Positions 1 to 49,514 of a stretch of DNA of 49,514 nt are shown here, one piece after another. How positions within the stretch are numbered: position 1 is the first letter of the stretch; each line of letters opens with the position of its first letter. The notes under the pieces were generated by a model that was given only the letters and a program-made list of their open reading frames with translations, was not told the DNA's origin and searched no databases. Made by a program: the position numbers and the translations under genes. The stretch spans positions 1-49,514 of the forward strand of contig CAMYIZ010000001.1 of assembly GCA_947258585.1 (NCBI GenBank), in the 5' to 3' direction. Source of the DNA: an uncultured Haliea sp. Its GTDB lineage: Bacteria > Pseudomonadota > Gammaproteobacteria > Pseudomonadales > Halieaceae.

Positions 1-25
1 CCACACCGACTCTTGTAATCTTCAT
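1..25 (-). CDS. Start of an unidentified gene, cut by the left edge
   Basis: An ATG on the minus strand (complement of 23-25) is preceded at good spacing by the ribosome-binding sequence GAGGAGAAG. The eight full codons inside the window read MKITRVGV. This is too little to name a product. Several enolase-superfamily enzymes begin in a similar way, but that is only a hint. The gene would lie downstream of the receptor at 297-2424 on the same strand, about 270 bases away, and nothing else was recognised between them. Confidence 0.4.
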
Positions 26-296
26 ACGGGCTTCTCCTCATCCTCTGAATGGTTGGTTACCACCTACCATTCTGGCGCAAAGACGCCGAATTGGTAGGGT
101 GAGGAGGAGTCCATCCCATTGCTTACATCAACTAATGAATGAGTCGGTTTAATTGACTCGTTTCCGGCCATCACAAAGCGTTGACGATCATATGCTAGAG
201 AGGCGCCAGCTCCTCTCAGCCAATCGATGCCAGTAACGCACATCGATACAATCCACGCAAAGCCCTTTGAAAACCCATGGTAACCAAGCCCGTAGG

Positions 297-2424
297 TTAC
301 AACGAGTATTTTACTCTGGCAGTCACGGCGCGTGGCACGCCCGGCGTAGTCCACTCAGCTGAATATGAGCTCGGGTAATACTCCTCGTCCAAAACATTGT
401 CGACTTCAATCCTCACTTCCAAGTCATCAGTGAGAGCGTATGAACTAAACAAGTTTACCAAGGTGTAAGAAGGTAGTACGTAGCTCGGGTCGATTGTCTC
501 ACCCGGTCTCTCGTCCACATACTTGGCGCTTACGCCTACAGTTGCAGGGGATCCCATAACCTCAAGCTTCTTTGTCATTGTGAGATTAAGGTTGTGCTTG
601 GGAATATTTAACAACTGCTGGCCCGCCGGGATAGCTACTTCCCAATCAGGGTTTATTATCTCATTTGTAGTTTTCGCATCAACGTAGGCATAAGACAACC
701 ACAGGAATAAGCTGTCAGTTAAATACCCAGAGACATCCACTTCCACCCCGGTACTTTCGGCTTCGCCGAGTGCTACCGAAAATCCAGAGTGAACCGGATC
801 GGCGCTAAGGATATTTGTCTTCTCCATTTTAAAAAGCGCAATAGTCGCTGATAGTCTACCGTCGGCCAACCCAAGTTTAGCACCCAATTCATACGACTTG
901 GTAGTTTCGGGATCGAAGGAGCTGCCTTGCCAGTCAGCGCCGCTGTTGGGTCGAAACCCTTCCGCAAAGTTGGCATACAGCTGATTCATGTCCGATATTT
1001 CGTAAACCAACCCGAACCGTGGATTCACTGCCGTGTCGGATTGCGATACATCATCCCCGCTGAGTTTGTCGATACTCTTACTAATATCGTCAAACCGAAC
1101 GCCAGCCATAACTCTCCACCGATCGCTGAGGTCGACCTGGTCCTGAAAGTACACACCCCAAGCTTCCTGCGTTTCGGTCTGATCACTCATAAGCTCGTCT
1201 GGCTCGGGCTGAGGCTGGCCGTATACCGGAGCAAACGGGTTGATGGTATAGGTGTCGTCACCTGAGTCCCACACGGTACGCCAATGAACGCGACGCTCGT
1301 AATGATCGTATGAGTATCCGTCACCACCCATTAAAATGTTGTGTGTCATACCCCCAACTTGGACCGAGCCCGACAACTCCACTCTAGCTGAAGCATCCTC
1401 CGTCTCATAGATCTCGTGACGACGCTGTCTATTCAATAGAGTTTGATCAGTGAAGAAAAGCTGCCGACCAGGACCCAGCTCTGTATCACTTGAGATTCCT
1501 TCGATCTTTGACTCACGATAGCCAAGCGCGCCTATGACTTTCCAGTCGCCCTGCAGTTCGTGCTCAACCATCAGCTGGTGGCCGGTCGCATCAATTTCCC
1601 ACGGGCCATCATTCGGTTCGCCTAGGTAGCGCTCTATTGGCAACACAGTAGGGTCGCCATCGACCGCTAAAATACCTCGGTCGTGGAGCGCCTCTTGATG
1701 TAACAATTCAAGCTCGTAGCTCATTGTGGTTCGGTCCGAGAGCAGCGCCACAATTGATGGAGTCACCGAATATTTTTCGTCTGTAACATGGTCACGAAAG
1801 CTTTCCGCGTCCTTGTAGGCACCATTGACTCGGAATGCAACAGAATCTGTTATCGCGTCCGTGTAATCCGCTTCGATCCTGTGTGTATCAAAACTTCCGC
1901 TGGATGCGCTAACATAACCATATCTTTCAAACAGCGGCTTCTTGGTAACAATATTTACTGTCCCGCCCGGCTCACCACGACCATACAGCGCCGAACCGGG
2001 GCCCTTGAGAACTTCAATTTTCTCGATATTAGCAGCGTCTCTCACGCCACTGAAGCCGCGGCCGCCGCTGAAACCATTAATTAAGTACCCAGACGGGAGG
2101 TTTTCGTCTCCCGCGAAACCCCGGATAGCGAAGCCATCCCAGAGTCCACCGAAGGTATTCTGGCGCGCTACACTACCGGACAAGTCCAGCGCGGAATCCA
2201 ACTCGGTAATACCAATATCACTCATTAATTCCTTTCGACATTACCTGTACCGCTTGGGGCGTATCCTCCAAGGGCACCCCTCCGCGGTAAGACTGGATGA
2301 TACCTTTCACAATAACTTCTTCGAGGACAGGGTTTTGGTCCGCCTGCGCGAGCACAAGTGTCGGCGTCAGGGATGAAATTAGGCTAAAAATTACATTGCG
2401 CTGAAAATCTCGCAGATCAGTCAT
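297..2424 (-). pseudogene. TonB-dependent siderophore-type receptor, broken by a single-base frameshift
   Basis: This encodes an outer-membrane TonB-dependent receptor of the ferric-siderophore type. The first part (2424-2218) holds a signal peptide ending near LVLAQA, a TonB box (EEVIVKG) and the start of the plug, PQAVQVMSK. The second part (2225-297, 642 residues) starts MSDIGITELDSAL and carries the plug motif GSALYGRGEPGGTVNIVTKK, a 22-strand-type barrel and a C-terminal aromatic-rich end (RVKYSL). The two parts are in different frames. Removing one base of the CC pair at 2231-2232 joins them as SKELMSDIG, giving about 708 residues, normal for the family. The start at 2424 has GGAGAG eight bases upstream. 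The ligand cannot be told from sequence. The break is a real mutation or a sequencing error. The downstream part could be translated from its own ATG but would lack a signal peptide. Confidence 0.88.
2231..2232 (-). other. Frameshift site in the receptor gene
   Basis: On the minus strand the sequence reads TCGAAAGGAATTAATGAG. Taking out one G gives S-K-E-L-M-S-D, which continues the plug domain without a break. No other disruption was seen in either half, so the gene was intact until recently or the extra base is an error. Confidence 0.75.
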
Positions 2425-3000
2425 TCAGTGTCTCTCCGGTATAAAGTTCCTGTGCGGTGTATCAAGTGTGACGAGCGAACACCCTCTACTCTCAAGCTTC
2501 AATTTACTGTCAGTAGACTCAGCGATATGCCTTATCTTCCGATAGAATTACTATAAGCACCTGCTTAGACCATATTCGTTTGAATGGCATCTGCTTTGCG
2601 GTGAATTATTCTGAATTCAGTGGATTGCAGTGTAAGTCATGCTGATTCGTACATTCCGCCTCGTCAAAGTATCCCCCTGGTTGCGAATCACCTCTGTCTT
2701 GTTCTGCTCACAAGAATCGCCCCAGCTGCCAAGGCCGAGCTCCAACCCGGCTTCCCCAGGCGTGCTCGTAGCAGGTGGACGGCGGCACGCAGTAGCTGGC
2801 GGCCAATCATCTCGAACCATTACATATCTCAATGCGTCGTCTATAGACTGCGCCATCAGTTCGGTCGGCGCAGGGCATCCTGCCCGCCGCACTCCGGCCA
2901 GGCAAAATATCTCGCGGTCATCAACCCGTCCTCCCGTAATACCTCGGCTGCTGAAGCTTCCGATAAGTTTGGCGTCACCCGCCAAGCGCTGTATAAATAG
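2425..3000. other. Intergenic stretch with no intact gene
   Basis: The first 180 bases upstream of the receptor form its leader. The rest is non-coding or decayed. The only coding-like trace is a short plus-strand stretch near 2860-3000, listed separately. No clear Fur box was found in front of the receptor. Confidence 0.5.
2860..3000 (+). pseudogene. Possible remnant of a helix-turn-helix (transposase-like) protein
   Basis: A plus-strand frame reads AKYLAVI, then SAAEASDKFGVTRQALYK, which resembles the helix-turn-helix of many transposases. A TAG stands where Trp is usual, and the same frame continues RKQLL beyond it. There is no start codon context and no recognisable catalytic domain. It abuts the minus-strand transposase remnant at 3001-3400, so two decayed elements may meet here. 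The match is a short motif only and may be chance. Confidence 0.22.
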
Positions 3001-3400
3001 CGCAAACAACTCCTCAAACACCAAACCTTCACAAACCAGGTTCTAGTTGAAGGTATCGAAGATGACCTGACCCAGGCCACGCTTTTCATCCAATTGCTGG
3101 AAGCTCAGGATTGTGGCTTCGTCGGGGATTCGCTCCGAGAACCGGGGTCGAGAAAACTGGTGCATGAATTACAGTTCATAGCGCGCGTGTTCTGTGGCTG
3201 CTTCGGTGAGGTTGCAGAACAGCTGTAGGCAATGCACCCGCAACATGGTCAGGAGCGGTTAAGACGGAAAACCCGACTCACCCTTGAGATATTGCTTGCG
3301 AAACTTCTTCTCCAGCTTGGCCTAGCCGGATGATAGAAAAGGCATGACTCTCGTGTACTCAAGCTCCTGGTCGAGCCATGCCCAGATTTTAGCGAATGCC
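3001..3400 (-). pseudogene. Degraded IS5-family transposase, N-terminal part
   Basis: Minus-strand reading gives LKGESG, then TMLRVHCLQLFCNLTEAATE (from 3246), an in-frame stop after HARYEL, then FSERIPDEATILSFQQL, EKRGLGQVIFDTFN, another stop, and LVCEGLVFEE. These follow in order the conserved N-terminal blocks of IS5-group transposases (MLRIH...LSDPAMEEALY; PDETTILRFRHLLE; KGL). The block that would carry the first catalytic Asp (VDAT) is missing, as are the remaining DDE residues. At least one frame change and two or more stops show it is dead. No clear pair of terminal inverted repeats was found, though TTTTTGCAACAGCCTG at 3503-3518 resembles IS5-group ends. Confidence 0.6.
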
Positions 3401-3403
3401 GAA

Positions 3404-3464
3404 TGGCATAGTGGCATAGTGGCATAGTGGCATAGTGGCATAGTGGCATAGTGGCATAGTGGCA
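3404..3464. repeat. 8-bp tandem repeat (TGGCATAG), about 7.6 copies
   Basis: Seven perfect copies of TGGCATAG run from 3404 to 3459, followed by the partial copy TGGCA. No gene is evident across it. On the minus strand all three frames stay open because eight is not a multiple of three; one frame reads as repeats of MPLCHYAT. It sits beside the transposase remnant. Replication slippage is the likely origin. Confidence 0.95.
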
Positions 3465-3561
3465 ACTTTGCCAGATTGGGAGCTTGGTGCCTAAAAATCA
3501 TGCTTTTTGCAACAGCCTGCTTGTGCAAAAACCCATCAGAGACACTTTGGTTTGGGCAACT

Positions 3562-3583
3562 GATTGGCCCGAAAGGGCCAATC
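3562..3583 (-). terminator. Hairpin downstream of the DUF4198 gene
   Basis: GATTGGCCC, a four-base loop and GGGCCAATC form a perfect 9-bp stem 44 bases past the stop codon at 3628. There is no U-tract after it on the minus strand, so it may be a weak terminator or an mRNA-stabilising 3' structure that ends the operon 6288-3628. Confidence 0.4.
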
Positions 3584-3627
3584 TTGAGCAAGTGATATAG
3601 TGAGCCGCACCTAAATATAAGATCCCT

Positions 3628-4416
3628 TTACTCGGGGAGTATGGGCAGGACAAATGACAGGGTCGCGAAGTGCTCAATTTCATTGATACGCTTTGGCTCA
3701 TCGGGCGGGCCAAAGTAGGTAGCACCAATCACGTTGAGCCCCTGGTTTCGCACCCGAATGGTAACAGTACCGTCTTCACCGGTAGTCCAGGGCTGCTGGT
3801 CGGCATCATTAACAAAATCTCCCTTGATATGCGCCCCCGAGACAGGTTTTCCTTCGAACAAAACCTTGATCTTCAAGTGATCACCAATTTCTACCGGCAT
3901 GCTGTCACCGTGCGAATCATACTTGCCGTCACGCAGCTCAGGGGTTCCTTCTGCCACAGGGATGATTTGAAGTTTTTGCGTAGGCAGGCTCGGAATGTTT
4001 TTCGGCAGCATGCCGCGGTAGTGAACAGCATACTTGTACGTTTTTCGCGAAATAATCGCCTCAGGAACCTCATCCTTGCCCTTGGTGTGCCATTTCCCAT
4101 CCGCTGTCTTGCTCCAGATGCCGTTGTTCATGACAGCCGATACGGCAACCGGGAAATCAGCGCCGCCAACCAGGACCATCGGACCGGCTGTTACCAATTC
4201 GGCATCAACCTTGTTCCAGTTTTCGTCATAGCCGGTAAAGCTCTCCACCTTGGGTAGACGCTTGACCAGATCAAGATCATCCGCGCCAACACCGTACACG
4301 AGGGCCAGCTGGTTGGCACGCTGGGCAAACCAGATGCCGTGTGCCTGGACTGATGTCGCGGCAAGGGTGCCCAACATCACGGTCGTAACTGCCAGTACTT
4401 TTGGTAGATGTTTCAT
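3628..4416 (-). CDS. DUF4198 family periplasmic protein (putative metal-uptake component)
   Basis: Encodes 262 residues from the ATG at 4416, chosen because TTGGAG lies just upstream. An in-frame upstream ATG at 4431 lacks such a site. A signal peptide (MKHLPKVLAVTTVMLGTLA to VQA) is followed at once by HGIWF, the hallmark start of mature DUF4198 proteins, where the N-terminal His may help bind metal. The C-terminal half (GDHLKIKVLFEGKPVSGA, EDGTVTIRV) is an Ig-like fold typical of the family, which often accompanies nickel/cobalt uptake systems or TonB receptors. It is the last gene of the operon that begins at 6288. The metal is not determinable from sequence. A 50-base inverted repeat at 4503-4552 separates it from the gene before it. 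Confidence 0.8.
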   Translation of the reverse strand: MKHLPKVLAVTTVMLGTLAATSVQAHGIWFAQRANQLALVYGVGADDLDLVKRLPKVESFTGYDENWNKVDAELVTAGPMVLVGGADFPVAVSAVMNNGIWSKTADGKWHTKGKDEVPEAIISRKTYKYAVHYRGMLPKNIPSLPTQKLQIIPVAEGTPELRDGKYDSHGDSMPVEIGDHLKIKVLFEGKPVSGAHIKGDFVNDADQQPWTTGEDGTVTIRVRNQGLNVIGATYFGPPDEPKRINEIEHFATLSFVLPILPE

Positions 4417-4502
4417 AGTGACTCCAATCATTAGTGAGAGAATTGTCTAGTATGGTTTCCAGGCATTGAGGCAGGCCTTATATTCCTGCCTCTCATTACG
4501 CT

Positions 4503-4552
4503 GTAATCGGCATTCGAGTTACTACTGCCAACCATACTTGAGTGCCGATTAC
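4503..4552 (-). promoter_or_regulatory. Inverted repeat over the stop codon between two operon genes
   Basis: GTAATCGGCA at 4503-4512 is exactly complementary to TGCCGATTAC at 4543-4552, with 30 bases between. The right arm contains the TAA stop of the membrane-anchored protein. In the transcript this would form a stem that could attenuate transcription into, or stabilise mRNA ahead of, the DUF4198 gene 132 bases on. No U-tract follows. Confidence 0.4.
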
Positions 4553-5136
4553 TCCGGTTGATAGATCTTGTTGTAGAAACCGCTTACCTGAACGTTAATG
4601 CTCACGTCCTCTTCCCCGGTGTTCTGCCAGTACCAGCCATGGGTACCGTCGAATTGCGCGGCAAAAGTACCCTGCCCCGAGCTTTGCTGTTTTTCCTTCC
4701 AGTAACTGGTGAATTCATCGGCTGCAGCACCGTGCGGTTCACCATGCATATCAACGAAGAGATTCTGGCCCGCATCAGTTGACCAGGAAAACACCAGTGC
4801 CTGCCCTGACGCCATATCCGCTTTCAGTTCGACACCTTCATAGGCGGGCAGCACAATGGTGCGCTCATGGGTCGCAAACGTACCGCTGACGCGCGAAACT
4901 ACTGGCCCCTCTGCGGAACCTGTCGTCGCTGAATCTTCGGGCTTGATGTCGGGCTCCGGCTCACTTCCATTGAGCGCGGTCAATCCCAGGGCACCGCCGA
5001 TACCGGTTGGATCGATGTCGTACTCCGCCGGTAGAATCGCAATCACGAGAATAACAGTGGCAACCGCGATTGCGATCAGCGTAGCCTTGGTTAGTTGCCC
5101 GGCGCTGGGGATGGGTTGATCAGTCAATTGCTGCAT
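4549..5136 (-). CDS. Single-pass membrane-anchored periplasmic protein ("transmembrane anchor protein" family)
   Basis: A 195-residue protein with a short cytoplasmic N-terminus, one membrane helix at about 18-37 (TLIAIAVATVILVIAILP), an acidic linker (residues 55-75) and a periplasmic domain of about 115 residues containing SWSTDAGQNLFVDMHGEP, SSGQGTFAAQFDGTHGWYWQ and NTGEEDVSINVQVSGFY. This architecture matches proteins usually found beside HupE/UreJ genes and named only as transmembrane anchor proteins; the biochemical role is unknown. The periplasmic part resembles a small carbohydrate-binding-like beta-sandwich, which is inference. It starts 21 bases after the hupE-like stop and has AAAGG upstream, so the two genes are probably translated from one mRNA. 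Confidence 0.72.
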   Translation of the reverse strand: MQQLTDQPIPSAGQLTKATLIAIAVATVILVIAILPAEYDIDPTGIGGALGLTALNGSEPEPDIKPEDSATTGSAEGPVVSRVSGTFATHERTIVLPAYEGVELKADMASGQALVFSWSTDAGQNLFVDMHGEPHGAAADEFTSYWKEKQQSSGQGTFAAQFDGTHGWYWQNTGEEDVSINVQVSGFYNKIYQPE

Positions 5137-5157
5137 TTTCTCTTACCTTTTTGTCAA

Positions 5158-5877
5158 TTAATTAACGAAGTACCCAGTTGCCTGGTAGCCCATCAACACA
5201 AAGCCTGCTGTCATTACCACGCCATTGGTGACGAAGGCGTGTTTCATGAAGGAATCACTGGTGCGCCAAACGCTCATGGCAATCAATATCGCTGAAAGAG
5301 CCAATAACTGGCCGATTTCCACACCAACATTGAAAGCCAGGATATTAGGCACCAGGCCATCCTCGGACAATGTGTAGTCCTGCAGCTTGGTCGCCAGGCC
5401 GAAGCCATGGAAAAAGCCAAATATCAGTACCGCGGCTTTCGTATTCGGTTGATAGCCGAGCATGCGACGAAAAGCTCCCATATTGTCGAGCGACTTGTAC
5501 ACCACGGACAGACCGATAATGGCATCGACTATGTAGGGGTTGACGTGTGTTTCGCTTAGCACACCGTAGAGCAGCGTTACGCTGTGGCCAACGGCGAACA
5601 GAGTCACATAGATGCCGATGTCCTTGACCCGATACAGGAAAAAAATCACACCGAACAAAAACAGCAAGTGATCGTAGCCGGTCACCATATGTTTTGCGCC
5701 GAGATAGGTAAACGGGAGAAGATTCCAGCCTGCACTCTGTTCCATGAAGGCCCCATCCCCCTCTGCGACACCGTGGGCCATGGCGTCGACGCCCAGCAGT
5801 GCCAGAAGGACGAAGATAATACAAACAAGCGGCTGGTGTAACTTGAACGACCAGGCGCAGTGGCGAAAAGCAGACAT
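5158..5877 (-). CDS. HupE/UreJ family membrane protein (putative metal importer)
   Basis: Encodes 239 residues from the ATG at 5877, which has AGAGG seven bases upstream. A longer in-frame reading would need TTG at 5904. After a signal-like first helix ending in MAHG come about six membrane helices. The family motif GAKHMVTGYDHLLFLFG is present, with the conserved His and Asp-His pair thought to bind nickel or cobalt. VGHSVTLL and FGFFHGFGLA are further His-containing helix motifs of the family. HupE/UreJ proteins act as secondary importers of Ni2+/Co2+, sometimes without hydrogenase or urease genes nearby, as here. Neighbours are a small secreted protein upstream and the anchored protein downstream, and all four operon genes encode exported or membrane proteins. 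Confidence 0.85.
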   Translation of the reverse strand: MSAFRHCAWSFKLHQPLVCIIFVLLALLGVDAMAHGVAEGDGAFMEQSAGWNLLPFTYLGAKHMVTGYDHLLFLFGVIFFLYRVKDIGIYVTLFAVGHSVTLLYGVLSETHVNPYIVDAIIGLSVVYKSLDNMGAFRRMLGYQPNTKAAVLIFGFFHGFGLATKLQDYTLSEDGLVPNILAFNVGVEIGQLLALSAILIAMSVWRTSDSFMKHAFVTNGVVMTAGFVLMGYQATGYFVN

Positions 5878-5910
5878 AAGTGACCTCTGAATATTGATTG
5901 TCAACAGTTG

Positions 5911-6288
5911 TTATTCGATGCTGAACCTGCTTCCCACCTTGGTGTAGCCGTCGGCCAGCGTTACCACCACCAGAACAGTTGCGCCTTCAGGCAGGTCAAA
6001 ATCTTCAGCGGCCAGGGTCATGCCGCCGGCTGGCTTGAGTACGGCTTCTGATTGCTCTCCGTCACTGTTCACCGAGAGCTTGCCTGTCATGCCATCGGTT
6101 TCGTAGGGAATCGTATCGTCATATACGTAAACCGTTACTCCTTCGTCGGTATCAACCAGCTCGAAGGTCCAGTCGCCCGAGACCGTCAGCACGCCGCCGT
6201 GTTGAGGATCTGACAGGCCATGGGAGAATGCATAGTTGCAAGACAGCAGTGCAATGCAGAACATTACTGTGGCACGAAATAACTTCAT
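5911..6288 (-). CDS. Small secreted protein of the HupE operon, function unknown
   Basis: A 125-residue protein with a signal peptide (MKLFRATVMFCIALLSCNYAFS). The mature part begins HGLSDPQHGG, so a His is at or near its N-terminus as in DUF4198 proteins, which suggests metal binding. The remainder (WTFELVDTDEGVTVYVYDD, KLSVNSDGEQSEAVLKPAGG, TVLVVVTLADGYTKVGSRF) looks like a compact all-beta domain. It is the first gene of the operon 6288-3628, with GGAG nine bases before the ATG, and ends 33 bases before the hupE-like start. It may deliver metal to, or cap, the importer; that is inference from context only. Confidence 0.72.
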   Translation of the reverse strand: MKLFRATVMFCIALLSCNYAFSHGLSDPQHGGVLTVSGDWTFELVDTDEGVTVYVYDDTIPYETDGMTGKLSVNSDGEQSEAVLKPAGGMTLAAEDFDLPEGATVLVVVTLADGYTKVGSRFSIE

Positions 6289-6329
6289 GGCATATAACTC
6301 CAGGTTGTGGGGATTGATCTCTTCACCGT

Positions 6330-6358
6330 ATCACACGCTTTTCAGCGGATTGTTGCAA
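6330..6358 (-). promoter_or_regulatory. Candidate promoter of the HupE/DUF4198 operon
   Basis: On the minus strand TTGCAA (6358-6353) and TGTGAT (6335-6330) are separated by 17 bases, each matching 4 of 6 sigma-70 consensus positions. A start near 6322 would leave a leader of about 35 bases before the ATG at 6288. Confidence 0.32.
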
Positions 6359-6450
6359 ACTCGCGCAAGCGCACAGAAAAAGATGCTGTATATGAACGAC
6401 CCTGCGTATAACAACCTAAAGCGAAGTAGACTTGGGCCGTCTGATGTAGT

Positions 6451-7923
6451 TTAGCGCCAATCCCTGGGCATGGTCAGGATCTCCGGCTGGAGAATTTCAT
6501 CCAGCTGTTCCCGGGTCAGCAAGCCCCCCTCCAGCACCAGCTCGGCCACGGACCTGTTCTGGATCAGGGCCGCCGCGGCAATGGCGCTGGCATTGCGGTA
6601 ACCGATATGGGGATTGAGCGCGGTCACCAGACCGATGGAGTTTTCCACCTGCGCCCGCAAAAACTCAGCATTGGCGGTGATGCCCTTCACGCAGCGCTCA
6701 TTGAGCGTCACGCAGGCGCTCTGCAGATGGCTGATACTCTTGAACAGGCTGTGGGCAATAATCGGTTCGAAGGCATTGAGTTGCAGCTGACCGGCTTCGG
6801 CCGCGAAGCTGATCGTCACATCGTTGCCGATCACCTCGAAAGCCACCTGGTTGACCACCTCCGGAATCACCGGATTGACCTTGCCCGGCATGATGCTGGA
6901 GCCCGCCTGAACCGGGGGCAGATTGATCTCGTTAAGTCCCGCCCGTGGCCCACTGGACAGCAGGCGCAGGTCATTGCAGGTTTTCGACAGCTTGACCGCC
7001 ACCCGCTTGAGCACCCCGGACAGCTGCACGAAGACGCCACAGTCCTGTGTCGCCTCTATCAGGTTGGGCGCCGTCTTCAACGCAAGCCCGGTAATGGCCA
7101 CCAAATGCCTGCATACCAGGCCGGCGTATTCAGGGTGGGTGTTGATTCCGGTGCCGATCGCGGTGCCACCGAGGTTAATTTCACGACACAGGGCCATGGC
7201 CTCGCGCAAGCGCTCAGCGTCCTCCTCAAGCATGTCGCCGTAGCAACTGAATTCCTGGCCCAGGGTCATGGGGACCGCATCCTGCAACTGGGTGCGACCC
7301 ATTTTCAGCACGGACTGGAACTCGCTGGCCTTGCCGGCAAACGACTGGCGCAGTTCATCCATGGCGCCGACCAGGCGCAGTATGCCAAAGCACGCCGCCA
7401 ACTTGATGGCAGTCGGGTACACATCATTGGTACTCTGGCTGAGATTGACGTGTTCGTTGGGGTTGAGGTAGTCGTAATCACCTCTAGGACGACCGAGAAT
7501 TTCCAGGGCGATATTGGCAATCACTTCATTGGCATTCATGTTGGTCGAAGTGCCGGCCCCGCCCTGAATCACGTCCACCACAAACTGGTCGAGGTATTCA
7601 CCATTGCGCAGTCTCTCGCAGGCGGCGGCAATGGCTCCGGCGCGGCAGGGGTCCAGCAGACCCAGTTCGCTATTGGCAGCCGCCGCCGCCTGTTTGATGC
7701 AGGCAAGGGACACTACCAGATCCGGATAAACGGATACCGGAATACCGCTGATGGGAAAGTTTTCCACCGCGCGCACCGTGTGGATACCGTATAAGGCATC
7801 TGCCGGCACCTCCCGAGAGCCCAGCAGATCCTGCTCCCGACGTACAAGGATGGGTTGTGGTTCCGAGGGACTTTGCGCATCAATCCAGTCACGCGAGGCG
7901 GAGCTGACCCCTGTTTCACTCAT
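6451..7923 (-). CDS. aspA: Aspartate ammonia-lyase (aspartase/fumarase superfamily)
   Basis: A 490-residue enzyme that would convert L-aspartate to fumarate and ammonia. Visible motifs are GGAGTSTNMNANEV (121-134), NLSQSTNDVYPTAIKL (160-174) and the signature loop GSSIMPGKVNP (341-351) carrying the catalytic Ser. Typical aspartases have about 470-480 residues; this one has an N-terminal extension of roughly 25 residues before the usual RREQDLLGSREVP. Class II fumarase is the close alternative, but the aspartase-type sequence and the amino-acid-catabolic context favour aspartase. Aspartase-family lyases acting on N-substituted aspartates cannot be excluded. It is the last gene of the ten-gene operon starting at 18043, 61 bases after the flavin subunit gene, and would feed product nitrogen and carbon into the TCA cycle. 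Confidence 0.85.
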   Translation of the reverse strand: MSETGVSSASRDWIDAQSPSEPQPILVRREQDLLGSREVPADALYGIHTVRAVENFPISGIPVSVYPDLVVSLACIKQAAAAANSELGLLDPCRAGAIAAACERLRNGEYLDQFVVDVIQGGAGTSTNMNANEVIANIALEILGRPRGDYDYLNPNEHVNLSQSTNDVYPTAIKLAACFGILRLVGAMDELRQSFAGKASEFQSVLKMGRTQLQDAVPMTLGQEFSCYGDMLEEDAERLREAMALCREINLGGTAIGTGINTHPEYAGLVCRHLVAITGLALKTAPNLIEATQDCGVFVQLSGVLKRVAVKLSKTCNDLRLLSSGPRAGLNEINLPPVQAGSSIMPGKVNPVIPEVVNQVAFEVIGNDVTISFAAEAGQLQLNAFEPIIAHSLFKSISHLQSACVTLNERCVKGITANAEFLRAQVENSIGLVTALNPHIGYRNASAIAAAALIQNRSVAELVLEGGLLTREQLDEILQPEILTMPRDWR

Positions 7924-7984
7924 TGTCGGTACTCTCCCGAAGGCTCACGGCCTGTTGTGCGAGCTGCGTTACAGGTGCTGCGAT

Positions 7985-9121
7985 CTAGGCAAAGCTGAAT
8001 CGGGACAGTTTGTAGTGGGACAGGTCGATGGGAGTAGCGCCGGTGGCGATCAGCTCCGCGAGGGTCTCACCCACCCCGGGGCCAATCTGGAATCCGGAGC
8101 CGGAAAACCCGAACGCATAGAACAGCCCACTGACCCGCTCGCTGGGTCCCGCCACCGGCTGGCCATCGGGCATATAACCCTCGGTACCACTCCAGACACG
8201 AATAATGTTGAGCTGTCCCATCTCAGGCACCAGACGGCGAATTTCCTCGAGCTGGGCAAGGGTATTCTGCGGACGCACACGGGTATGCCCGGTAGTGGGG
8301 TAGCCCGGGGCCTTGTAACCACCGCCAAAAATGATGTTTCCACGAGGGATCTGCCGACAATAAACGGACTCTTTGGCGACCGCGGTGTAGACCCCCAGGG
8401 AGGGCTTGATGCCATAGCTCACCGGCTCCGTCACCGCCATCGTCGGCCCCCAACTGGTCATGGGGACAGGCTCGCCGAACTGGGCAGTCAATTCGCCTGC
8501 CCACGCGCCGGTGGCCAGCACCAGTACCGGAGCCCTGAATTGGCGCTGATCAGCACTCTCCACCCGGAAGTCATCCGCCACCTTTTCCACCGCGACGATG
8601 CGAATGTTCTCCTCCACCCTGGCGCCAAGCCGACCTGCGGCGCGGGCGAACGCAGGCGCGACAAGGCGGGGGTTGGCGTGCCCGTCCTCCATCGACAGGG
8701 ACCCTGCCATCACCTCCGGGCCGAGAAACGGAAACCGGGCCTGTAGCTCAGGAGCCTCCAGGTACTCCAGGTTCAGTCCGTATTCCTTCGCGTCGATGGC
8801 GTACTGCTCCATCGCCGCGGCATCGCGGTCGCTCCCCCGGTAACAGACACGCATATGGCCGGACTGGAGGTATTCGACCTCCGCCTCCAGCAGGGTATTG
8901 GCGCGACGCCAGATGGCGCTGGCGCGATTGGCCAGGGGCAGCTGATAGAGGGGGCGGCCCTGCCTGCGCACGCCGCCATAGTTGACGCCGCTGGCGTGCC
9001 GGCCCACCAGGTCCCGCTCCAGCAGGGTCACGGACAGACCGCGCTGGGCGAGGAAAAAAGCCGTGGAGGAGCCCATGATGCCGCCACCCACCACAATCAC
9101 GTCGCTGGCCTGCGCCCTCAT
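7985..9121 (-). CDS. Flavin oxidoreductase, beta subunit of a three-subunit amino-acid/opine dehydrogenase
   Basis: A 378-residue protein of the D-amino-acid oxidase (DAO) family. An FAD-binding GxGxxG stands near the N-terminus (DVIVVGGGIMGSSTAFFLAQ), followed by LLERDLVGRHASG and a C-terminal block (GYMPDGQPVAGPS, FSGSGFQIGPGVGETLAELI) that closes the FAD site. This subunit normally oxidises the C-N bond of an imino or amino acid. Its start overlaps the preceding alpha-subunit gene by 4 bases (ATGA). The gamma-alpha-beta order equals hcnA-hcnB-hcnC and that of opine oxidases and D-hydroxyproline dehydrogenases. The true substrate cannot be read from sequence. Location in the importer operon argues for catabolism rather than cyanide formation. 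Confidence 0.8.
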   Translation of the reverse strand: MRAQASDVIVVGGGIMGSSTAFFLAQRGLSVTLLERDLVGRHASGVNYGGVRRQGRPLYQLPLANRASAIWRRANTLLEAEVEYLQSGHMRVCYRGSDRDAAAMEQYAIDAKEYGLNLEYLEAPELQARFPFLGPEVMAGSLSMEDGHANPRLVAPAFARAAGRLGARVEENIRIVAVEKVADDFRVESADQRQFRAPVLVLATGAWAGELTAQFGEPVPMTSWGPTMAVTEPVSYGIKPSLGVYTAVAKESVYCRQIPRGNIIFGGGYKAPGYPTTGHTRVRPQNTLAQLEEIRRLVPEMGQLNIIRVWSGTEGYMPDGQPVAGPSERVSGLFYAFGFSGSGFQIGPGVGETLAELIATGATPIDLSHYKLSRFSFA

Positions 9122-10521
9122 GAGTCCTTCTCCAAGGCAACAGGCAGAGGCTTGACCGGGGCCTGGGCGCGCAGGCGACCGGCCTCCTCAATGGCTACCC
9201 CGCCATCGCTGGCGATGATTTCGGCTGCGGCATTGCCGCAATAGCGGCCCTGGCAGCGTCCCATCCCCACCCGGCTGAAAGCCTTGGTCCGATTCACTTC
9301 ACGGCTGCCGGTAACGCTCAGGGTCGCGCGCAGTTCACCGACACGGATCGCCTCGCAGCGGCACACGATGGTGTCATCAACCAGTTCGGCGGCGAACGCT
9401 GCAGGCCAGGGAAAAGCCTGGTTGAGACCGCGCGCGAAGCGCTGCAGTTTTACCAGTTTGCGGCGCAGGGAATCCATCCTGCTGCTATCGACTCTGGCAC
9501 CGCTATCCTCCAGGGCCGCCAGCGCCGCCAACTCACCGCTGGCTTCGGCACCATCGGCGCCGAGTATCCTGGCGCCGTCACCCGCCAGGTAAACATCGTC
9601 AATGCTGCTGCGGCCATCGCGGTCGGCAAGGGGAAGCCACTGGCGGGTTGGCTGGTCAAACCGGAATTCGCAGCGCGCCAGATCGGCCAGTTGGTTCTCC
9701 GGGCGCAGGTGATAGCCCATGGCAACTGCATCGCAGGCAAGCGTACGGGTTTTGCCCATACTGTCGCGGAAGCTCACCGCAGCAACTCCGCTATCATCGC
9801 TGCCCTCTATCGCCACAGGCCGGATGCCGAAATACACCGGCACCCGGGCGCGATACAGGGAGGCCGTCAACAGCATGCCTTTCCACAGGGCCCTGGGCTG
9901 GGCCAGCAGCTTCGGCAGTGCAGCTACCCGGCGCCACAGAGCCGAGGTGTCGAGCACTGCGGCAACGGTAGCCCCTGCTGCAGCGTACTGCGCGGCCACC
10001 AGGTACAGCAGTGCGCCCGTACCCATGAACACCACCCGGCTGCCGACGGCACAGGCCTGGGACTTCAGCGCCACCTGGGCGCCCCCGAGACTGAACGTTC
10101 CGGCGAGCTGCCAACCCTTGACCGGCATCAGGCGATCCGTGGCGCCGGTGCAGAGGATCAGCGCGTCGTAGGCGAGCGCGCGCTGGCGGTTGCCGCACAC
10201 GGTGTACACATGGTTGTCGGCGATATTCCAGATCAGCGTCTCGGGCATGTAGTCGATATGCTCGAGCAGACTGTCGAACGTGCGGTGGATGGACTCTGCC
10301 TTCGCGGCCTCACTGCCGTAAAGCGCCGCATAGGGCCGGGTAAAATTTTCCGGCTGGCGCCGGTAGATCTGGCCACCGCTGCGACGCCCTTCGTCAACTA
10401 CGACTGGGCGGATACCGGCCTTGACCAGCGTCTCGGCACAGCGCACACCCGCGGGGCCCGCGCCCACCACCACGACCCGCGGCGTCGCTGGCCCTGCAGA
10501 GTCTACGTCAGCTCCGCCCAC
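9118..10521 (-). CDS. FAD/NAD-binding oxidoreductase with [2Fe-2S] site, alpha subunit (HcnB/OoxA type)
   Basis: A 467-residue protein with an N-terminal dinucleotide fold (RVVVVGAGPAGVRCAETLVK), GGQIYRRQP, a second Rossmann motif (RVVFMGTGALLYLVAAQYAA) and VYLAGDGARILGADGAEASG binding the flavin. The C-terminus holds a BFD-like iron-sulfur region: VCRCEAIRVGEL (CxC) and GRCQGRYCGNAA (C-x4-C). In HcnABC, nopaline/octopine oxidases and D-hydroxyproline dehydrogenases this subunit passes electrons from the substrate-oxidising flavin subunit to the respiratory chain. It overlaps the gamma gene by 19 bases and the beta gene by 4, indicating translational coupling and a fixed complex. Confidence 0.82.
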   Translation of the reverse strand: MGGADVDSAGPATPRVVVVGAGPAGVRCAETLVKAGIRPVVVDEGRRSGGQIYRRQPENFTRPYAALYGSEAAKAESIHRTFDSLLEHIDYMPETLIWNIADNHVYTVCGNRQRALAYDALILCTGATDRLMPVKGWQLAGTFSLGGAQVALKSQACAVGSRVVFMGTGALLYLVAAQYAAAGATVAAVLDTSALWRRVAALPKLLAQPRALWKGMLLTASLYRARVPVYFGIRPVAIEGSDDSGVAAVSFRDSMGKTRTLACDAVAMGYHLRPENQLADLARCEFRFDQPTRQWLPLADRDGRSSIDDVYLAGDGARILGADGAEASGELAALAALEDSGARVDSSRMDSLRRKLVKLQRFARGLNQAFPWPAAFAAELVDDTIVCRCEAIRVGELRATLSVTGSREVNRTKAFSRVGMGRCQGRYCGNAAAEIIASDGGVAIEEAGRLRAQAPVKPLPVALEKDS

Positions 10522-10811
10522 GTGCCCTCCAGGCGAGAGGTAAGGATTTTCATGTTCTCCTGCACGGGGGTAGAACAGGCGCGCAAGCGGGCCCCCTCTT
10601 CCGTGCGTACCCAGCAGTCCTGGCAGGCACCCATCAGGCAGAAGCCGGCACGGGCGCTGGGATCGAATTCGGACCGGCGCAGATGATCGCCGTGGTTGAG
10701 CATGGCCACCATCAGGGTATCGCCCTCCAGTGCATGGACCGGTTCGCCATCCACCCAGATACTGACGCTGCGCCGACCCGCCTCACCCAGGCGCTGGAAC
10801 CGTCCTGCCAT
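10503..10811 (-). CDS. [2Fe-2S] ferredoxin-like gamma subunit (HcnA type)
   Basis: A 102-residue protein that begins with the plant-type ferredoxin strand pattern (VSIWVDGEPVHALEGDTLMVAML). It carries the cluster motif FCLMGACQDCWV (C-x4-C-x2-C), with the fourth Cys in RLRACSTPV. This is the small electron-transfer subunit of the same three-part dehydrogenase. Its ATG overlaps the stop of the ABC ATPase gene by one base (TGATG), and its 3' end overlaps the alpha subunit gene by 19 bases. Confidence 0.83.
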   Translation of the reverse strand: MAGRFQRLGEAGRRSVSIWVDGEPVHALEGDTLMVAMLNHGDHLRRSEFDPSARAGFCLMGACQDCWVRTEEGARLRACSTPVQENMKILTSRLEGTWAELT

Positions 10812-12640
10812 CAGCGCTGCGCCGCCATGGCATAGTCACGGGGTGGCAGCAGCAGTTCGGCTTCACTGTGGTGACAGAGGATCTCGCTGCCATCGCTGAG
10901 AACCACTCTCGGCGGCGCCAGCTGGTCACAGGTGCCGGCAATGCGCACTGGACAACGGTCGAGGAATGGACACAGCTCCAGGTCGCGGACTCCATCCACA
11001 AGGGGCACAGGCGCGACTGGCCGCCGCGAGCGTTCCAGCCAGCCCTGCTCAAGTTCCGGCACGGAGTCAATCAGCAGCTCGGTATAGGGATGAAATGGCG
11101 GTTGCTGGAATGTGTCGCGACTACCCGCCTCCACACCGCGGCCCGCATACAACACCAGAATGTCGTCGCACAGGCTGCGGACTGTGGAAATATCGTGGCT
11201 GATGAACATGTAGGAGACGCCGAGTTCCCTGCGCAGCTCCACGAGCAGGTCGAGGATGGCCGCCCCCACTACCGTATCCAGGGCGGAGGTGACTTCGTCG
11301 CAAAGGATCAGTTCCGGATCCGCGGCCAGCGCCCGGGCCAGGTTGATGCGCTGCTTCTGGCCGCCGGACAATTCTCCGCAGCGGCGCCCGGCAACGGTGG
11401 CGGGAAGCTTTACCAGATCCAGCATTGCGCCGATCCGGCGCTCCCGCTCGTTTCCTTTCAGGCCATGATAGAAAGTGAGGGGCCGCCCCAATACCTGGGC
11501 CACGCTGTGGCTGGGGTTCAGCGCAGTATCGGCGTTCTGGAATACAATCTGGATGCGGCGGAACTGGTCCTTGCTGCGTCCCGCCAGGGTCCCTGGCAGT
11601 GGCTCCCCATCGAGCAGCACCTCACCGCGCGCGGCGGGCAGGAGCCCGGCCACGACCCGCGCCAGGGTGGATTTTCCCGAACCGGACTCACCGATCACAC
11701 CCAGGGTACGGCCCCGCAGAATCGTGAGATTCACATCCTTGAGAATCGGCATTGCCGGCATACCGTTCTTGTCGGAACGCCCGTAGCCCGCCACCAGGTT
11801 GCGGATCTCCAGCAGTGGTTGCTCTGTAGTCGCCTCGTTACCGGTGTCCCGACGGCACGGGGTGATGGCGCTGATCAGGGTCTGGGTATAGCTGTCCTCG
11901 GGCTGTTTCAGCACCTGCGCGGTCTTGCCCAGCTCGCGCACCTTACCCTGGTTCAGAACCAGGATATGGTCCGCCATCTGGGCCACTACCGCCAGGTCGT
12001 GGGAGACGTAGACCGCAGTAATACCGCGCTCGCGGATCACCCGCTTGAACGCCAGCAGCACGTCGATCTGGGTGGTGACATCAAGCGCGGTGGTCGGCTC
12101 GTCGAAGATCACCAGTTCCGGCTCGGTAATCAGCGCCATGGCCGCCATCAGGCGCTGCAGCTGACCGCCGGAAACCTGGTGCGGGTAGCGGCTGCCGATG
12201 CTCTCCGGCTCCGGCAGTGACAGCGCGCGGAACAGCTCGACCGCACGTATCTCGGCCTCCTTGCGGCTGGCCACGCCATGAATCAGGACCGCTTCGGTGA
12301 CCTGGGCCATAATGGTTTTCGAGGGGTTGAAGGAGGCCGCGGCACTCTGCGCCACATAAGACACCCGCCGCCCGCGCAGATCGCGCAAGCCACTGCGATC
12401 CAGGGACAGCACCTCGGTATCACCAACGCGAATCGAGCCGGAGCTGATTCGACAGCCGCCCCGGGCATAGCCCATCAGCGACAGCGCTATGGTGGTTTTG
12501 CCCGAGCCGGACTCACCGATCAGCGCCAGCACCTCGCCCCGGGGGATGGCAAAGGCGACATCGTCGACAATAGTGACCTCATCATTGTCGCCCGTGGGCG
12601 CAGTGACCTTCAGGCCAGATACCTTGATATGTTCACTCAT
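10811..12640 (-). CDS. Fused dipeptide/opine ABC transporter ATPase (DppD-DppF type)
   Basis: A 609-residue protein with two complete ABC ATPase halves. The first has Walker A GESGSGKTTIALSLMG near residue 41, signature VSGGQLQRLMAAMAL and Walker B LVIFDEPTTALD. The second has GESGSGKSTLARVVAG near 315, signature LSGGQKQRINLARAL and LILCDEVTSALD. The C-terminal block with spaced Cys (CPFLDRCPVRIAGTC) is the oligopeptide-transporter extension that often holds an iron-sulfur cluster in DppD/OppD proteins. Fusion of the two ATPases is common in this family. It powers the importer made with the permeases at 12670-14454 and the binding protein at 14495-16069. Confidence 0.9.
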   Translation of the reverse strand: MSEHIKVSGLKVTAPTGDNDEVTIVDDVAFAIPRGEVLALIGESGSGKTTIALSLMGYARGGCRISSGSIRVGDTEVLSLDRSGLRDLRGRRVSYVAQSAAASFNPSKTIMAQVTEAVLIHGVASRKEAEIRAVELFRALSLPEPESIGSRYPHQVSGGQLQRLMAAMALITEPELVIFDEPTTALDVTTQIDVLLAFKRVIRERGITAVYVSHDLAVVAQMADHILVLNQGKVRELGKTAQVLKQPEDSYTQTLISAITPCRRDTGNEATTEQPLLEIRNLVAGYGRSDKNGMPAMPILKDVNLTILRGRTLGVIGESGSGKSTLARVVAGLLPAARGEVLLDGEPLPGTLAGRSKDQFRRIQIVFQNADTALNPSHSVAQVLGRPLTFYHGLKGNERERRIGAMLDLVKLPATVAGRRCGELSGGQKQRINLARALAADPELILCDEVTSALDTVVGAAILDLLVELRRELGVSYMFISHDISTVRSLCDDILVLYAGRGVEAGSRDTFQQPPFHPYTELLIDSVPELEQGWLERSRRPVAPVPLVDGVRDLELCPFLDRCPVRIAGTCDQLAPPRVVLSDGSEILCHHSEAELLLPPRDYAMAAQR

Positions 12641-12669
12641 CGGGCTGCATCCTTTGGAACGTGACCATG

Positions 12670-13503
12670 CTACACCTCCCCGGTGGCGGTTTTTGCCTGC
12701 CCGCGCAAGCTGTCAATCAACAAATTGACGCCAATGGTGAGCAGCGCAATGGCCACCGCGGGCATCAACACCGCGGGAGCGCCCTCCGCCAGCCCGGAAA
12801 TATTCTCCCGCACCAGGGAGCCCAGGTCCGCATCCGGTGGCTGCATGCCGAGCCCGATAAAACTCAGGCTGCTCAGCAGCAGTACCGCCCACACAAAACG
12901 CAGTCCCACATCCGTCAGCATCGGGTGGATCATGTTGGGGAAAATTTCCACCCGCGCCAGGTAAAACCGGCCCTCGCCCCGGGCGCGCGCCACCTGCACG
13001 AAGTCCATCTGGTTGAGGTTGACCGCCAGCGAACGGGCGATACGGTAACAGCCGGGCGTGTAGCTGACACCGATGATCATGATCAACAGCGCCACGGAAG
13101 ACCCGAGCGCAGCGATCATCACCAGAGCCAGTATCTTGCCGGGAATCGCAGACAATGCGTCCATGAAACGACTGAGGGTTTCATCGACCATGCGACTGCT
13201 CACCGCTGCAAAAATGCCCAGTGCGGTGCCGAGGATGCCGGCAAAAATCGCCGCGGCGGCGCCGATGGTAATGGTGAAGCGGGCACCGTAGAGAATGCGA
13301 CTCAGGACATCCCGGCCCAGGTAGTCGGTCCCCATCGGGTAGGTGCTGCTCATCGGCAGGAACACATCGTAGTCGACGATTTCGCCCAGGGGATGGGGCG
13401 CCAGAGCCGGGCCGGCAAGGGCGACCGCCAGCCAGAAAATGACCAGGATCAGGCCAATGGAGCCGGAGAGGCGCAGAGTGCGGAATAGATTCATGGCGGC
13501 CAC
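12670..13503 (-). CDS. ABC transporter permease, DppC type
   Basis: A 277-residue inner-membrane permease with an N-terminal membrane helix (IGLILVIFWLAVALAGPALA), the periplasmic block MGTDYLGRDVLSRILYGARF that is diagnostic of DppC/OppC proteins, four or five further helices, and the EAA loop around DFVQVARARGEG and PNMIHPML. Its start follows the DppB-type stop with no gap, and its stop is 29 bases before the ATPase gene. It forms the heterodimeric channel of the operon's importer. Confidence 0.9.
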   Translation of the reverse strand: MAAMNLFRTLRLSGSIGLILVIFWLAVALAGPALAPHPLGEIVDYDVFLPMSSTYPMGTDYLGRDVLSRILYGARFTITIGAAAAIFAGILGTALGIFAAVSSRMVDETLSRFMDALSAIPGKILALVMIAALGSSVALLIMIIGVSYTPGCYRIARSLAVNLNQMDFVQVARARGEGRFYLARVEIFPNMIHPMLTDVGLRFVWAVLLLSSLSFIGLGMQPPDADLGSLVRENISGLAEGAPAVLMPAVAIALLTIGVNLLIDSLRGQAKTATGEV

Positions 13504-14454
13504 CTAGGTACGCAATTTGGGATTGGAGACGATGGCGCAGATATCGGCGATCAGCACCAGCAACAGATAGGCCGCGCAAAAAATCATGGCGCAGGTCTGG
13601 AGCAGAGGCATGTCGCGGTTGGCGACAGAGTCGACCATCAGGCTGGCGATACCGGGGTAATTGAAAATCACCTCCACTATGATGACCCCGCCCAGCAGGT
13701 AGGACAGGCTCAGGGCCACCGCGTTGGCGATCGGCCCGATGGCGTTGGGCAGGGCGTGGCGCAGCACCACGCGGGGCAGGCTGGCGCCCTTGAGCACCGC
13801 CATTTCCACGTAGGGCTGGCTCAGCTGGTCCAGCACCGCCGCGCGGGACATCCGCGCCATCTGCGCCACCAGCACGAAGAACAGCGTCAACACCGGCAGG
13901 GCGTAGGCGGCGATAAACTGCCCGAAGCTGGCGCCGGGGGGCGCGTAGGACAGGGCCGACACCCAGTTGAGCTTCACCGCGAACACCAGTACCAGCGTGG
14001 TTGCCACCAAAAACTCCGGAATGGCGACCATGGTCAGGGTCAGGGTGTTGAGAAAGCGATCCACACGCGTGCCACCGTACATGGCGGACGCGATACCCAG
14101 GGTCAAGGCCAGGGGTACGGACACAAGGGCGGCGATACCGGCCAGCAGGAGGGACCGAGGCAACCGCTCCGCCACCAGCTGGGCTACCGGCAGGTCATTG
14201 GCCAGCGAGATGCCAGGATCCCCGACAATCAGCCCCCGCAGCCAGTCCAGATAGCGCAGGTGGCCCGGCTTGTCGAGCCCCAGGACCTCCCGCAGGGCGG
14301 CCACCGCCTCGGGCGTGGCGCTCTGGCCGAGAAGTTGCTGGGCCGCGTCCCCCGGCAGCAGGCTGGACAGAGAGAACACCACCATCGACACCAGGAACAG
14401 GGTAAGCAAGACCGTGCCAATACGGCGGAGTATCAGAAACAGGACACTTTTCAT
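13504..14454 (-). CDS. ABC transporter permease, DppB type
   Basis: A 316-residue permease. The N-terminal helix (FLILRRIGTVLLTLFLVSMVVF) is followed by LLPGDAAQQLLGQSATPEAV, the conserved DppB-like periplasmic segment, and by about five more helices. LKGASLPRVVLRHALPNA is the cytoplasmic EAA loop that contacts the ATPase. It abuts the DppC-type gene directly and follows the substrate-binding-protein gene by 40 bases. Confidence 0.9.
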   Translation of the reverse strand: MKSVLFLILRRIGTVLLTLFLVSMVVFSLSSLLPGDAAQQLLGQSATPEAVAALREVLGLDKPGHLRYLDWLRGLIVGDPGISLANDLPVAQLVAERLPRSLLLAGIAALVSVPLALTLGIASAMYGGTRVDRFLNTLTLTMVAIPEFLVATTLVLVFAVKLNWVSALSYAPPGASFGQFIAAYALPVLTLFFVLVAQMARMSRAAVLDQLSQPYVEMAVLKGASLPRVVLRHALPNAIGPIANAVALSLSYLLGGVIIVEVIFNYPGIASLMVDSVANRDMPLLQTCAMIFCAAYLLLVLIADICAIVSNPKLRT

Positions 14455-14494
14455 CGGCTACGCTCCTCGCGATGAATGAATTCGGTCAAGTTGA

Positions 14495-16069
14495 TCATCC
14501 GTTCCACCACACATACTCAGCGAAGGAGTAGCCCATCAGGCCACCGGTGGGGATGGTCCCCATTCCCTGCAGGCGCTTGTCGAAACCATCGATAAAGCTG
14601 AAAAACAGCGGGATGCCCACGCCGCAGTGCTCGTGGATCATCACCTGGGCATCCACATACATCTGGCGCCGCCGCGCTTCATCGGCTTCACCCCGGGCCG
14701 CGATCACCAGTTGATCGAACCCGGGGTGGTGCCAGGCTGATTCGTTCCAGGAAGCGGTGGAGACAAAAAAGGTGCTCAACAACAGATCTATACTGGGCCG
14801 CGGGTTGACATTGCCGAAGCTCAGAGGGTGCTTCATCCAATGGTTGGACCAATAGCCGTCCGACGGCATCCGGTTGACCCTGAGGTTGAGCCCGATTTTG
14901 TGCGCGGACAACTGCAGCAGCGCCGCCATGTCCACCGAACCGGTGGCTGCGGGCGAGGCGAACAGGGGGAAAGGCGCCTTGCCCACTCCCGAACGCCGCA
15001 GGTGGTATGCGGCACGATCCAGATCATGGGCCCGCACCGGCAGGTCCGAGGCGTAGAACTTGTGGTTCGGTGGCACGGGGTGGTCGTTGCCGAGCATGCC
15101 CTTGCCGCGAAACAGGGCCCGCTTGATCGTCTCCCGGTCGAACAGGTACTTCAGTGCCAGCACGAAGTCGGGGTTGTTGCCGGGAAACTGATCCTGCCGC
15201 ATGATCAGATTGCTGTAGAGCCCGGAACTGGTTTCTTGCACCGCGGCCGTGCCGGAAGCACTGATGCGCCGGATCGATCTTGGGTCCACTGCGTTTACCA
15301 GCTGTACATCACCGGACAGGAGGGCGTTTACCCGCGCCATCTCGTCGCTGATTGCTATCAGTTCAATCTCATCCAGATAGGGTCGCCCCGGCTTCCAATA
15401 GTTCTGGTTGCGGGTAACGATGGTGCGCACCCCGGGCACGAACTCCTTCAACTTGTAGGGACCGCAGCCGGGTGCCGTGGAGAAATCCGTGGTCCCCTCC
15501 GGCACAATCAGGAAATGGGAGGTGGCCAGGATAACGGGGAAGTCCACGTTCGGACCGGCCAGCTCCACTTCCACCTGATGCGGGGTCAGGGCCCGTGCAC
15601 TACGGATATTGGCCGCGATGGAAGCCACCTTGGAGGCGACAGTCTTGTCCTTGTGCCGCAACAGGGAATAGACAACGTCGGCGGCCGTAAGGGGCTTGCC
15701 GCTGTGGAATTCCACTCCCCGACGCAGGTTGAATACCCATACCGTCATGTCGTCACTGGCAATCGATTCCGCCAGCGCAGGCAACGGGTTCAAGTCACCA
15801 TCGAACTGGGTGAGCCCGCTATAGACCATGTAGTGGCGGGTATAGTCCGTGGACAGAGCCCCCTTGGCTGGATCGAGCGTGTCCGCGGTGGAACTGGACA
15901 TACAGGCAACGCGGATGCGACCACCCTGGCGGGGTATACTCGAGGCCGCAAGGGCACTGCCGGGTAGTGACAGCGCGCCGCCGAGGCCCGCACCGAGCCC
16001 CACGGCGCCAATCGCTGCGAGCAGCTCCCGCCGCGACATGCCACCATAGATTCTGTTGCTGTCATTCAT
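14495..16069 (-). CDS. Substrate-binding protein of the ABC importer, Tat-exported (SBP_bac_5 family)
   Basis: A 524-residue periplasmic binding protein. The signal has a twin-arginine motif (MSRRELLAAIG) with a Gly/Ala-rich h-region ending at SALA, so export is probably by Tat in folded form. The mature protein carries family-5 features: DTLDPAKGALSTDYTRHYMVYSGL cut into the usual blocks, YSLLRHKD, GCGPYKLKEFVPG and NQNYWKPGRPYLDEIEL. The family binds peptides, opines, nickel chelates and similar ligands; the ligand here is unknown. The neighbouring flavin dehydrogenases suggest an amino-acid derivative. It lies 30 bases after the PuuB-like gene. Confidence 0.88.
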   Translation of the reverse strand: MNDSNRIYGGMSRRELLAAIGAVGLGAGLGGALSLPGSALAASSIPRQGGRIRVACMSSSTADTLDPAKGALSTDYTRHYMVYSGLTQFDGDLNPLPALAESIASDDMTVWVFNLRRGVEFHSGKPLTAADVVYSLLRHKDKTVASKVASIAANIRSARALTPHQVEVELAGPNVDFPVILATSHFLIVPEGTTDFSTAPGCGPYKLKEFVPGVRTIVTRNQNYWKPGRPYLDEIELIAISDEMARVNALLSGDVQLVNAVDPRSIRRISASGTAAVQETSSGLYSNLIMRQDQFPGNNPDFVLALKYLFDRETIKRALFRGKGMLGNDHPVPPNHKFYASDLPVRAHDLDRAAYHLRRSGVGKAPFPLFASPAATGSVDMAALLQLSAHKIGLNLRVNRMPSDGYWSNHWMKHPLSFGNVNPRPSIDLLLSTFFVSTASWNESAWHHPGFDQLVIAARGEADEARRRQMYVDAQVMIHEHCGVGIPLFFSFIDGFDKRLQGMGTIPTGGLMGYSFAEYVWWNG

Positions 16070-16099
16070 TCTGTATTCTCCCCCCGTTTAGCGTGAGGC

Positions 16100-17371
16100 T
16101 CAGCTGAGCCGGTCCAGCATCCCGTACCAGGCCCCGACTGCAGGCAGGAACCAGGGCTTGCCGAAGTGGCCCGGCACCGGCCTCCAGGGCAGGTTCCAGG
16201 GATTGTTGCTCGAATCACCGTTCAGGACCTCGCCCATCACCTGGCCCATATGCGTCGCCATCTGGACGCCGTGGCCGCTGTAGCCCATGGCGTAGAACAG
16301 GCCCGGCTCGCGTTCGCCGGCGCGCGGCAGGCGATCGGCACTCATGTCCACGCTCCCGCCCCAGCAGTATTTAATGGCAACATCCGCGAGCTGGGGAAAT
16401 ACCGCAACCATGGCAGCCTGCAACACACCCCCGCTTTCCTGGTCGCTGCGTGGAGTCGAGACAGTAAACCGGGCGCGGCCGCCAAACAGCAGGCGCCAGT
16501 CCGGGGTAAGCCGGAAATAGTGGCCGACATTCATGCTGGTGACACAGGCCCGGTTGGCGGGAATCAGGCTCAAGGCCCGCTCCTTACCCAGCGGTTCAGT
16601 CACCACAATAAAACTCCCCACCGGGATCACCCGGCGCCGAAACCAGGCAAAGGGGCCGGGACCACTGCCACCGGTTGCCACCAGCACCTGGGACGCCTCG
16701 AGCGTGCCCTTGGGCGTGGTGACCCGCCAGCGGCCCGACGCCTGACGCTCCAGATCAGTCACCGGCGCCTGCTCGTGGATTGCCGCGCCCTGTCGACGGG
16801 CCGCTTCCGCCAGACCGACAGCGAACCGCCCCACGTGCAACTGCGCGCTCAGGGGCTGGATCAGGCCGCCATGAAAGGCGTCGGAATCGATTTCCTCGCG
16901 CACTTCCTGCGCACTTAGCAGACGGACATCGGGATCCACATCCTTGCGCAGGGACTCCCAGGCAGCCGCCAGGCCATCGTAATGCGACGGCTTCGCGGCA
17001 AGCTTGAGCTTGCCGGTGCGCCGGAAATCACAGTCGATGCCCTCCTCCACCACCAGCCGCTCCACCGTATCGACCGCGGAGTTGTAGGTCAGGTAGTAGT
17101 ACCTGGCCCGATCGATGCCAACCTTTGCCGCCAGGGCGGCGTAGTTTTGCAGGGTGCCGTTGTTGCACTGCCCGCCGTTGCGCCCGGATGCCTCGCCAGC
17201 CACCCTGCCCTGCTCGAGCAGGCTGACCGAGGCGCCCCGCCGGGCCAACGCCAGCGCAGCGGAGAGGCCGGTCAGGCCACCGCCGACAATGGCCACATCC
17301 GGTCTCGCCGCGACCTCGCCAGCGTCGCCGACAAATGCCGGCGCGGTATCCAGCCAGTAGGCGTCAGCCAT
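16100..17371 (-). CDS. FAD-dependent amine/amino-acid oxidase, PuuB-like
   Basis: A 423-residue DAO-family flavoenzyme close in length and layout to gamma-glutamylputrescine oxidase. The FAD fold is PDVAIVGGGLTGLSAALALA with LLEQGRVAGEASGRNGGQCN, a pattern typical of PuuB-like enzymes. The C-terminal flavin loop is FYAMGYSGHGVQMATHMGQV. GSVDMSADRLPRAG is the family's substrate-side strand. The start at 17371 is three bases after the stop of the HAD gene. Such enzymes oxidise secondary or primary amines to aldehyde or keto products with oxygen as acceptor. No puuA, puuC or puuD genes are beside it, so a putrescine role is not supported by context. Confidence 0.82.
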   Translation of the reverse strand: MADAYWLDTAPAFVGDAGEVAARPDVAIVGGGLTGLSAALALARRGASVSLLEQGRVAGEASGRNGGQCNNGTLQNYAALAAKVGIDRARYYYLTYNSAVDTVERLVVEEGIDCDFRRTGKLKLAAKPSHYDGLAAAWESLRKDVDPDVRLLSAQEVREEIDSDAFHGGLIQPLSAQLHVGRFAVGLAEAARRQGAAIHEQAPVTDLERQASGRWRVTTPKGTLEASQVLVATGGSGPGPFAWFRRRVIPVGSFIVVTEPLGKERALSLIPANRACVTSMNVGHYFRLTPDWRLLFGGRARFTVSTPRSDQESGGVLQAAMVAVFPQLADVAIKYCWGGSVDMSADRLPRAGEREPGLFYAMGYSGHGVQMATHMGQVMGEVLNGDSSNNPWNLPWRPVPGHFGKPWFLPAVGAWYGMLDRLS

Positions 17372-17374
17372 ACA

Positions 17375-18043
17375 TCAAAGTCCCACGATTCCGGGCAGGC
17401 CGCTGATGTCCTTGATTACATGGTAATCATAATAGGGACTGGAGGGGCCGTGGCCGCGATCGACGAACACCGTATTCTTGATACCGATGTCGTGAGCGGA
17501 CATCAGGTCATAACGCAGGCTGGAGGACACGTGCAGCACATCCTCAGGGTTGCAGCCAAGCCTGTCGAACATGTACTCGAAAGCCTGCAGCCGGGGCTTG
17601 TAGGCCTGGGCGTCTTCAGCGGTATACGCCGCGTGGAAGGGCGCCTCCAGCAGCTTCACATTGTGCGGCAGCTGCTGGTTGTTGGCGTTGGACAGGATCA
17701 CCAGGGGAATTTCCTTGGCAATGCGCTTGAGAGGCTCTGCCACGTCAGGATGTGGGCCCCAGGTGGGAACAGCCTCGTAGATGGTGCGGGGATCCTGCTG
17801 CCGGAACTCGATCTTCCAGCGCCTGCAGCTGCGCTCCACGGCGTTGTAGATGACGTGCTCGTAGGGCTTCCAGGCGCCCAGTACCTCGTCGAGCCGGTAG
17901 GCCGCGAAATCCTTGATGAACTGCTCCATCTGGTCGGGATTGATGCGGTCGGCAAACATCTCACGCGCCATGTCGGCCATGCGGAAACGGGTCAGAGTGC
18001 CGTAGCAGTCGAATGTTATGTACTTCGGTTTGAACTGGGTCAT
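17375..18043 (-). CDS. HAD hydrolase, type II haloacid-dehalogenase-like
   Basis: A 222-residue HAD-superfamily protein. Motif I is FDCYGTLTRF with the nucleophile Asp12, motif II VILSNANN, motif III Lys in YKPRLQAF, and motif IV VSSSLRYDLMSAHDIG with VFVDR. DCYGT instead of DVFGT is common in HAD type II proteins whose substrates are not haloacids. It opens the ten-gene operon (GGAAGG lies before the ATG) and is followed by the PuuB-like oxidase at three bases. Its role may be removal of phosphate or halide from an intermediate; nothing in the sequence decides. Confidence 0.8.
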   Translation of the reverse strand: MTQFKPKYITFDCYGTLTRFRMADMAREMFADRINPDQMEQFIKDFAAYRLDEVLGAWKPYEHVIYNAVERSCRRWKIEFRQQDPRTIYEAVPTWGPHPDVAEPLKRIAKEIPLVILSNANNQQLPHNVKLLEAPFHAAYTAEDAQAYKPRLQAFEYMFDRLGCNPEDVLHVSSSLRYDLMSAHDIGIKNTVFVDRGHGPSSPYYDYHVIKDISGLPGIVGL

Positions 18044-18357
18044 GGTATTCCTTCCGGGATTCAGTTGAAGTGGATGAACCGGGAATCATTACAGCATGAC
18101 ACAGTCAAAAGATAGTCCCGAATCCTGCGGTGACGAGCCGCAGATTAATTTGTTTTGACAGCCCAATCGACAGACTTTGCCGCGCTGCCGGCAACACAAT
18201 CCCCCGCGCCAGGCCACACTTGCTCGATGGCGGTAGAAAATGCCGGAGGCGGACAGGAAAACGGGATTTCCGGCGCAACTTCCCCCCGGTTACAACAGCG
18301 GACTCTCTGCAATGCTTCTAACATGGCGACAAATCCAACCCCGAAGCGAGATACCGT
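18044..18357. promoter_or_regulatory. Divergent intergenic region between the catabolic operon and the cupin gene
   Basis: These 314 bases must hold the promoter of the long minus-strand operon and of the plus-strand cupin gene. A TTGACA at 18155-18160 lacks a -10 box at 16-18 bases. The 94-bp element seen at 20218 and 24199 is not present here. No other structure was recognised. Confidence 0.4.
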
Positions 18358-18711
18358 ATGTCATTGCTGATCAGCGTCAACCCCAACCCCGCAACCACGC
18401 CCCGCGAATCCACGGCCGACCCCGACAGGCTGGTAGAGGGAAATCCTCAGTTCAAGACCTGGCCACTGGACGCAGCGCGCGGCGAGGAAGTCAAGACGGG
18501 CCTGTGGCAGGCGACCCCCGGCGTGACGCGGTCGATCAAGGGCGAGACCTTCGAGTTCTGTCATATCCTTGAGGGCGTTGTCGAGTTGACCCCGGAAATT
18601 GGCGAACCGGTTGTGTACCGGGCCGGTGACAGCTTCCTCATGAAGCCCGGCTACAAGGGTCTGTGGCGCACCATTGAAACCGTGAAGAAAATCTACGTCA
18701 CTGTCGGTTGA
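18358..18711 (+). CDS. Small cupin protein (DUF861/Cupin_3, EutQ-like)
   Basis: A 117-residue single-domain cupin. KTGLWQATPGVTRSIKG and FEFCHILEGVVELTP are the first conserved cupin motif, and VYRAGDSFLMKPGYKGLWRTIE the second; the Trp before the last strand (GLW) is typical of Cupin_3. Only one metal-binding His (CHIL) is evident, so it may not bind metal. Such cupins often accompany flavin oxidases and aldehyde dehydrogenases of amine and amino-acid catabolism. It is divergent from the ten-gene operon and convergent with the next flavin oxidase gene, sharing a hairpin with it. Confidence 0.78.
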   Translation: MSLLISVNPNPATTPRESTADPDRLVEGNPQFKTWPLDAARGEEVKTGLWQATPGVTRSIKGETFEFCHILEGVVELTPEIGEPVVYRAGDSFLMKPGYKGLWRTIETVKKIYVTVG

Positions 18712-18740
18712 ACCAGACCTGGACGGTCGGAGAGCCAGTC

Positions 18741-18764
18741 GAGACCGGGAGTCACCCCGGTCTC
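18741..18764. terminator. Bidirectional hairpin between convergent genes
   Basis: GAGACCGGG and CCCGGTCTC form a perfect 9-bp stem around a six-base loop, 30 bases after the cupin stop and overlapping the last codons of the convergent oxidase gene. On the plus strand it is followed by AAATAG rather than a T-run, so termination may be weak or Rho-aided. Confidence 0.42.
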
Positions 18765-20085
18765 AAATAGATCCCAGCTCCAGCCGCGATCCATCCACCA
18801 GGCGAGACAGGCGAAACGGCGTCACATCCGCAAAGGGGGCGTCGTTTGCCACCAGCTGCGCGGCCAGCAGCCCCAGCCCGGGCCCCAGGCCAAAGCCGTG
18901 CCCTGAACAGCCCGCGGCCAGGTAAAAGCCCGCCATGCCGTCCACCGGCGAGATGACCGGCACCGAGTCGGGAGTGCAGTCCACATAACCGCCCCAGGAC
19001 TCCGCGACCTGAATGCCCGCCAGCGCCGGGAACAGTTTCCGCACCCGTTCCAGGGTTTTGGCCACCAAGCGCGGATCCGGCTCGGGATCCAGCACCCGCA
19101 GGTGATCCTGGGCAATCATTTTCTCTCCCTGCCATCCCCCCAGTGCCTCTGGCCCCTCGACAAAGGATTTACCGATGCCGAAGGTCACATTCTTGAAGCG
19201 CTTGATGAACGCGGGCATAAACTCCCGGGTGTAACGCAGGGCCTGGGGTGTGATCTCGATGCGGCCCTTGCCGCTGATGGCCATGGTGTAGCTGCCATCC
19301 ACACGGCGGGTCAGGGTGCAATCCGGCGTGTAAACTGCACCGCCGATGTCCGGCGCCGGGGCCGTGCGCATCGCCGTCTGGCGCACGGAGGCCTGGGGGA
19401 AGCTGACCCCATAGCCACGACAGAAGGACGATGCCCAGGCGCCTGCGGCACACAGGACTGCGTCCGCGCGAATCAGCCCCCGCTCGGTAACAACGCCAGT
19501 GACGGCGCCGTTGGTGACATCGAGCCCCAGCGCCAGGCAATTCTGGTGGATGGTTGCGCCCCGCGCCCGCGCACCCTCCGCGATCAAGGGGGCGGCCAGC
19601 GCCGGTTCCGCCTTGCCATCGTTTACCGAATGGACTCCTCCGAGCCAGGTGCGCCCGCTGGAACCAATCATGGCCGCGGCGTCCTCGCCACTCAGCATGC
19701 GCGAGTCGACGCCAAACTGGCGCGCGACTTCTTGCCAGGCTTCCCATTCCGCCAACTGCGCGGGGTTATCCGTTGCATAGCGCAAGCCACAGCGGCGGAA
19801 TCCCAGGTCATGACCCGTCTCGGTCGTGAGCTCGTCCCACAGCCGCATGGAAACGATGGATACCGGCAACTCCCTGTAGTCACGATTTTGCTGCCGGCAC
19901 CAGCCCCAGTTCCGGCTCGACTGCTCGCCAGCGACCTGCCCCTTCTCGATCACCGCCACCGACAGCCCCTGCCTGGACAGGAAGTAGGCGGCAGTGACAC
20001 CGATGATGCCACCGCCAATCACCACCACATCGGCGCGGGCTGGCAGCACTTCGTCGCTGTGAATCCGGATCAATTGTTTGGACAT
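18763..20085 (-). CDS. FAD-dependent amino-acid oxidase, DAO family
   Basis: A 440-residue flavoenzyme from the ATG at 20085, chosen because AAGGCGG lies just upstream and the preceding 22 in-frame codons have no family similarity. The FAD fold is ADVVVIGGGIIGVTAAYFLS, followed by GQVAGEQSSRNWGWCRQQ, a motif typical of DadA/glycine-oxidase-like proteins in which Cys or His near the flavin is common. The C-terminal block is DSVPVISPVDGMAGFYLAAG with SGHGFGLGPGLG. It probably deaminates a D- or N-alkyl amino acid. A Fur-like sequence lies just upstream and one copy of the 94-bp element about 130 bases upstream, so its expression may respond to both iron and a catabolic signal. Confidence 0.83.
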   Translation of the reverse strand: MSKQLIRIHSDEVLPARADVVVIGGGIIGVTAAYFLSRQGLSVAVIEKGQVAGEQSSRNWGWCRQQNRDYRELPVSIVSMRLWDELTTETGHDLGFRRCGLRYATDNPAQLAEWEAWQEVARQFGVDSRMLSGEDAAAMIGSSGRTWLGGVHSVNDGKAEPALAAPLIAEGARARGATIHQNCLALGLDVTNGAVTGVVTERGLIRADAVLCAAGAWASSFCRGYGVSFPQASVRQTAMRTAPAPDIGGAVYTPDCTLTRRVDGSYTMAISGKGRIEITPQALRYTREFMPAFIKRFKNVTFGIGKSFVEGPEALGGWQGEKMIAQDHLRVLDPEPDPRLVAKTLERVRKLFPALAGIQVAESWGGYVDCTPDSVPVISPVDGMAGFYLAAGCSGHGFGLGPGLGLLAAQLVANDAPFADVTPFRLSRLVDGSRLELGSI

Positions 20086-20104
20086 GGGTGGCCGCCTTTT
20101 CAGT

Positions 20105-20119
20105 CGGTAATGATTATCA
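20105..20119 (-). promoter_or_regulatory. Fur-box-like sequence upstream of the flavin oxidase
   Basis: On the minus strand the sequence is TGATAATCATTACCG. It matches the 7-1-7 Fur consensus TGATAAT-N-ATTATCA at 12 of 14 positions. It lies 20-34 bases before the ATG at 20085, a position where repressor binding would block expression. The surrounding DNA is GC-rich, which makes a chance match less likely, but only one copy is present. Confidence 0.35.
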
Positions 20120-20217
20120 GTGGAAACCGGGACCGGCCTCGACCAAGTCATGGCGATTAGCCCTCGCGGGGTTCACAGGCTCCCGCGGAGAGGGACTGCT
20201 TGCTGATGACTCCGAAC

Positions 20218-20311
20218 AGTCTAGCTGAGGCAGGTTCGCACCCGCTGCCAATTCCCCGATGGCAAAGGCGAGTAATGCCGAAATGGCACGCCATGGCGGC
20301 AGATGCTGCCG
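20218..20311 (-). promoter_or_regulatory. 94-bp conserved upstream element, copy A
   Basis: This aligns without gaps to 24199-24292, 60 of 94 bases identical. The identity is concentrated in blocks: AGTCTAGC, TGCCAATT, AGTA-N-TGCCGAA and CAGATGCTGCCG. On the minus strand the last-read block gives TAGACT, a plausible -10 box, preceded by three (C/T)GGCA boxes spaced 31 and 30 bases. The TAGACT here is about 133 bases before the flavin oxidase ATG (20085). The element may also act on the divergent PLP-enzyme gene. Confidence 0.6.
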
Positions 20312-20392
20312 GGAAATCCGGCGATGCGTGCAACCGGCCAAGGATGCCGTGTTCAGTGAAATGGCGGGTGAAACTACACCATAAACTTACGC

Positions 20393-20421
20393 TTGCGGCG
20401 GGTAATTCAGCACAATATACG
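20393..20421 (+). promoter_or_regulatory. Weak candidate promoter of the PLP enzyme gene
   Basis: TTGCGG (20393-20398) and TATACG (20416-20421) are separated by 17 bases. They match 3 and 4 of 6 sigma-70 positions. Transcription would start near 20428, about 43 bases before the ATG at 20471. Confidence 0.25.
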
Positions 20422-20470
20422 CTCTTTCTGCTGGTACTGTGCCAGTCGTGGTCAACAGGAGTTCACACCC

Positions 20471-21637
20471 ATGAGCAGACAGAGCCCAGCACGGCAGCAC
20501 ACCTTGCACACCCTCGAAACGCCCTGCCTGGTGCTGGATGCGGAGCGCATGGAGCGCAACATACGCCGACTGCGGGAGCGCCTGGCAGAACTTGGCCCGA
20601 GCCTGCGGCCGCACCTCAAGACCGCGAAATCGGTGGAGGTGGCGAGTCGGGTAATGACCAGCGACGCAGGCCCGGCCACCGTGTCAACACTCAAGGAAGC
20701 GGAACAGTTCGCTGCCGCCGGCGTGCACGACCTGATCTATGCGGTGGGCATTGCTCCGGGCAGCAAACTCGAGCGGGTAGCGGCCCTGCGCGCCGGGGGC
20801 ACGGAGCTCTCGATTATCCTCGATACAGTCGAGCAGGCACAGTTTGTTGCGGAGGCCTGCCGCAACTCAGGCGACGCCATCCCGGTCCTGATAGAGATTG
20901 ACTGCGACGGCCACCGCTCGGGAGTGCGGCCAGAGGACAGCCTCACCCTGCTGGAGATCGGTCGCACCCTGCACCAGGGGGGCACCGAGTTGCGCGGTGT
21001 TCTCACCCATGCGGGTGGCAGCTACGCGGCGCGCGGCGCTGCTGCGCTGGAACGCTGTGCCGAGGAAGAGCGAGCCGCTGCGGTCAAGGCCGCGGAAACC
21101 CTGCGCGAGGCGGGCCTGCCCTGCCCGGTCGTCAGCGTTGGCTCCACACCCACGGCGCACTTCGCCCGGGACCTTGCCGGTGTCACCGAGGTAAGGGCTG
21201 GAGTATTCGTGTTCTTCGACCTGGTGATGGCCGGCATCGGTGTCTGCACACTCGACGACATTGCCCTGTCGGTACTCGCCACCGTGATCGGGCATCAGCC
21301 GGAGAAGGGCTGGATTCTCGTGGATGCGGGCTGGATGGCCCTGTCCAGGGACCGGGGCACCGCCAAACAGGACGTCGACCAAGGGTATGGCCTGGTCTGC
21401 GATATCAACGGCAAACCCTACGGTGACCTGATCGTCGCGGACGCCAATCAGGAGCACGGGGTCCTGGCCATGCGGAACGGCGCAGACTCAGCGCTTCCCG
21501 ACCTCCCCATCGGCACCCGAGTCCGGATACTGCCCAATCACGCCTGCGCCACCGGCGCCCAGCATGACCGCTACCATGTTGTCCGCACCGGCTCGGAGAC
21601 AGTTGACGCAGAGTGGCCCCGCTTTGGCGGCTGGTAA
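20471..21637 (+). CDS. PLP-dependent D-threonine aldolase / D-serine dehydratase family enzyme (DSD1 type)
   Basis: A 388-residue fold-type III PLP enzyme, starting at the ATG with AGGAG nine bases upstream. The N-terminal alanine-racemase-like barrel carries the PLP Lys region LRPHLKTAKSVEVA. VSVGSTPTAHFAR and VTEVRAGVFVFFD bind the phosphate. The C-terminal D-serine-dehydratase-like domain has NHACATGAQHDRYHVV, whose His and Cys match the Zn/Mn ligands of eukaryotic-type D-serine dehydratase. Family members cleave D-threonine and other D-3-hydroxy amino acids or dehydrate D-serine and D-threo-3-hydroxyaspartate; which reaction applies is open. It is divergent from a flavin oxidase with a repeated control element between them. 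Confidence 0.85.
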   Translation: MSRQSPARQHTLHTLETPCLVLDAERMERNIRRLRERLAELGPSLRPHLKTAKSVEVASRVMTSDAGPATVSTLKEAEQFAAAGVHDLIYAVGIAPGSKLERVAALRAGGTELSIILDTVEQAQFVAEACRNSGDAIPVLIEIDCDGHRSGVRPEDSLTLLEIGRTLHQGGTELRGVLTHAGGSYAARGAAALERCAEEERAAAVKAAETLREAGLPCPVVSVGSTPTAHFARDLAGVTEVRAGVFVFFDLVMAGIGVCTLDDIALSVLATVIGHQPEKGWILVDAGWMALSRDRGTAKQDVDQGYGLVCDINGKPYGDLIVADANQEHGVLAMRNGADSALPDLPIGTRVRILPNHACATGAQHDRYHVVRTGSETVDAEWPRFGGW

Positions 21638-21699
21638 TGGCTAACGAAAATCGGCGGGAGTGTCGTTGACCACCCGATCGGCTGCCAATTCAGTCGGCC

Positions 21700-22575
21700 T
21701 CAACCCAATGACTGGCTGCAGAGCGCAAACACCCGCGCTCGCTCCGACGGCGGCGGCGCTCCGCGAACCATTTGGGTAGCTGTGTCGACGCAGGCCAGGC
21801 CGCGGGATTCCAGCCAGGGGCCGAGGCCGGAATCCGCGCGGGTGTCCACCCGCACAAAGCCCGTCGGCAGCTGCGACAGAATGCTGTCTATCAGAACGCG
21901 GGCAGCGTCGACATCTGGCGCAATGACGGGGCCAATCACATGCCCCTTGCCGAAAGCCCGGCACGCCGCATAGCCTGTCACGCTGCCGCCGCTGGCGAGC
22001 ACGGTCAACTGTCCGACCTCCGCTATACGCTTGAGCAGCTCAGGCCGGGGCATTCCCAGCGCGGCTTCATCCAACCTGATGATCTCGGTCAGATCGGCAT
22101 CCGCTGCGCTTTTGATATGGGAATCAATGGGTTCCACCAGACCCGGCCGCTCACCAGCGGCCACGAACACGCCCTGATGTTGGTTCAGTGTTCCCGTGGG
22201 AACAAACCCCCGGCGCCGATAGAGTTCCAGTGCCTCGGCGGTGGAATTCAGGAAGATGTTCCTCGGGCCAGCACCGTCCAGGAGTGCGTCGACGAGACGC
22301 GCCCCGTAACCGCGTCCCTTACACTGGGTCGCCACGATTATCATCCCGACACTGGCAAAGGCGCCGCCGTAGTCCCAGCGCATTGCCGTACCGACCAGCT
22401 GACCGTCCTGCTCCAGGGCCAGCCCGTCACCCAGGCTGTGGGCAAACGCCCAGTCTTCCAGCCGGTACGGCCAACCCAGCGCCGATGACAGCGCCAGCGC
22501 CTGCGGCAGATGCGCGACAGTGAGCTTTTTCAACACCGCCCCACTGGTCTCTTCGAACATGGCTTGAGACTCCAT
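21700..22575 (-). CDS. GNAT N-acetyltransferase with two GNAT-like halves
   Basis: A 291-residue protein from the ATG at 22575, with AGGAG seven bases upstream. The first half has the acetyl-CoA-binding pattern GMIIVATQCKGRGYGARLVDALL, close to the GNAT Q/RxxGxG/A motif, and NSTAEALELYRRRGFVPTG. The second half (from about residue 145: YAACRAFGKGHVIGPVIAPD) is a C-terminal acetyltransferase-like domain as in YitH/HolE-type proteins. The substrate is unknown; amine or amino-acid acetylation would fit the M20 deacylase and aldehyde dehydrogenase in the same group. The preceding ALDH gene stops about 100 bases before this start. Confidence 0.78.
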   Translation of the reverse strand: MESQAMFEETSGAVLKKLTVAHLPQALALSSALGWPYRLEDWAFAHSLGDGLALEQDGQLVGTAMRWDYGGAFASVGMIIVATQCKGRGYGARLVDALLDGAGPRNIFLNSTAEALELYRRRGFVPTGTLNQHQGVFVAAGERPGLVEPIDSHIKSAADADLTEIIRLDEAALGMPRPELLKRIAEVGQLTVLASGGSVTGYAACRAFGKGHVIGPVIAPDVDAARVLIDSILSQLPTGFVRVDTRADSGLGPWLESRGLACVDTATQMVRGAPPPSERARVFALCSQSLG

Positions 22576-22676
22576 CTGAGTTCTCCTGACTTCGGTAGTA
22601 TTCGCTGCAGGTAACTGAACCAGGGCTCGGTTCGTTTCTGTCGACGGGACCGTGCCCTGCCACATCCAGCCGACCG

Positions 22677-24131
22677 TCAATCCAGGCCAAGCACCGCCTT
22701 GGTCTCCAGGTATTCATCCAGCCCCTCTACGCCATACTCCCGGCCATTGCCCGATTGCTTGTAGCCTCCGAAAGGCGCATGGGGACTCCAGGCGGGGTGG
22801 TTGACGTGAACCTGGCCACAGCGCAAACGCGCGGCCACATCCCGGATGGTCGCGGTATCCCTGCCCTGGATGTGAGCTGCTAGTCCATACACCGTGTCGT
22901 TGGCCATTTCGACTGCCTGGTCCACGCTGTCATAGGGAATGATGGAGAGCACAGGCCCGAAGATTTCCTCGCGAGCGATAGTCATGTCGGGCGTTACCGC
23001 GGAAAACACCGTGGGACGCACATAATATCCCCGATCCAGGCCTTCCGGCCGGCCGGGGCCACCACAGACCAGCCGGGCGCCCTCGGCGATACCTGTCTCT
23101 ATCATCTTGCACACCCGCTCGAACTGGGCCCGGTTGGCGATGGGCCCATGGGTGCTCGCCTCGGACGCGGGATCGCCGACCACAAACCCGGAAACGGCAT
23201 CCCGGGCCAGCGCCTCCACCTCGGCGAGCTTGTCTCGCGGTACCAACATGCGGGTTGGGGCGCTGCAGGACTGGCCGAGATTGCGGAAACATGCGCCTAC
23301 GCCCAATGGTATGGCCCGGGGAAGATCCGCATCCGGCAGCACAATATTGGCCGACTTGCCGCCCAGTTCCTGGGCCACGCGCTTGACTGTCGTTGCGGCC
23401 GTTTGCGCCACAAGGATGCCGGCGCGCGTGGAGCCGGTGATGGAGACCATATCCACCTCCGGATGGCCGGCCAGGGCGGCGCCCACGCCTTCGCCATTAC
23501 CATTCACCAGATTGAATACACCGGCTGGGATACCGGCCTCGGCGATCACCTCAGCGAACAGCAGCGCGTTCAGGGGTGACAGTTCACTGGGTTTCAAGAC
23601 AACTGTACACCCGACCACCAGGGCGGGGCCGACCTTCGCCGCGATCTGATACAGCGGCCAGTTCCAGGGTGTTATCAGGCCACAAACGCCTATCGGCTCG
23701 CGCAGGACCGATATATCGCCACGACGGCTGACAAAGGGATAACTGCTGGCGTTTTCCATCGCCGCACGCAAGTGCTCTGCTGCGAGAGGCACCTGGGCAC
23801 TGCGGCCGTAGCTTATGGGAGCACCCATCTCCAGGGCCAGGACACTGGCAAACACATCCACCCTCTCGAGGAGCAAACTGTGAACCTTGCCCAGCAGGTG
23901 GATTCGATCTGAAAGCGGAGTCGCGGCCCAGCCGGGAAACGCGCGCCGGGCCGCCGCCACCGCCCTGTCAACATCAGCAGCACTGCCCAGGGTCAGCTCG
24001 GCGACCACTTCCTCCGAAGCCGGATTTACGACTGGAACGTGCCCCGAAGCGTCTGCGTCGCACCATTTCCCATCGATAAAGACCTGATTGAGCCTGGTCG
24101 AATCCAGCAGATTCCCGAGTTTAGAAATCAT
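22677..24131 (-). CDS. Aldehyde dehydrogenase, NAD(P)-dependent
   Basis: A 484-residue ALDH-superfamily enzyme from the ATG at 24131, with AAGGA upstream. Motifs are TPWNWPLYQIAAKVGPAL (cofactor loop with the catalytic Asn), SITGSTRAG, the general base Glu in VAQELGGKSANIV, the catalytic Cys in NLGQSCSAPTRMLV, and EEIFGPVLSI with PFGGYKQSGNGREYG near the C-terminus. It would oxidise an aldehyde made by the amine or amino-acid oxidases or by the aldolase-type PLP enzyme. The second copy of the 94-bp element lies 68-161 bases upstream, so this gene is the most direct candidate target of the shared control. Confidence 0.9.
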   Translation of the reverse strand: MISKLGNLLDSTRLNQVFIDGKWCDADASGHVPVVNPASEEVVAELTLGSAADVDRAVAAARRAFPGWAATPLSDRIHLLGKVHSLLLERVDVFASVLALEMGAPISYGRSAQVPLAAEHLRAAMENASSYPFVSRRGDISVLREPIGVCGLITPWNWPLYQIAAKVGPALVVGCTVVLKPSELSPLNALLFAEVIAEAGIPAGVFNLVNGNGEGVGAALAGHPEVDMVSITGSTRAGILVAQTAATTVKRVAQELGGKSANIVLPDADLPRAIPLGVGACFRNLGQSCSAPTRMLVPRDKLAEVEALARDAVSGFVVGDPASEASTHGPIANRAQFERVCKMIETGIAEGARLVCGGPGRPEGLDRGYYVRPTVFSAVTPDMTIAREEIFGPVLSIIPYDSVDQAVEMANDTVYGLAAHIQGRDTATIRDVAARLRCGQVHVNHPAWSPHAPFGGYKQSGNGREYGVEGLDEYLETKAVLGLD

Positions 24132-24198
24132 GGCAAGTAATCCTTGTTTGTTGAAAGGCGCCCGCGTACGCAGCCTGGTCACCGGTCGCACACGATCA

Positions 24199-24292
24199 AG
24201 TCTAGCGGATGCCTTGTGGCGCTCGTTGCCAATTGCTCAGAAGCGAGAGAAAGTACTGCCGAATAGCGTCGATTCCACAGCAGATGCTGCCG
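24199..24292 (-). promoter_or_regulatory. 94-bp conserved upstream element, copy B
   Basis: Partner of copy A at 20218-20311, in the same orientation relative to the minus-strand gene it precedes. The candidate -10 TAGACT is the complement of 24199-24204, 68 bases before the ALDH start. The upstream boxes CAATTGGCA, TTCGGCA and CGGCAGCATCTG occupy identical positions in both copies, while bases between them differ. That pattern indicates selection on binding sites rather than simple recent duplication. Confidence 0.62.
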
Positions 24293-24360
24293 ACACCGTT
24301 TGCGACCGCTGGCTGTGAGATCCACTCCACACTACGGCTGGCCGGTGGGGCCGGCGCCGC

Positions 24361-25521
24361 CTAGACCGCGAGATGTCGCTCCACCAGCGCCACGTGCATC
24401 CGAATACCGGTCGCCAGCACGGCGTCATTGAAATCGTAGTGAGGACTGTGCAGCGGCACGTCCCCGTTGCCGCGTCCCTGGCCCAGCCAGATATAGGCGC
24501 CATCACAGGCCTGCAACATAAAGCCGAAGTCCTCCGAGGTGAACGCCGGTTCCGGTGCCAGCTCCGCCGAACCGATGCTGGCGGCAGCGGCCAGAGCCTC
24601 TTCAGCTGCTTCAGCGCCATTGATTGTTGCCGGATAGTAGCGGTGATAACTGACCTCGCCGGTGGCACCGCTGGCCAGGGTTACGCCCTCGACCACCTGG
24701 CGCAGTGAGTCCTCGATCCGGTCCTGGACCTCGGGGTCAAAGGTCCGCACCGTACCGACGATGCGCACCGCGGCCGGCAACACGTTGTGCGAGCTGCCGC
24801 CGGAAATCTGGGTCACCGACAGCACCGCCGAAGACATGGGGGGAATACGCCGGGAGACCAATTCATTGAGTTGGGTGACAATGTGGCTGGCGGCCAGGAT
24901 GGCATCGGGCGTCTGGTGCGGCATCGCCGCGTGGCCTCCGCGCCCCCGGACCGTGATCTCGAACTTGTCCGCCGCCGCCATGATCGGACCCGGCCGGGTG
25001 GCTATGGTCCCGGCGGGCAGGTCCGGCCAGTTGTGCAGCGCGAAGACCCGGTCACAGGGAAAGCGTTCGAACAGCCCATCCTCGACCATGGCCCTGGCGC
25101 CGCCCTGCCCCTCTTCCGCCGGCTGGAAAATGAAATGCACAGTGCCGTCGAAGTCGCGGCTGTGGGCCAGGTGCTGCGCCGCACCCAATAACATCGCCAC
25201 ATGGCCATCGTGGCCACAGCCGTGGAATACACCCGGGTTGCGACTGGCGTAGGGCAGGCCGGTCTCCTCGTGGATGGGCAGCGCGTCCATGTCGGCGCGC
25301 AGGCCAATACGGCGTTCCGAGTCGCCCACTTTCAGCACTCCCACCACACCGGTACCGCCAATTCCCGTATGCACCTCCAGACCCAGCTCTGCAAGCGCTT
25401 CGACAACGAGGGCAGCGGTGCGGTGTTCGGCGTAGGCCAGTTCGGGATGGGCGTGAATATCGCGCCGGAAGGCAATCAGAGGCTCCACCAGCTGATCTAT
25501 TTGCGCAATTTGGTCAGACAT
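24361..25521 (-). CDS. M20D-family amidohydrolase (hippurate/N-acyl amino acid deacylase type)
   Basis: A 386-residue metallohydrolase. The catalytic core shows RRDIHAHPELAYAE at the N-terminus, LRADMDALPIHEETG, the metal ligands HGCGHDGHVAML, the general base pair in FQPAEEGQGGARAMVE, GRGGHAAMPHQTPDAI and the late ligand in FTSEDFGFML. It has no signal peptide and is cytoplasmic. The family removes acyl groups from amino acids or related amides. Here it could release an amino acid from an N-acyl substrate for the flavin enzymes. A TAGACT -10-like box is at 25547-25552, but the rest of the repeated element is only weakly recognisable there. Confidence 0.87.
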   Translation of the reverse strand: MSDQIAQIDQLVEPLIAFRRDIHAHPELAYAEHRTAALVVEALAELGLEVHTGIGGTGVVGVLKVGDSERRIGLRADMDALPIHEETGLPYASRNPGVFHGCGHDGHVAMLLGAAQHLAHSRDFDGTVHFIFQPAEEGQGGARAMVEDGLFERFPCDRVFALHNWPDLPAGTIATRPGPIMAAADKFEITVRGRGGHAAMPHQTPDAILAASHIVTQLNELVSRRIPPMSSAVLSVTQISGGSSHNVLPAAVRIVGTVRTFDPEVQDRIEDSLRQVVEGVTLASGATGEVSYHRYYPATINGAEAAEEALAAAASIGSAELAPEPAFTSEDFGFMLQACDGAYIWLGQGRGNGDVPLHSPHYDFNDAVLATGIRMHVALVERHLAV

Positions 25522-25704
25522 GTTTTACCTCCGGTAAATCGGCCTCAGTCTACGCCTGAAGCGGATCAGATGTGGCCAAAATCCGCCCGCTCGCAGGTCA
25601 AAGCTGTCGTCGGGACTTTCAATTCAGCACAAAATGCGGGCCGCGGACACGGCGGCGAGCAGGCAGTTGGAAGCGGTTCAGCGCAGTGCCGCAGCCAGAA
25701 CGCA

Positions 25705-28700
25705 TCATTCGAGCAGCGAATGCCGCCGCCAGAGGTAATACACCACCGGCAGCACCAGCAGCGTCAACACCAGCGCGCTGATCATCCCGCCCACCATGGG
25801 CGCTGCAATCCTGCTCACCACCTCAGCGCCGGTGCCAGAGCTGAGCATGATGGGGAGCAGGCCGGCAATCGTGGACACCGTCGTCATCATCACCGGCCTC
25901 ACACGGAGTCCGGCACCGCGGGCTACCGCGTCGAGCAACTCCCCCTCGAGAGGTTTCTGCCCCCGCTTTTCGCAGGCATCTGCCAGCTCTCTGCAGGATT
26001 GATTGAGATAGGTCAACATGATGATTCCTATCTCCACCGTGACGCCCGCCAGGGCAATGAAGCCGACGGCGACGGCCACCGAGAAATTGTAGTCCAGCAG
26101 ATACATCAGCCAGATGGAACCGATCACAGCCAGGGGAAGCGTGCCGAGAATAATGGCGATTTCGACCAAGTTGCGAAAATTCATGTACAGCAGCACGACG
26201 ATGATGAACAGGGTCAGTGGTACCACATAGGTCAGTTTTTCCGCAGCGCGCAGCATGTATTCGTACTGGCCGGACCAGGACACCGAATAGCCTGCTGGCA
26301 ATTCCAGCTGCTGCCGGACTGTCGCCATGGCCTGCTCAACATAGCTGCCCACGTCCACCCCCTCGATATCCACGAACGTCCAGCCGTTGAGCCTCGCATT
26401 TTCGCTTTTAATCGCGGGTGGCCCATCATCGACGTAGATGGATGCCACGTCGGCGAGAGCAATGCGCTGGCCTCCCGGGGTGACGACAGGCAACAGTGCC
26501 AGCTGCTCTGGCGAATCGCGGTAGTCCTGGGGATAGCGAAGATTGACCGGATAGCGTTCAAGCCCTTCGATTGTCTGGGCCACGTTCGTGCCACCGATGG
26601 CGGTGGCGACCACCTGCTGCACATCCGTGATGTTGAGACCGTAGCGCGCGGCCTTCTCCCTCTGGATATCCACCTTGATGTAGCGCCCACCGGCCACCCG
26701 CTCCGAGTAGACCGAGGCCGTACCCGGGACGCCCTGGAGAATTGTCTCCAATTGCTGGCCGATACGCTGAATCGTCTCCAGGTCCTCGCCGGCAACCTTG
26801 ATACCCACCGGGGTCTTGATGCCCGTGGCGAGCATGTCAATCCGGGTCTTGATGGGCATCACCCAGGCATTGGTCAGTCCCGGAAAATTCACCAGCGCAT
26901 CCAGTTCCTGCTTGAGCTTTGCGGTCGTCATCCCCTCGCGCCACTCCTCCCTCGGCTTGAGCTGAATGAATGTCTCGATCATGGTCAGCGGGGCGGGATC
27001 CGTAGCGGTCTCCGCGCGGCCGATTTTGCCGAACACCGTCTTCACTTCCGGCACGGTCGCGATCAGCTTGTCGGTCTGCTGCAACAATTCCCGCGCCTTG
27101 CCGACAGACAGGCCGGGATAGGTGGTGGGCATGTACATGAGATCACCTTCATCGAGATCCGGGATAAACTCACTGCCGATTTTGTTCACCGGCCAGATGC
27201 CGACCAGAAAAACCAGAACCGCCATCGCCAGGGTAATCCCGGGGAACCGCAAGGCCGCCTGCAGCAGCGGCATATAGCCCGCGATCAACAGCCGGTTTAC
27301 CGGGTTCCTGCTTTCCGCGACCACTTTCCCGCGAATGAAATAGCCCATCAATACGGGTATCACCGTCACCGCAAGAGCCGCGCTGGCAGCCATGGCGTAG
27401 GTCTTGGTGTAGGCCAGCGGGCTGAACATCCGCCCTTCCTGTGCCTCCAGGGTAAACACCGGTAGAAAGCTCACGGTGATGATCAACAGACTGAAGAACA
27501 GCGCCGGCCCCACCTCGGCAGCCGAATCCGCCACCACCTGCCAGCGGTTTGCCGACGTCAGGGGCGTACGCTCCATGTGTTTGTGCATGTTCTCGATCAT
27601 GACGATGGCACCATCAATCATCGCACCGATCGCAATCGCAATACCCCCAAGGGACATGATATTGGCATTGATTCCCTGCCAGTACATCACCGCAAAGGCC
27701 GCCAGTATCCCCAGGGGCAGACTGATGACCGCCACCAGCGACGAGCGGAAATGCAGCAGGAAAATCACACAGATCAGCGCCACGATGGCAAGCTCTTCAA
27801 CCAGGCTCTGCCACAAACTCGCGATCGCCCGGGAAATAAGCCCTGAACGGTCGTAGACAGTGACGATCTCCACCCCATCCGGCAGACCCGCCTGCAGTTG
27901 CTCGAGCCGGGCCTTGACCCCATCGATGGTCTTCTGAGCATTCTCGCCAAAGCGCATCACCACGATGCCGCCAACGACCTCGCCCTCGCCATCGAGCTCG
28001 GCGATACCCCGGCGCATCTGCGGCCCCAGACCGATATCGGCGACGTCCCTGAGCAGCAGGGGCGTGCCCTGGTTGTCAACGCCCAGCGGTATTGACGCGA
28101 GATCCTCGACGCTCTGAATGTAGCCACTGACCCGCACCATGTACTCGGCCTCGGCCATTTCGACCACCGAGGCACCGACCTCCTGATTGCCCCGCTGGAT
28201 GGCGGTCTGGATGTGGGACAGAGGCATGCCCAACGCACGCAGCTTCCCGGGATCCACCTGCACCTGGTACTGCCTGACCATGCCTCCCAGCGCGGCGACC
28301 TCGGAAACCCCCGGGACCGTCTGCAGTTCGTACTTCAGAAACCAGTCCTGGAGGCTGCGCAGCTGGCTCAGGTCATGCTCGCCACTGCGATCCACCAGCG
28401 CATAGAGGTAGACCCAGCCCACACCGGTGGCATCCGGTCCCAGCTGCGGCCGGGCACTGGACGGCAGGTTGGGCGTTACCTGGGAAAGATATTCCAGCAC
28501 CCGCGAGCGGGCCCAGTAGAGGTCGGTATCCTCATCGAAGATTACGTAGACGAAGGAGTCGCCAAAGAACGAGTAGCCCCGCACCGTGACCGCTCCCGGC
28601 ACGGACAACATGGCCGTTGTCAACGGGTAGGTGACCTGGTCCTGTACCACCTGTGGCGCCTGCCCCGGATAATTCGTCTTGATGATTACCTGGACGTCGG

Positions 28701-28827
28701 ACAGGTCAGGAATAGCATCCACCGGGGTATTCTTCAGCGCAAACAGGCCCCCGCCGACCAGTGCCAGGGTGGCCAGCAGAACGAGCAAGCGATTGCCAAT
28801 CGACCAGCGAATGATGGACTCAATCAT
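25705..28827 (-). CDS. cusA: Copper/silver efflux RND permease
   Basis: A 1040-residue heavy-metal RND transporter of the CzcA/CusA group, from ATG 28827, which overlaps the cusB stop by 8 bases. TM4 has GAMIDGAIVMIENMHKHME. The three pore methionines of CusA are preserved in context: LMYMPTTYPG, APLTMIETFIQLKP and RIDMLATGIKTP. This favours monovalent Cu/Ag over Zn/Co/Cd. Twelve membrane helices and two large periplasmic loops are present, and length is normal. It exports metal through CusB and the outer-membrane channel using the proton gradient. No cusF-like chaperone gene follows; the M20 gene begins 183 bases on. Confidence 0.94.
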   Translation of the reverse strand: MIESIIRWSIGNRLLVLLATLALVGGGLFALKNTPVDAIPDLSDVQVIIKTNYPGQAPQVVQDQVTYPLTTAMLSVPGAVTVRGYSFFGDSFVYVIFDEDTDLYWARSRVLEYLSQVTPNLPSSARPQLGPDATGVGWVYLYALVDRSGEHDLSQLRSLQDWFLKYELQTVPGVSEVAALGGMVRQYQVQVDPGKLRALGMPLSHIQTAIQRGNQEVGASVVEMAEAEYMVRVSGYIQSVEDLASIPLGVDNQGTPLLLRDVADIGLGPQMRRGIAELDGEGEVVGGIVVMRFGENAQKTIDGVKARLEQLQAGLPDGVEIVTVYDRSGLISRAIASLWQSLVEELAIVALICVIFLLHFRSSLVAVISLPLGILAAFAVMYWQGINANIMSLGGIAIAIGAMIDGAIVMIENMHKHMERTPLTSANRWQVVADSAAEVGPALFFSLLIITVSFLPVFTLEAQEGRMFSPLAYTKTYAMAASAALAVTVIPVLMGYFIRGKVVAESRNPVNRLLIAGYMPLLQAALRFPGITLAMAVLVFLVGIWPVNKIGSEFIPDLDEGDLMYMPTTYPGLSVGKARELLQQTDKLIATVPEVKTVFGKIGRAETATDPAPLTMIETFIQLKPREEWREGMTTAKLKQELDALVNFPGLTNAWVMPIKTRIDMLATGIKTPVGIKVAGEDLETIQRIGQQLETILQGVPGTASVYSERVAGGRYIKVDIQREKAARYGLNITDVQQVVATAIGGTNVAQTIEGLERYPVNLRYPQDYRDSPEQLALLPVVTPGGQRIALADVASIYVDDGPPAIKSENARLNGWTFVDIEGVDVGSYVEQAMATVRQQLELPAGYSVSWSGQYEYMLRAAEKLTYVVPLTLFIIVVLLYMNFRNLVEIAIILGTLPLAVIGSIWLMYLLDYNFSVAVAVGFIALAGVTVEIGIIMLTYLNQSCRELADACEKRGQKPLEGELLDAVARGAGLRVRPVMMTTVSTIAGLLPIMLSSGTGAEVVSRIAAPMVGGMISALVLTLLVLPVVYYLWRRHSLLE

Positions 28828-30082
28828 GATCGCTCCCACTGTGGTCATGGCCGCCGAACTCGACTGCTTCAGGCTCCGTGTGCGACATGCGCCTGAAATC
28901 CGAGGTCTTGCTGGATTCCGAGTCGATCAGAAACTGGGCTGAGATGACGATGCGCTCGCCCTCGCTGAGGCCCGAGAGTACCTCCGCCTCGCGCTCCCCC
29001 ACCCGTCCCACATCGACGGCAACGGACTTGAAGCTGCCATCCCCCCGGGCCAGAACCACCCGGGACTGATTGCCGGTGCGGATCAGCGCCTCCCGCGGAA
29101 TCAGCAGGACTTCGGCACCCGGTTCAGTGTCGATGATCATTTGCGCGAACATGCCCGGTTTCAGTGCACCGTCCAGATTGCCCAGTCGGACCCGAATCTG
29201 CAGGGTGCGGATCTGCTCGTTCAGCGAGGGGTAGACGTAGTCGACCTGGCCCCGGAAATCCCTGCCGGAGAGATAGTCCAGCTGCAAACGCACCTTGTCC
29301 CCAACCTTGACCTGGCTGGCCTGACGCTCGAAGATTTCTCCAATAACCCAGAGGTGCTCCAGCTGACCTATCGCCATCAGGCTGGAGCCCGGTTGCACGA
29401 ACATCCCTTCACGCACCGCGAGAGTGTCGACGACGCCGGACTGCGGTGCGGTGAAGGTGACTGTCCGGCTGACCTTGCCGGTTCGCCGCAAATGCTCGAC
29501 AGCCGCCTGCGGCATCTGCAACGCCGACAACCGCTCCCGAGCGGCGCCGATCAGCATCTCGTTGCCCCGCTCCAATGCCAGCAGGAACTCTTCCTGGGCG
29601 TTGACCAGCGTCGGCGAGTACAGCGTGAACAGCGGTTTACCTTGCGTGACAGGATCACCGGCCGCCTGGACGTGCAGTGTTTCCAGCCAGCCTGCCACGC
29701 GCGGGCTGATGTTCAGCAATCGGTCCTCGTCGTACTGCACATAACCTACAGTTTTCACAACCCGCTGCAGGCGGCCGGATTCGACCCTGGCGGTGCGCAC
29801 GCCCAGATTGTTGACGACATCCGGCGCAATGCGGACCGAGCCTGCTTCGCTCCCCCCGCTCTCCTCCTCGTAAACCGGGATCAAATCCATGCCCATGGGC
29901 GATTTTCCTGGCCGGTCCCGCCGGTAGTTCGGATCCATCGGCGCCACCCAGTAAAGAGGCTGGCCTGCACCGTCGGTCGCAGAGACACTGACGGCCCGTG
30001 TGTTGCCCAGCAACCACACGCCACCGGCGCCGAACAGTACACCGCAAGCGGCGACCAGCCAGGTCCTGGTAAATGTCTTCAT
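28820..30082 (-). CDS. cusB: RND efflux periplasmic adaptor
   Basis: A 420-residue membrane-fusion protein from ATG 30082, with GAGG just upstream. An N-terminal membrane helix/signal (TWLVAACGVLFGAGGVWLL) is followed by a heavy-metal-binding segment, YWVAPMDPNYRRDRPGK with SPMGMDLIPVYEEE, typical of CusB-type adaptors with Met ligands. Then come barrel-sandwich and beta-barrel domains (GYVQYDEDRLLNISPRVAGW, FTAPQSGVVDTLAVREGMFV). The C-terminus ends in a His-rich tail (HTEPEAVEFGGHDHSGSDHD). It bridges CusA to the outer-membrane channel and hands over periplasmic metal. It starts 10 bases after the stop of the upstream channel gene. Confidence 0.92.
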   Translation of the reverse strand: MKTFTRTWLVAACGVLFGAGGVWLLGNTRAVSVSATDGAGQPLYWVAPMDPNYRRDRPGKSPMGMDLIPVYEEESGGSEAGSVRIAPDVVNNLGVRTARVESGRLQRVVKTVGYVQYDEDRLLNISPRVAGWLETLHVQAAGDPVTQGKPLFTLYSPTLVNAQEEFLLALERGNEMLIGAARERLSALQMPQAAVEHLRRTGKVSRTVTFTAPQSGVVDTLAVREGMFVQPGSSLMAIGQLEHLWVIGEIFERQASQVKVGDKVRLQLDYLSGRDFRGQVDYVYPSLNEQIRTLQIRVRLGNLDGALKPGMFAQMIIDTEPGAEVLLIPREALIRTGNQSRVVLARGDGSFKSVAVDVGRVGEREAEVLSGLSEGERIVISAQFLIDSESSKTSDFRRMSHTEPEAVEFGGHDHSGSDHD

Positions 30083-30092
30083 GGTCATCACC

Positions 30093-31406
30093 TCAGAAGT
30101 CCTCCGCGGGCTGCACGACGACAGAGGACGGCCGCGCCAGCAGATAGTTGATTTGAGCAATGGTCTTCTGCCGCTGCACCGCGATGACCAGTGCCTCCAG
30201 CCTGGCGTTCAACTCGCCGATACGCGCACGCACCGCCTCGGCGAAGTCGCCGACGTCGTTGTTGTAAGCGGCCAGGGAAGATTCCGCCAGCTCCGCCATC
30301 TGTGGCAACAGCTGCTCGGTGTACAGGGCCTGACGCTGGTCGAGGCGCGACAGGACGCGACTGGCCATCTCCAGTTCTGCCGTCAACCGGCGCACCAACA
30401 ACTGCCTCTCGGTCCTGATCGCCTCGGCATGACCAATGGCGGCGCTGACTTCCCGGTCCTGCCGGTCGGCGGTAAAAATCGGCAGGTCGAAGCTAAGGCC
30501 AATTGAAAATAGATCTGCCCTGTCGCGCCCCGCCAGATCACTGTCGCGGTAGCCATATTGGGCATTGAGCCCCCACTCCGGCTTGAATTTCTGTCGCGCG
30601 AGATCGACCCCGGTTGCCTTCGCTGCAATCTGCTTGTCCAGGGCCAGCAGCGCGGGATGTTGGCTAATACGCTGGTATCGCTCCTGCCCTGAAGCCTGGA
30701 GCTCTACCGGCGCCGCGGGTGAATCCACCGGCAGCTCCGCCGCGATCACCGAACCGGCGTGGGAGCCAATCCATTCCGCCAAACGTATCTGCGCTGTTTC
30801 CTGCTGTTGCCTTAACGTGGTCAGGCGATCCTCCAGCTGCGTCAACTCCAGCTGGGCGCGAATCACGTCCTGCTGCCGCACACCCGCCACAGCGGTCGCG
30901 TAGCCGGCCCGGGCCGCGTCGAGCAGATTGTCAAACAGGGCCCGGTCTGCCTCGATCAGCCGGATACTTTCCTGGGCCGTGTAGGCGTCCAGCCACAGCT
31001 GCGCGACCGTTGCCGCCACTTTGGCCCGGCGGTCATCCCGCAACAGGGGCTGCTGTCGCGAGAGCTGCAGTTTCCTGCGTTTCGCGAGCGCGAGCGTATC
31101 TCCCCGCGGGAACATCTGGCTGATACCCACGGCCAGCTGGGTCATGGGCTCCTGATTGATATCGAAACTGTCGACCGGGAAGTTGCCGGCCGTCAGGCTC
31201 ACCCTGGGGTCCGGCAGGGTAGCGGCAGCCGTCGCCTCGTCTGCGAGGGCTGCCTGCGTATACTGGCTCGCGGTCAGCCAGGGATCGGACGCGATGGCCA
31301 GCGCCACTGCCTCACGCAGCGTCAAGTCCCCGCTGGAAGCCTGAGCCCTGCCGCATGCACTGGCGGTGCCCAGCATGAGGCAGAACAGGTATAGGAATAC
31401 TTTCAT
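30093..31406 (-). CDS. cusC: TolC-family outer-membrane efflux channel
   Basis: A 437-residue outer-membrane factor with a signal peptide (MKVFLYLFCLMLGTASACG). It has the duplicated TolC coiled-coil pattern: LREAVALAIASDPWLTAS and LPDPRVSLTAGNFP in the first half, HPALLALDKQIAAKATGVDLA and LSFDLPIFTADRQDREVSAA in the second. These spacings are those of CusC/CzcC-type channels. A Cys at the end of the signal might be lipidated, but the lipobox is poor. It is the first gene of cusCBA and lies 126 bases after the small Cys/His-rich protein gene. Confidence 0.88.
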   Translation of the reverse strand: MKVFLYLFCLMLGTASACGRAQASSGDLTLREAVALAIASDPWLTASQYTQAALADEATAAATLPDPRVSLTAGNFPVDSFDINQEPMTQLAVGISQMFPRGDTLALAKRRKLQLSRQQPLLRDDRRAKVAATVAQLWLDAYTAQESIRLIEADRALFDNLLDAARAGYATAVAGVRQQDVIRAQLELTQLEDRLTTLRQQQETAQIRLAEWIGSHAGSVIAAELPVDSPAAPVELQASGQERYQRISQHPALLALDKQIAAKATGVDLARQKFKPEWGLNAQYGYRDSDLAGRDRADLFSIGLSFDLPIFTADRQDREVSAAIGHAEAIRTERQLLVRRLTAELEMASRVLSRLDQRQALYTEQLLPQMAELAESSLAAYNNDVGDFAEAVRARIGELNARLEALVIAVQRQKTIAQINYLLARPSSVVVQPAEDF

Positions 31407-31532
31407 GGTTGTGCGTCCCGTTGCTTGTGTCGCACCGTGCTCGAGGGACGGGGAGACACTTCACTGCTGCCAATCCCTTCCGGAACCGGCAACCTGGCTG
31501 GAGAGTTACTGGAACGGACCAGGTCCGCCAGA

Positions 31533-31919
31533 TCAGCCGATAGGAGGCCTCAGGAAGGGGAAGATTGGTGCCAGGGGGACTGCGACGGGATGGAAAGGGA
31601 TATCGGCGGAGAACTTGCCAGCCGCTCCCGGCACGGCCGAGGCCAGTGTCAGCAGCTGCATCGGCAGCAGGGCACAGCCAGGCATTGCGCAGTCGTGTTC
31701 AGGATCGTCAGCGCCGCAGCACTCCCCCTGGCAATGCTGCCGCTCCTGGGCATGGCCCATGGCTGCGTGGTCCGGGTGTGCGGCGACATTGCGGGCGTGG
31801 GGGTCGGCCCACTGGCTAGACTCCCCGCCCAACGAGCCACAGCTGGGCACTGCCGGGACCGCTGCATGCCACAGCAAGGCCGCGATCAATAACACTACCA
31901 CTCGCAGGTTCCGCATCAT
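31533..31919 (-). CDS. Small secreted Cys/His-rich protein (DUF2946-like) upstream of cusCBA
   Basis: A 128-residue protein with an N-terminal signal (MRNLRVVVLLIAALLWHAAVPA). The middle is rich in His, Cys and Met: DHAAMGHAQERQHCQGECCG and DDPEHDCAMPGCALLPMQLL. The C-terminus has no obvious fold (FHPVAVPLAPIFPFL). This layout matches the small secreted proteins (DUF2946 and relatives) that precede copper-resistance genes in proteobacteria. It is transcribed in the same direction as cusC and may be a periplasmic copper ligand standing in for CusF. Assignment to DUF2946 itself is tentative. Confidence 0.68.
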   Translation of the reverse strand: MMRNLRVVVLLIAALLWHAAVPAVPSCGSLGGESSQWADPHARNVAAHPDHAAMGHAQERQHCQGECCGADDPEHDCAMPGCALLPMQLLTLASAVPGAAGKFSADIPFHPVAVPLAPIFPFLRPPIG

Positions 31920-31986
31920 CCGGCCCTACCCCAGAAGTTGGCATGACCCCGCAGTGCCCGTGGCAGGATTGCGGCGCCGACCCACA

Positions 31987-32015
31987 GATTACTCCAAAAC
32001 CTGCGCCTTGTAATC
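31987..32015. promoter_or_regulatory. Inverted repeat, candidate operator of the copper operon
   Basis: GATTAC and GTAATC are separated by 17 bases in the divergent region between the small secreted protein gene (31919) and the gloB-like gene (32146). Half-site centres are 23 bases apart, about two helical turns. It could be the site of a two-component or MerR-type metal regulator, but it does not match a known consensus closely. Confidence 0.28.
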
Positions 32016-32145
32016 CCGCGCGTATGTCACCGGAAGCGGCAGGATCGATTCACAGGCAGCGGGGCGTCCCGGTGCAGCCGGTGCGGGGCAAGCAGACCAT
32101 GGCGCCGCCTGCTACCATAACTGCATTTGACGCAGGAGCAAGCAG

Positions 32146-32937
32146 ATGATCGTCGAACAAATCTGGACCGGCAACGCCTTTCGCAACTTCAATTACCTGA
32201 TCGCCTGCCCGGAAACCGGCGAGGCCATGGCGGTGGATCCTCTGGATCACCAGAAATGCCTGTCGCTGGCCCGCGAGCGGGGCTGGGAGATTACCCAGGT
32301 GCTCAATACCCACGAGCACCTGGACCATACCGGCGGCAATGACGCGATGATTGCCGCCACCGGCGCCCGGCTGCTCGCCCATGCCAATGCCGGCAGCAAC
32401 ATAGCGGGAGTCGATCGCGGTCTGCGAGCCGGCGACACCGTGAAGATTGGCCGCACAGTCGAACTGGAGGCCCTGGATACCCCGGGACACACCATGAGCC
32501 ACGTCTGCCTGCTGTCGCACACGGACACACCAGCGCTGTTCTGCGGCGACACGCTGTTCAATGCCGGCGCTGGGAACTGTCACCACGGCGGGCACCCGGA
32601 GGAACTGTACGAGACCTTTGCCGGACAGCTGGCGCGCCTGCCCGACAACACCCTGATCTACCCCGGTCACGACTACATCGCCAACAACCTCCGCTTCACG
32701 CTGGACCGGGAGCGGGACAACCACCGGGCACAGCAGCTGCTGGAGGACGTTGATGACCAGGACCCGGCCAGGCCGCTGGTGACCAATATCGCGCTGGAAA
32801 AGGAGATCAACACGTTCTTCCGGCTGTACAGCCCCAGCGTCATAGCCGGGCTGCGGGAAGCGTTTCCGGAGCTGCCGCCGGACCCGGATCCGCGCACGGT
32901 GTTTTTGAAACTGAGGGAGCTGCGCAACAGTTGGTAA
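32146..32937 (+). CDS. gloB: Hydroxyacylglutathione hydrolase-like metallo-beta-lactamase-fold enzyme (glyoxalase II)
   Basis: A 263-residue MBL-fold hydrolase with the metal motif NTHEHLDHTGGND, the second His in DTPGHTMSH, the bridging Asp in CGDTLFNAGAG and IYPGHDYIANNLRF. The C-terminal part (KEINTFFRLYSPSVIAGL, DPDPRTVFLKLRELRNSW) is the glutathione-binding helical domain of glyoxalase II proteins and gives the normal total length. It hydrolyses S-D-lactoylglutathione in methylglyoxal detoxification. The start has AGGAG eight bases upstream. It is divergent from the copper operon and followed after 28 bases by a small gene. Confidence 0.85.
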   Translation: MIVEQIWTGNAFRNFNYLIACPETGEAMAVDPLDHQKCLSLARERGWEITQVLNTHEHLDHTGGNDAMIAATGARLLAHANAGSNIAGVDRGLRAGDTVKIGRTVELEALDTPGHTMSHVCLLSHTDTPALFCGDTLFNAGAGNCHHGGHPEELYETFAGQLARLPDNTLIYPGHDYIANNLRFTLDRERDNHRAQQLLEDVDDQDPARPLVTNIALEKEINTFFRLYSPSVIAGLREAFPELPPDPDPRTVFLKLRELRNSW

Positions 32938-32965
32938 TCAGTCGCAGTCGGTGCGGAGGTGAGAA

Positions 32966-33295
32966 ATGAGAATCGAGGAACTGGCCAGGAACTGGGAAGT
33001 CGGGGCATCCGGCAATGAGGCCCTGTACGAATACCGGGTAGCGTTGCCGGTTGACGATGCGGCCAAGCTGGAGGCATTGGCGGAGCTGTTTCCGCGCCGC
33101 AACCGCGAGCAACTGATCGCCGAATTGCTGTCGGCCGCGATGGATGACCTGGTCTCCTGCCTGCCCTACGTCCAGGGCAAGCGGATCATTTCCCGGGATG
33201 AAATGGGCGACCCGATCTACGAGGATGTCGGGCTGACGCCGGCCTATCTCCGGCTTGCCGAAGAACACAGGCGCCGGTTGCAGGCGGAGAGCTGA
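32966..33295 (+). CDS. Small conserved-looking protein, function unknown
   Basis: A 109-residue, soluble, acidic protein with a very strong ribosome-binding site (GGAGGTGAGAA before the ATG). Visible segments are LARNWEVGASGNEALYEYRV, KLEALAELFPRRNREQLIAE and GDPIYEDVGLTPAYLRLAEE. No signal peptide or membrane helix is present. Similar short proteins in Pseudomonas and Marinobacter carry names such as type 1 pili tip component or pilin assembly protein, but nothing in this sequence supports a role in pili. It is probably cotranscribed with the gloB-like gene. Confidence 0.68.
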   Translation: MRIEELARNWEVGASGNEALYEYRVALPVDDAAKLEALAELFPRRNREQLIAELLSAAMDDLVSCLPYVQGKRIISRDEMGDPIYEDVGLTPAYLRLAEEHRRRLQAES

Positions 33296-33543
33296 AGCTG
33301 ATGACTGTCTACCCTATTTGCCAAAGACCGGAGGGGCGCTCCGTTTCCGGCAAGCTCATCCAGTCCCGGGCATCAAACTGGATGGATTTGAGTGGGAAGA
33401 TGGATGGTCGCATGCCCACCGACACCCCCATCATTACCCCCTGCCTCAGTCCTCGTCCACCGCTGGCTCCTGCAGCAGGATGAAGTGTTCAATCAATCGG
33501 ATCATCAAGGTTTTCTGGTCCGGCAGGTGCGCGGAACGGCTGG
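33296..33543. other. Decayed stretch downstream of the RhuM-like gene
   Basis: No intact gene. In a frame different from the RhuM-like gene, the minus strand reads LEAVASRSAHLPDQKTLMIR and continues LIEHFILLQEPAVDED before a stop near 33450. A second short open stretch, from about 33420 to 33330, reads MRPSIFPLKSIQFDARDW. Both look protein-like but match nothing recognisable and may be remnants of island genes. Confidence 0.35.
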
Positions 33544-34062
33544 CTACAGCCTCCAGGAGCGGGCATAGTCGCTGATGACCCGGGCCACGGCTTCGCCTTC
33601 TGCGGAAACCAATCCCTGGTTAGTGAGGGTGCGACTCAGAAGATCAAATAACTGCTTCTGATCAATGTCCCGCTCGGCAAGGCGGCGCTGGTTGAGGGTG
33701 TAGCCTTGGACCAGGTGGTCCTTTAGAACCCGGGTAGCCCACTGTCGAAATTGTACACCGCGCTGAGACTTGACCCGGTAGCCTACGGAGATGATGACAT
33801 CGAGGTTGTAGTGATCAATCTCCCGTCGAACCTGGCGTTTGCCCTCCTGACGAACTATCCGGAATTTCCGGACAGTTGTCTCTTTCCCCAGCTCTCCTTC
33901 AGCGAACACGTTACCAACATGCTCATTGACAGTGCGTACGTCCTTGCCGAACAGCTCCGCCATCTGAGCCTGACTGAGCCAGACCGTCTCCTGATCCAGC
34001 GCCACCTCCAACTGCGCGCTGCCATCCGGGCTGGTGAATATCTGTACTTGTAAATCACTCAT
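33544..34062 (-). CDS. RhuM-family protein, probably truncated
   Basis: A 172-residue protein matching the N-terminal half of RhuM virulence-associated proteins: VWLSQAQMAELFGKDVRTVN is the helix-turn-helix-like segment, followed by EHVGNVFAEGELGKETTVRK, REIDHYNLDVIISVGYRVKS, GVQFRQWATRVLKDHLVQGY and NQRRLAERD. Full family members are about 330 residues; this one stops after DYARSWRL. The sequence past the stop continues only in other frames, so the gene is likely a fragment. RhuM proteins are common in genomic islands and defence regions, often near restriction systems; their biochemistry is not established. It sits beside an integrase fragment and a tRNA gene. Confidence 0.75.
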   Translation of the reverse strand: MSDLQVQIFTSPDGSAQLEVALDQETVWLSQAQMAELFGKDVRTVNEHVGNVFAEGELGKETTVRKFRIVRQEGKRQVRREIDHYNLDVIISVGYRVKSQRGVQFRQWATRVLKDHLVQGYTLNQRRLAERDIDQKQLFDLLSRTLTNQGLVSAEGEAVARVISDYARSWRL

Positions 34063-34204
34063 GGCTTCAGCACCTCACTGAGCCAGCTGCCGTCAACCTG
34101 TGACCGACAGTGTTGGGAATAGCCATATCCATTACTCCTCTCAGCGATAGTCACACACTTCGACCTCATAGGCATCGCCATTTTCGAATCAAAAGCAACC
34201 ACCA

Positions 34205-34498
34205 CTACCCGCTGCGCGCCCCAGTCCCATTGGTCCGGCTGCCAGCACCGAAGCTGCCGGGCACCACATTGGAGCGCCCACTGCGCAACTGATCCAGGTA
34301 AATTCCCCACCACTGCATCATTTCCCGCCGCTCGTCGAGGTAGCGGGCGTGGTGGGTATAGGCGGCCGGCACGCAGTTGCGCTCCATGTGGGACAGCTGG
34401 CGTTCGATCGCGTCCGGGTTGAAGCCGGTCTCGTTCAGGATGGAGGCCGCGGCGGTGGCGCGGAAGCCGTGGGGGACTGCCTTGCTCTTGCCGGGCAC
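34205..34498 (-). pseudogene. C-terminal fragment of a tyrosine integrase (P4-like)
   Basis: The reading PHGFRATAAASILNETGFNP, DAIERQLSHMERNCVPAAYT, YLDERREMMQWWGIYLD is the C-terminal catalytic region of P4-type tyrosine recombinases: the HxxR box, the second conserved His in QLSHMERN, and the Tyr-containing AAYTHHARYLDERR segment. The N-terminal two thirds, including the first catalytic Arg, are absent. The sequence upstream (34499-34599) is the secG/tRNA terminator and not integrase. The fragment points away from the adjacent tRNA-Leu gene, as expected for an element that used it as attachment site. Confidence 0.8.
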
Positions 34499-34524
34499 GG
34501 TGGCGCAACCTGGAACAGCAAGAA

Positions 34525-34554
34525 CGAAAAAAGCCCTGAAAAAAACAGGGCTTT
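34525..34554 (-). terminator. Rho-independent terminator after tRNA-Leu
   Basis: On the minus strand AAAGCCCTG, a T-rich seven-base loop and CAGGGCTTT form a 9-bp stem, followed by further Ts (TTTTCGTTC). It lies 46 bases past the tRNA 3' end and closes the transcript running from the ftsH-secG block. Confidence 0.82.
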
Positions 34555-34599
34555 ATCGGACAGTTCAGGATTCTCTGGGACGTTCCTGGATAACTCAAA

Positions 34600-34685
34600 T
34601 GGTGCCGAAGGCGGGACTTGAACCCGCACGAGCAATGCCCACCACCCCCTCAAGATGGCGTGTCTACCAATTCCACCACTTCGGC
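34600..34685 (-). tRNA. tRNA-Leu (anticodon GAG)
   Basis: An 86-base gene with encoded CCA. Acceptor arms GCCGAAG and CTTCGGC pair perfectly with discriminator A. The D-arm contains TGGTAGAC, the anticodon stem is CCATC/GGTGG with loop TTGAGGG, and the T-arm is GCGGGTTCAAGTCCCGC. A long variable arm is present, as in class II tRNAs. It follows secG, the usual gammaproteobacterial position of tRNA-Leu(GAG). Confidence 0.97.
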
Positions 34686-34711
34686 AAAACTATGAGGCTG
34701 TCAGCCTCCAA

Positions 34712-35083
34712 CTACAGTTCCGGCACATCGGCGCCAATGGGCTCCGCCGCCGGGTCGGCATTATCCACGGTTGGCAGGTCGGAATCCAGTACCGGAACAG
34801 CACGTTCTTCGGCGGCCGGTATGACCAGATCCAGGTCATCCACCACGCGTGTCTTCTGGGTCGCCAGCATGGCCAGGCCAAAGCTGGTGACAAAAAACAG
34901 CACGACCAGCCACGCGGTGGCCTTGGTCAGCGCGTTGGTGCTGCCGGCGCTGCCAAACAGGGTCTGGGAAGCACCCGCACCGAAGGAGGCGCCGACGTCC
35001 GCGCCCTTGCCCTGCTGCAGCATGATAAGGCCGATAATGGCCAGCGCTATCAGCAGATGCACTATGAGAATAATCTGTTCCAT
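34712..35083 (-). CDS. secG: Preprotein translocase subunit SecG
   Basis: A 123-residue inner-membrane protein with two helices (about 3-23 and 53-71) flanking the conserved loop LMLQQGKGADVGASFGAGAS and TLFGSAGSTNALTKATAWL. The acidic C-terminal tail (EERAVPVLDSDLPTVDNADP) is a common variable extension. SecG assists SecYE and SecA in protein export. It lies 41 bases after tpiA and just before tRNA-Leu on the same strand. Confidence 0.96.
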   Translation of the reverse strand: MEQIILIVHLLIALAIIGLIMLQQGKGADVGASFGAGASQTLFGSAGSTNALTKATAWLVVLFFVTSFGLAMLATQKTRVVDDLDLVIPAAEERAVPVLDSDLPTVDNADPAAEPIGADVPEL

Positions 35084-35124
35084 AACACCTTTGCCCGCGA
35101 GGGCTTCCTGATCATTGTATCCGT

Positions 35125-35877
35125 TTACTGTCGCGCGCCGGCGGCGGCAACAATATTCCGGAATTCATCGGCATCCAGGGATGCCCCACCTACCAGGCCG
35201 CCGTCGATATCCGGCTGCCCAAACAATTCCGCCGCGTTCGCGGCCCTCACGCTGCCGCCGTACAGCACCCGCATGGCGGCGGGATCTGCCCCGGCAATCT
35301 CGGCCAGCTGCTCGCGGATGAACACGTGCATGCCCTGGGCCTCCCCGGGCGTAGCCGTCAGCCCGGTACCGATAGCCCAGACCGGCTCATAGGCAATCAC
35401 GACCTGCTTCAGCGCCGCCTGGCCTGCGAGGGCGCCGCGCAACTGTCGCGTTACCACGTACTCCGCTTCACCCGCCTCGCGCTCTTCCTGGGTCTCACCC
35501 ACACAGACCACCGGCAGTAAACCGGCCTGCAGGGCGGCGGCCAGCTTGGCCGCTACCAGGTCGTCGGATTCGCCGTGGTACTGGCGCCGCTCGGAGTGGC
35601 CGAGAATGACCCAGCGACAGCCGATATCCTGCAACATCTCCGCGGAAATCTCACCGGTAAAGGCGCCGGCTGCCATGTGGCTGCAGTCCTGGGCGCCAAC
35701 GCCGACAGCGCTGTCCGCGCACAGGGCAAACGCCTGCTGCAGGTGCACATAGGCCGGGCACACCACCACCTCAGCGGGGCTCGCGCCCACTCCCCTGACG
35801 ATCTCCGTCAGTAACTGCCTGACGCTCGCACGGGAGCCGTGCATCTTCCAGTTGCCCATGACTAGCGGTCGACGCAT
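35125..35877 (-). CDS. tpiA: Triosephosphate isomerase
   Basis: A 250-residue TIM-barrel enzyme interconverting dihydroxyacetone phosphate and glyceraldehyde 3-phosphate. The catalytic residues are seen in order: Lys in MGNWKMHGS, His in VILGHSERRQY, Glu in VIAYEPVWAIGTG, then the phosphate-binding VLYGGSV and GGLVGGASL. Length is normal. It lies between glmM and secG, as in many Pseudomonas-like gammaproteobacteria. Confidence 0.97.
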   Translation of the reverse strand: MRRPLVMGNWKMHGSRASVRQLLTEIVRGVGASPAEVVVCPAYVHLQQAFALCADSAVGVGAQDCSHMAAGAFTGEISAEMLQDIGCRWVILGHSERRQYHGESDDLVAAKLAAALQAGLLPVVCVGETQEEREAGEAEYVVTRQLRGALAGQAALKQVVIAYEPVWAIGTGLTATPGEAQGMHVFIREQLAEIAGADPAAMRVLYGGSVRAANAAELFGQPDIDGGLVGGASLDADEFRNIVAAAGARQ

Positions 35878-35930
35878 TAACTGCCCCCGGCGGCAAAACG
35901 GGCGGCAATGTTACCCAAGTTGCCAGACTC

Positions 35931-37289
35931 TTACAAGGCGGAACGCAGGGCGGCGGCGACGTCTGTCGCCAGGCCCTGGCAGAGGCGCTCGACCTCCACG
36001 GCATCCTCACCCTCCACCATCACCCGCACCAGCGGCTCGGTGCCCGAGGGGCGCAACAATACCCTGCCCCGGCTGGACAATGCTTCCTCCGTGGCCTTAA
36101 CCGCTGCCGCCACCGCGGGCAGCTCGGCAAGATCGAAACGGCCGTTGACCGGCACATTGATCATGGTCTGCGGGCACTTGCGCAGGCCGGAGCGCAACTC
36201 TGCCATGCTGCGCCCGGATTCCCGTAGCGCCACCAGCACCTGCAGGGCCGCCACGATGCCGTCGCCGGTGGTCGTGTGATCGGCGCAGATGATGTGGCCC
36301 GACGACTCGCCGCCCAGGCGCCAGCCGCGAGCTTCCATCAACTCCTTCACATAGCGGTCGCCGACCCGGGCGCGGACGAACTCGAGACCGAGGTCGCGCA
36401 GGGCCAGCTCCAGGCCGAGGTTGGACATCAGGGTGCCAACCACCCCGGATTCCGCACTGCCGTTCACGGCACGGTGGGTTGCGATGATATACAGCAGCTC
36501 GTCGCCGTCCACGAGGGCGCCGTCCACGTCGATAAACAGCACCCGGTCGCCATCGCCGTCGAAGGCGATGCCGAGATCGGCGCCGCTCTCCCGCACCAGG
36601 GCCGACAGCTGGGCGGTATCGGTCGAGCCCACGCCTTCATTGATGTTGTAGCCGTCGGGCTTCACACCCATGCTCACCACCTCGGCGCCGAGCTCGGCCA
36701 GCACATTGGGGGCGATGTGGTAGGTTGCACCGTGGGCACAGTCGACCGCGATCTTCAGGCCGCGCAGGCTGAAGCTGTCCGGCACCGTGGCCTTGCAGAA
36801 TTCGATATAGCGGCCGGCGGCGTCCGCCACCCGCACCACCTTGCCGATATCGCGGGAGGGCACCACCACCAGGTCGCAATCCAGCTCCCGCTCTATGGCA
36901 TGCTCGATGTCGTCGGCGAGTTTGGAGCCCTGGGAGGAAAAGAACTTGATGCCGTTGTCGTAGTAGGGATTGTGCGAGGCGCTGATGACGATGCCGGCGA
37001 CCGCGTTCTGGGTGCGGGTCATCAGGGCCACCGCCGGCGTCGGCATTGGCCCCAGCAATTTCACGTCCACTCCAGCGGCAACAAGACCCGCCTCCAGGGC
37101 GGATTCGAACATGTACCCGGAGACGCGGGTGTCCTTGCCGATGATCACGGTATTGTGGCCGCCACCGCGCGCCTCTCGCGCGAACACGCGGCCACAGGCC
37201 CAGCCCAGTTTTAACATGAAGTCGGGCGTTATCGGGGCCTCACCCACCATGCCCCGGATACCGTCTGTGCCGAAATACTGTCTGCTCAC
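35931..37289 (-). CDS. glmM: Phosphoglucosamine mutase
   Basis: A 452-residue enzyme converting glucosamine 6-phosphate to glucosamine 1-phosphate for peptidoglycan and LPS synthesis. It starts [13 protein letters not shown]. The phospho-serine loop is [15 protein letters not shown] (Ser105), the Mg site [10 protein letters not shown], the sugar loop GGESSGHI and the phosphate-binding end [16 protein letters not shown] chose GTG at 37289, which overlaps the folP stop (GTGA) and gives the family's usual [10 protein letters not shown] start; an in-frame GTG at 37301 would add four residues. Confidence 0.95.
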
Positions 37290-38170
37290 TGTCGCCCCCA
37301 CTCTCTCATTGCCGCGAACATAGCCAGCGCATCGACCGTCGCCGCCACATCGTGAGCACGCACTATAGCCGCACCCCGCTCAACTGCAAGCACCGCCAGT
37401 GCCAGGCTGGCGGGCAGCCGATCGCCGGCGGGTCGCTCCGGATCATCCCGCGCCAGAACCTTGCCAATCAGCGACTTGCGTGACAGGCCCACCAGCAGCG
37501 GCAGGCCCTCCAGCGCCAGTTCCGGCAGGCGATCCAGCAACTGGAAATTGTGCGCCACGGACTTGCCGAAGCCGAAGCCCGGGTCCAGCAGCAGGCGCCG
37601 GCGATCAATACCGGCCGCCGCACAGGCGGTGATCCGCTGCGCCAGGAAGCTGCGCACCTCGGCGACAACATCGGCGTAGCGGGGCGCCGCCTGCATGGTG
37701 TCGGGCTGGCCCTGCATGTGCATCAGGCACACCGGCAGGCCGGTGCCAGCGGCGGCCTCCAGCGCGCCCTCGCGAGTGAGTGCCCGCACATCGTTGATCA
37801 GCCCGGCGCCGAGGGCGGCGGCCTCGCGCATGACTGCGGCACTGCTGGTGTCCACGGAAATGACAACATCCAGTTCCGCCGCCACCCGTTCGACCAGGGG
37901 CAGGACCCGATCCTGCTCTTCCTGCAGGGATACCGGGTTGGCACCTGGCCGGGTGGACTCACCACCGATATCGAGTATGGCCGCACCTTCTTCACAGAGC
38001 GCGCGGGCATGGGCAAAGGCCCGCTCCAGGTCCAGGGCGCCGTTGCGATAGAGCGCGCCGCCGTCGGAGAAGGAATCGGGGGTGGTGTTGACGATACCCA
38101 TGACCAGCGGGCGGGAGAGATCAAGAAAACGCCCGGCACAATCAAGGGCCGGGCGCTGGGGGATGCTCAT
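37286..38170 (-). CDS. folP: Dihydropteroate synthase
   Basis: A 294-residue folate-pathway enzyme joining p-aminobenzoate to the pterin diphosphate, and the target of sulfonamides. Motifs are [63 protein letters not shown] and the closing [13 protein letters not shown]. The ATG at 38170 begins [19 protein letters not shown] and leaves 13 bases after ftsH. The longer in-frame reading upstream would be inside ftsH and shows no family similarity. It overlaps glmM by 4 bases. Confidence 0.95.
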
Positions 38171-38183
38171 GGAACGAGAGGCG

Positions 38184-40112
38184 TCAGTGTTCGCCGGCCG
38201 GGCCGCCGATGGGACTGCCGGCTTCGCCTTCCTTGCCCTTGCTGGCGCGGGAATCGGGCTTGCTGCCCCCGGCACTGCCGCCCCAGTCACTAGGCTCACG
38301 GGGGGTACGCCCTTCCATGATGTCGCCGATCTGGTCGGCATCAATGGTTTCGTACAACATCAGGGCATCGGCCATCGCGTGCAGCTTGTCGATATTTTCC
38401 TCGAGGATGCGCTGGGCGGTGGCGTAGCACTCATCGATGATGCGCCGCACTTCCTCGTCAATGACCTTGGCCGTTTCCCCGGAGATGGATTTGTTCTGGT
38501 GCCCGGCGGAACGACCGAGGAACACTTCCTCTTCCGCTTCGTCGTACATCAGGGGCCCCAGCTTTTCCGACAGGCCCCACTTGGTCACCATCTTGCGGGC
38601 GATTTCCGTGGCGCGCTGGATATCGTTGGACGCGCCGGTGGTGACACCGTCCTTGCCCAGGGTCATCTCCTCGGCGATGCGGCCACCGAACAGGCTGCAG
38701 ATCTGGCTGATGATATGGCGTTTGCTGTGGCTGTAGCGGTCCTCTTCCGGCAGGAACATGGTCACCCCCAGGGCGCGCCCGCGGGGAATGATACTGACCT
38801 TGTACACCGGGTCATGCTCCGGCACCAGGCGACCGACAATGGCGTGGCCCGCCTCGTGGTAGGCAGTATTGCGCTTCTCCTTCTCGGACATGACCATGGA
38901 TTTGCGCTCGGCGCCCATCATGATCTTGTCCTTGGCCAGCTCGAACTGGGTCATGCCCACCGTGCGCACCCCGGCCCGGGCCGCAAACAGGGCGGCTTCA
39001 TTCACCAGGTTGGCGAGGTCGGCACCGGAGAATCCGGGCGTACCACGGGCAATCCGCGCGGGCACAACGTCCTCTGCCAGCGGCACCTTGCGCATGTGCA
39101 CCTTGAGAATTTGCTCGCGACCGCGGATGTCGGGCAGGCCCACCACGACCTGGCGGTCGAAGCGACCGGGGCGCAGCAGCGCCGGATCCAGTACATCGGG
39201 GCGGTTGGTCGCGGCAATCACGATGACGCCGTCATTCACCTCGAAACCGTCCATCTCCACCAGCAACTGGTTCAGGGTCTGTTCGCGCTCGTCGTGTCCA
39301 CCGCCCAGGCCGGCGCCGCGATGGCGGCCCACAGCGTCGATCTCGTCGATGAAGATAATGCAGGGGGCCTGCTTCTTGGCCTGGTCGAACATGTCCCGAA
39401 CCCGGGAGGCACCGACGCCGACAAACATCTCGACGAAGTCGGAACCGGAAATCGAGAAAAAGGGCACCTTGGCTTCGCCGGCGATCGCCTTGGCCAACAG
39501 GGTTTTACCCGTGCCGGGCTGGCCGACCATGAGCACGCCGCGGGGAATGCGGCCGCCCAGCTTCTGGAAGCGGCCGGGATCGCGCAGGAACTCCACCAGT
39601 TCCTGCACGTCTTCCTTGGCCTCATCGACACCCGCCACATCGGCGAAGGTCGTAGTGATCTGGTCTTCGCCGAGCAGCCGTGCCTTGCTCTTGCCAAAGC
39701 TCATCGGGCCGCCACGGCCCCCCGCGCCGCCCTGCATCTGGCGCATGAAGAACATGAATACGGCGATAATGATCAGGATCGGGAAGCTGGCCACCAGCAG
39801 TTGGGTCCACACGCTCTGCTGCTCCGGCTTGCGGCCGATGACCTCGACATTGTGCTGCAGGAGATCGTCGATCAGCTTGGGATCCTCGACCATCGGGCGA
39901 ATGGTCTCGAAGCGACTGCCATCGAAACGCTCACCGTTGATGGTCAGGCCGTCCACCACGACCTTCTTGATCTGGTCGCGCTGGATCTCCTGGATGAACT
40001 CGGAGTAACCGACCTGCTGGGTCGGGCTCTGCATGTTGAAGTTGTTGAATACCGACAGCAGAACCGCCGCAATCACCAGCCATAACAATAAATTTTTCGC
40101 CATATCATTCAA
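38184..40112 (-). CDS. ftsH: ATP-dependent membrane zinc protease FtsH
   Basis: A 642-residue inner-membrane AAA+ protease. Two membrane helices (about 7-23 and 103-123) flank a periplasmic domain. Then come Walker A GQPGTGKT (197-204), Walker [11 protein letters not shown] (251-260), the second region of homology [20 protein letters not shown] and the zinc site HEAGH (419-423). A Gly/Ser/Lys-rich tail follows. It degrades misfolded membrane proteins and regulatory substrates. The start [11 protein letters not shown] matches the longer E. coli form; an ATG three codons later is also possible. It is the second gene of the rlmE-ftsH pair. Confidence 0.97.
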
Positions 40113-40271
40113 CGCTGTTTCCTCACCAATGAACCACCCTCCCGAGGGTGGACGTGACAGCCTGTTTCTCCAAGATTATAGCCGGTTATACGGATGGGCC
40201 CGGAAAGAGGCTCACTGCAGCGGCAGACAAAGAACTCCAATGTACACTACATGGGTCCTTCGCTCCACGTT

Positions 40272-40910
40272 TCAACCCTCGCCGGTGCCGCCACGGAAAT
40301 CCCGTGCCACGAGGTACACTTCGCGAGAGCGTGGCCGCGATGCCTTGGGTTTGCGGGTCAGCACCTTGCCAAACAGCTCCCGGGAGTCGCGAAAAATCTC
40401 GTCGAAACCCTCGCCGTGGAACACCTTGGCCACGAACGACCCGCCCGGAGCGAGCACCTGCCGCGCCATGTCCAGGGCCAGCTCCACCAGGTACATAGAC
40501 CGCGGCTGGTCGACCGCGTTCACTCCACTCATGTTGGGCGCCATGTCGGAGATGACCACATCCACCGGGGCGCCGCCCAGGGCCTCGAGAACCTGGTCGA
40601 ATACCGCATCCTCGGTAAAGTCACCGAGGACAAATTCCACCCCCGCGATACTGTCCATGGGCAGGATGTCCGAGGCCACCACGCGGCCGTGGTGGCCAAC
40701 CAGCTGCACCGCCACCTGGGACCAGCCCCCGGGGGCGCTGCCCAGGTCAAGCACTGTCATGCCCGGCTTCAGCAAACGGTCTTTTTCCTGTATTTCCAAC
40801 AACTTGTAGCAGGCCCGGGAGCGGTAACCGTCGCGCTGCGCACGCTGGACGTAGGGATCGTTGCGGTGCTCCCTGAGCCACGCCTTGCTGGAGGATGTCT
40901 TTTTGGCCAT
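40272..40910 (-). CDS. rlmE: 23S rRNA 2'-O-methyltransferase (U2552)
   Basis: A 212-residue SAM-dependent methyltransferase. It begins [15 protein letters not shown]; the reading frame stays open upstream, but the added residues show no family similarity. Catalytic K-D-K-E residues are all visible: Lys in [11 protein letters not shown], Asp in [11 protein letters not shown], Lys in [11 protein letters not shown] and Glu in RSREVYLVA. The SAM loop is [15 protein letters not shown]. It methylates U2552 during large-subunit maturation. It is divergent from yhbY and upstream of ftsH, as in E. coli. Confidence 0.95.
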
Positions 40911-41031
40911 GAATGCCCTTGCTGTCCCGGCGACTTGCCGGCGATGGTGGTGGATGCCAGAACTAGGCGTCAGGCCACTGCTTGTGTAGACTGTGCGCCC
41001 CCGAAACTCGCCATTGTAACGCGGAAACCCC

Positions 41032-41346
41032 ATGAGCAAGAAAGCCAGTCTGGACCAAAGGCAACTGCGCGCCATCGGCCACAAGCTGAAGCCTGTGGTC
41101 ACGGTGGCGGGAAACGGCCTCAGCGACAATGTGCTGCAGGAAGTTCGCCGCGCCCTGGGAGACCACGAGCTGATCAAGGTAAAGATCGCGGTCGGCGACC
41201 GTGACGCCCGCGCCAGCGTTACCGAGGCCCTGTGCGCCGAGACCGGCGCCACTCTGGTACAGAGCATCGGCAATATCGTGCTCCTGCTGAAACGGGCCAA
41301 GCAGCCCGATCCGCGGCTGTCCAACCTGATGCGCGCCCTGAGCTGA
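41032..41346 (+). CDS. yhbY: YhbY-type CRM-domain RNA-binding protein
   Basis: A 104-residue single CRM-domain protein: [20 protein letters not shown] holds the GxxG-like RNA-binding loop, followed by [15 protein letters not shown] and [19 protein letters not shown]. YhbY proteins associate with pre-50S ribosomal particles. Divergent from rlmE with a 121-base gap, the standard gammaproteobacterial arrangement. Confidence 0.94.
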
Positions 41347-41536
41347 GCTGGAGTTTAGCCAACTGCCCCCGGCACGACCCCGCCGGCAGCCACGCAACGG
41401 TAAAACCTTGCATACCGCCACCGCTTAATCGACCGCGGCGGCAGCCAATGCCGGCCATTCTGCCAATCCACTATTCCCTCGCCGCCGGCGCTGCTCTCTA
41501 ATTGGACCCACCATCCCCTGCAGCGAAGGTCTTCTC

Positions 41537-42376
41537 ATGTCCGAGACAAACGTACCCGGCTATACCGCCAACCAGCGCCTCCTCGACCCCCGCAAGCTGG
41601 GCACCACCACCATGCTCAGCAGCACCTCGAAATACCTCAACCATCCCCGGCTGCGGCACTGGATGGCGGTTGAGAGCCTGCGCCGCAATGGTCCCGACAT
41701 GGACCACTACGGCGGCCCACTGGAAATCATCGATATTTTCCGCGAGCTGGACGACGTCGACGAAATCAACCGCCTGTTCGCCGCGGCGCGCGAGCGTGAC
41801 CCGGCGCTGGACGAGTGGTTCGAGGCACGCTTCCTGGTGCCCCACGATCTCGAGGCACTGGCCCGACTGCCCGAGGGCACGCTGGGCCGTGAATACCAGA
41901 AAATGCTCGCCGAGCAGGGCCTGCAGGCGGATTTCCTGCCCTTCGCCAGCACGGCCACCGACTACGACTACTTCCACCGCCGCCACAGCCAGACCCACGA
42001 CATCGAGCACCTGGTCGTCGGCTATCGCTACGATCCGCTCGGGGAATTCGCCCTCGTAGCCGCCCGCGCCACCAACATGCTGAACGTGTTGGGACAGGAG
42101 CTCGCCGAGCACGTATCGGTGGTATCCAACCTGCTGCTGGGCAGCGGAATAGCCCGTTTCGGTTGCCACTACCCGCACTTGCTGCCGCCGCTGTACAAGG
42201 CCCTGGGGGAGGGACAGCGCATCGGCAGCAGTCTGAAAATACCGCTGTTCATGCCCCGCTACGAGGACATGTTCGAGTGGACCATAGCAGAGGTGCGCGA
42301 TCACCTGGGCGTGGCGCACGGGCCTGACTTTGAGGACACCATGTGGTCGCTGGGGGAGTACTTTGACGCGGCCTGA
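41537..42376 (+). CDS. Coq4-family ubiquinone biosynthesis protein
   Basis: A 279-residue protein with the Coq4 zinc motif HDIEH in QTHDIEHLVVGYRYDPLGEF. The N-terminal block (TSKYLNHPRLRHWMAVESLR) and GTLGREYQKMLAEQGL also match the family. Coq4 organises the ubiquinone-synthesis complex in mitochondria, and bacterial homologues have been linked to quinone metabolism. The C-terminal helices around LGQELAEHVSVVSNLLLGSG and ALGEGQRIGSSLKIPLFMPR are characteristic of bacterial members. GAAGG seven bases upstream supports the start. No other ubi genes are nearby. Confidence 0.82.
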   Translation: MSETNVPGYTANQRLLDPRKLGTTTMLSSTSKYLNHPRLRHWMAVESLRRNGPDMDHYGGPLEIIDIFRELDDVDEINRLFAAARERDPALDEWFEARFLVPHDLEALARLPEGTLGREYQKMLAEQGLQADFLPFASTATDYDYFHRRHSQTHDIEHLVVGYRYDPLGEFALVAARATNMLNVLGQELAEHVSVVSNLLLGSGIARFGCHYPHLLPPLYKALGEGQRIGSSLKIPLFMPRYEDMFEWTIAEVRDHLGVAHGPDFEDTMWSLGEYFDAA

Positions 42377-42404
42377 GGCTGTCGCCGGCCACCGGTCCTG
42401 AATC

Positions 42405-42426
42405 GCGGGAGAGCCGTCGCTCCCGC
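42405..42426 (+). terminator. Hairpin after the Coq4-like gene
   Basis: GCGGGAG and CTCCCGC form a 7-bp stem with an eight-base loop, 28 bases after the stop. No T-run follows, so termination would be partial or Rho-dependent. Confidence 0.38.
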
Positions 42427-42454
42427 CCGGGACTTCCCGTCCGGGACTTCCCAT
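42427..42454. repeat. Two tandem 14-bp units
   Basis: CCGGGACTTCCCGT is followed directly by CCGGGACTTCCCAT, one mismatch apart. Each unit contains the near-palindrome GGGACTTCCC. The pair sits immediately after the hairpin and 56 bases before the next start codon. Confidence 0.7.
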
Positions 42455-42509
42455 CTGCGTACCCGGCCGCTAGGATTGGCCGCTGACTCACAGCGGACAC
42501 GTACTACCC

Positions 42510-42851
42510 ATGGGAGACGTACTGAATTTTCCCTCCCAGCGAGCCCAGGGCATCGCGTGGCTGGACCGTGAACTGCGCAAGTTGCTGGCCGCACGCGGCG
42601 CAGACCAGGAGCTGATCGACTTCGCCGCCACCCAGCTCACGGCCATTTATTCCGAACTGAGCGAGTCAGAGCAGCAGAGCATTACCATCAGCCTGCCACC
42701 TGGTCTGGGTAGCGCAGAGCGCGAGCAACTCTACCACGCGATCAACGAAGGCCTGTCCAGTATGCGCCGGGAGAACCACTCCCTGCTGGTGCGCCTGATG
42801 GCGCGCCTGATCCTGACGGAACTGAAGCTGTTCCAGCACGAGCGGGACTAG
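42510..42851 (+). CDS. Small soluble protein preceding the polysaccharide genes, function unknown
   Basis: A 113-residue, mostly helical, acidic protein (MGDVLNFPSQRAQGIAWLDR, LAARGADQELIDFAATQLTA, REQLYHAINEGLSSMRRENH, LMARLILTELKLFQHERD). It has no signal, membrane helix or known motif. The upstream ribosome-binding site is weak. Its TAG stop overlaps the GTG start of the flippase gene by one base, implying coupled translation and perhaps a regulatory or assembly role in the polysaccharide pathway. I do not recognise a family. Confidence 0.66.
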   Translation: MGDVLNFPSQRAQGIAWLDRELRKLLAARGADQELIDFAATQLTAIYSELSESEQQSITISLPPGLGSAEREQLYHAINEGLSSMRRENHSLLVRLMARLILTELKLFQHERD

Positions 42852-44287
42852 TGCCCAGTCTCCCTCCCCTGTCCCACCACGCGCGGCGGGCCCTCCACAA
42901 CACGTCCTTCCAGGGCCTGACGCAAATCTGGTACCTGCTGCTGCGGGCGATCTACGTCGTCGTTTTTGCACGACTGGTCGGGCTGGAAGCCTACGGCCAG
43001 TACAACTATGCGCAAATCGGGTACCTGATCGCGCTCTCCGTGACCGGCTGGGGCATGCATGAGTGGCTGCTGACCCGGTGGCAGGCCGTCGGCAAGGACC
43101 GGCGCCAGGCCCTGGCCGAAACGGGCCTGGCACTGCGTGTCCTGCTCGGCACCGGGGGCACTCTGCTGGTGCTGCTCTGTGCGCTATTCCTGGAATCCGA
43201 CCCGGCTCTGCGCTGGCTGATCATGATCTACGCCCAGGGCGTGGTCCTGCGCGGCGTTACCGCATGGCTCCACGCCCTGTTTACCAGTCGTGAGCGCAGT
43301 GAGCTCATTCTGTACACCAGCATGCCGGTATCGCTCCTGGAGGTGGTGCTGGCCCTGGGCCTGGCCTGGGCCGGCTACAGCCTGCTGGTCATTGCCCTGG
43401 CGCAAACACTCTGCTGGTGGCTGGGCCTGGCGGCAGCCTGGTGGGCCTACCGCAAGCAGCTGGGCTCGCTCCGACTGACCTGGCACCCCGTCTTCGCCCG
43501 GGAATTCCTCGCCGGGGGAGCGCTGCTGGCGCTGGCCTCGGCACTGCTGTCCTGGATGGGGCCTGGGCTGCTGGTCGCCGTGCGGCACTACATGGACAAT
43601 GGACCCACGCTCGGCGAGGCGGCCCTGGTCATCCAGGTGTTGTTGATGCTCGGCCAGGCACTGCGCATGGTGACCAATGCAACGCTGCCTTTCCTGACCA
43701 GGCCCGGAGACGATCTGACGTTGCGCCAGCGGGCTTTCGCCAGCCAGACCTGGCATGTGGCCCTCTACCTGGGAGGCGCCGGCTACCTGCTTGGCGTCCA
43801 CATCCTGCCCTCGCTGACAAGTCGCCTGCTCGGTGAATCGTTCCAGCAGGCCGGTATTTTGCTGGCGCAGTTCAGCTGGATACTGATACCGCTGGGACTG
43901 GTACAGACTCTGCGCCTGCTGCTGATTGGTCGCGGCCTGTACCGGCAGTTTCTCCTCGCCCTGGTGCTCGGCAGTGCCGTCCTGGCGCTCACAACGGCAG
44001 TGCTTGTGGCGCGGGAAGCACTGTCCCTGCCGGGGCTGTTTACCGGCCTCGGACTGGCCTACGCGGCAACTGTCCTGGTCATGCTGGCACAACTGGCAAC
44101 GGCCGGCATTGCGCTGTCGCCGGGAACATTGCTGCGCGGCCCCCTGGTCGTGGCGGCGGCGGTTGCAATCACTTGCTTCGCCCAGCCGACAATTTCCCCC
44201 GCCAGCGCTACCCTGCTCGGGACAAGCCTGCTGGTTGTGGCGGCGCTGCACCACTGGTGGCAGAAGTCGCCCCGAGAACCGGGATAA
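42851..44287 (+). CDS. Polysaccharide flippase (Wzx/MATE-like membrane protein)
   Basis: A 478-residue inner-membrane protein with about 12-14 hydrophobic helices along its length. The start (HNTSFQGLTQIWYLLLRAIY, VVVFARLVGLEAYGQYNYAQ) is the classic N-terminal pattern of polysaccharide-biosynthesis flippases, with a helix followed by a GxYGxY-like motif. The GTG start overlaps the previous stop (TAGTG). It would flip lipid-linked oligosaccharide units to the periplasm. Genes for two glycosyltransferases follow at once, supporting an exopolysaccharide, capsule or O-antigen role. Confidence 0.82.
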   Translation: MPSLPPLSHHARRALHNTSFQGLTQIWYLLLRAIYVVVFARLVGLEAYGQYNYAQIGYLIALSVTGWGMHEWLLTRWQAVGKDRRQALAETGLALRVLLGTGGTLLVLLCALFLESDPALRWLIMIYAQGVVLRGVTAWLHALFTSRERSELILYTSMPVSLLEVVLALGLAWAGYSLLVIALAQTLCWWLGLAAAWWAYRKQLGSLRLTWHPVFAREFLAGGALLALASALLSWMGPGLLVAVRHYMDNGPTLGEAALVIQVLLMLGQALRMVTNATLPFLTRPGDDLTLRQRAFASQTWHVALYLGGAGYLLGVHILPSLTSRLLGESFQQAGILLAQFSWILIPLGLVQTLRLLLIGRGLYRQFLLALVLGSAVLALTTAVLVAREALSLPGLFTGLGLAYAATVLVMLAQLATAGIALSPGTLLRGPLVVAAAVAITCFAQPTISPASATLLGTSLLVVAALHHWWQKSPREPG

Positions 44288-44343
44288 CAGGTTAGAGTGC
44301 ACATTGACGTCTACCAGTGCAAACAGTGCAAAGGAGGAGAGGC

Positions 44344-45291
44344 ATGACCAGGCTAGTAATCCAGATTCCCTGCTTCAATGAGGCTCTCACGCTACCGGGA
44401 ACCCTGGCGGACCTGCCGCAGGATATCGACGGCGTGAGCTCGATCGAAGTCCTGGTCATCGACGACGGCAGCACGGATGACACATCCGCGATCGCCAGCC
44501 ACCATGGCGTGCAGCACATCGTCCGCCACACGCACAACCAGGGCCTCGGCAGGGCCTTCCGCACCGGGCTGGATCACGCCCTGCACCTGGGCGCCGACAT
44601 CATCGTCAACCTGGACGCCGACGGCCAGTACTGCGGCAGGGATATTGCCCGCTTGATCGCCCCGCTGCAGTCCGGCAGTGCGGACATCGTGATCGGCGAC
44701 CGGCAACCGACCCGCAACCCTGAATTCAGCCGCCTGAAACGCGGCCTGCAATGGCTGGGCAGCCGCGCGGTAGCTGCGCTCTCCGGTATCGAGACGCCCG
44801 ACGCGGTCTCGGGCTTTCGGGCCCTGTCGCGGGAAGCCGCCCTGCGCATCAATATACTGTCCAAATTCAGCTACACCGTGGAAATGATCATCCAGGCCGC
44901 ACACAAGCAAATGCGGGTCGTGAGCATACCCGTCTCCACCAATCCGGCCCGGCGCCCCTCCCGCCTGTTTCGCAACCTGCCGCATTTTGTCAGTCGCCAG
45001 CTGATCACCATGCTGCGAATGTACGCCATGTACAGTCCCATGCGCCTGTTCTTTACGGTGGGCATCCTGCTGTCCCTGCTCGGTCTCATGCCGGTGCTGC
45101 GCTTCCTGATCCAGTACTTCAGCGGCGACGGATCCGGCCATATTCAATCGCTGCTGTTGGGTGGTGTCCTGTTGACCATGGGCTTCGTACTGTTCATCGC
45201 CGGCGTCCTGTCCGACCTGATCTCGCAGAATCGGCAGCTGCAGGAGCTTACGCTGGAGAAAATACGCCGCCTGGAGCTTGGTAACCAGTGA
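44344..45291 (+). CDS. Family 2 glycosyltransferase with C-terminal membrane helices
   Basis: A 315-residue protein from the ATG preceded by AGGAGGAG. The GT-A fold shows IQIPCFNEALTLPGTL, the nucleotide-sugar motif IDDGSTDDTS, the DxD in NLDADGQYCGRDIARL and SGFRALSREAALRIN. Two membrane helices near the C-terminus (LFFTVGILLSLLGLMPVLRF and LLGGVLLTMGFVLFIAGVLS) resemble polyprenyl-phosphate glycosyltransferases such as DPM1/ArnC types. It probably transfers a sugar to undecaprenyl phosphate or a growing chain. It is followed after 13 bases by the next glycosyltransferase gene. Confidence 0.87.
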   Translation: MTRLVIQIPCFNEALTLPGTLADLPQDIDGVSSIEVLVIDDGSTDDTSAIASHHGVQHIVRHTHNQGLGRAFRTGLDHALHLGADIIVNLDADGQYCGRDIARLIAPLQSGSADIVIGDRQPTRNPEFSRLKRGLQWLGSRAVAALSGIETPDAVSGFRALSREAALRINILSKFSYTVEMIIQAAHKQMRVVSIPVSTNPARRPSRLFRNLPHFVSRQLITMLRMYAMYSPMRLFFTVGILLSLLGLMPVLRFLIQYFSGDGSGHIQSLLLGGVLLTMGFVLFIAGVLSDLISQNRQLQELTLEKIRRLELGNQ

Positions 45292-45304
45292 CAGCACAGC
45301 GCCA

Positions 45305-46453
45305 ATGACTGTCACTGAACCCGTTGTCCTGATTGGTCCGGGCTGGCCATTCAAGGGAGGCATCGCCAGTCATACCACCTACCTGTACCGGGCCCTGCGC
45401 GAGGTCGGCCCTGTGCTGTTTGTCGGCCTGCGTCGCCAGTATCCGCGCTGGCTCTACCCGGGGGGCAGCGACCGCGCTCCCGGGGACCTGACCCTGTTTG
45501 AGCCCGACGCCCGGCGCCTGCTGGCGCCACTTTCGCCGCTGGCCTGGTGGCGCGGTGCCCGCGCAATCGCCCGGTTTCACCCCGGACATATCGTGATTCC
45601 CTGGTGGCATGTGTTCTGGGCCCCCATGACCTGCGCCCTGCTGCTCCTGCTGCGCCGGCTCTGCCCGAATGCCCGCATCATATTCCTGGTGCACAACGCG
45701 GTCGGGCACGAGGAGAACAGCATCGCCTGGCAGCTGGCACGCCGGGTACTGCGCCGCGGCGACGCGTGGATCGTGCACGCCAGGAGTGAAGCGGAACAGC
45801 TGCGCACAATGCTCGGTGATGTCCCTGTGCACTACCAGCCACATCCCGCCTACCCGGTGGCCGATGACGGGCTGCCCGACCGCGCCTGCGCCAGGGCGCG
45901 ACTGTCCCTGGCGGACGCCCCGACCCTGCTGTTCTTCGGCTATGTACGCCCCTACAAAGGGCTGGACACATTGCTGCAGGCACTGGCCCTGCTGGGGGAC
46001 TCGCCCCGCTGCCAACTGGTGGTCGCGGGCGAGATCTGGGGGAGTGCGGCGGCCTGGGACGAACTGGCCCAGCAACTGGGCATCTCCGCCCGGGTTCGAT
46101 TCGAAAACCGGTACATAGCGGAGGCTGACATACCCGCCTACTTCGCCGCCGCCGACCTGGTGGTGCTGCCCTACCGCTCCGCCACCGGTTCCGGCGTGGT
46201 GCGGCTCGCCCACAGTCATGGGCGACCCGCGCTGGTGACGCGCACGGGCGCACTGGCGGATGCGATCGAAGAGGGGATAACCGGATATGTGGTGCCTCCG
46301 GAAGACCCCGTGGCCCTGGCGCAAGCCATACGACAGTTTTTCGACGGCCCCCCCCGCCTGGCCATGGAGCAGGCGGCACGCAGAAGTGCCCGGTCCGATG
46401 ACTGGCACAGACTGGCCCAGGCCATCCTGCAGAATTCAGGGAGCACGACATGA
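45305..46453 (+). CDS. Family 4-type glycosyltransferase
   Basis: A 382-residue GT-B fold protein starting at ATG 45305. It begins with VLIGPGWPFKGGIASHTTYL, a Gly-rich acceptor-side loop. The C-terminal donor domain has LLFFGYVRPYKGLDTLLQAL, AADLVVLPYRSATGSGVVRL and GRPALVTRTGALADAIEEGI with YVVPPEDPVALAQAI, the usual GT4 blocks; the E-x7-E motif is modified. It overlaps the next gene by 4 bases (ATGA). Sugar and acceptor are unknown. Confidence 0.85.
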   Translation: MTVTEPVVLIGPGWPFKGGIASHTTYLYRALREVGPVLFVGLRRQYPRWLYPGGSDRAPGDLTLFEPDARRLLAPLSPLAWWRGARAIARFHPGHIVIPWWHVFWAPMTCALLLLLRRLCPNARIIFLVHNAVGHEENSIAWQLARRVLRRGDAWIVHARSEAEQLRTMLGDVPVHYQPHPAYPVADDGLPDRACARARLSLADAPTLLFFGYVRPYKGLDTLLQALALLGDSPRCQLVVAGEIWGSAAAWDELAQQLGISARVRFENRYIAEADIPAYFAAADLVVLPYRSATGSGVVRLAHSHGRPALVTRTGALADAIEEGITGYVVPPEDPVALAQAIRQFFDGPPRLAMEQAARRSARSDDWHRLAQAILQNSGSTT

Positions 46454-47949
46454 ATGCTGCCAGGGCCTGCCTGCTGATTCTGGAGTCGATGGAACCGGAC
46501 CTGCTGCGAGCGGGCATTGAAAACGGCAAGCTGCCCAACCTGGCAAGCCTCTGCGCCAGCGGCTCGCAAGGTGACATCAAGCTGCTTCCCGGCATTGGCG
46601 CCAACGCCCTGTGGCCGTCGCTCTACACCGGACTGCCGCCGCAACGCCACGGCCGCTTCCACCACCAGCAACTGGAGGACGGCGACTACAGTGCCCGCGA
46701 GACCCACCAGACCGCCAGCCTGACGCCTCCCTTCTGGGCCGCCCTGGCCGCACAGGGGCGCAAGGTGGTTATTCTCGACCCGCCAAAGGCGCCGCCTGCC
46801 CAGGGCCCGGAGCTGTGCCATATATCCAACTGGCGCAGCCATTTCAGCTACCAGGGCGAACTGGCAGTCCATCCCGCGGGGCTGTCTGGCGAACTGATGC
46901 AGGCCGGCCTGCAACCCGACCAGTGCCCCTGCCTGGCACAGCGTTTCACCAGCAGTACCGGCTACGATGGCAGCAAGCTGGTCAAAAGTCTGGAAGACTC
47001 GATCGCGGGCAGCCGCGACCTGATCCTGAATCGTATCCATCACCACGATTGGGACTTGCTCGTGGCGGGCCTGGGTGCGGCACATTGCGCGGGGCACCAG
47101 CTGTGGCATTGCCATGACCCCGGGTACCCCGGACACCTCCCTGCGGCCGACGGAGATCCGCTGGACACAGTCTATCGGGCGCTGGACAAGGTGGTGGGGG
47201 ATGTTATCGCCAAGCTCCCTGCGGATACCACGCTACTGGTTTTCGCTGGGCCCGGGATGGGGCCCAGCCATGTACATCCGGCGCTGATGGGAGAGCTACT
47301 GGACGCCCTGGATCCGGCGACCTCCCGGGGTGCCGGCAAGCTGCGCCAGTACCTGACGCAACTGTGGCGACAACTTCCGGCTGGCTGGCGGCAGCGCCTT
47401 GTCCGCGCCGGACACTGGGCCGACCAGGGACTGCAGCGCGCCGACTTCAGGCACAGGCCCTGTTTTCCGGTTCTTACCAATGACAACATGGGCGGCATTC
47501 GGATCAACCTGCAAGGCCGTGAAACGCACGGCCAGATTGCTCCGGAAGACTACTGCGCCTACCTGGATCACCTGGCAACCCAGATCACCGGTCTCCGCAA
47601 CGCCGAAACCGGAGAGCGACTGGTCACCTGCCTGGTGAAAACCCGGGAGCGCTACCCGGGCGGCGAGTTGGGGGCGATGCCGGACCTGCTGGTTGAGTGG
47701 AACGAGCGTGCACCCGTGCGGGCGGTGACCGGGCCCGGATTAAGCCACCTTGAGGTCAGCTATCCCCCGCAGTGGAGCGGCGCCCACAACCAGCACGCAA
47801 TGCTGATCCTGCGGGAAACCCTGTCCGGCCGGACCACACCGGGCGGCAGGCTGCCAGCCGGCAGCAGCGTTCTGGATATTGCGGCGACCCTCAGCGAGGC
47901 CTGCGGCGGAGCGCGCAGCGTCGGCGAGGGCCGCTCCCTGTTACCCTGA
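46450..47949 (+). CDS. Alkaline-phosphatase-superfamily protein with altered metal-site motifs
   Basis: A 499-residue soluble protein of the type I phosphodiesterase/nucleotide pyrophosphatase-like group. The nucleophile loop is kept (ANALWPSLYTGLPPQRHGRF). Late family motifs are present: TNDNMGGIRINLQGRE and VKTRERYPGGELGAMPDLLV. The first metal ligand Asp appears as Glu (LILESMEPDLL) and the usual DHG motif reads FAGPGMGPSHV, so normal two-metal catalysis may be lost or changed. Related proteins occur in polysaccharide clusters, where phosphate or phospho-sugar modification is a possible job. It is coupled to the upstream glycosyltransferase by ATGA, and its end overlaps the convergent heparinase-like gene by 9 bases. 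Confidence 0.72.
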   Translation: MNAARACLLILESMEPDLLRAGIENGKLPNLASLCASGSQGDIKLLPGIGANALWPSLYTGLPPQRHGRFHHQQLEDGDYSARETHQTASLTPPFWAALAAQGRKVVILDPPKAPPAQGPELCHISNWRSHFSYQGELAVHPAGLSGELMQAGLQPDQCPCLAQRFTSSTGYDGSKLVKSLEDSIAGSRDLILNRIHHHDWDLLVAGLGAAHCAGHQLWHCHDPGYPGHLPAADGDPLDTVYRALDKVVGDVIAKLPADTTLLVFAGPGMGPSHVHPALMGELLDALDPATSRGAGKLRQYLTQLWRQLPAGWRQRLVRAGHWADQGLQRADFRHRPCFPVLTNDNMGGIRINLQGRETHGQIAPEDYCAYLDHLATQITGLRNAETGERLVTCLVKTRERYPGGELGAMPDLLVEWNERAPVRAVTGPGLSHLEVSYPPQWSGAHNQHAMLILRETLSGRTTPGGRLPAGSSVLDIAATLSEACGGARSVGEGRSLLP

Positions 47950-49514
47950 ACGGCAACCGGACCAACCCCTGAGCTCGCACTGCAGGCGAACGGGCAGGGG
48001 CAGCCGCGCCTCGGCGCACAGCACCCTGTTGGGCTGGCGCTCGCCAAATCGGGTCGCACGGTAGCCTTCCGCCAGGGTCAGTGACAGCCGCGGATCCACC
48101 GCCAATTCGAGGTCCTGACCACCCGGCAGGCGGATCCGCGCCTGCCGGGGACTGGTCAACTCCACCGCGAGCGCAGGATGCCAGTGGAAATACAGGGCTA
48201 TGGCATGCACCCCGGCACCCTCGAGCTCGTCCTGCAGCACCAGGCTGGCGGCGTCCAGATGCCATTCCCGGCGATGCAGCAGCGGCGCTCCGGGCCGGCT
48301 GTAGCCGTTGTGCACGGCGTACAGCATCACACTATCGAGCTGCTGCGAATAACCACTGTCCACTATTCGCGCTCGCCGCCCCAGCTTGAACAGGCCCCAG
48401 ACATCGGAGGAATTCTTGCCATCCACAACTGCGGTGTTGTGCGCCGCAGTGCTGCGCTCGTAGAGGCGCGGGCCGGGCTCCTCATAGGTAGAGAGACCGG
48501 TGTCCACGAGCACCCTTTGGCTGGCCACGGAAAACTCGAATCCCAAGGTGCCCGCGTGCCCGTGACTGGCCGCGTGGTCCGGACCGAGAGGCCCGACGTC
48601 GGCGAGCAGCAGGGCCGACCCGACACGCAGGCGACCGACACCTGAAGCGGGCAACCAGCAGCTGCCGATGTCCCCGCTACCCGACTCATCCCGCAAGCCG
48701 AGTCGCGCGCCATAGGCTGTCAGGACCGGCGTGTCGGGAACGACATCCAGGGCCGCATCGTTGAACAGGGCGGGCTGCGAATCGGCATGGCACAGGGCAC
48801 GCGACCAGTGCAGCGCTGCAGTCGCTTGCGCCTCCAACCCGGCTGGCAATGGCGTACCAAAGGCCCGCAGCAGATTCACGATATCGAGCAAGTCCAGCAG
48901 CAGCGCGTTGTGATACATCGGGCTGCGGCCAATATAGCCGCCATCACTGCGCAGCAACCCGGGAAGATAGCGCGACAGCAAACCCAGGCCGCGGGCGCGC
49001 CAGCGCGCCGCCCGGGGATCCGCCAGGCAAAAACCTGCAAATACCAGAGCCTTGGCATTATTGATCAGCTTGTGATCGCATTCGTCGAATCCCAATCGCG
49101 GCTCCAGATACCGCAGCTGCTGGGCCAGGCTCACACGCAGCGGCTCGCTGAGCCCGTCACCCGCGAGCCCCAGCTTCAGCCAGTTCACGATGCGCTGGGA
49201 GGTGATGTATGGGTGCCATCCGGGCCCGTCAGGCTGGCGCTGGCTGGCCACCCAGTCCTCCAGCAGCCGGAACCCCTGCGCCGGGCCCGCGCTCAACAAC
49301 CAGTTGCAGGTGTTGAGCTCCATCAGGCATTTCTTGCCCAGGGTTCGATCCCGCCAAACCGTTCCGGCAGACCACGGCACATTGCTACCCAGGAGCGAAA
49401 ACACGCCCTCTTCCCGCCAGGTGGCCGGCAGCGCCGCGGGCTCCGCCCAGGGCCCCGGAGGCGCCTGCCAGGCGGGCACAGCCACCCGCGCCAGCTGGCC
49501 GGGTGGTCGCAGGC
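47941..49514 (-). CDS. Heparinase II/III-family protein, cut by the right edge
   Basis: At least 523 residues are visible; the frame remains open to the window end (LRPPGQLARVAVPAWQ), so the true start lies outside. The N-terminal helical toroid is represented by WHPYITSQRIVNWLKLGLAG, LEPRLGFDECDHKLINNAKA and GGYIGRSPMYHNALLLDLLD. The C-terminal beta-sandwich has DHAASHGHAGTLGFEFSVAS, TGLSTYEEPGPRLYERST and TAAHNTAVVDGKNSSDVWG, typical of alginate-lyase/heparinase II/III proteins with catalytic His and Tyr. It may trim or modify the polysaccharide made by the neighbouring cluster. It is on the opposite strand and converges on the phosphatase-like gene. Confidence 0.85.
   Translation of the reverse strand, partial: LRPPGQLARVAVPAWQAPPGPWAEPAALPATWREEGVFSLLGSNVPWSAGTVWRDRTLGKKCLMELNTCNWLLSAGPAQGFRLLEDWVASQRQPDGPGWHPYITSQRIVNWLKLGLAGDGLSEPLRVSLAQQLRYLEPRLGFDECDHKLINNAKALVFAGFCLADPRAARWRARGLGLLSRYLPGLLRSDGGYIGRSPMYHNALLLDLLDIVNLLRAFGTPLPAGLEAQATAALHWSRALCHADSQPALFNDAALDVVPDTPVLTAYGARLGLRDESGSGDIGSCWLPASGVGRLRVGSALLLADVGPLGPDHAASHGHAGTLGFEFSVASQRVLVDTGLSTYEEPGPRLYERSTAAHNTAVVDGKNSSDVWGLFKLGRRARIVDSGYSQQLDSVMLYAVHNGYSRPGAPLLHRREWHLDAASLVLQDELEGAGVHAIALYFHWHPALAVELTSPRQARIRLPGGQDLELAVDPRLSLTLAEGYRATRFGERQPNRVLCAEARLPLPVRLQCELRGWSGCRSG

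What the first reader, a model, noticed from the sequence alone, without database searches (positions are those of the whole stretch)
20218..24292. Two 94-bp copies of the same upstream element in a catabolic locus
20218-20311 and 24199-24292 align over exactly 94 bases with no gap and 60 identities. The identity is clustered (AGTCTAGC, TGCCAATT, AGTA-N-TGCCGAA, CAGATGCTGCCG) and the bases between blocks differ. One copy lies between a flavin oxidase gene and a PLP-enzyme gene, the other just upstream of an aldehyde dehydrogenase gene. Equal spacing with diverged linkers suggests a conserved multi-site promoter/operator for a regulator not encoded in this window.
Basis: seen in the sequence. 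Interest (0 to 1): 0.75.

Follow-up and report, generated by a model that had tools for sequence, protein, structure and literature searches.

The report
Paired promoter element in catabolic cluster
Two genes of one nutrient-breakdown cluster in a bacterium carry the same 94-base stretch in front of them, most likely a shared on/off switch for one still unidentified regulator; that is an ordinary arrangement, although this particular switch was not found in the other genomes searched.

Summary
Window 20218-20311 and 24199-24292 match at 60 of 94 positions without a gap, far above shuffled sequence. Both copies face the minus strand, one upstream of the FAD-oxidase gene, the other upstream of the aldehyde-dehydrogenase gene. 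Four blocks hold identities at 40 of 41 positions, the linkers at 20 of 53. The genome assembly holds just these two full copies. No credible copy appeared in 140 family genomes, 369 class genomes or 80 loci with a related BhcC gene. So it is no dispersed repeat, but also no demonstrated regulon beyond two genes. Best reading: two promoters of one pathway sharing operator sites, probably for an activator encoded elsewhere. One outside hint: the outermost block is a dyad, CGGCAG-N3-CTGCCG, and the same dyad lies upstream of the orthologous gene run in two Litchfieldella species. The LysR gene beside this cluster in many alpha/betaproteobacteria is not the answer: this genome lacks a close copy, and the LysR loci share a different upstream sequence. 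RNA structure is not supported. The regulator, direction of control and transcript starts are untested.

The parts
20218..20311 (-). copy 1 of the element, upstream of the FAD-oxidase gene
   Evidence: 60/94 identities to copy 2
24199..24292 (-). copy 2 of the element, upstream of the aldehyde-dehydrogenase gene
20297..20311 (-). block A, perfect dyad CGGCAG-CAT-CTGCCG
   Evidence: same dyad with another spacer in Litchfieldella loci L074 and L075
24278..24292 (-). block A, dyad with one change (CGGCAG-CAT-CTGCTG)
20271..20282 (-). block B TTCGGCANTACT
24252..24263 (-). block B TTCGGCANTACT
20246..20253 (-). block C AATTGGCA
24227..24234 (-). block C AATTGGCA
20218..20225 (-). block D GCTAGACT; TAGACT proposed as -10 hexamer (inference)
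   Evidence: the sigma-70 scan of 18-26 kb found no promoter
24199..24206 (-). block D GCTAGACT; TAGACT proposed as -10 hexamer (inference)
18763..20085 (-). FAD-dependent oxidase (DAO family), likely start 20085; alternative in-frame start 20151
   Evidence: Pfam DAO; ORFs of homologues in L072, L075 and L134 start at the matching place
22677..24131 (-). aldehyde dehydrogenase
   Evidence: Pfam Aldedh; Litchfieldella homologue 68% over residues 1-484
20471..21637 (+). PLP enzyme related to 3-hydroxy-D-aspartate aldolase BhcC (below that model's cut-off), divergent from the oxidase gene
   Evidence: 79% identical in Litchfieldella

Best explanation
The element is a promoter with attached operator sites, present once in front of the FAD-oxidase gene and once in front of the aldehyde-dehydrogenase gene, so that one trans-acting regulator controls both steps together. 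Reading towards the genes, block D (GCTAGACT) would hold the -10 hexamer, block C (AATTGGCA) would lie over the -35 position, and blocks B and A would lie near -65 and -94. The GGCA shared at positions 2, 33 and 63 recurs every 30-31 bases, about three helical turns, so the sites would face one side of the DNA. The lack of a -35 hexamer at normal spacing suggests an activator. Shown: the sequence, orientation, positions, uniqueness in the assembly, and the block-versus-linker contrast. Inferred: promoter function, the -10 assignment, phasing, activation, and a single regulator.
For: 60/94 match far above shuffles, with background flanks. Both copies face genes of one cluster, copy 2 67 bases from the ALDH start and copy 1 132 bases from the likely oxidase start, or 66 from the alternative start (arithmetic). 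Best-four-window test, 0 of 300 permutations. Just two full copies in the 4.19-Mb assembly. GGCA at 2, 33 and 63 in both copies. The dyad CGGCAG-N3-CTGCCG occurs exactly 3 times in the 1.58 Mb of the 80 loci, two of them upstream of HAD in two Litchfieldella species. Seven genes of the cluster recur together in both Litchfieldella loci.
Against: Two copies in one genome; no such element found elsewhere. The sigma-70 scan finds no promoter, so the -10 call rests on TAGACT alone. Number-of-runs test for clustering is weak (P 0.10). The Litchfieldella dyad was noticed after the fact, the two species are related, blocks B-D are not there, and in L074 a mechanical ORF of the divergent GNAT gene covers it. 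Dyads with up to one mismatch are not clearly enriched: 52 against 41 for a control dyad in the 80 loci, 144 against 94 for the reversed pattern in this genome. Of the 5 perfect dyads of this genome outside the window, 4 lie inside an ORF of 388 aa or more.
Confidence: 0.68

Rival explanations
1. Remnant of an old duplication: when the cluster was assembled, an upstream segment was copied in front of a second gene and has decayed; the copies need not share a living regulator.
For: Identity of 64% over a gap-free 94 bases and a mixed outcome of the clustering tests; the gene order differs in Litchfieldella, where ALDH follows DAO directly.
Against: Linkers are near background (20 of 53) while blocks are nearly unchanged, and the two ends are among the best conserved parts; no indels.
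Confidence: 0.17
2. A structured 5' leader RNA (riboswitch-like or attenuator) shared by the two transcripts.
For: RNAalifold gives 20 pairs, 2 with changes on both sides, and hairpin A keeps a pair through a G-C to G-U change.
Against: No Rfam hit in 18-26 kb at E up to 1; folding energies no better than shuffles, z -0.60 and 0.75 on the minus strand, -0.13 and 1.59 on the plus strand; the two minimum-energy folds differ; with two sequences covariation means little.
Confidence: 0.06
3. A mobile or recombination sequence (transposon end, resolvase site, attC, REP-like element).
For: Conserved ends with a diverged middle; the cluster is patchy, with a BhcC match in 5 of 140 family genomes and in none of the 7 genus mates.
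Against: No further copy in the genome and no match of either upstream region in the plasmid collection; direct, not inverted, orientation; no terminal inverted repeat seen by eye; no recombinase among the 41 ORFs scanned.
Confidence: 0.04

Closest known systems
LysR-type regulator operators (recognition and activation sites)
   Same: Several sites upstream of an activator-dependent promoter (passages of PMC11739112 on recognition and activation sites; their usual positions are recalled). A related LysR gene is present in 37 of the 80 loci by grouping, often next to BhcC or ALDH.
   Different: The LysR loci share another upstream sequence (CATTAA..CTTAA..TTAATT; 15 of 23 stretches by a regular expression that I wrote after seeing them; 23 of 36 such loci were taken), which is absent from the window. 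Best LysR match to that protein in this genome is 31% identical. One T-N11-A is conserved in the element (positions 47-59, by eye), without a dyad around it.
MocR-subfamily (GntR/aminotransferase) operators
   Same: PMC5320631 (passages) gives two direct boxes plus one inverted repeat as the commonest MocR motif structure (32% of studied regulons); the element has GGCA direct boxes in both copies and, in copy 1, a TGCC inverted box. This genome encodes two MocR-type proteins.
   Different: Both genes are on other contigs and nothing ties them to this cluster; neither reaches a curated NCBIfam cut-off, one only just missing PdxR (317.6 against 320); CGGCA, TGCCG and TTGGCA were not found in that paper's main text.
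Sigma-70 activator-dependent promoters
   Same: A TAnAnT hexamer (TAGACT) at the gene-proximal end and no -35 hexamer at 16-18 bases (by eye).
   Different: No consensus promoter found by the scan.

Membership tests
LysR-type operator of the cluster's own LysR | Orthologous LysR encoded in the genome | tested here: not met
   Best match 31% identity, against 46.6-100% for 36 of the 38 hits in the 80 loci, query included; assembly about 96% complete, so a missing gene is not excluded
LysR-type operator of the cluster's own LysR | Conserved CATTAA/CTTAA/TTAATT upstream sequence | tested here: not met
   Regular expression fits 15 of 23 stretches, neither window strand
LysR-type operator in general | T-N11-A within a dyad | tested here: inconclusive
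   One conserved T-N11-A by eye, no surrounding dyad
MocR operator | Direct boxes, often with an inverted box | tested here: inconclusive
   GGCA at 2, 33, 63 in both copies; TGCC at 11 in copy 1 only
MocR operator | MocR protein encoded near the sites | tested here: not met
   Two MocR-type genes, on contigs C74 and C36, not on the window contig
Sigma-70 promoter | -35 and -10 hexamers at 16-18 spacing | tested here: not met
   0 found on either strand of 18-26 kb; shuffles mean 1.7
Structured RNA leader | Match to a known family or excess folding stability | tested here: not met
Dispersed repeat | Copies at unrelated sites | tested here: not met
   2 copies in the assembly
Operator of one regulator | Binding of a named protein | not testable with these tools
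   needs a DNA-binding experiment

The most novel reading that the evidence does not exclude
A lineage-private, rigid multi-site promoter module of about 94 bases, with sites in helical phase, fitted onto two genes of a laterally acquired catabolic cluster by a resident regulator of unknown family that recognises CGGCAG-N3-CTGCCG, in place of the LysR control that seems to serve the same genes in many alpha- and betaproteobacteria.
Probability: 0.2. Interest if true: 0.45.

Novelty: new member of a known kind. Interest (0 to 1): 0.27.

Why it matters
If right, it gives a ready bait for finding the regulator of a widespread gene set (FAD oxidase, BhcC-like PLP enzyme, aldehyde dehydrogenase) whose substrate I could not name, and a case of one gene set placed under different regulators in different lineages. 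As a mechanism, co-regulated promoters sharing operator sites are ordinary.

Tried and rejected
Whole-genome copy search by pattern and by a two-sequence profile: only a weak third place, 13.2 bits, E 0.35, model positions 1-46 on contig C30; its sequence was printed but not followed further. Family search, 140 genomes with own included, 2 mismatches: 8 places in 7 other genomes against 5 places in 5 genomes for the reversed control pattern, taken as chance. Class search, 369 genomes with own included, under stricter filters: 3 other genomes, E 0.0013-0.0026 per genome; the L157 and L158 matches lie inside ORFs; L159, of the same genus as L158, was only looked at as sequence. Plasmid searches with both upstream regions: no match.

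Local alignment of nine other upstream regions of the window with each copy, 18 comparisons: two at P of 0.01 or less. One is the oxidase/BhcC intergenic stretch against copy 1, which is copy 1 meeting its own reverse complement; the other (upstream of ORF 5911-6288 against copy 2, P 0.010) is within what 18 tests can give. A HAD-upstream resemblance seen by eye gave P 0.065. Sigma-54 spacing was checked by eye and does not fit (GG-N8-GC instead of GG-N10-GC; consensus recalled). Comparing the Litchfieldella oxidase and HAD upstreams with each other gave no shared element (P 0.52 and 0.08).

Oxidase homologues in 390 genomes of the order: one at 69% (Litchfieldella, G330), the rest at 49% or less; 464 bases upstream of it were read and show no element. 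ALDH in 58 relatives: 57% or less outside the window (list cut). Papers: four searches. One search, with the motif letters, listed two papers that I did not open, on the gene set, listed none. Passages only were read in PMC11739112, PMC5320631 and PMC4494728.

Full report
What is there. The two stretches 20218-20311 and 24199-24292 align over 94 bases without a gap, 60 identical. Read on the minus strand the consensus is CGGCAGCATCTGC-N-G ... TTCGGCANTACT ... AATTGGCA ... GCTAGACT. Scored at +5/-4 the match reaches 164; 100 dinucleotide shuffles of 18-26 kb had a best of 133. Outside the 94 bases, identity is 29 of 100 and 19 of 67, so the element has sharp edges. Four blocks have identities at 40 of 41 positions, linkers at 20 of 53, and a permutation test that re-picks the best four windows gave 0 of 300 as high. 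Other clustering tests were weaker: sum of squared runs P 0.018, number of runs P 0.10, longest run P 0.06.

Where it sits. Both copies point at minus-strand genes. Copy 1 is 132 bases upstream of the likely start of the FAD oxidase (20085; ORFs of homologues in two Litchfieldella loci and in Aestuariibacter start at the matching place), or 66 from an in-frame ATG at 20151. Copy 2 is 67 bases upstream of the aldehyde dehydrogenase start at 24131. The BhcC-like PLP gene (20471-21637) runs away from copy 1 on the plus strand. Around them lie a GNAT protein, an M20 amidohydrolase, a type II haloacid-dehalogenase-like protein, a second DAO oxidase, a peptide-type ABC transporter, an oxidoreductase pair and an aspartate ammonia-lyase. 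None of the 41 window ORFs that I gave to Pfam (of 138 listed at 100 aa or more, many overlapping others on the opposite strand) matched a DNA-binding regulator domain at the thresholds used, 1e-3 or 1e-5.

How far it spreads. In the 4,194,826-base assembly the core pattern with up to 3 mismatches occurs at these two places only, control 0; the profile gives two matches at E near 1e-24 and one at 0.35. In 140 family genomes, 8 places in 7 other genomes at 2 mismatches compare with 5 for the control pattern. In 369 class genomes 3 others match weakly; the two that I examined with ORFs lie within ORFs. Stretches around the BhcC relatives of G159, G010 and G065 do not hold it either, best 33 of 60. 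The cluster is patchy in the family: BhcC matches at E 1e-80 or better in 5 of 140 genomes, own included, and in none of 7 genus mates. Contig G159:C11 has the length of the Parahaliea mediterranea contig (1,309,432) and G159 is ranked in the same family as the window, so the window would belong to Halieaceae or its GTDB counterpart.

Outside evidence. The orthologous gene set recurs in Litchfieldella qijiaojingensis (L074, contig length equal to that of G330:C18) and L. anticariensis (L075): oxidase 66-68%, BhcC 77-78%, ALDH 66-67%, DAO 57%, M20 64-65%, GNAT 57-59%, HAD 64-67%. There HAD, GNAT, M20, DAO and ALDH follow each other on one strand, and ALDH directly follows DAO; that they form one operon is inference. 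The HAD upstream region of both species contains CGGCAGTTTCTGCCG, the dyad of block A of copy 1 with another spacer. In L074 a mechanical ORF of the divergent GNAT gene, from a TTG start, covers the dyad, although homology to GNAT starts about 250 bases further on; in L075 the dyad is intergenic. Exact dyads occur 3 times in the 1,576,913 bases of the 80 loci, the third inside an ORF of L148, so a chance hit in a given 400-base upstream region is expected about 8 times in 10,000; this was not a pre-set test, and two upstream regions per species were looked at. Blocks B, C and D were not found there. Against specificity: with up to one mismatch the dyad occurs 52 times in the 80 loci against 41 for a control dyad, and 144 against 94 in this genome. 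Of 6 perfect dyads in this genome, one is in copy 1; of the other 5, 4 lie inside an ORF of 388 aa or more and 1 in none of the longest ORFs.

Regulator. A LysR protein stands near this cluster in many alpha- and betaproteobacteria: 37 of 80 loci by grouping; a search with one member lists 38 hits, 36 of them 46.6% identical or more (query included), one 36% and one 28%. The best match in this genome is 31%. The LysR upstream stretches share a CATTAA..CTTAA..TTAATT arrangement in 15 of 23, by a regular expression that I wrote after seeing them and on 23 of the 36 loci; it does not occur in the window. The genome encodes six GntR-type domains, two of them in MocR-type proteins on other contigs. 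MocR operators often combine direct and inverted boxes (PMC5320631, passages), as the element might, but nothing ties either protein to it.

Function. I read the element as two activator-dependent promoters of one pathway with shared operators. Shown are sequence, orientation, uniqueness in the assembly and the contrast of blocks and linkers. Inferred are promoter function, the -10 hexamer, phasing and activation. The sigma-70 scan found nothing in 18-26 kb, which fits a promoter that needs an activator but equally fits no promoter. RNA structure lacks support; the two-sequence consensus fold cannot carry weight. Co-regulated promoters with shared operators are a known kind, so interest is modest; the unusual points are length, rigid spacing and absence from the other genomes searched.

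Noticed in passing
window 3404-3464: Perfect tandem array of 7.6 copies of the 8-base unit TGGCATAG, between a DUF4198 gene and a TonB-dependent receptor gene; could vary in length.
   Followed up: no
L101, L105, L098, L082, L077 and others, upstream of a LysR gene that is divergent from BhcC or ALDH: A LysR gene accompanies the BhcC/ALDH cluster in many alpha- and betaproteobacteria, with a shared CATTAA..CTTAA..TTAATT sequence upstream that looks like its operator.
   Followed up: partly
L074:11089-11103 and L075:19449-19463: Perfect dyad CGGCAG-N3-CTGCCG between HAD and a divergent GNAT gene in two Litchfieldella species; in L074 a mechanical GNAT ORF with a TTG start covers it.
   Followed up: partly
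L191 (G065:C44:12001-32000): A gene set in a family member with ABC transporter (67%), permease (69%), M20 (73%), oxidoreductase pair (52%, 59%) and a BhcC relative (53%), without the element.
   Followed up: no
window 25705-31406: CusA/CusB/TolC-like heavy-metal efflux genes directly beside the catabolic cluster.
   Followed up: no
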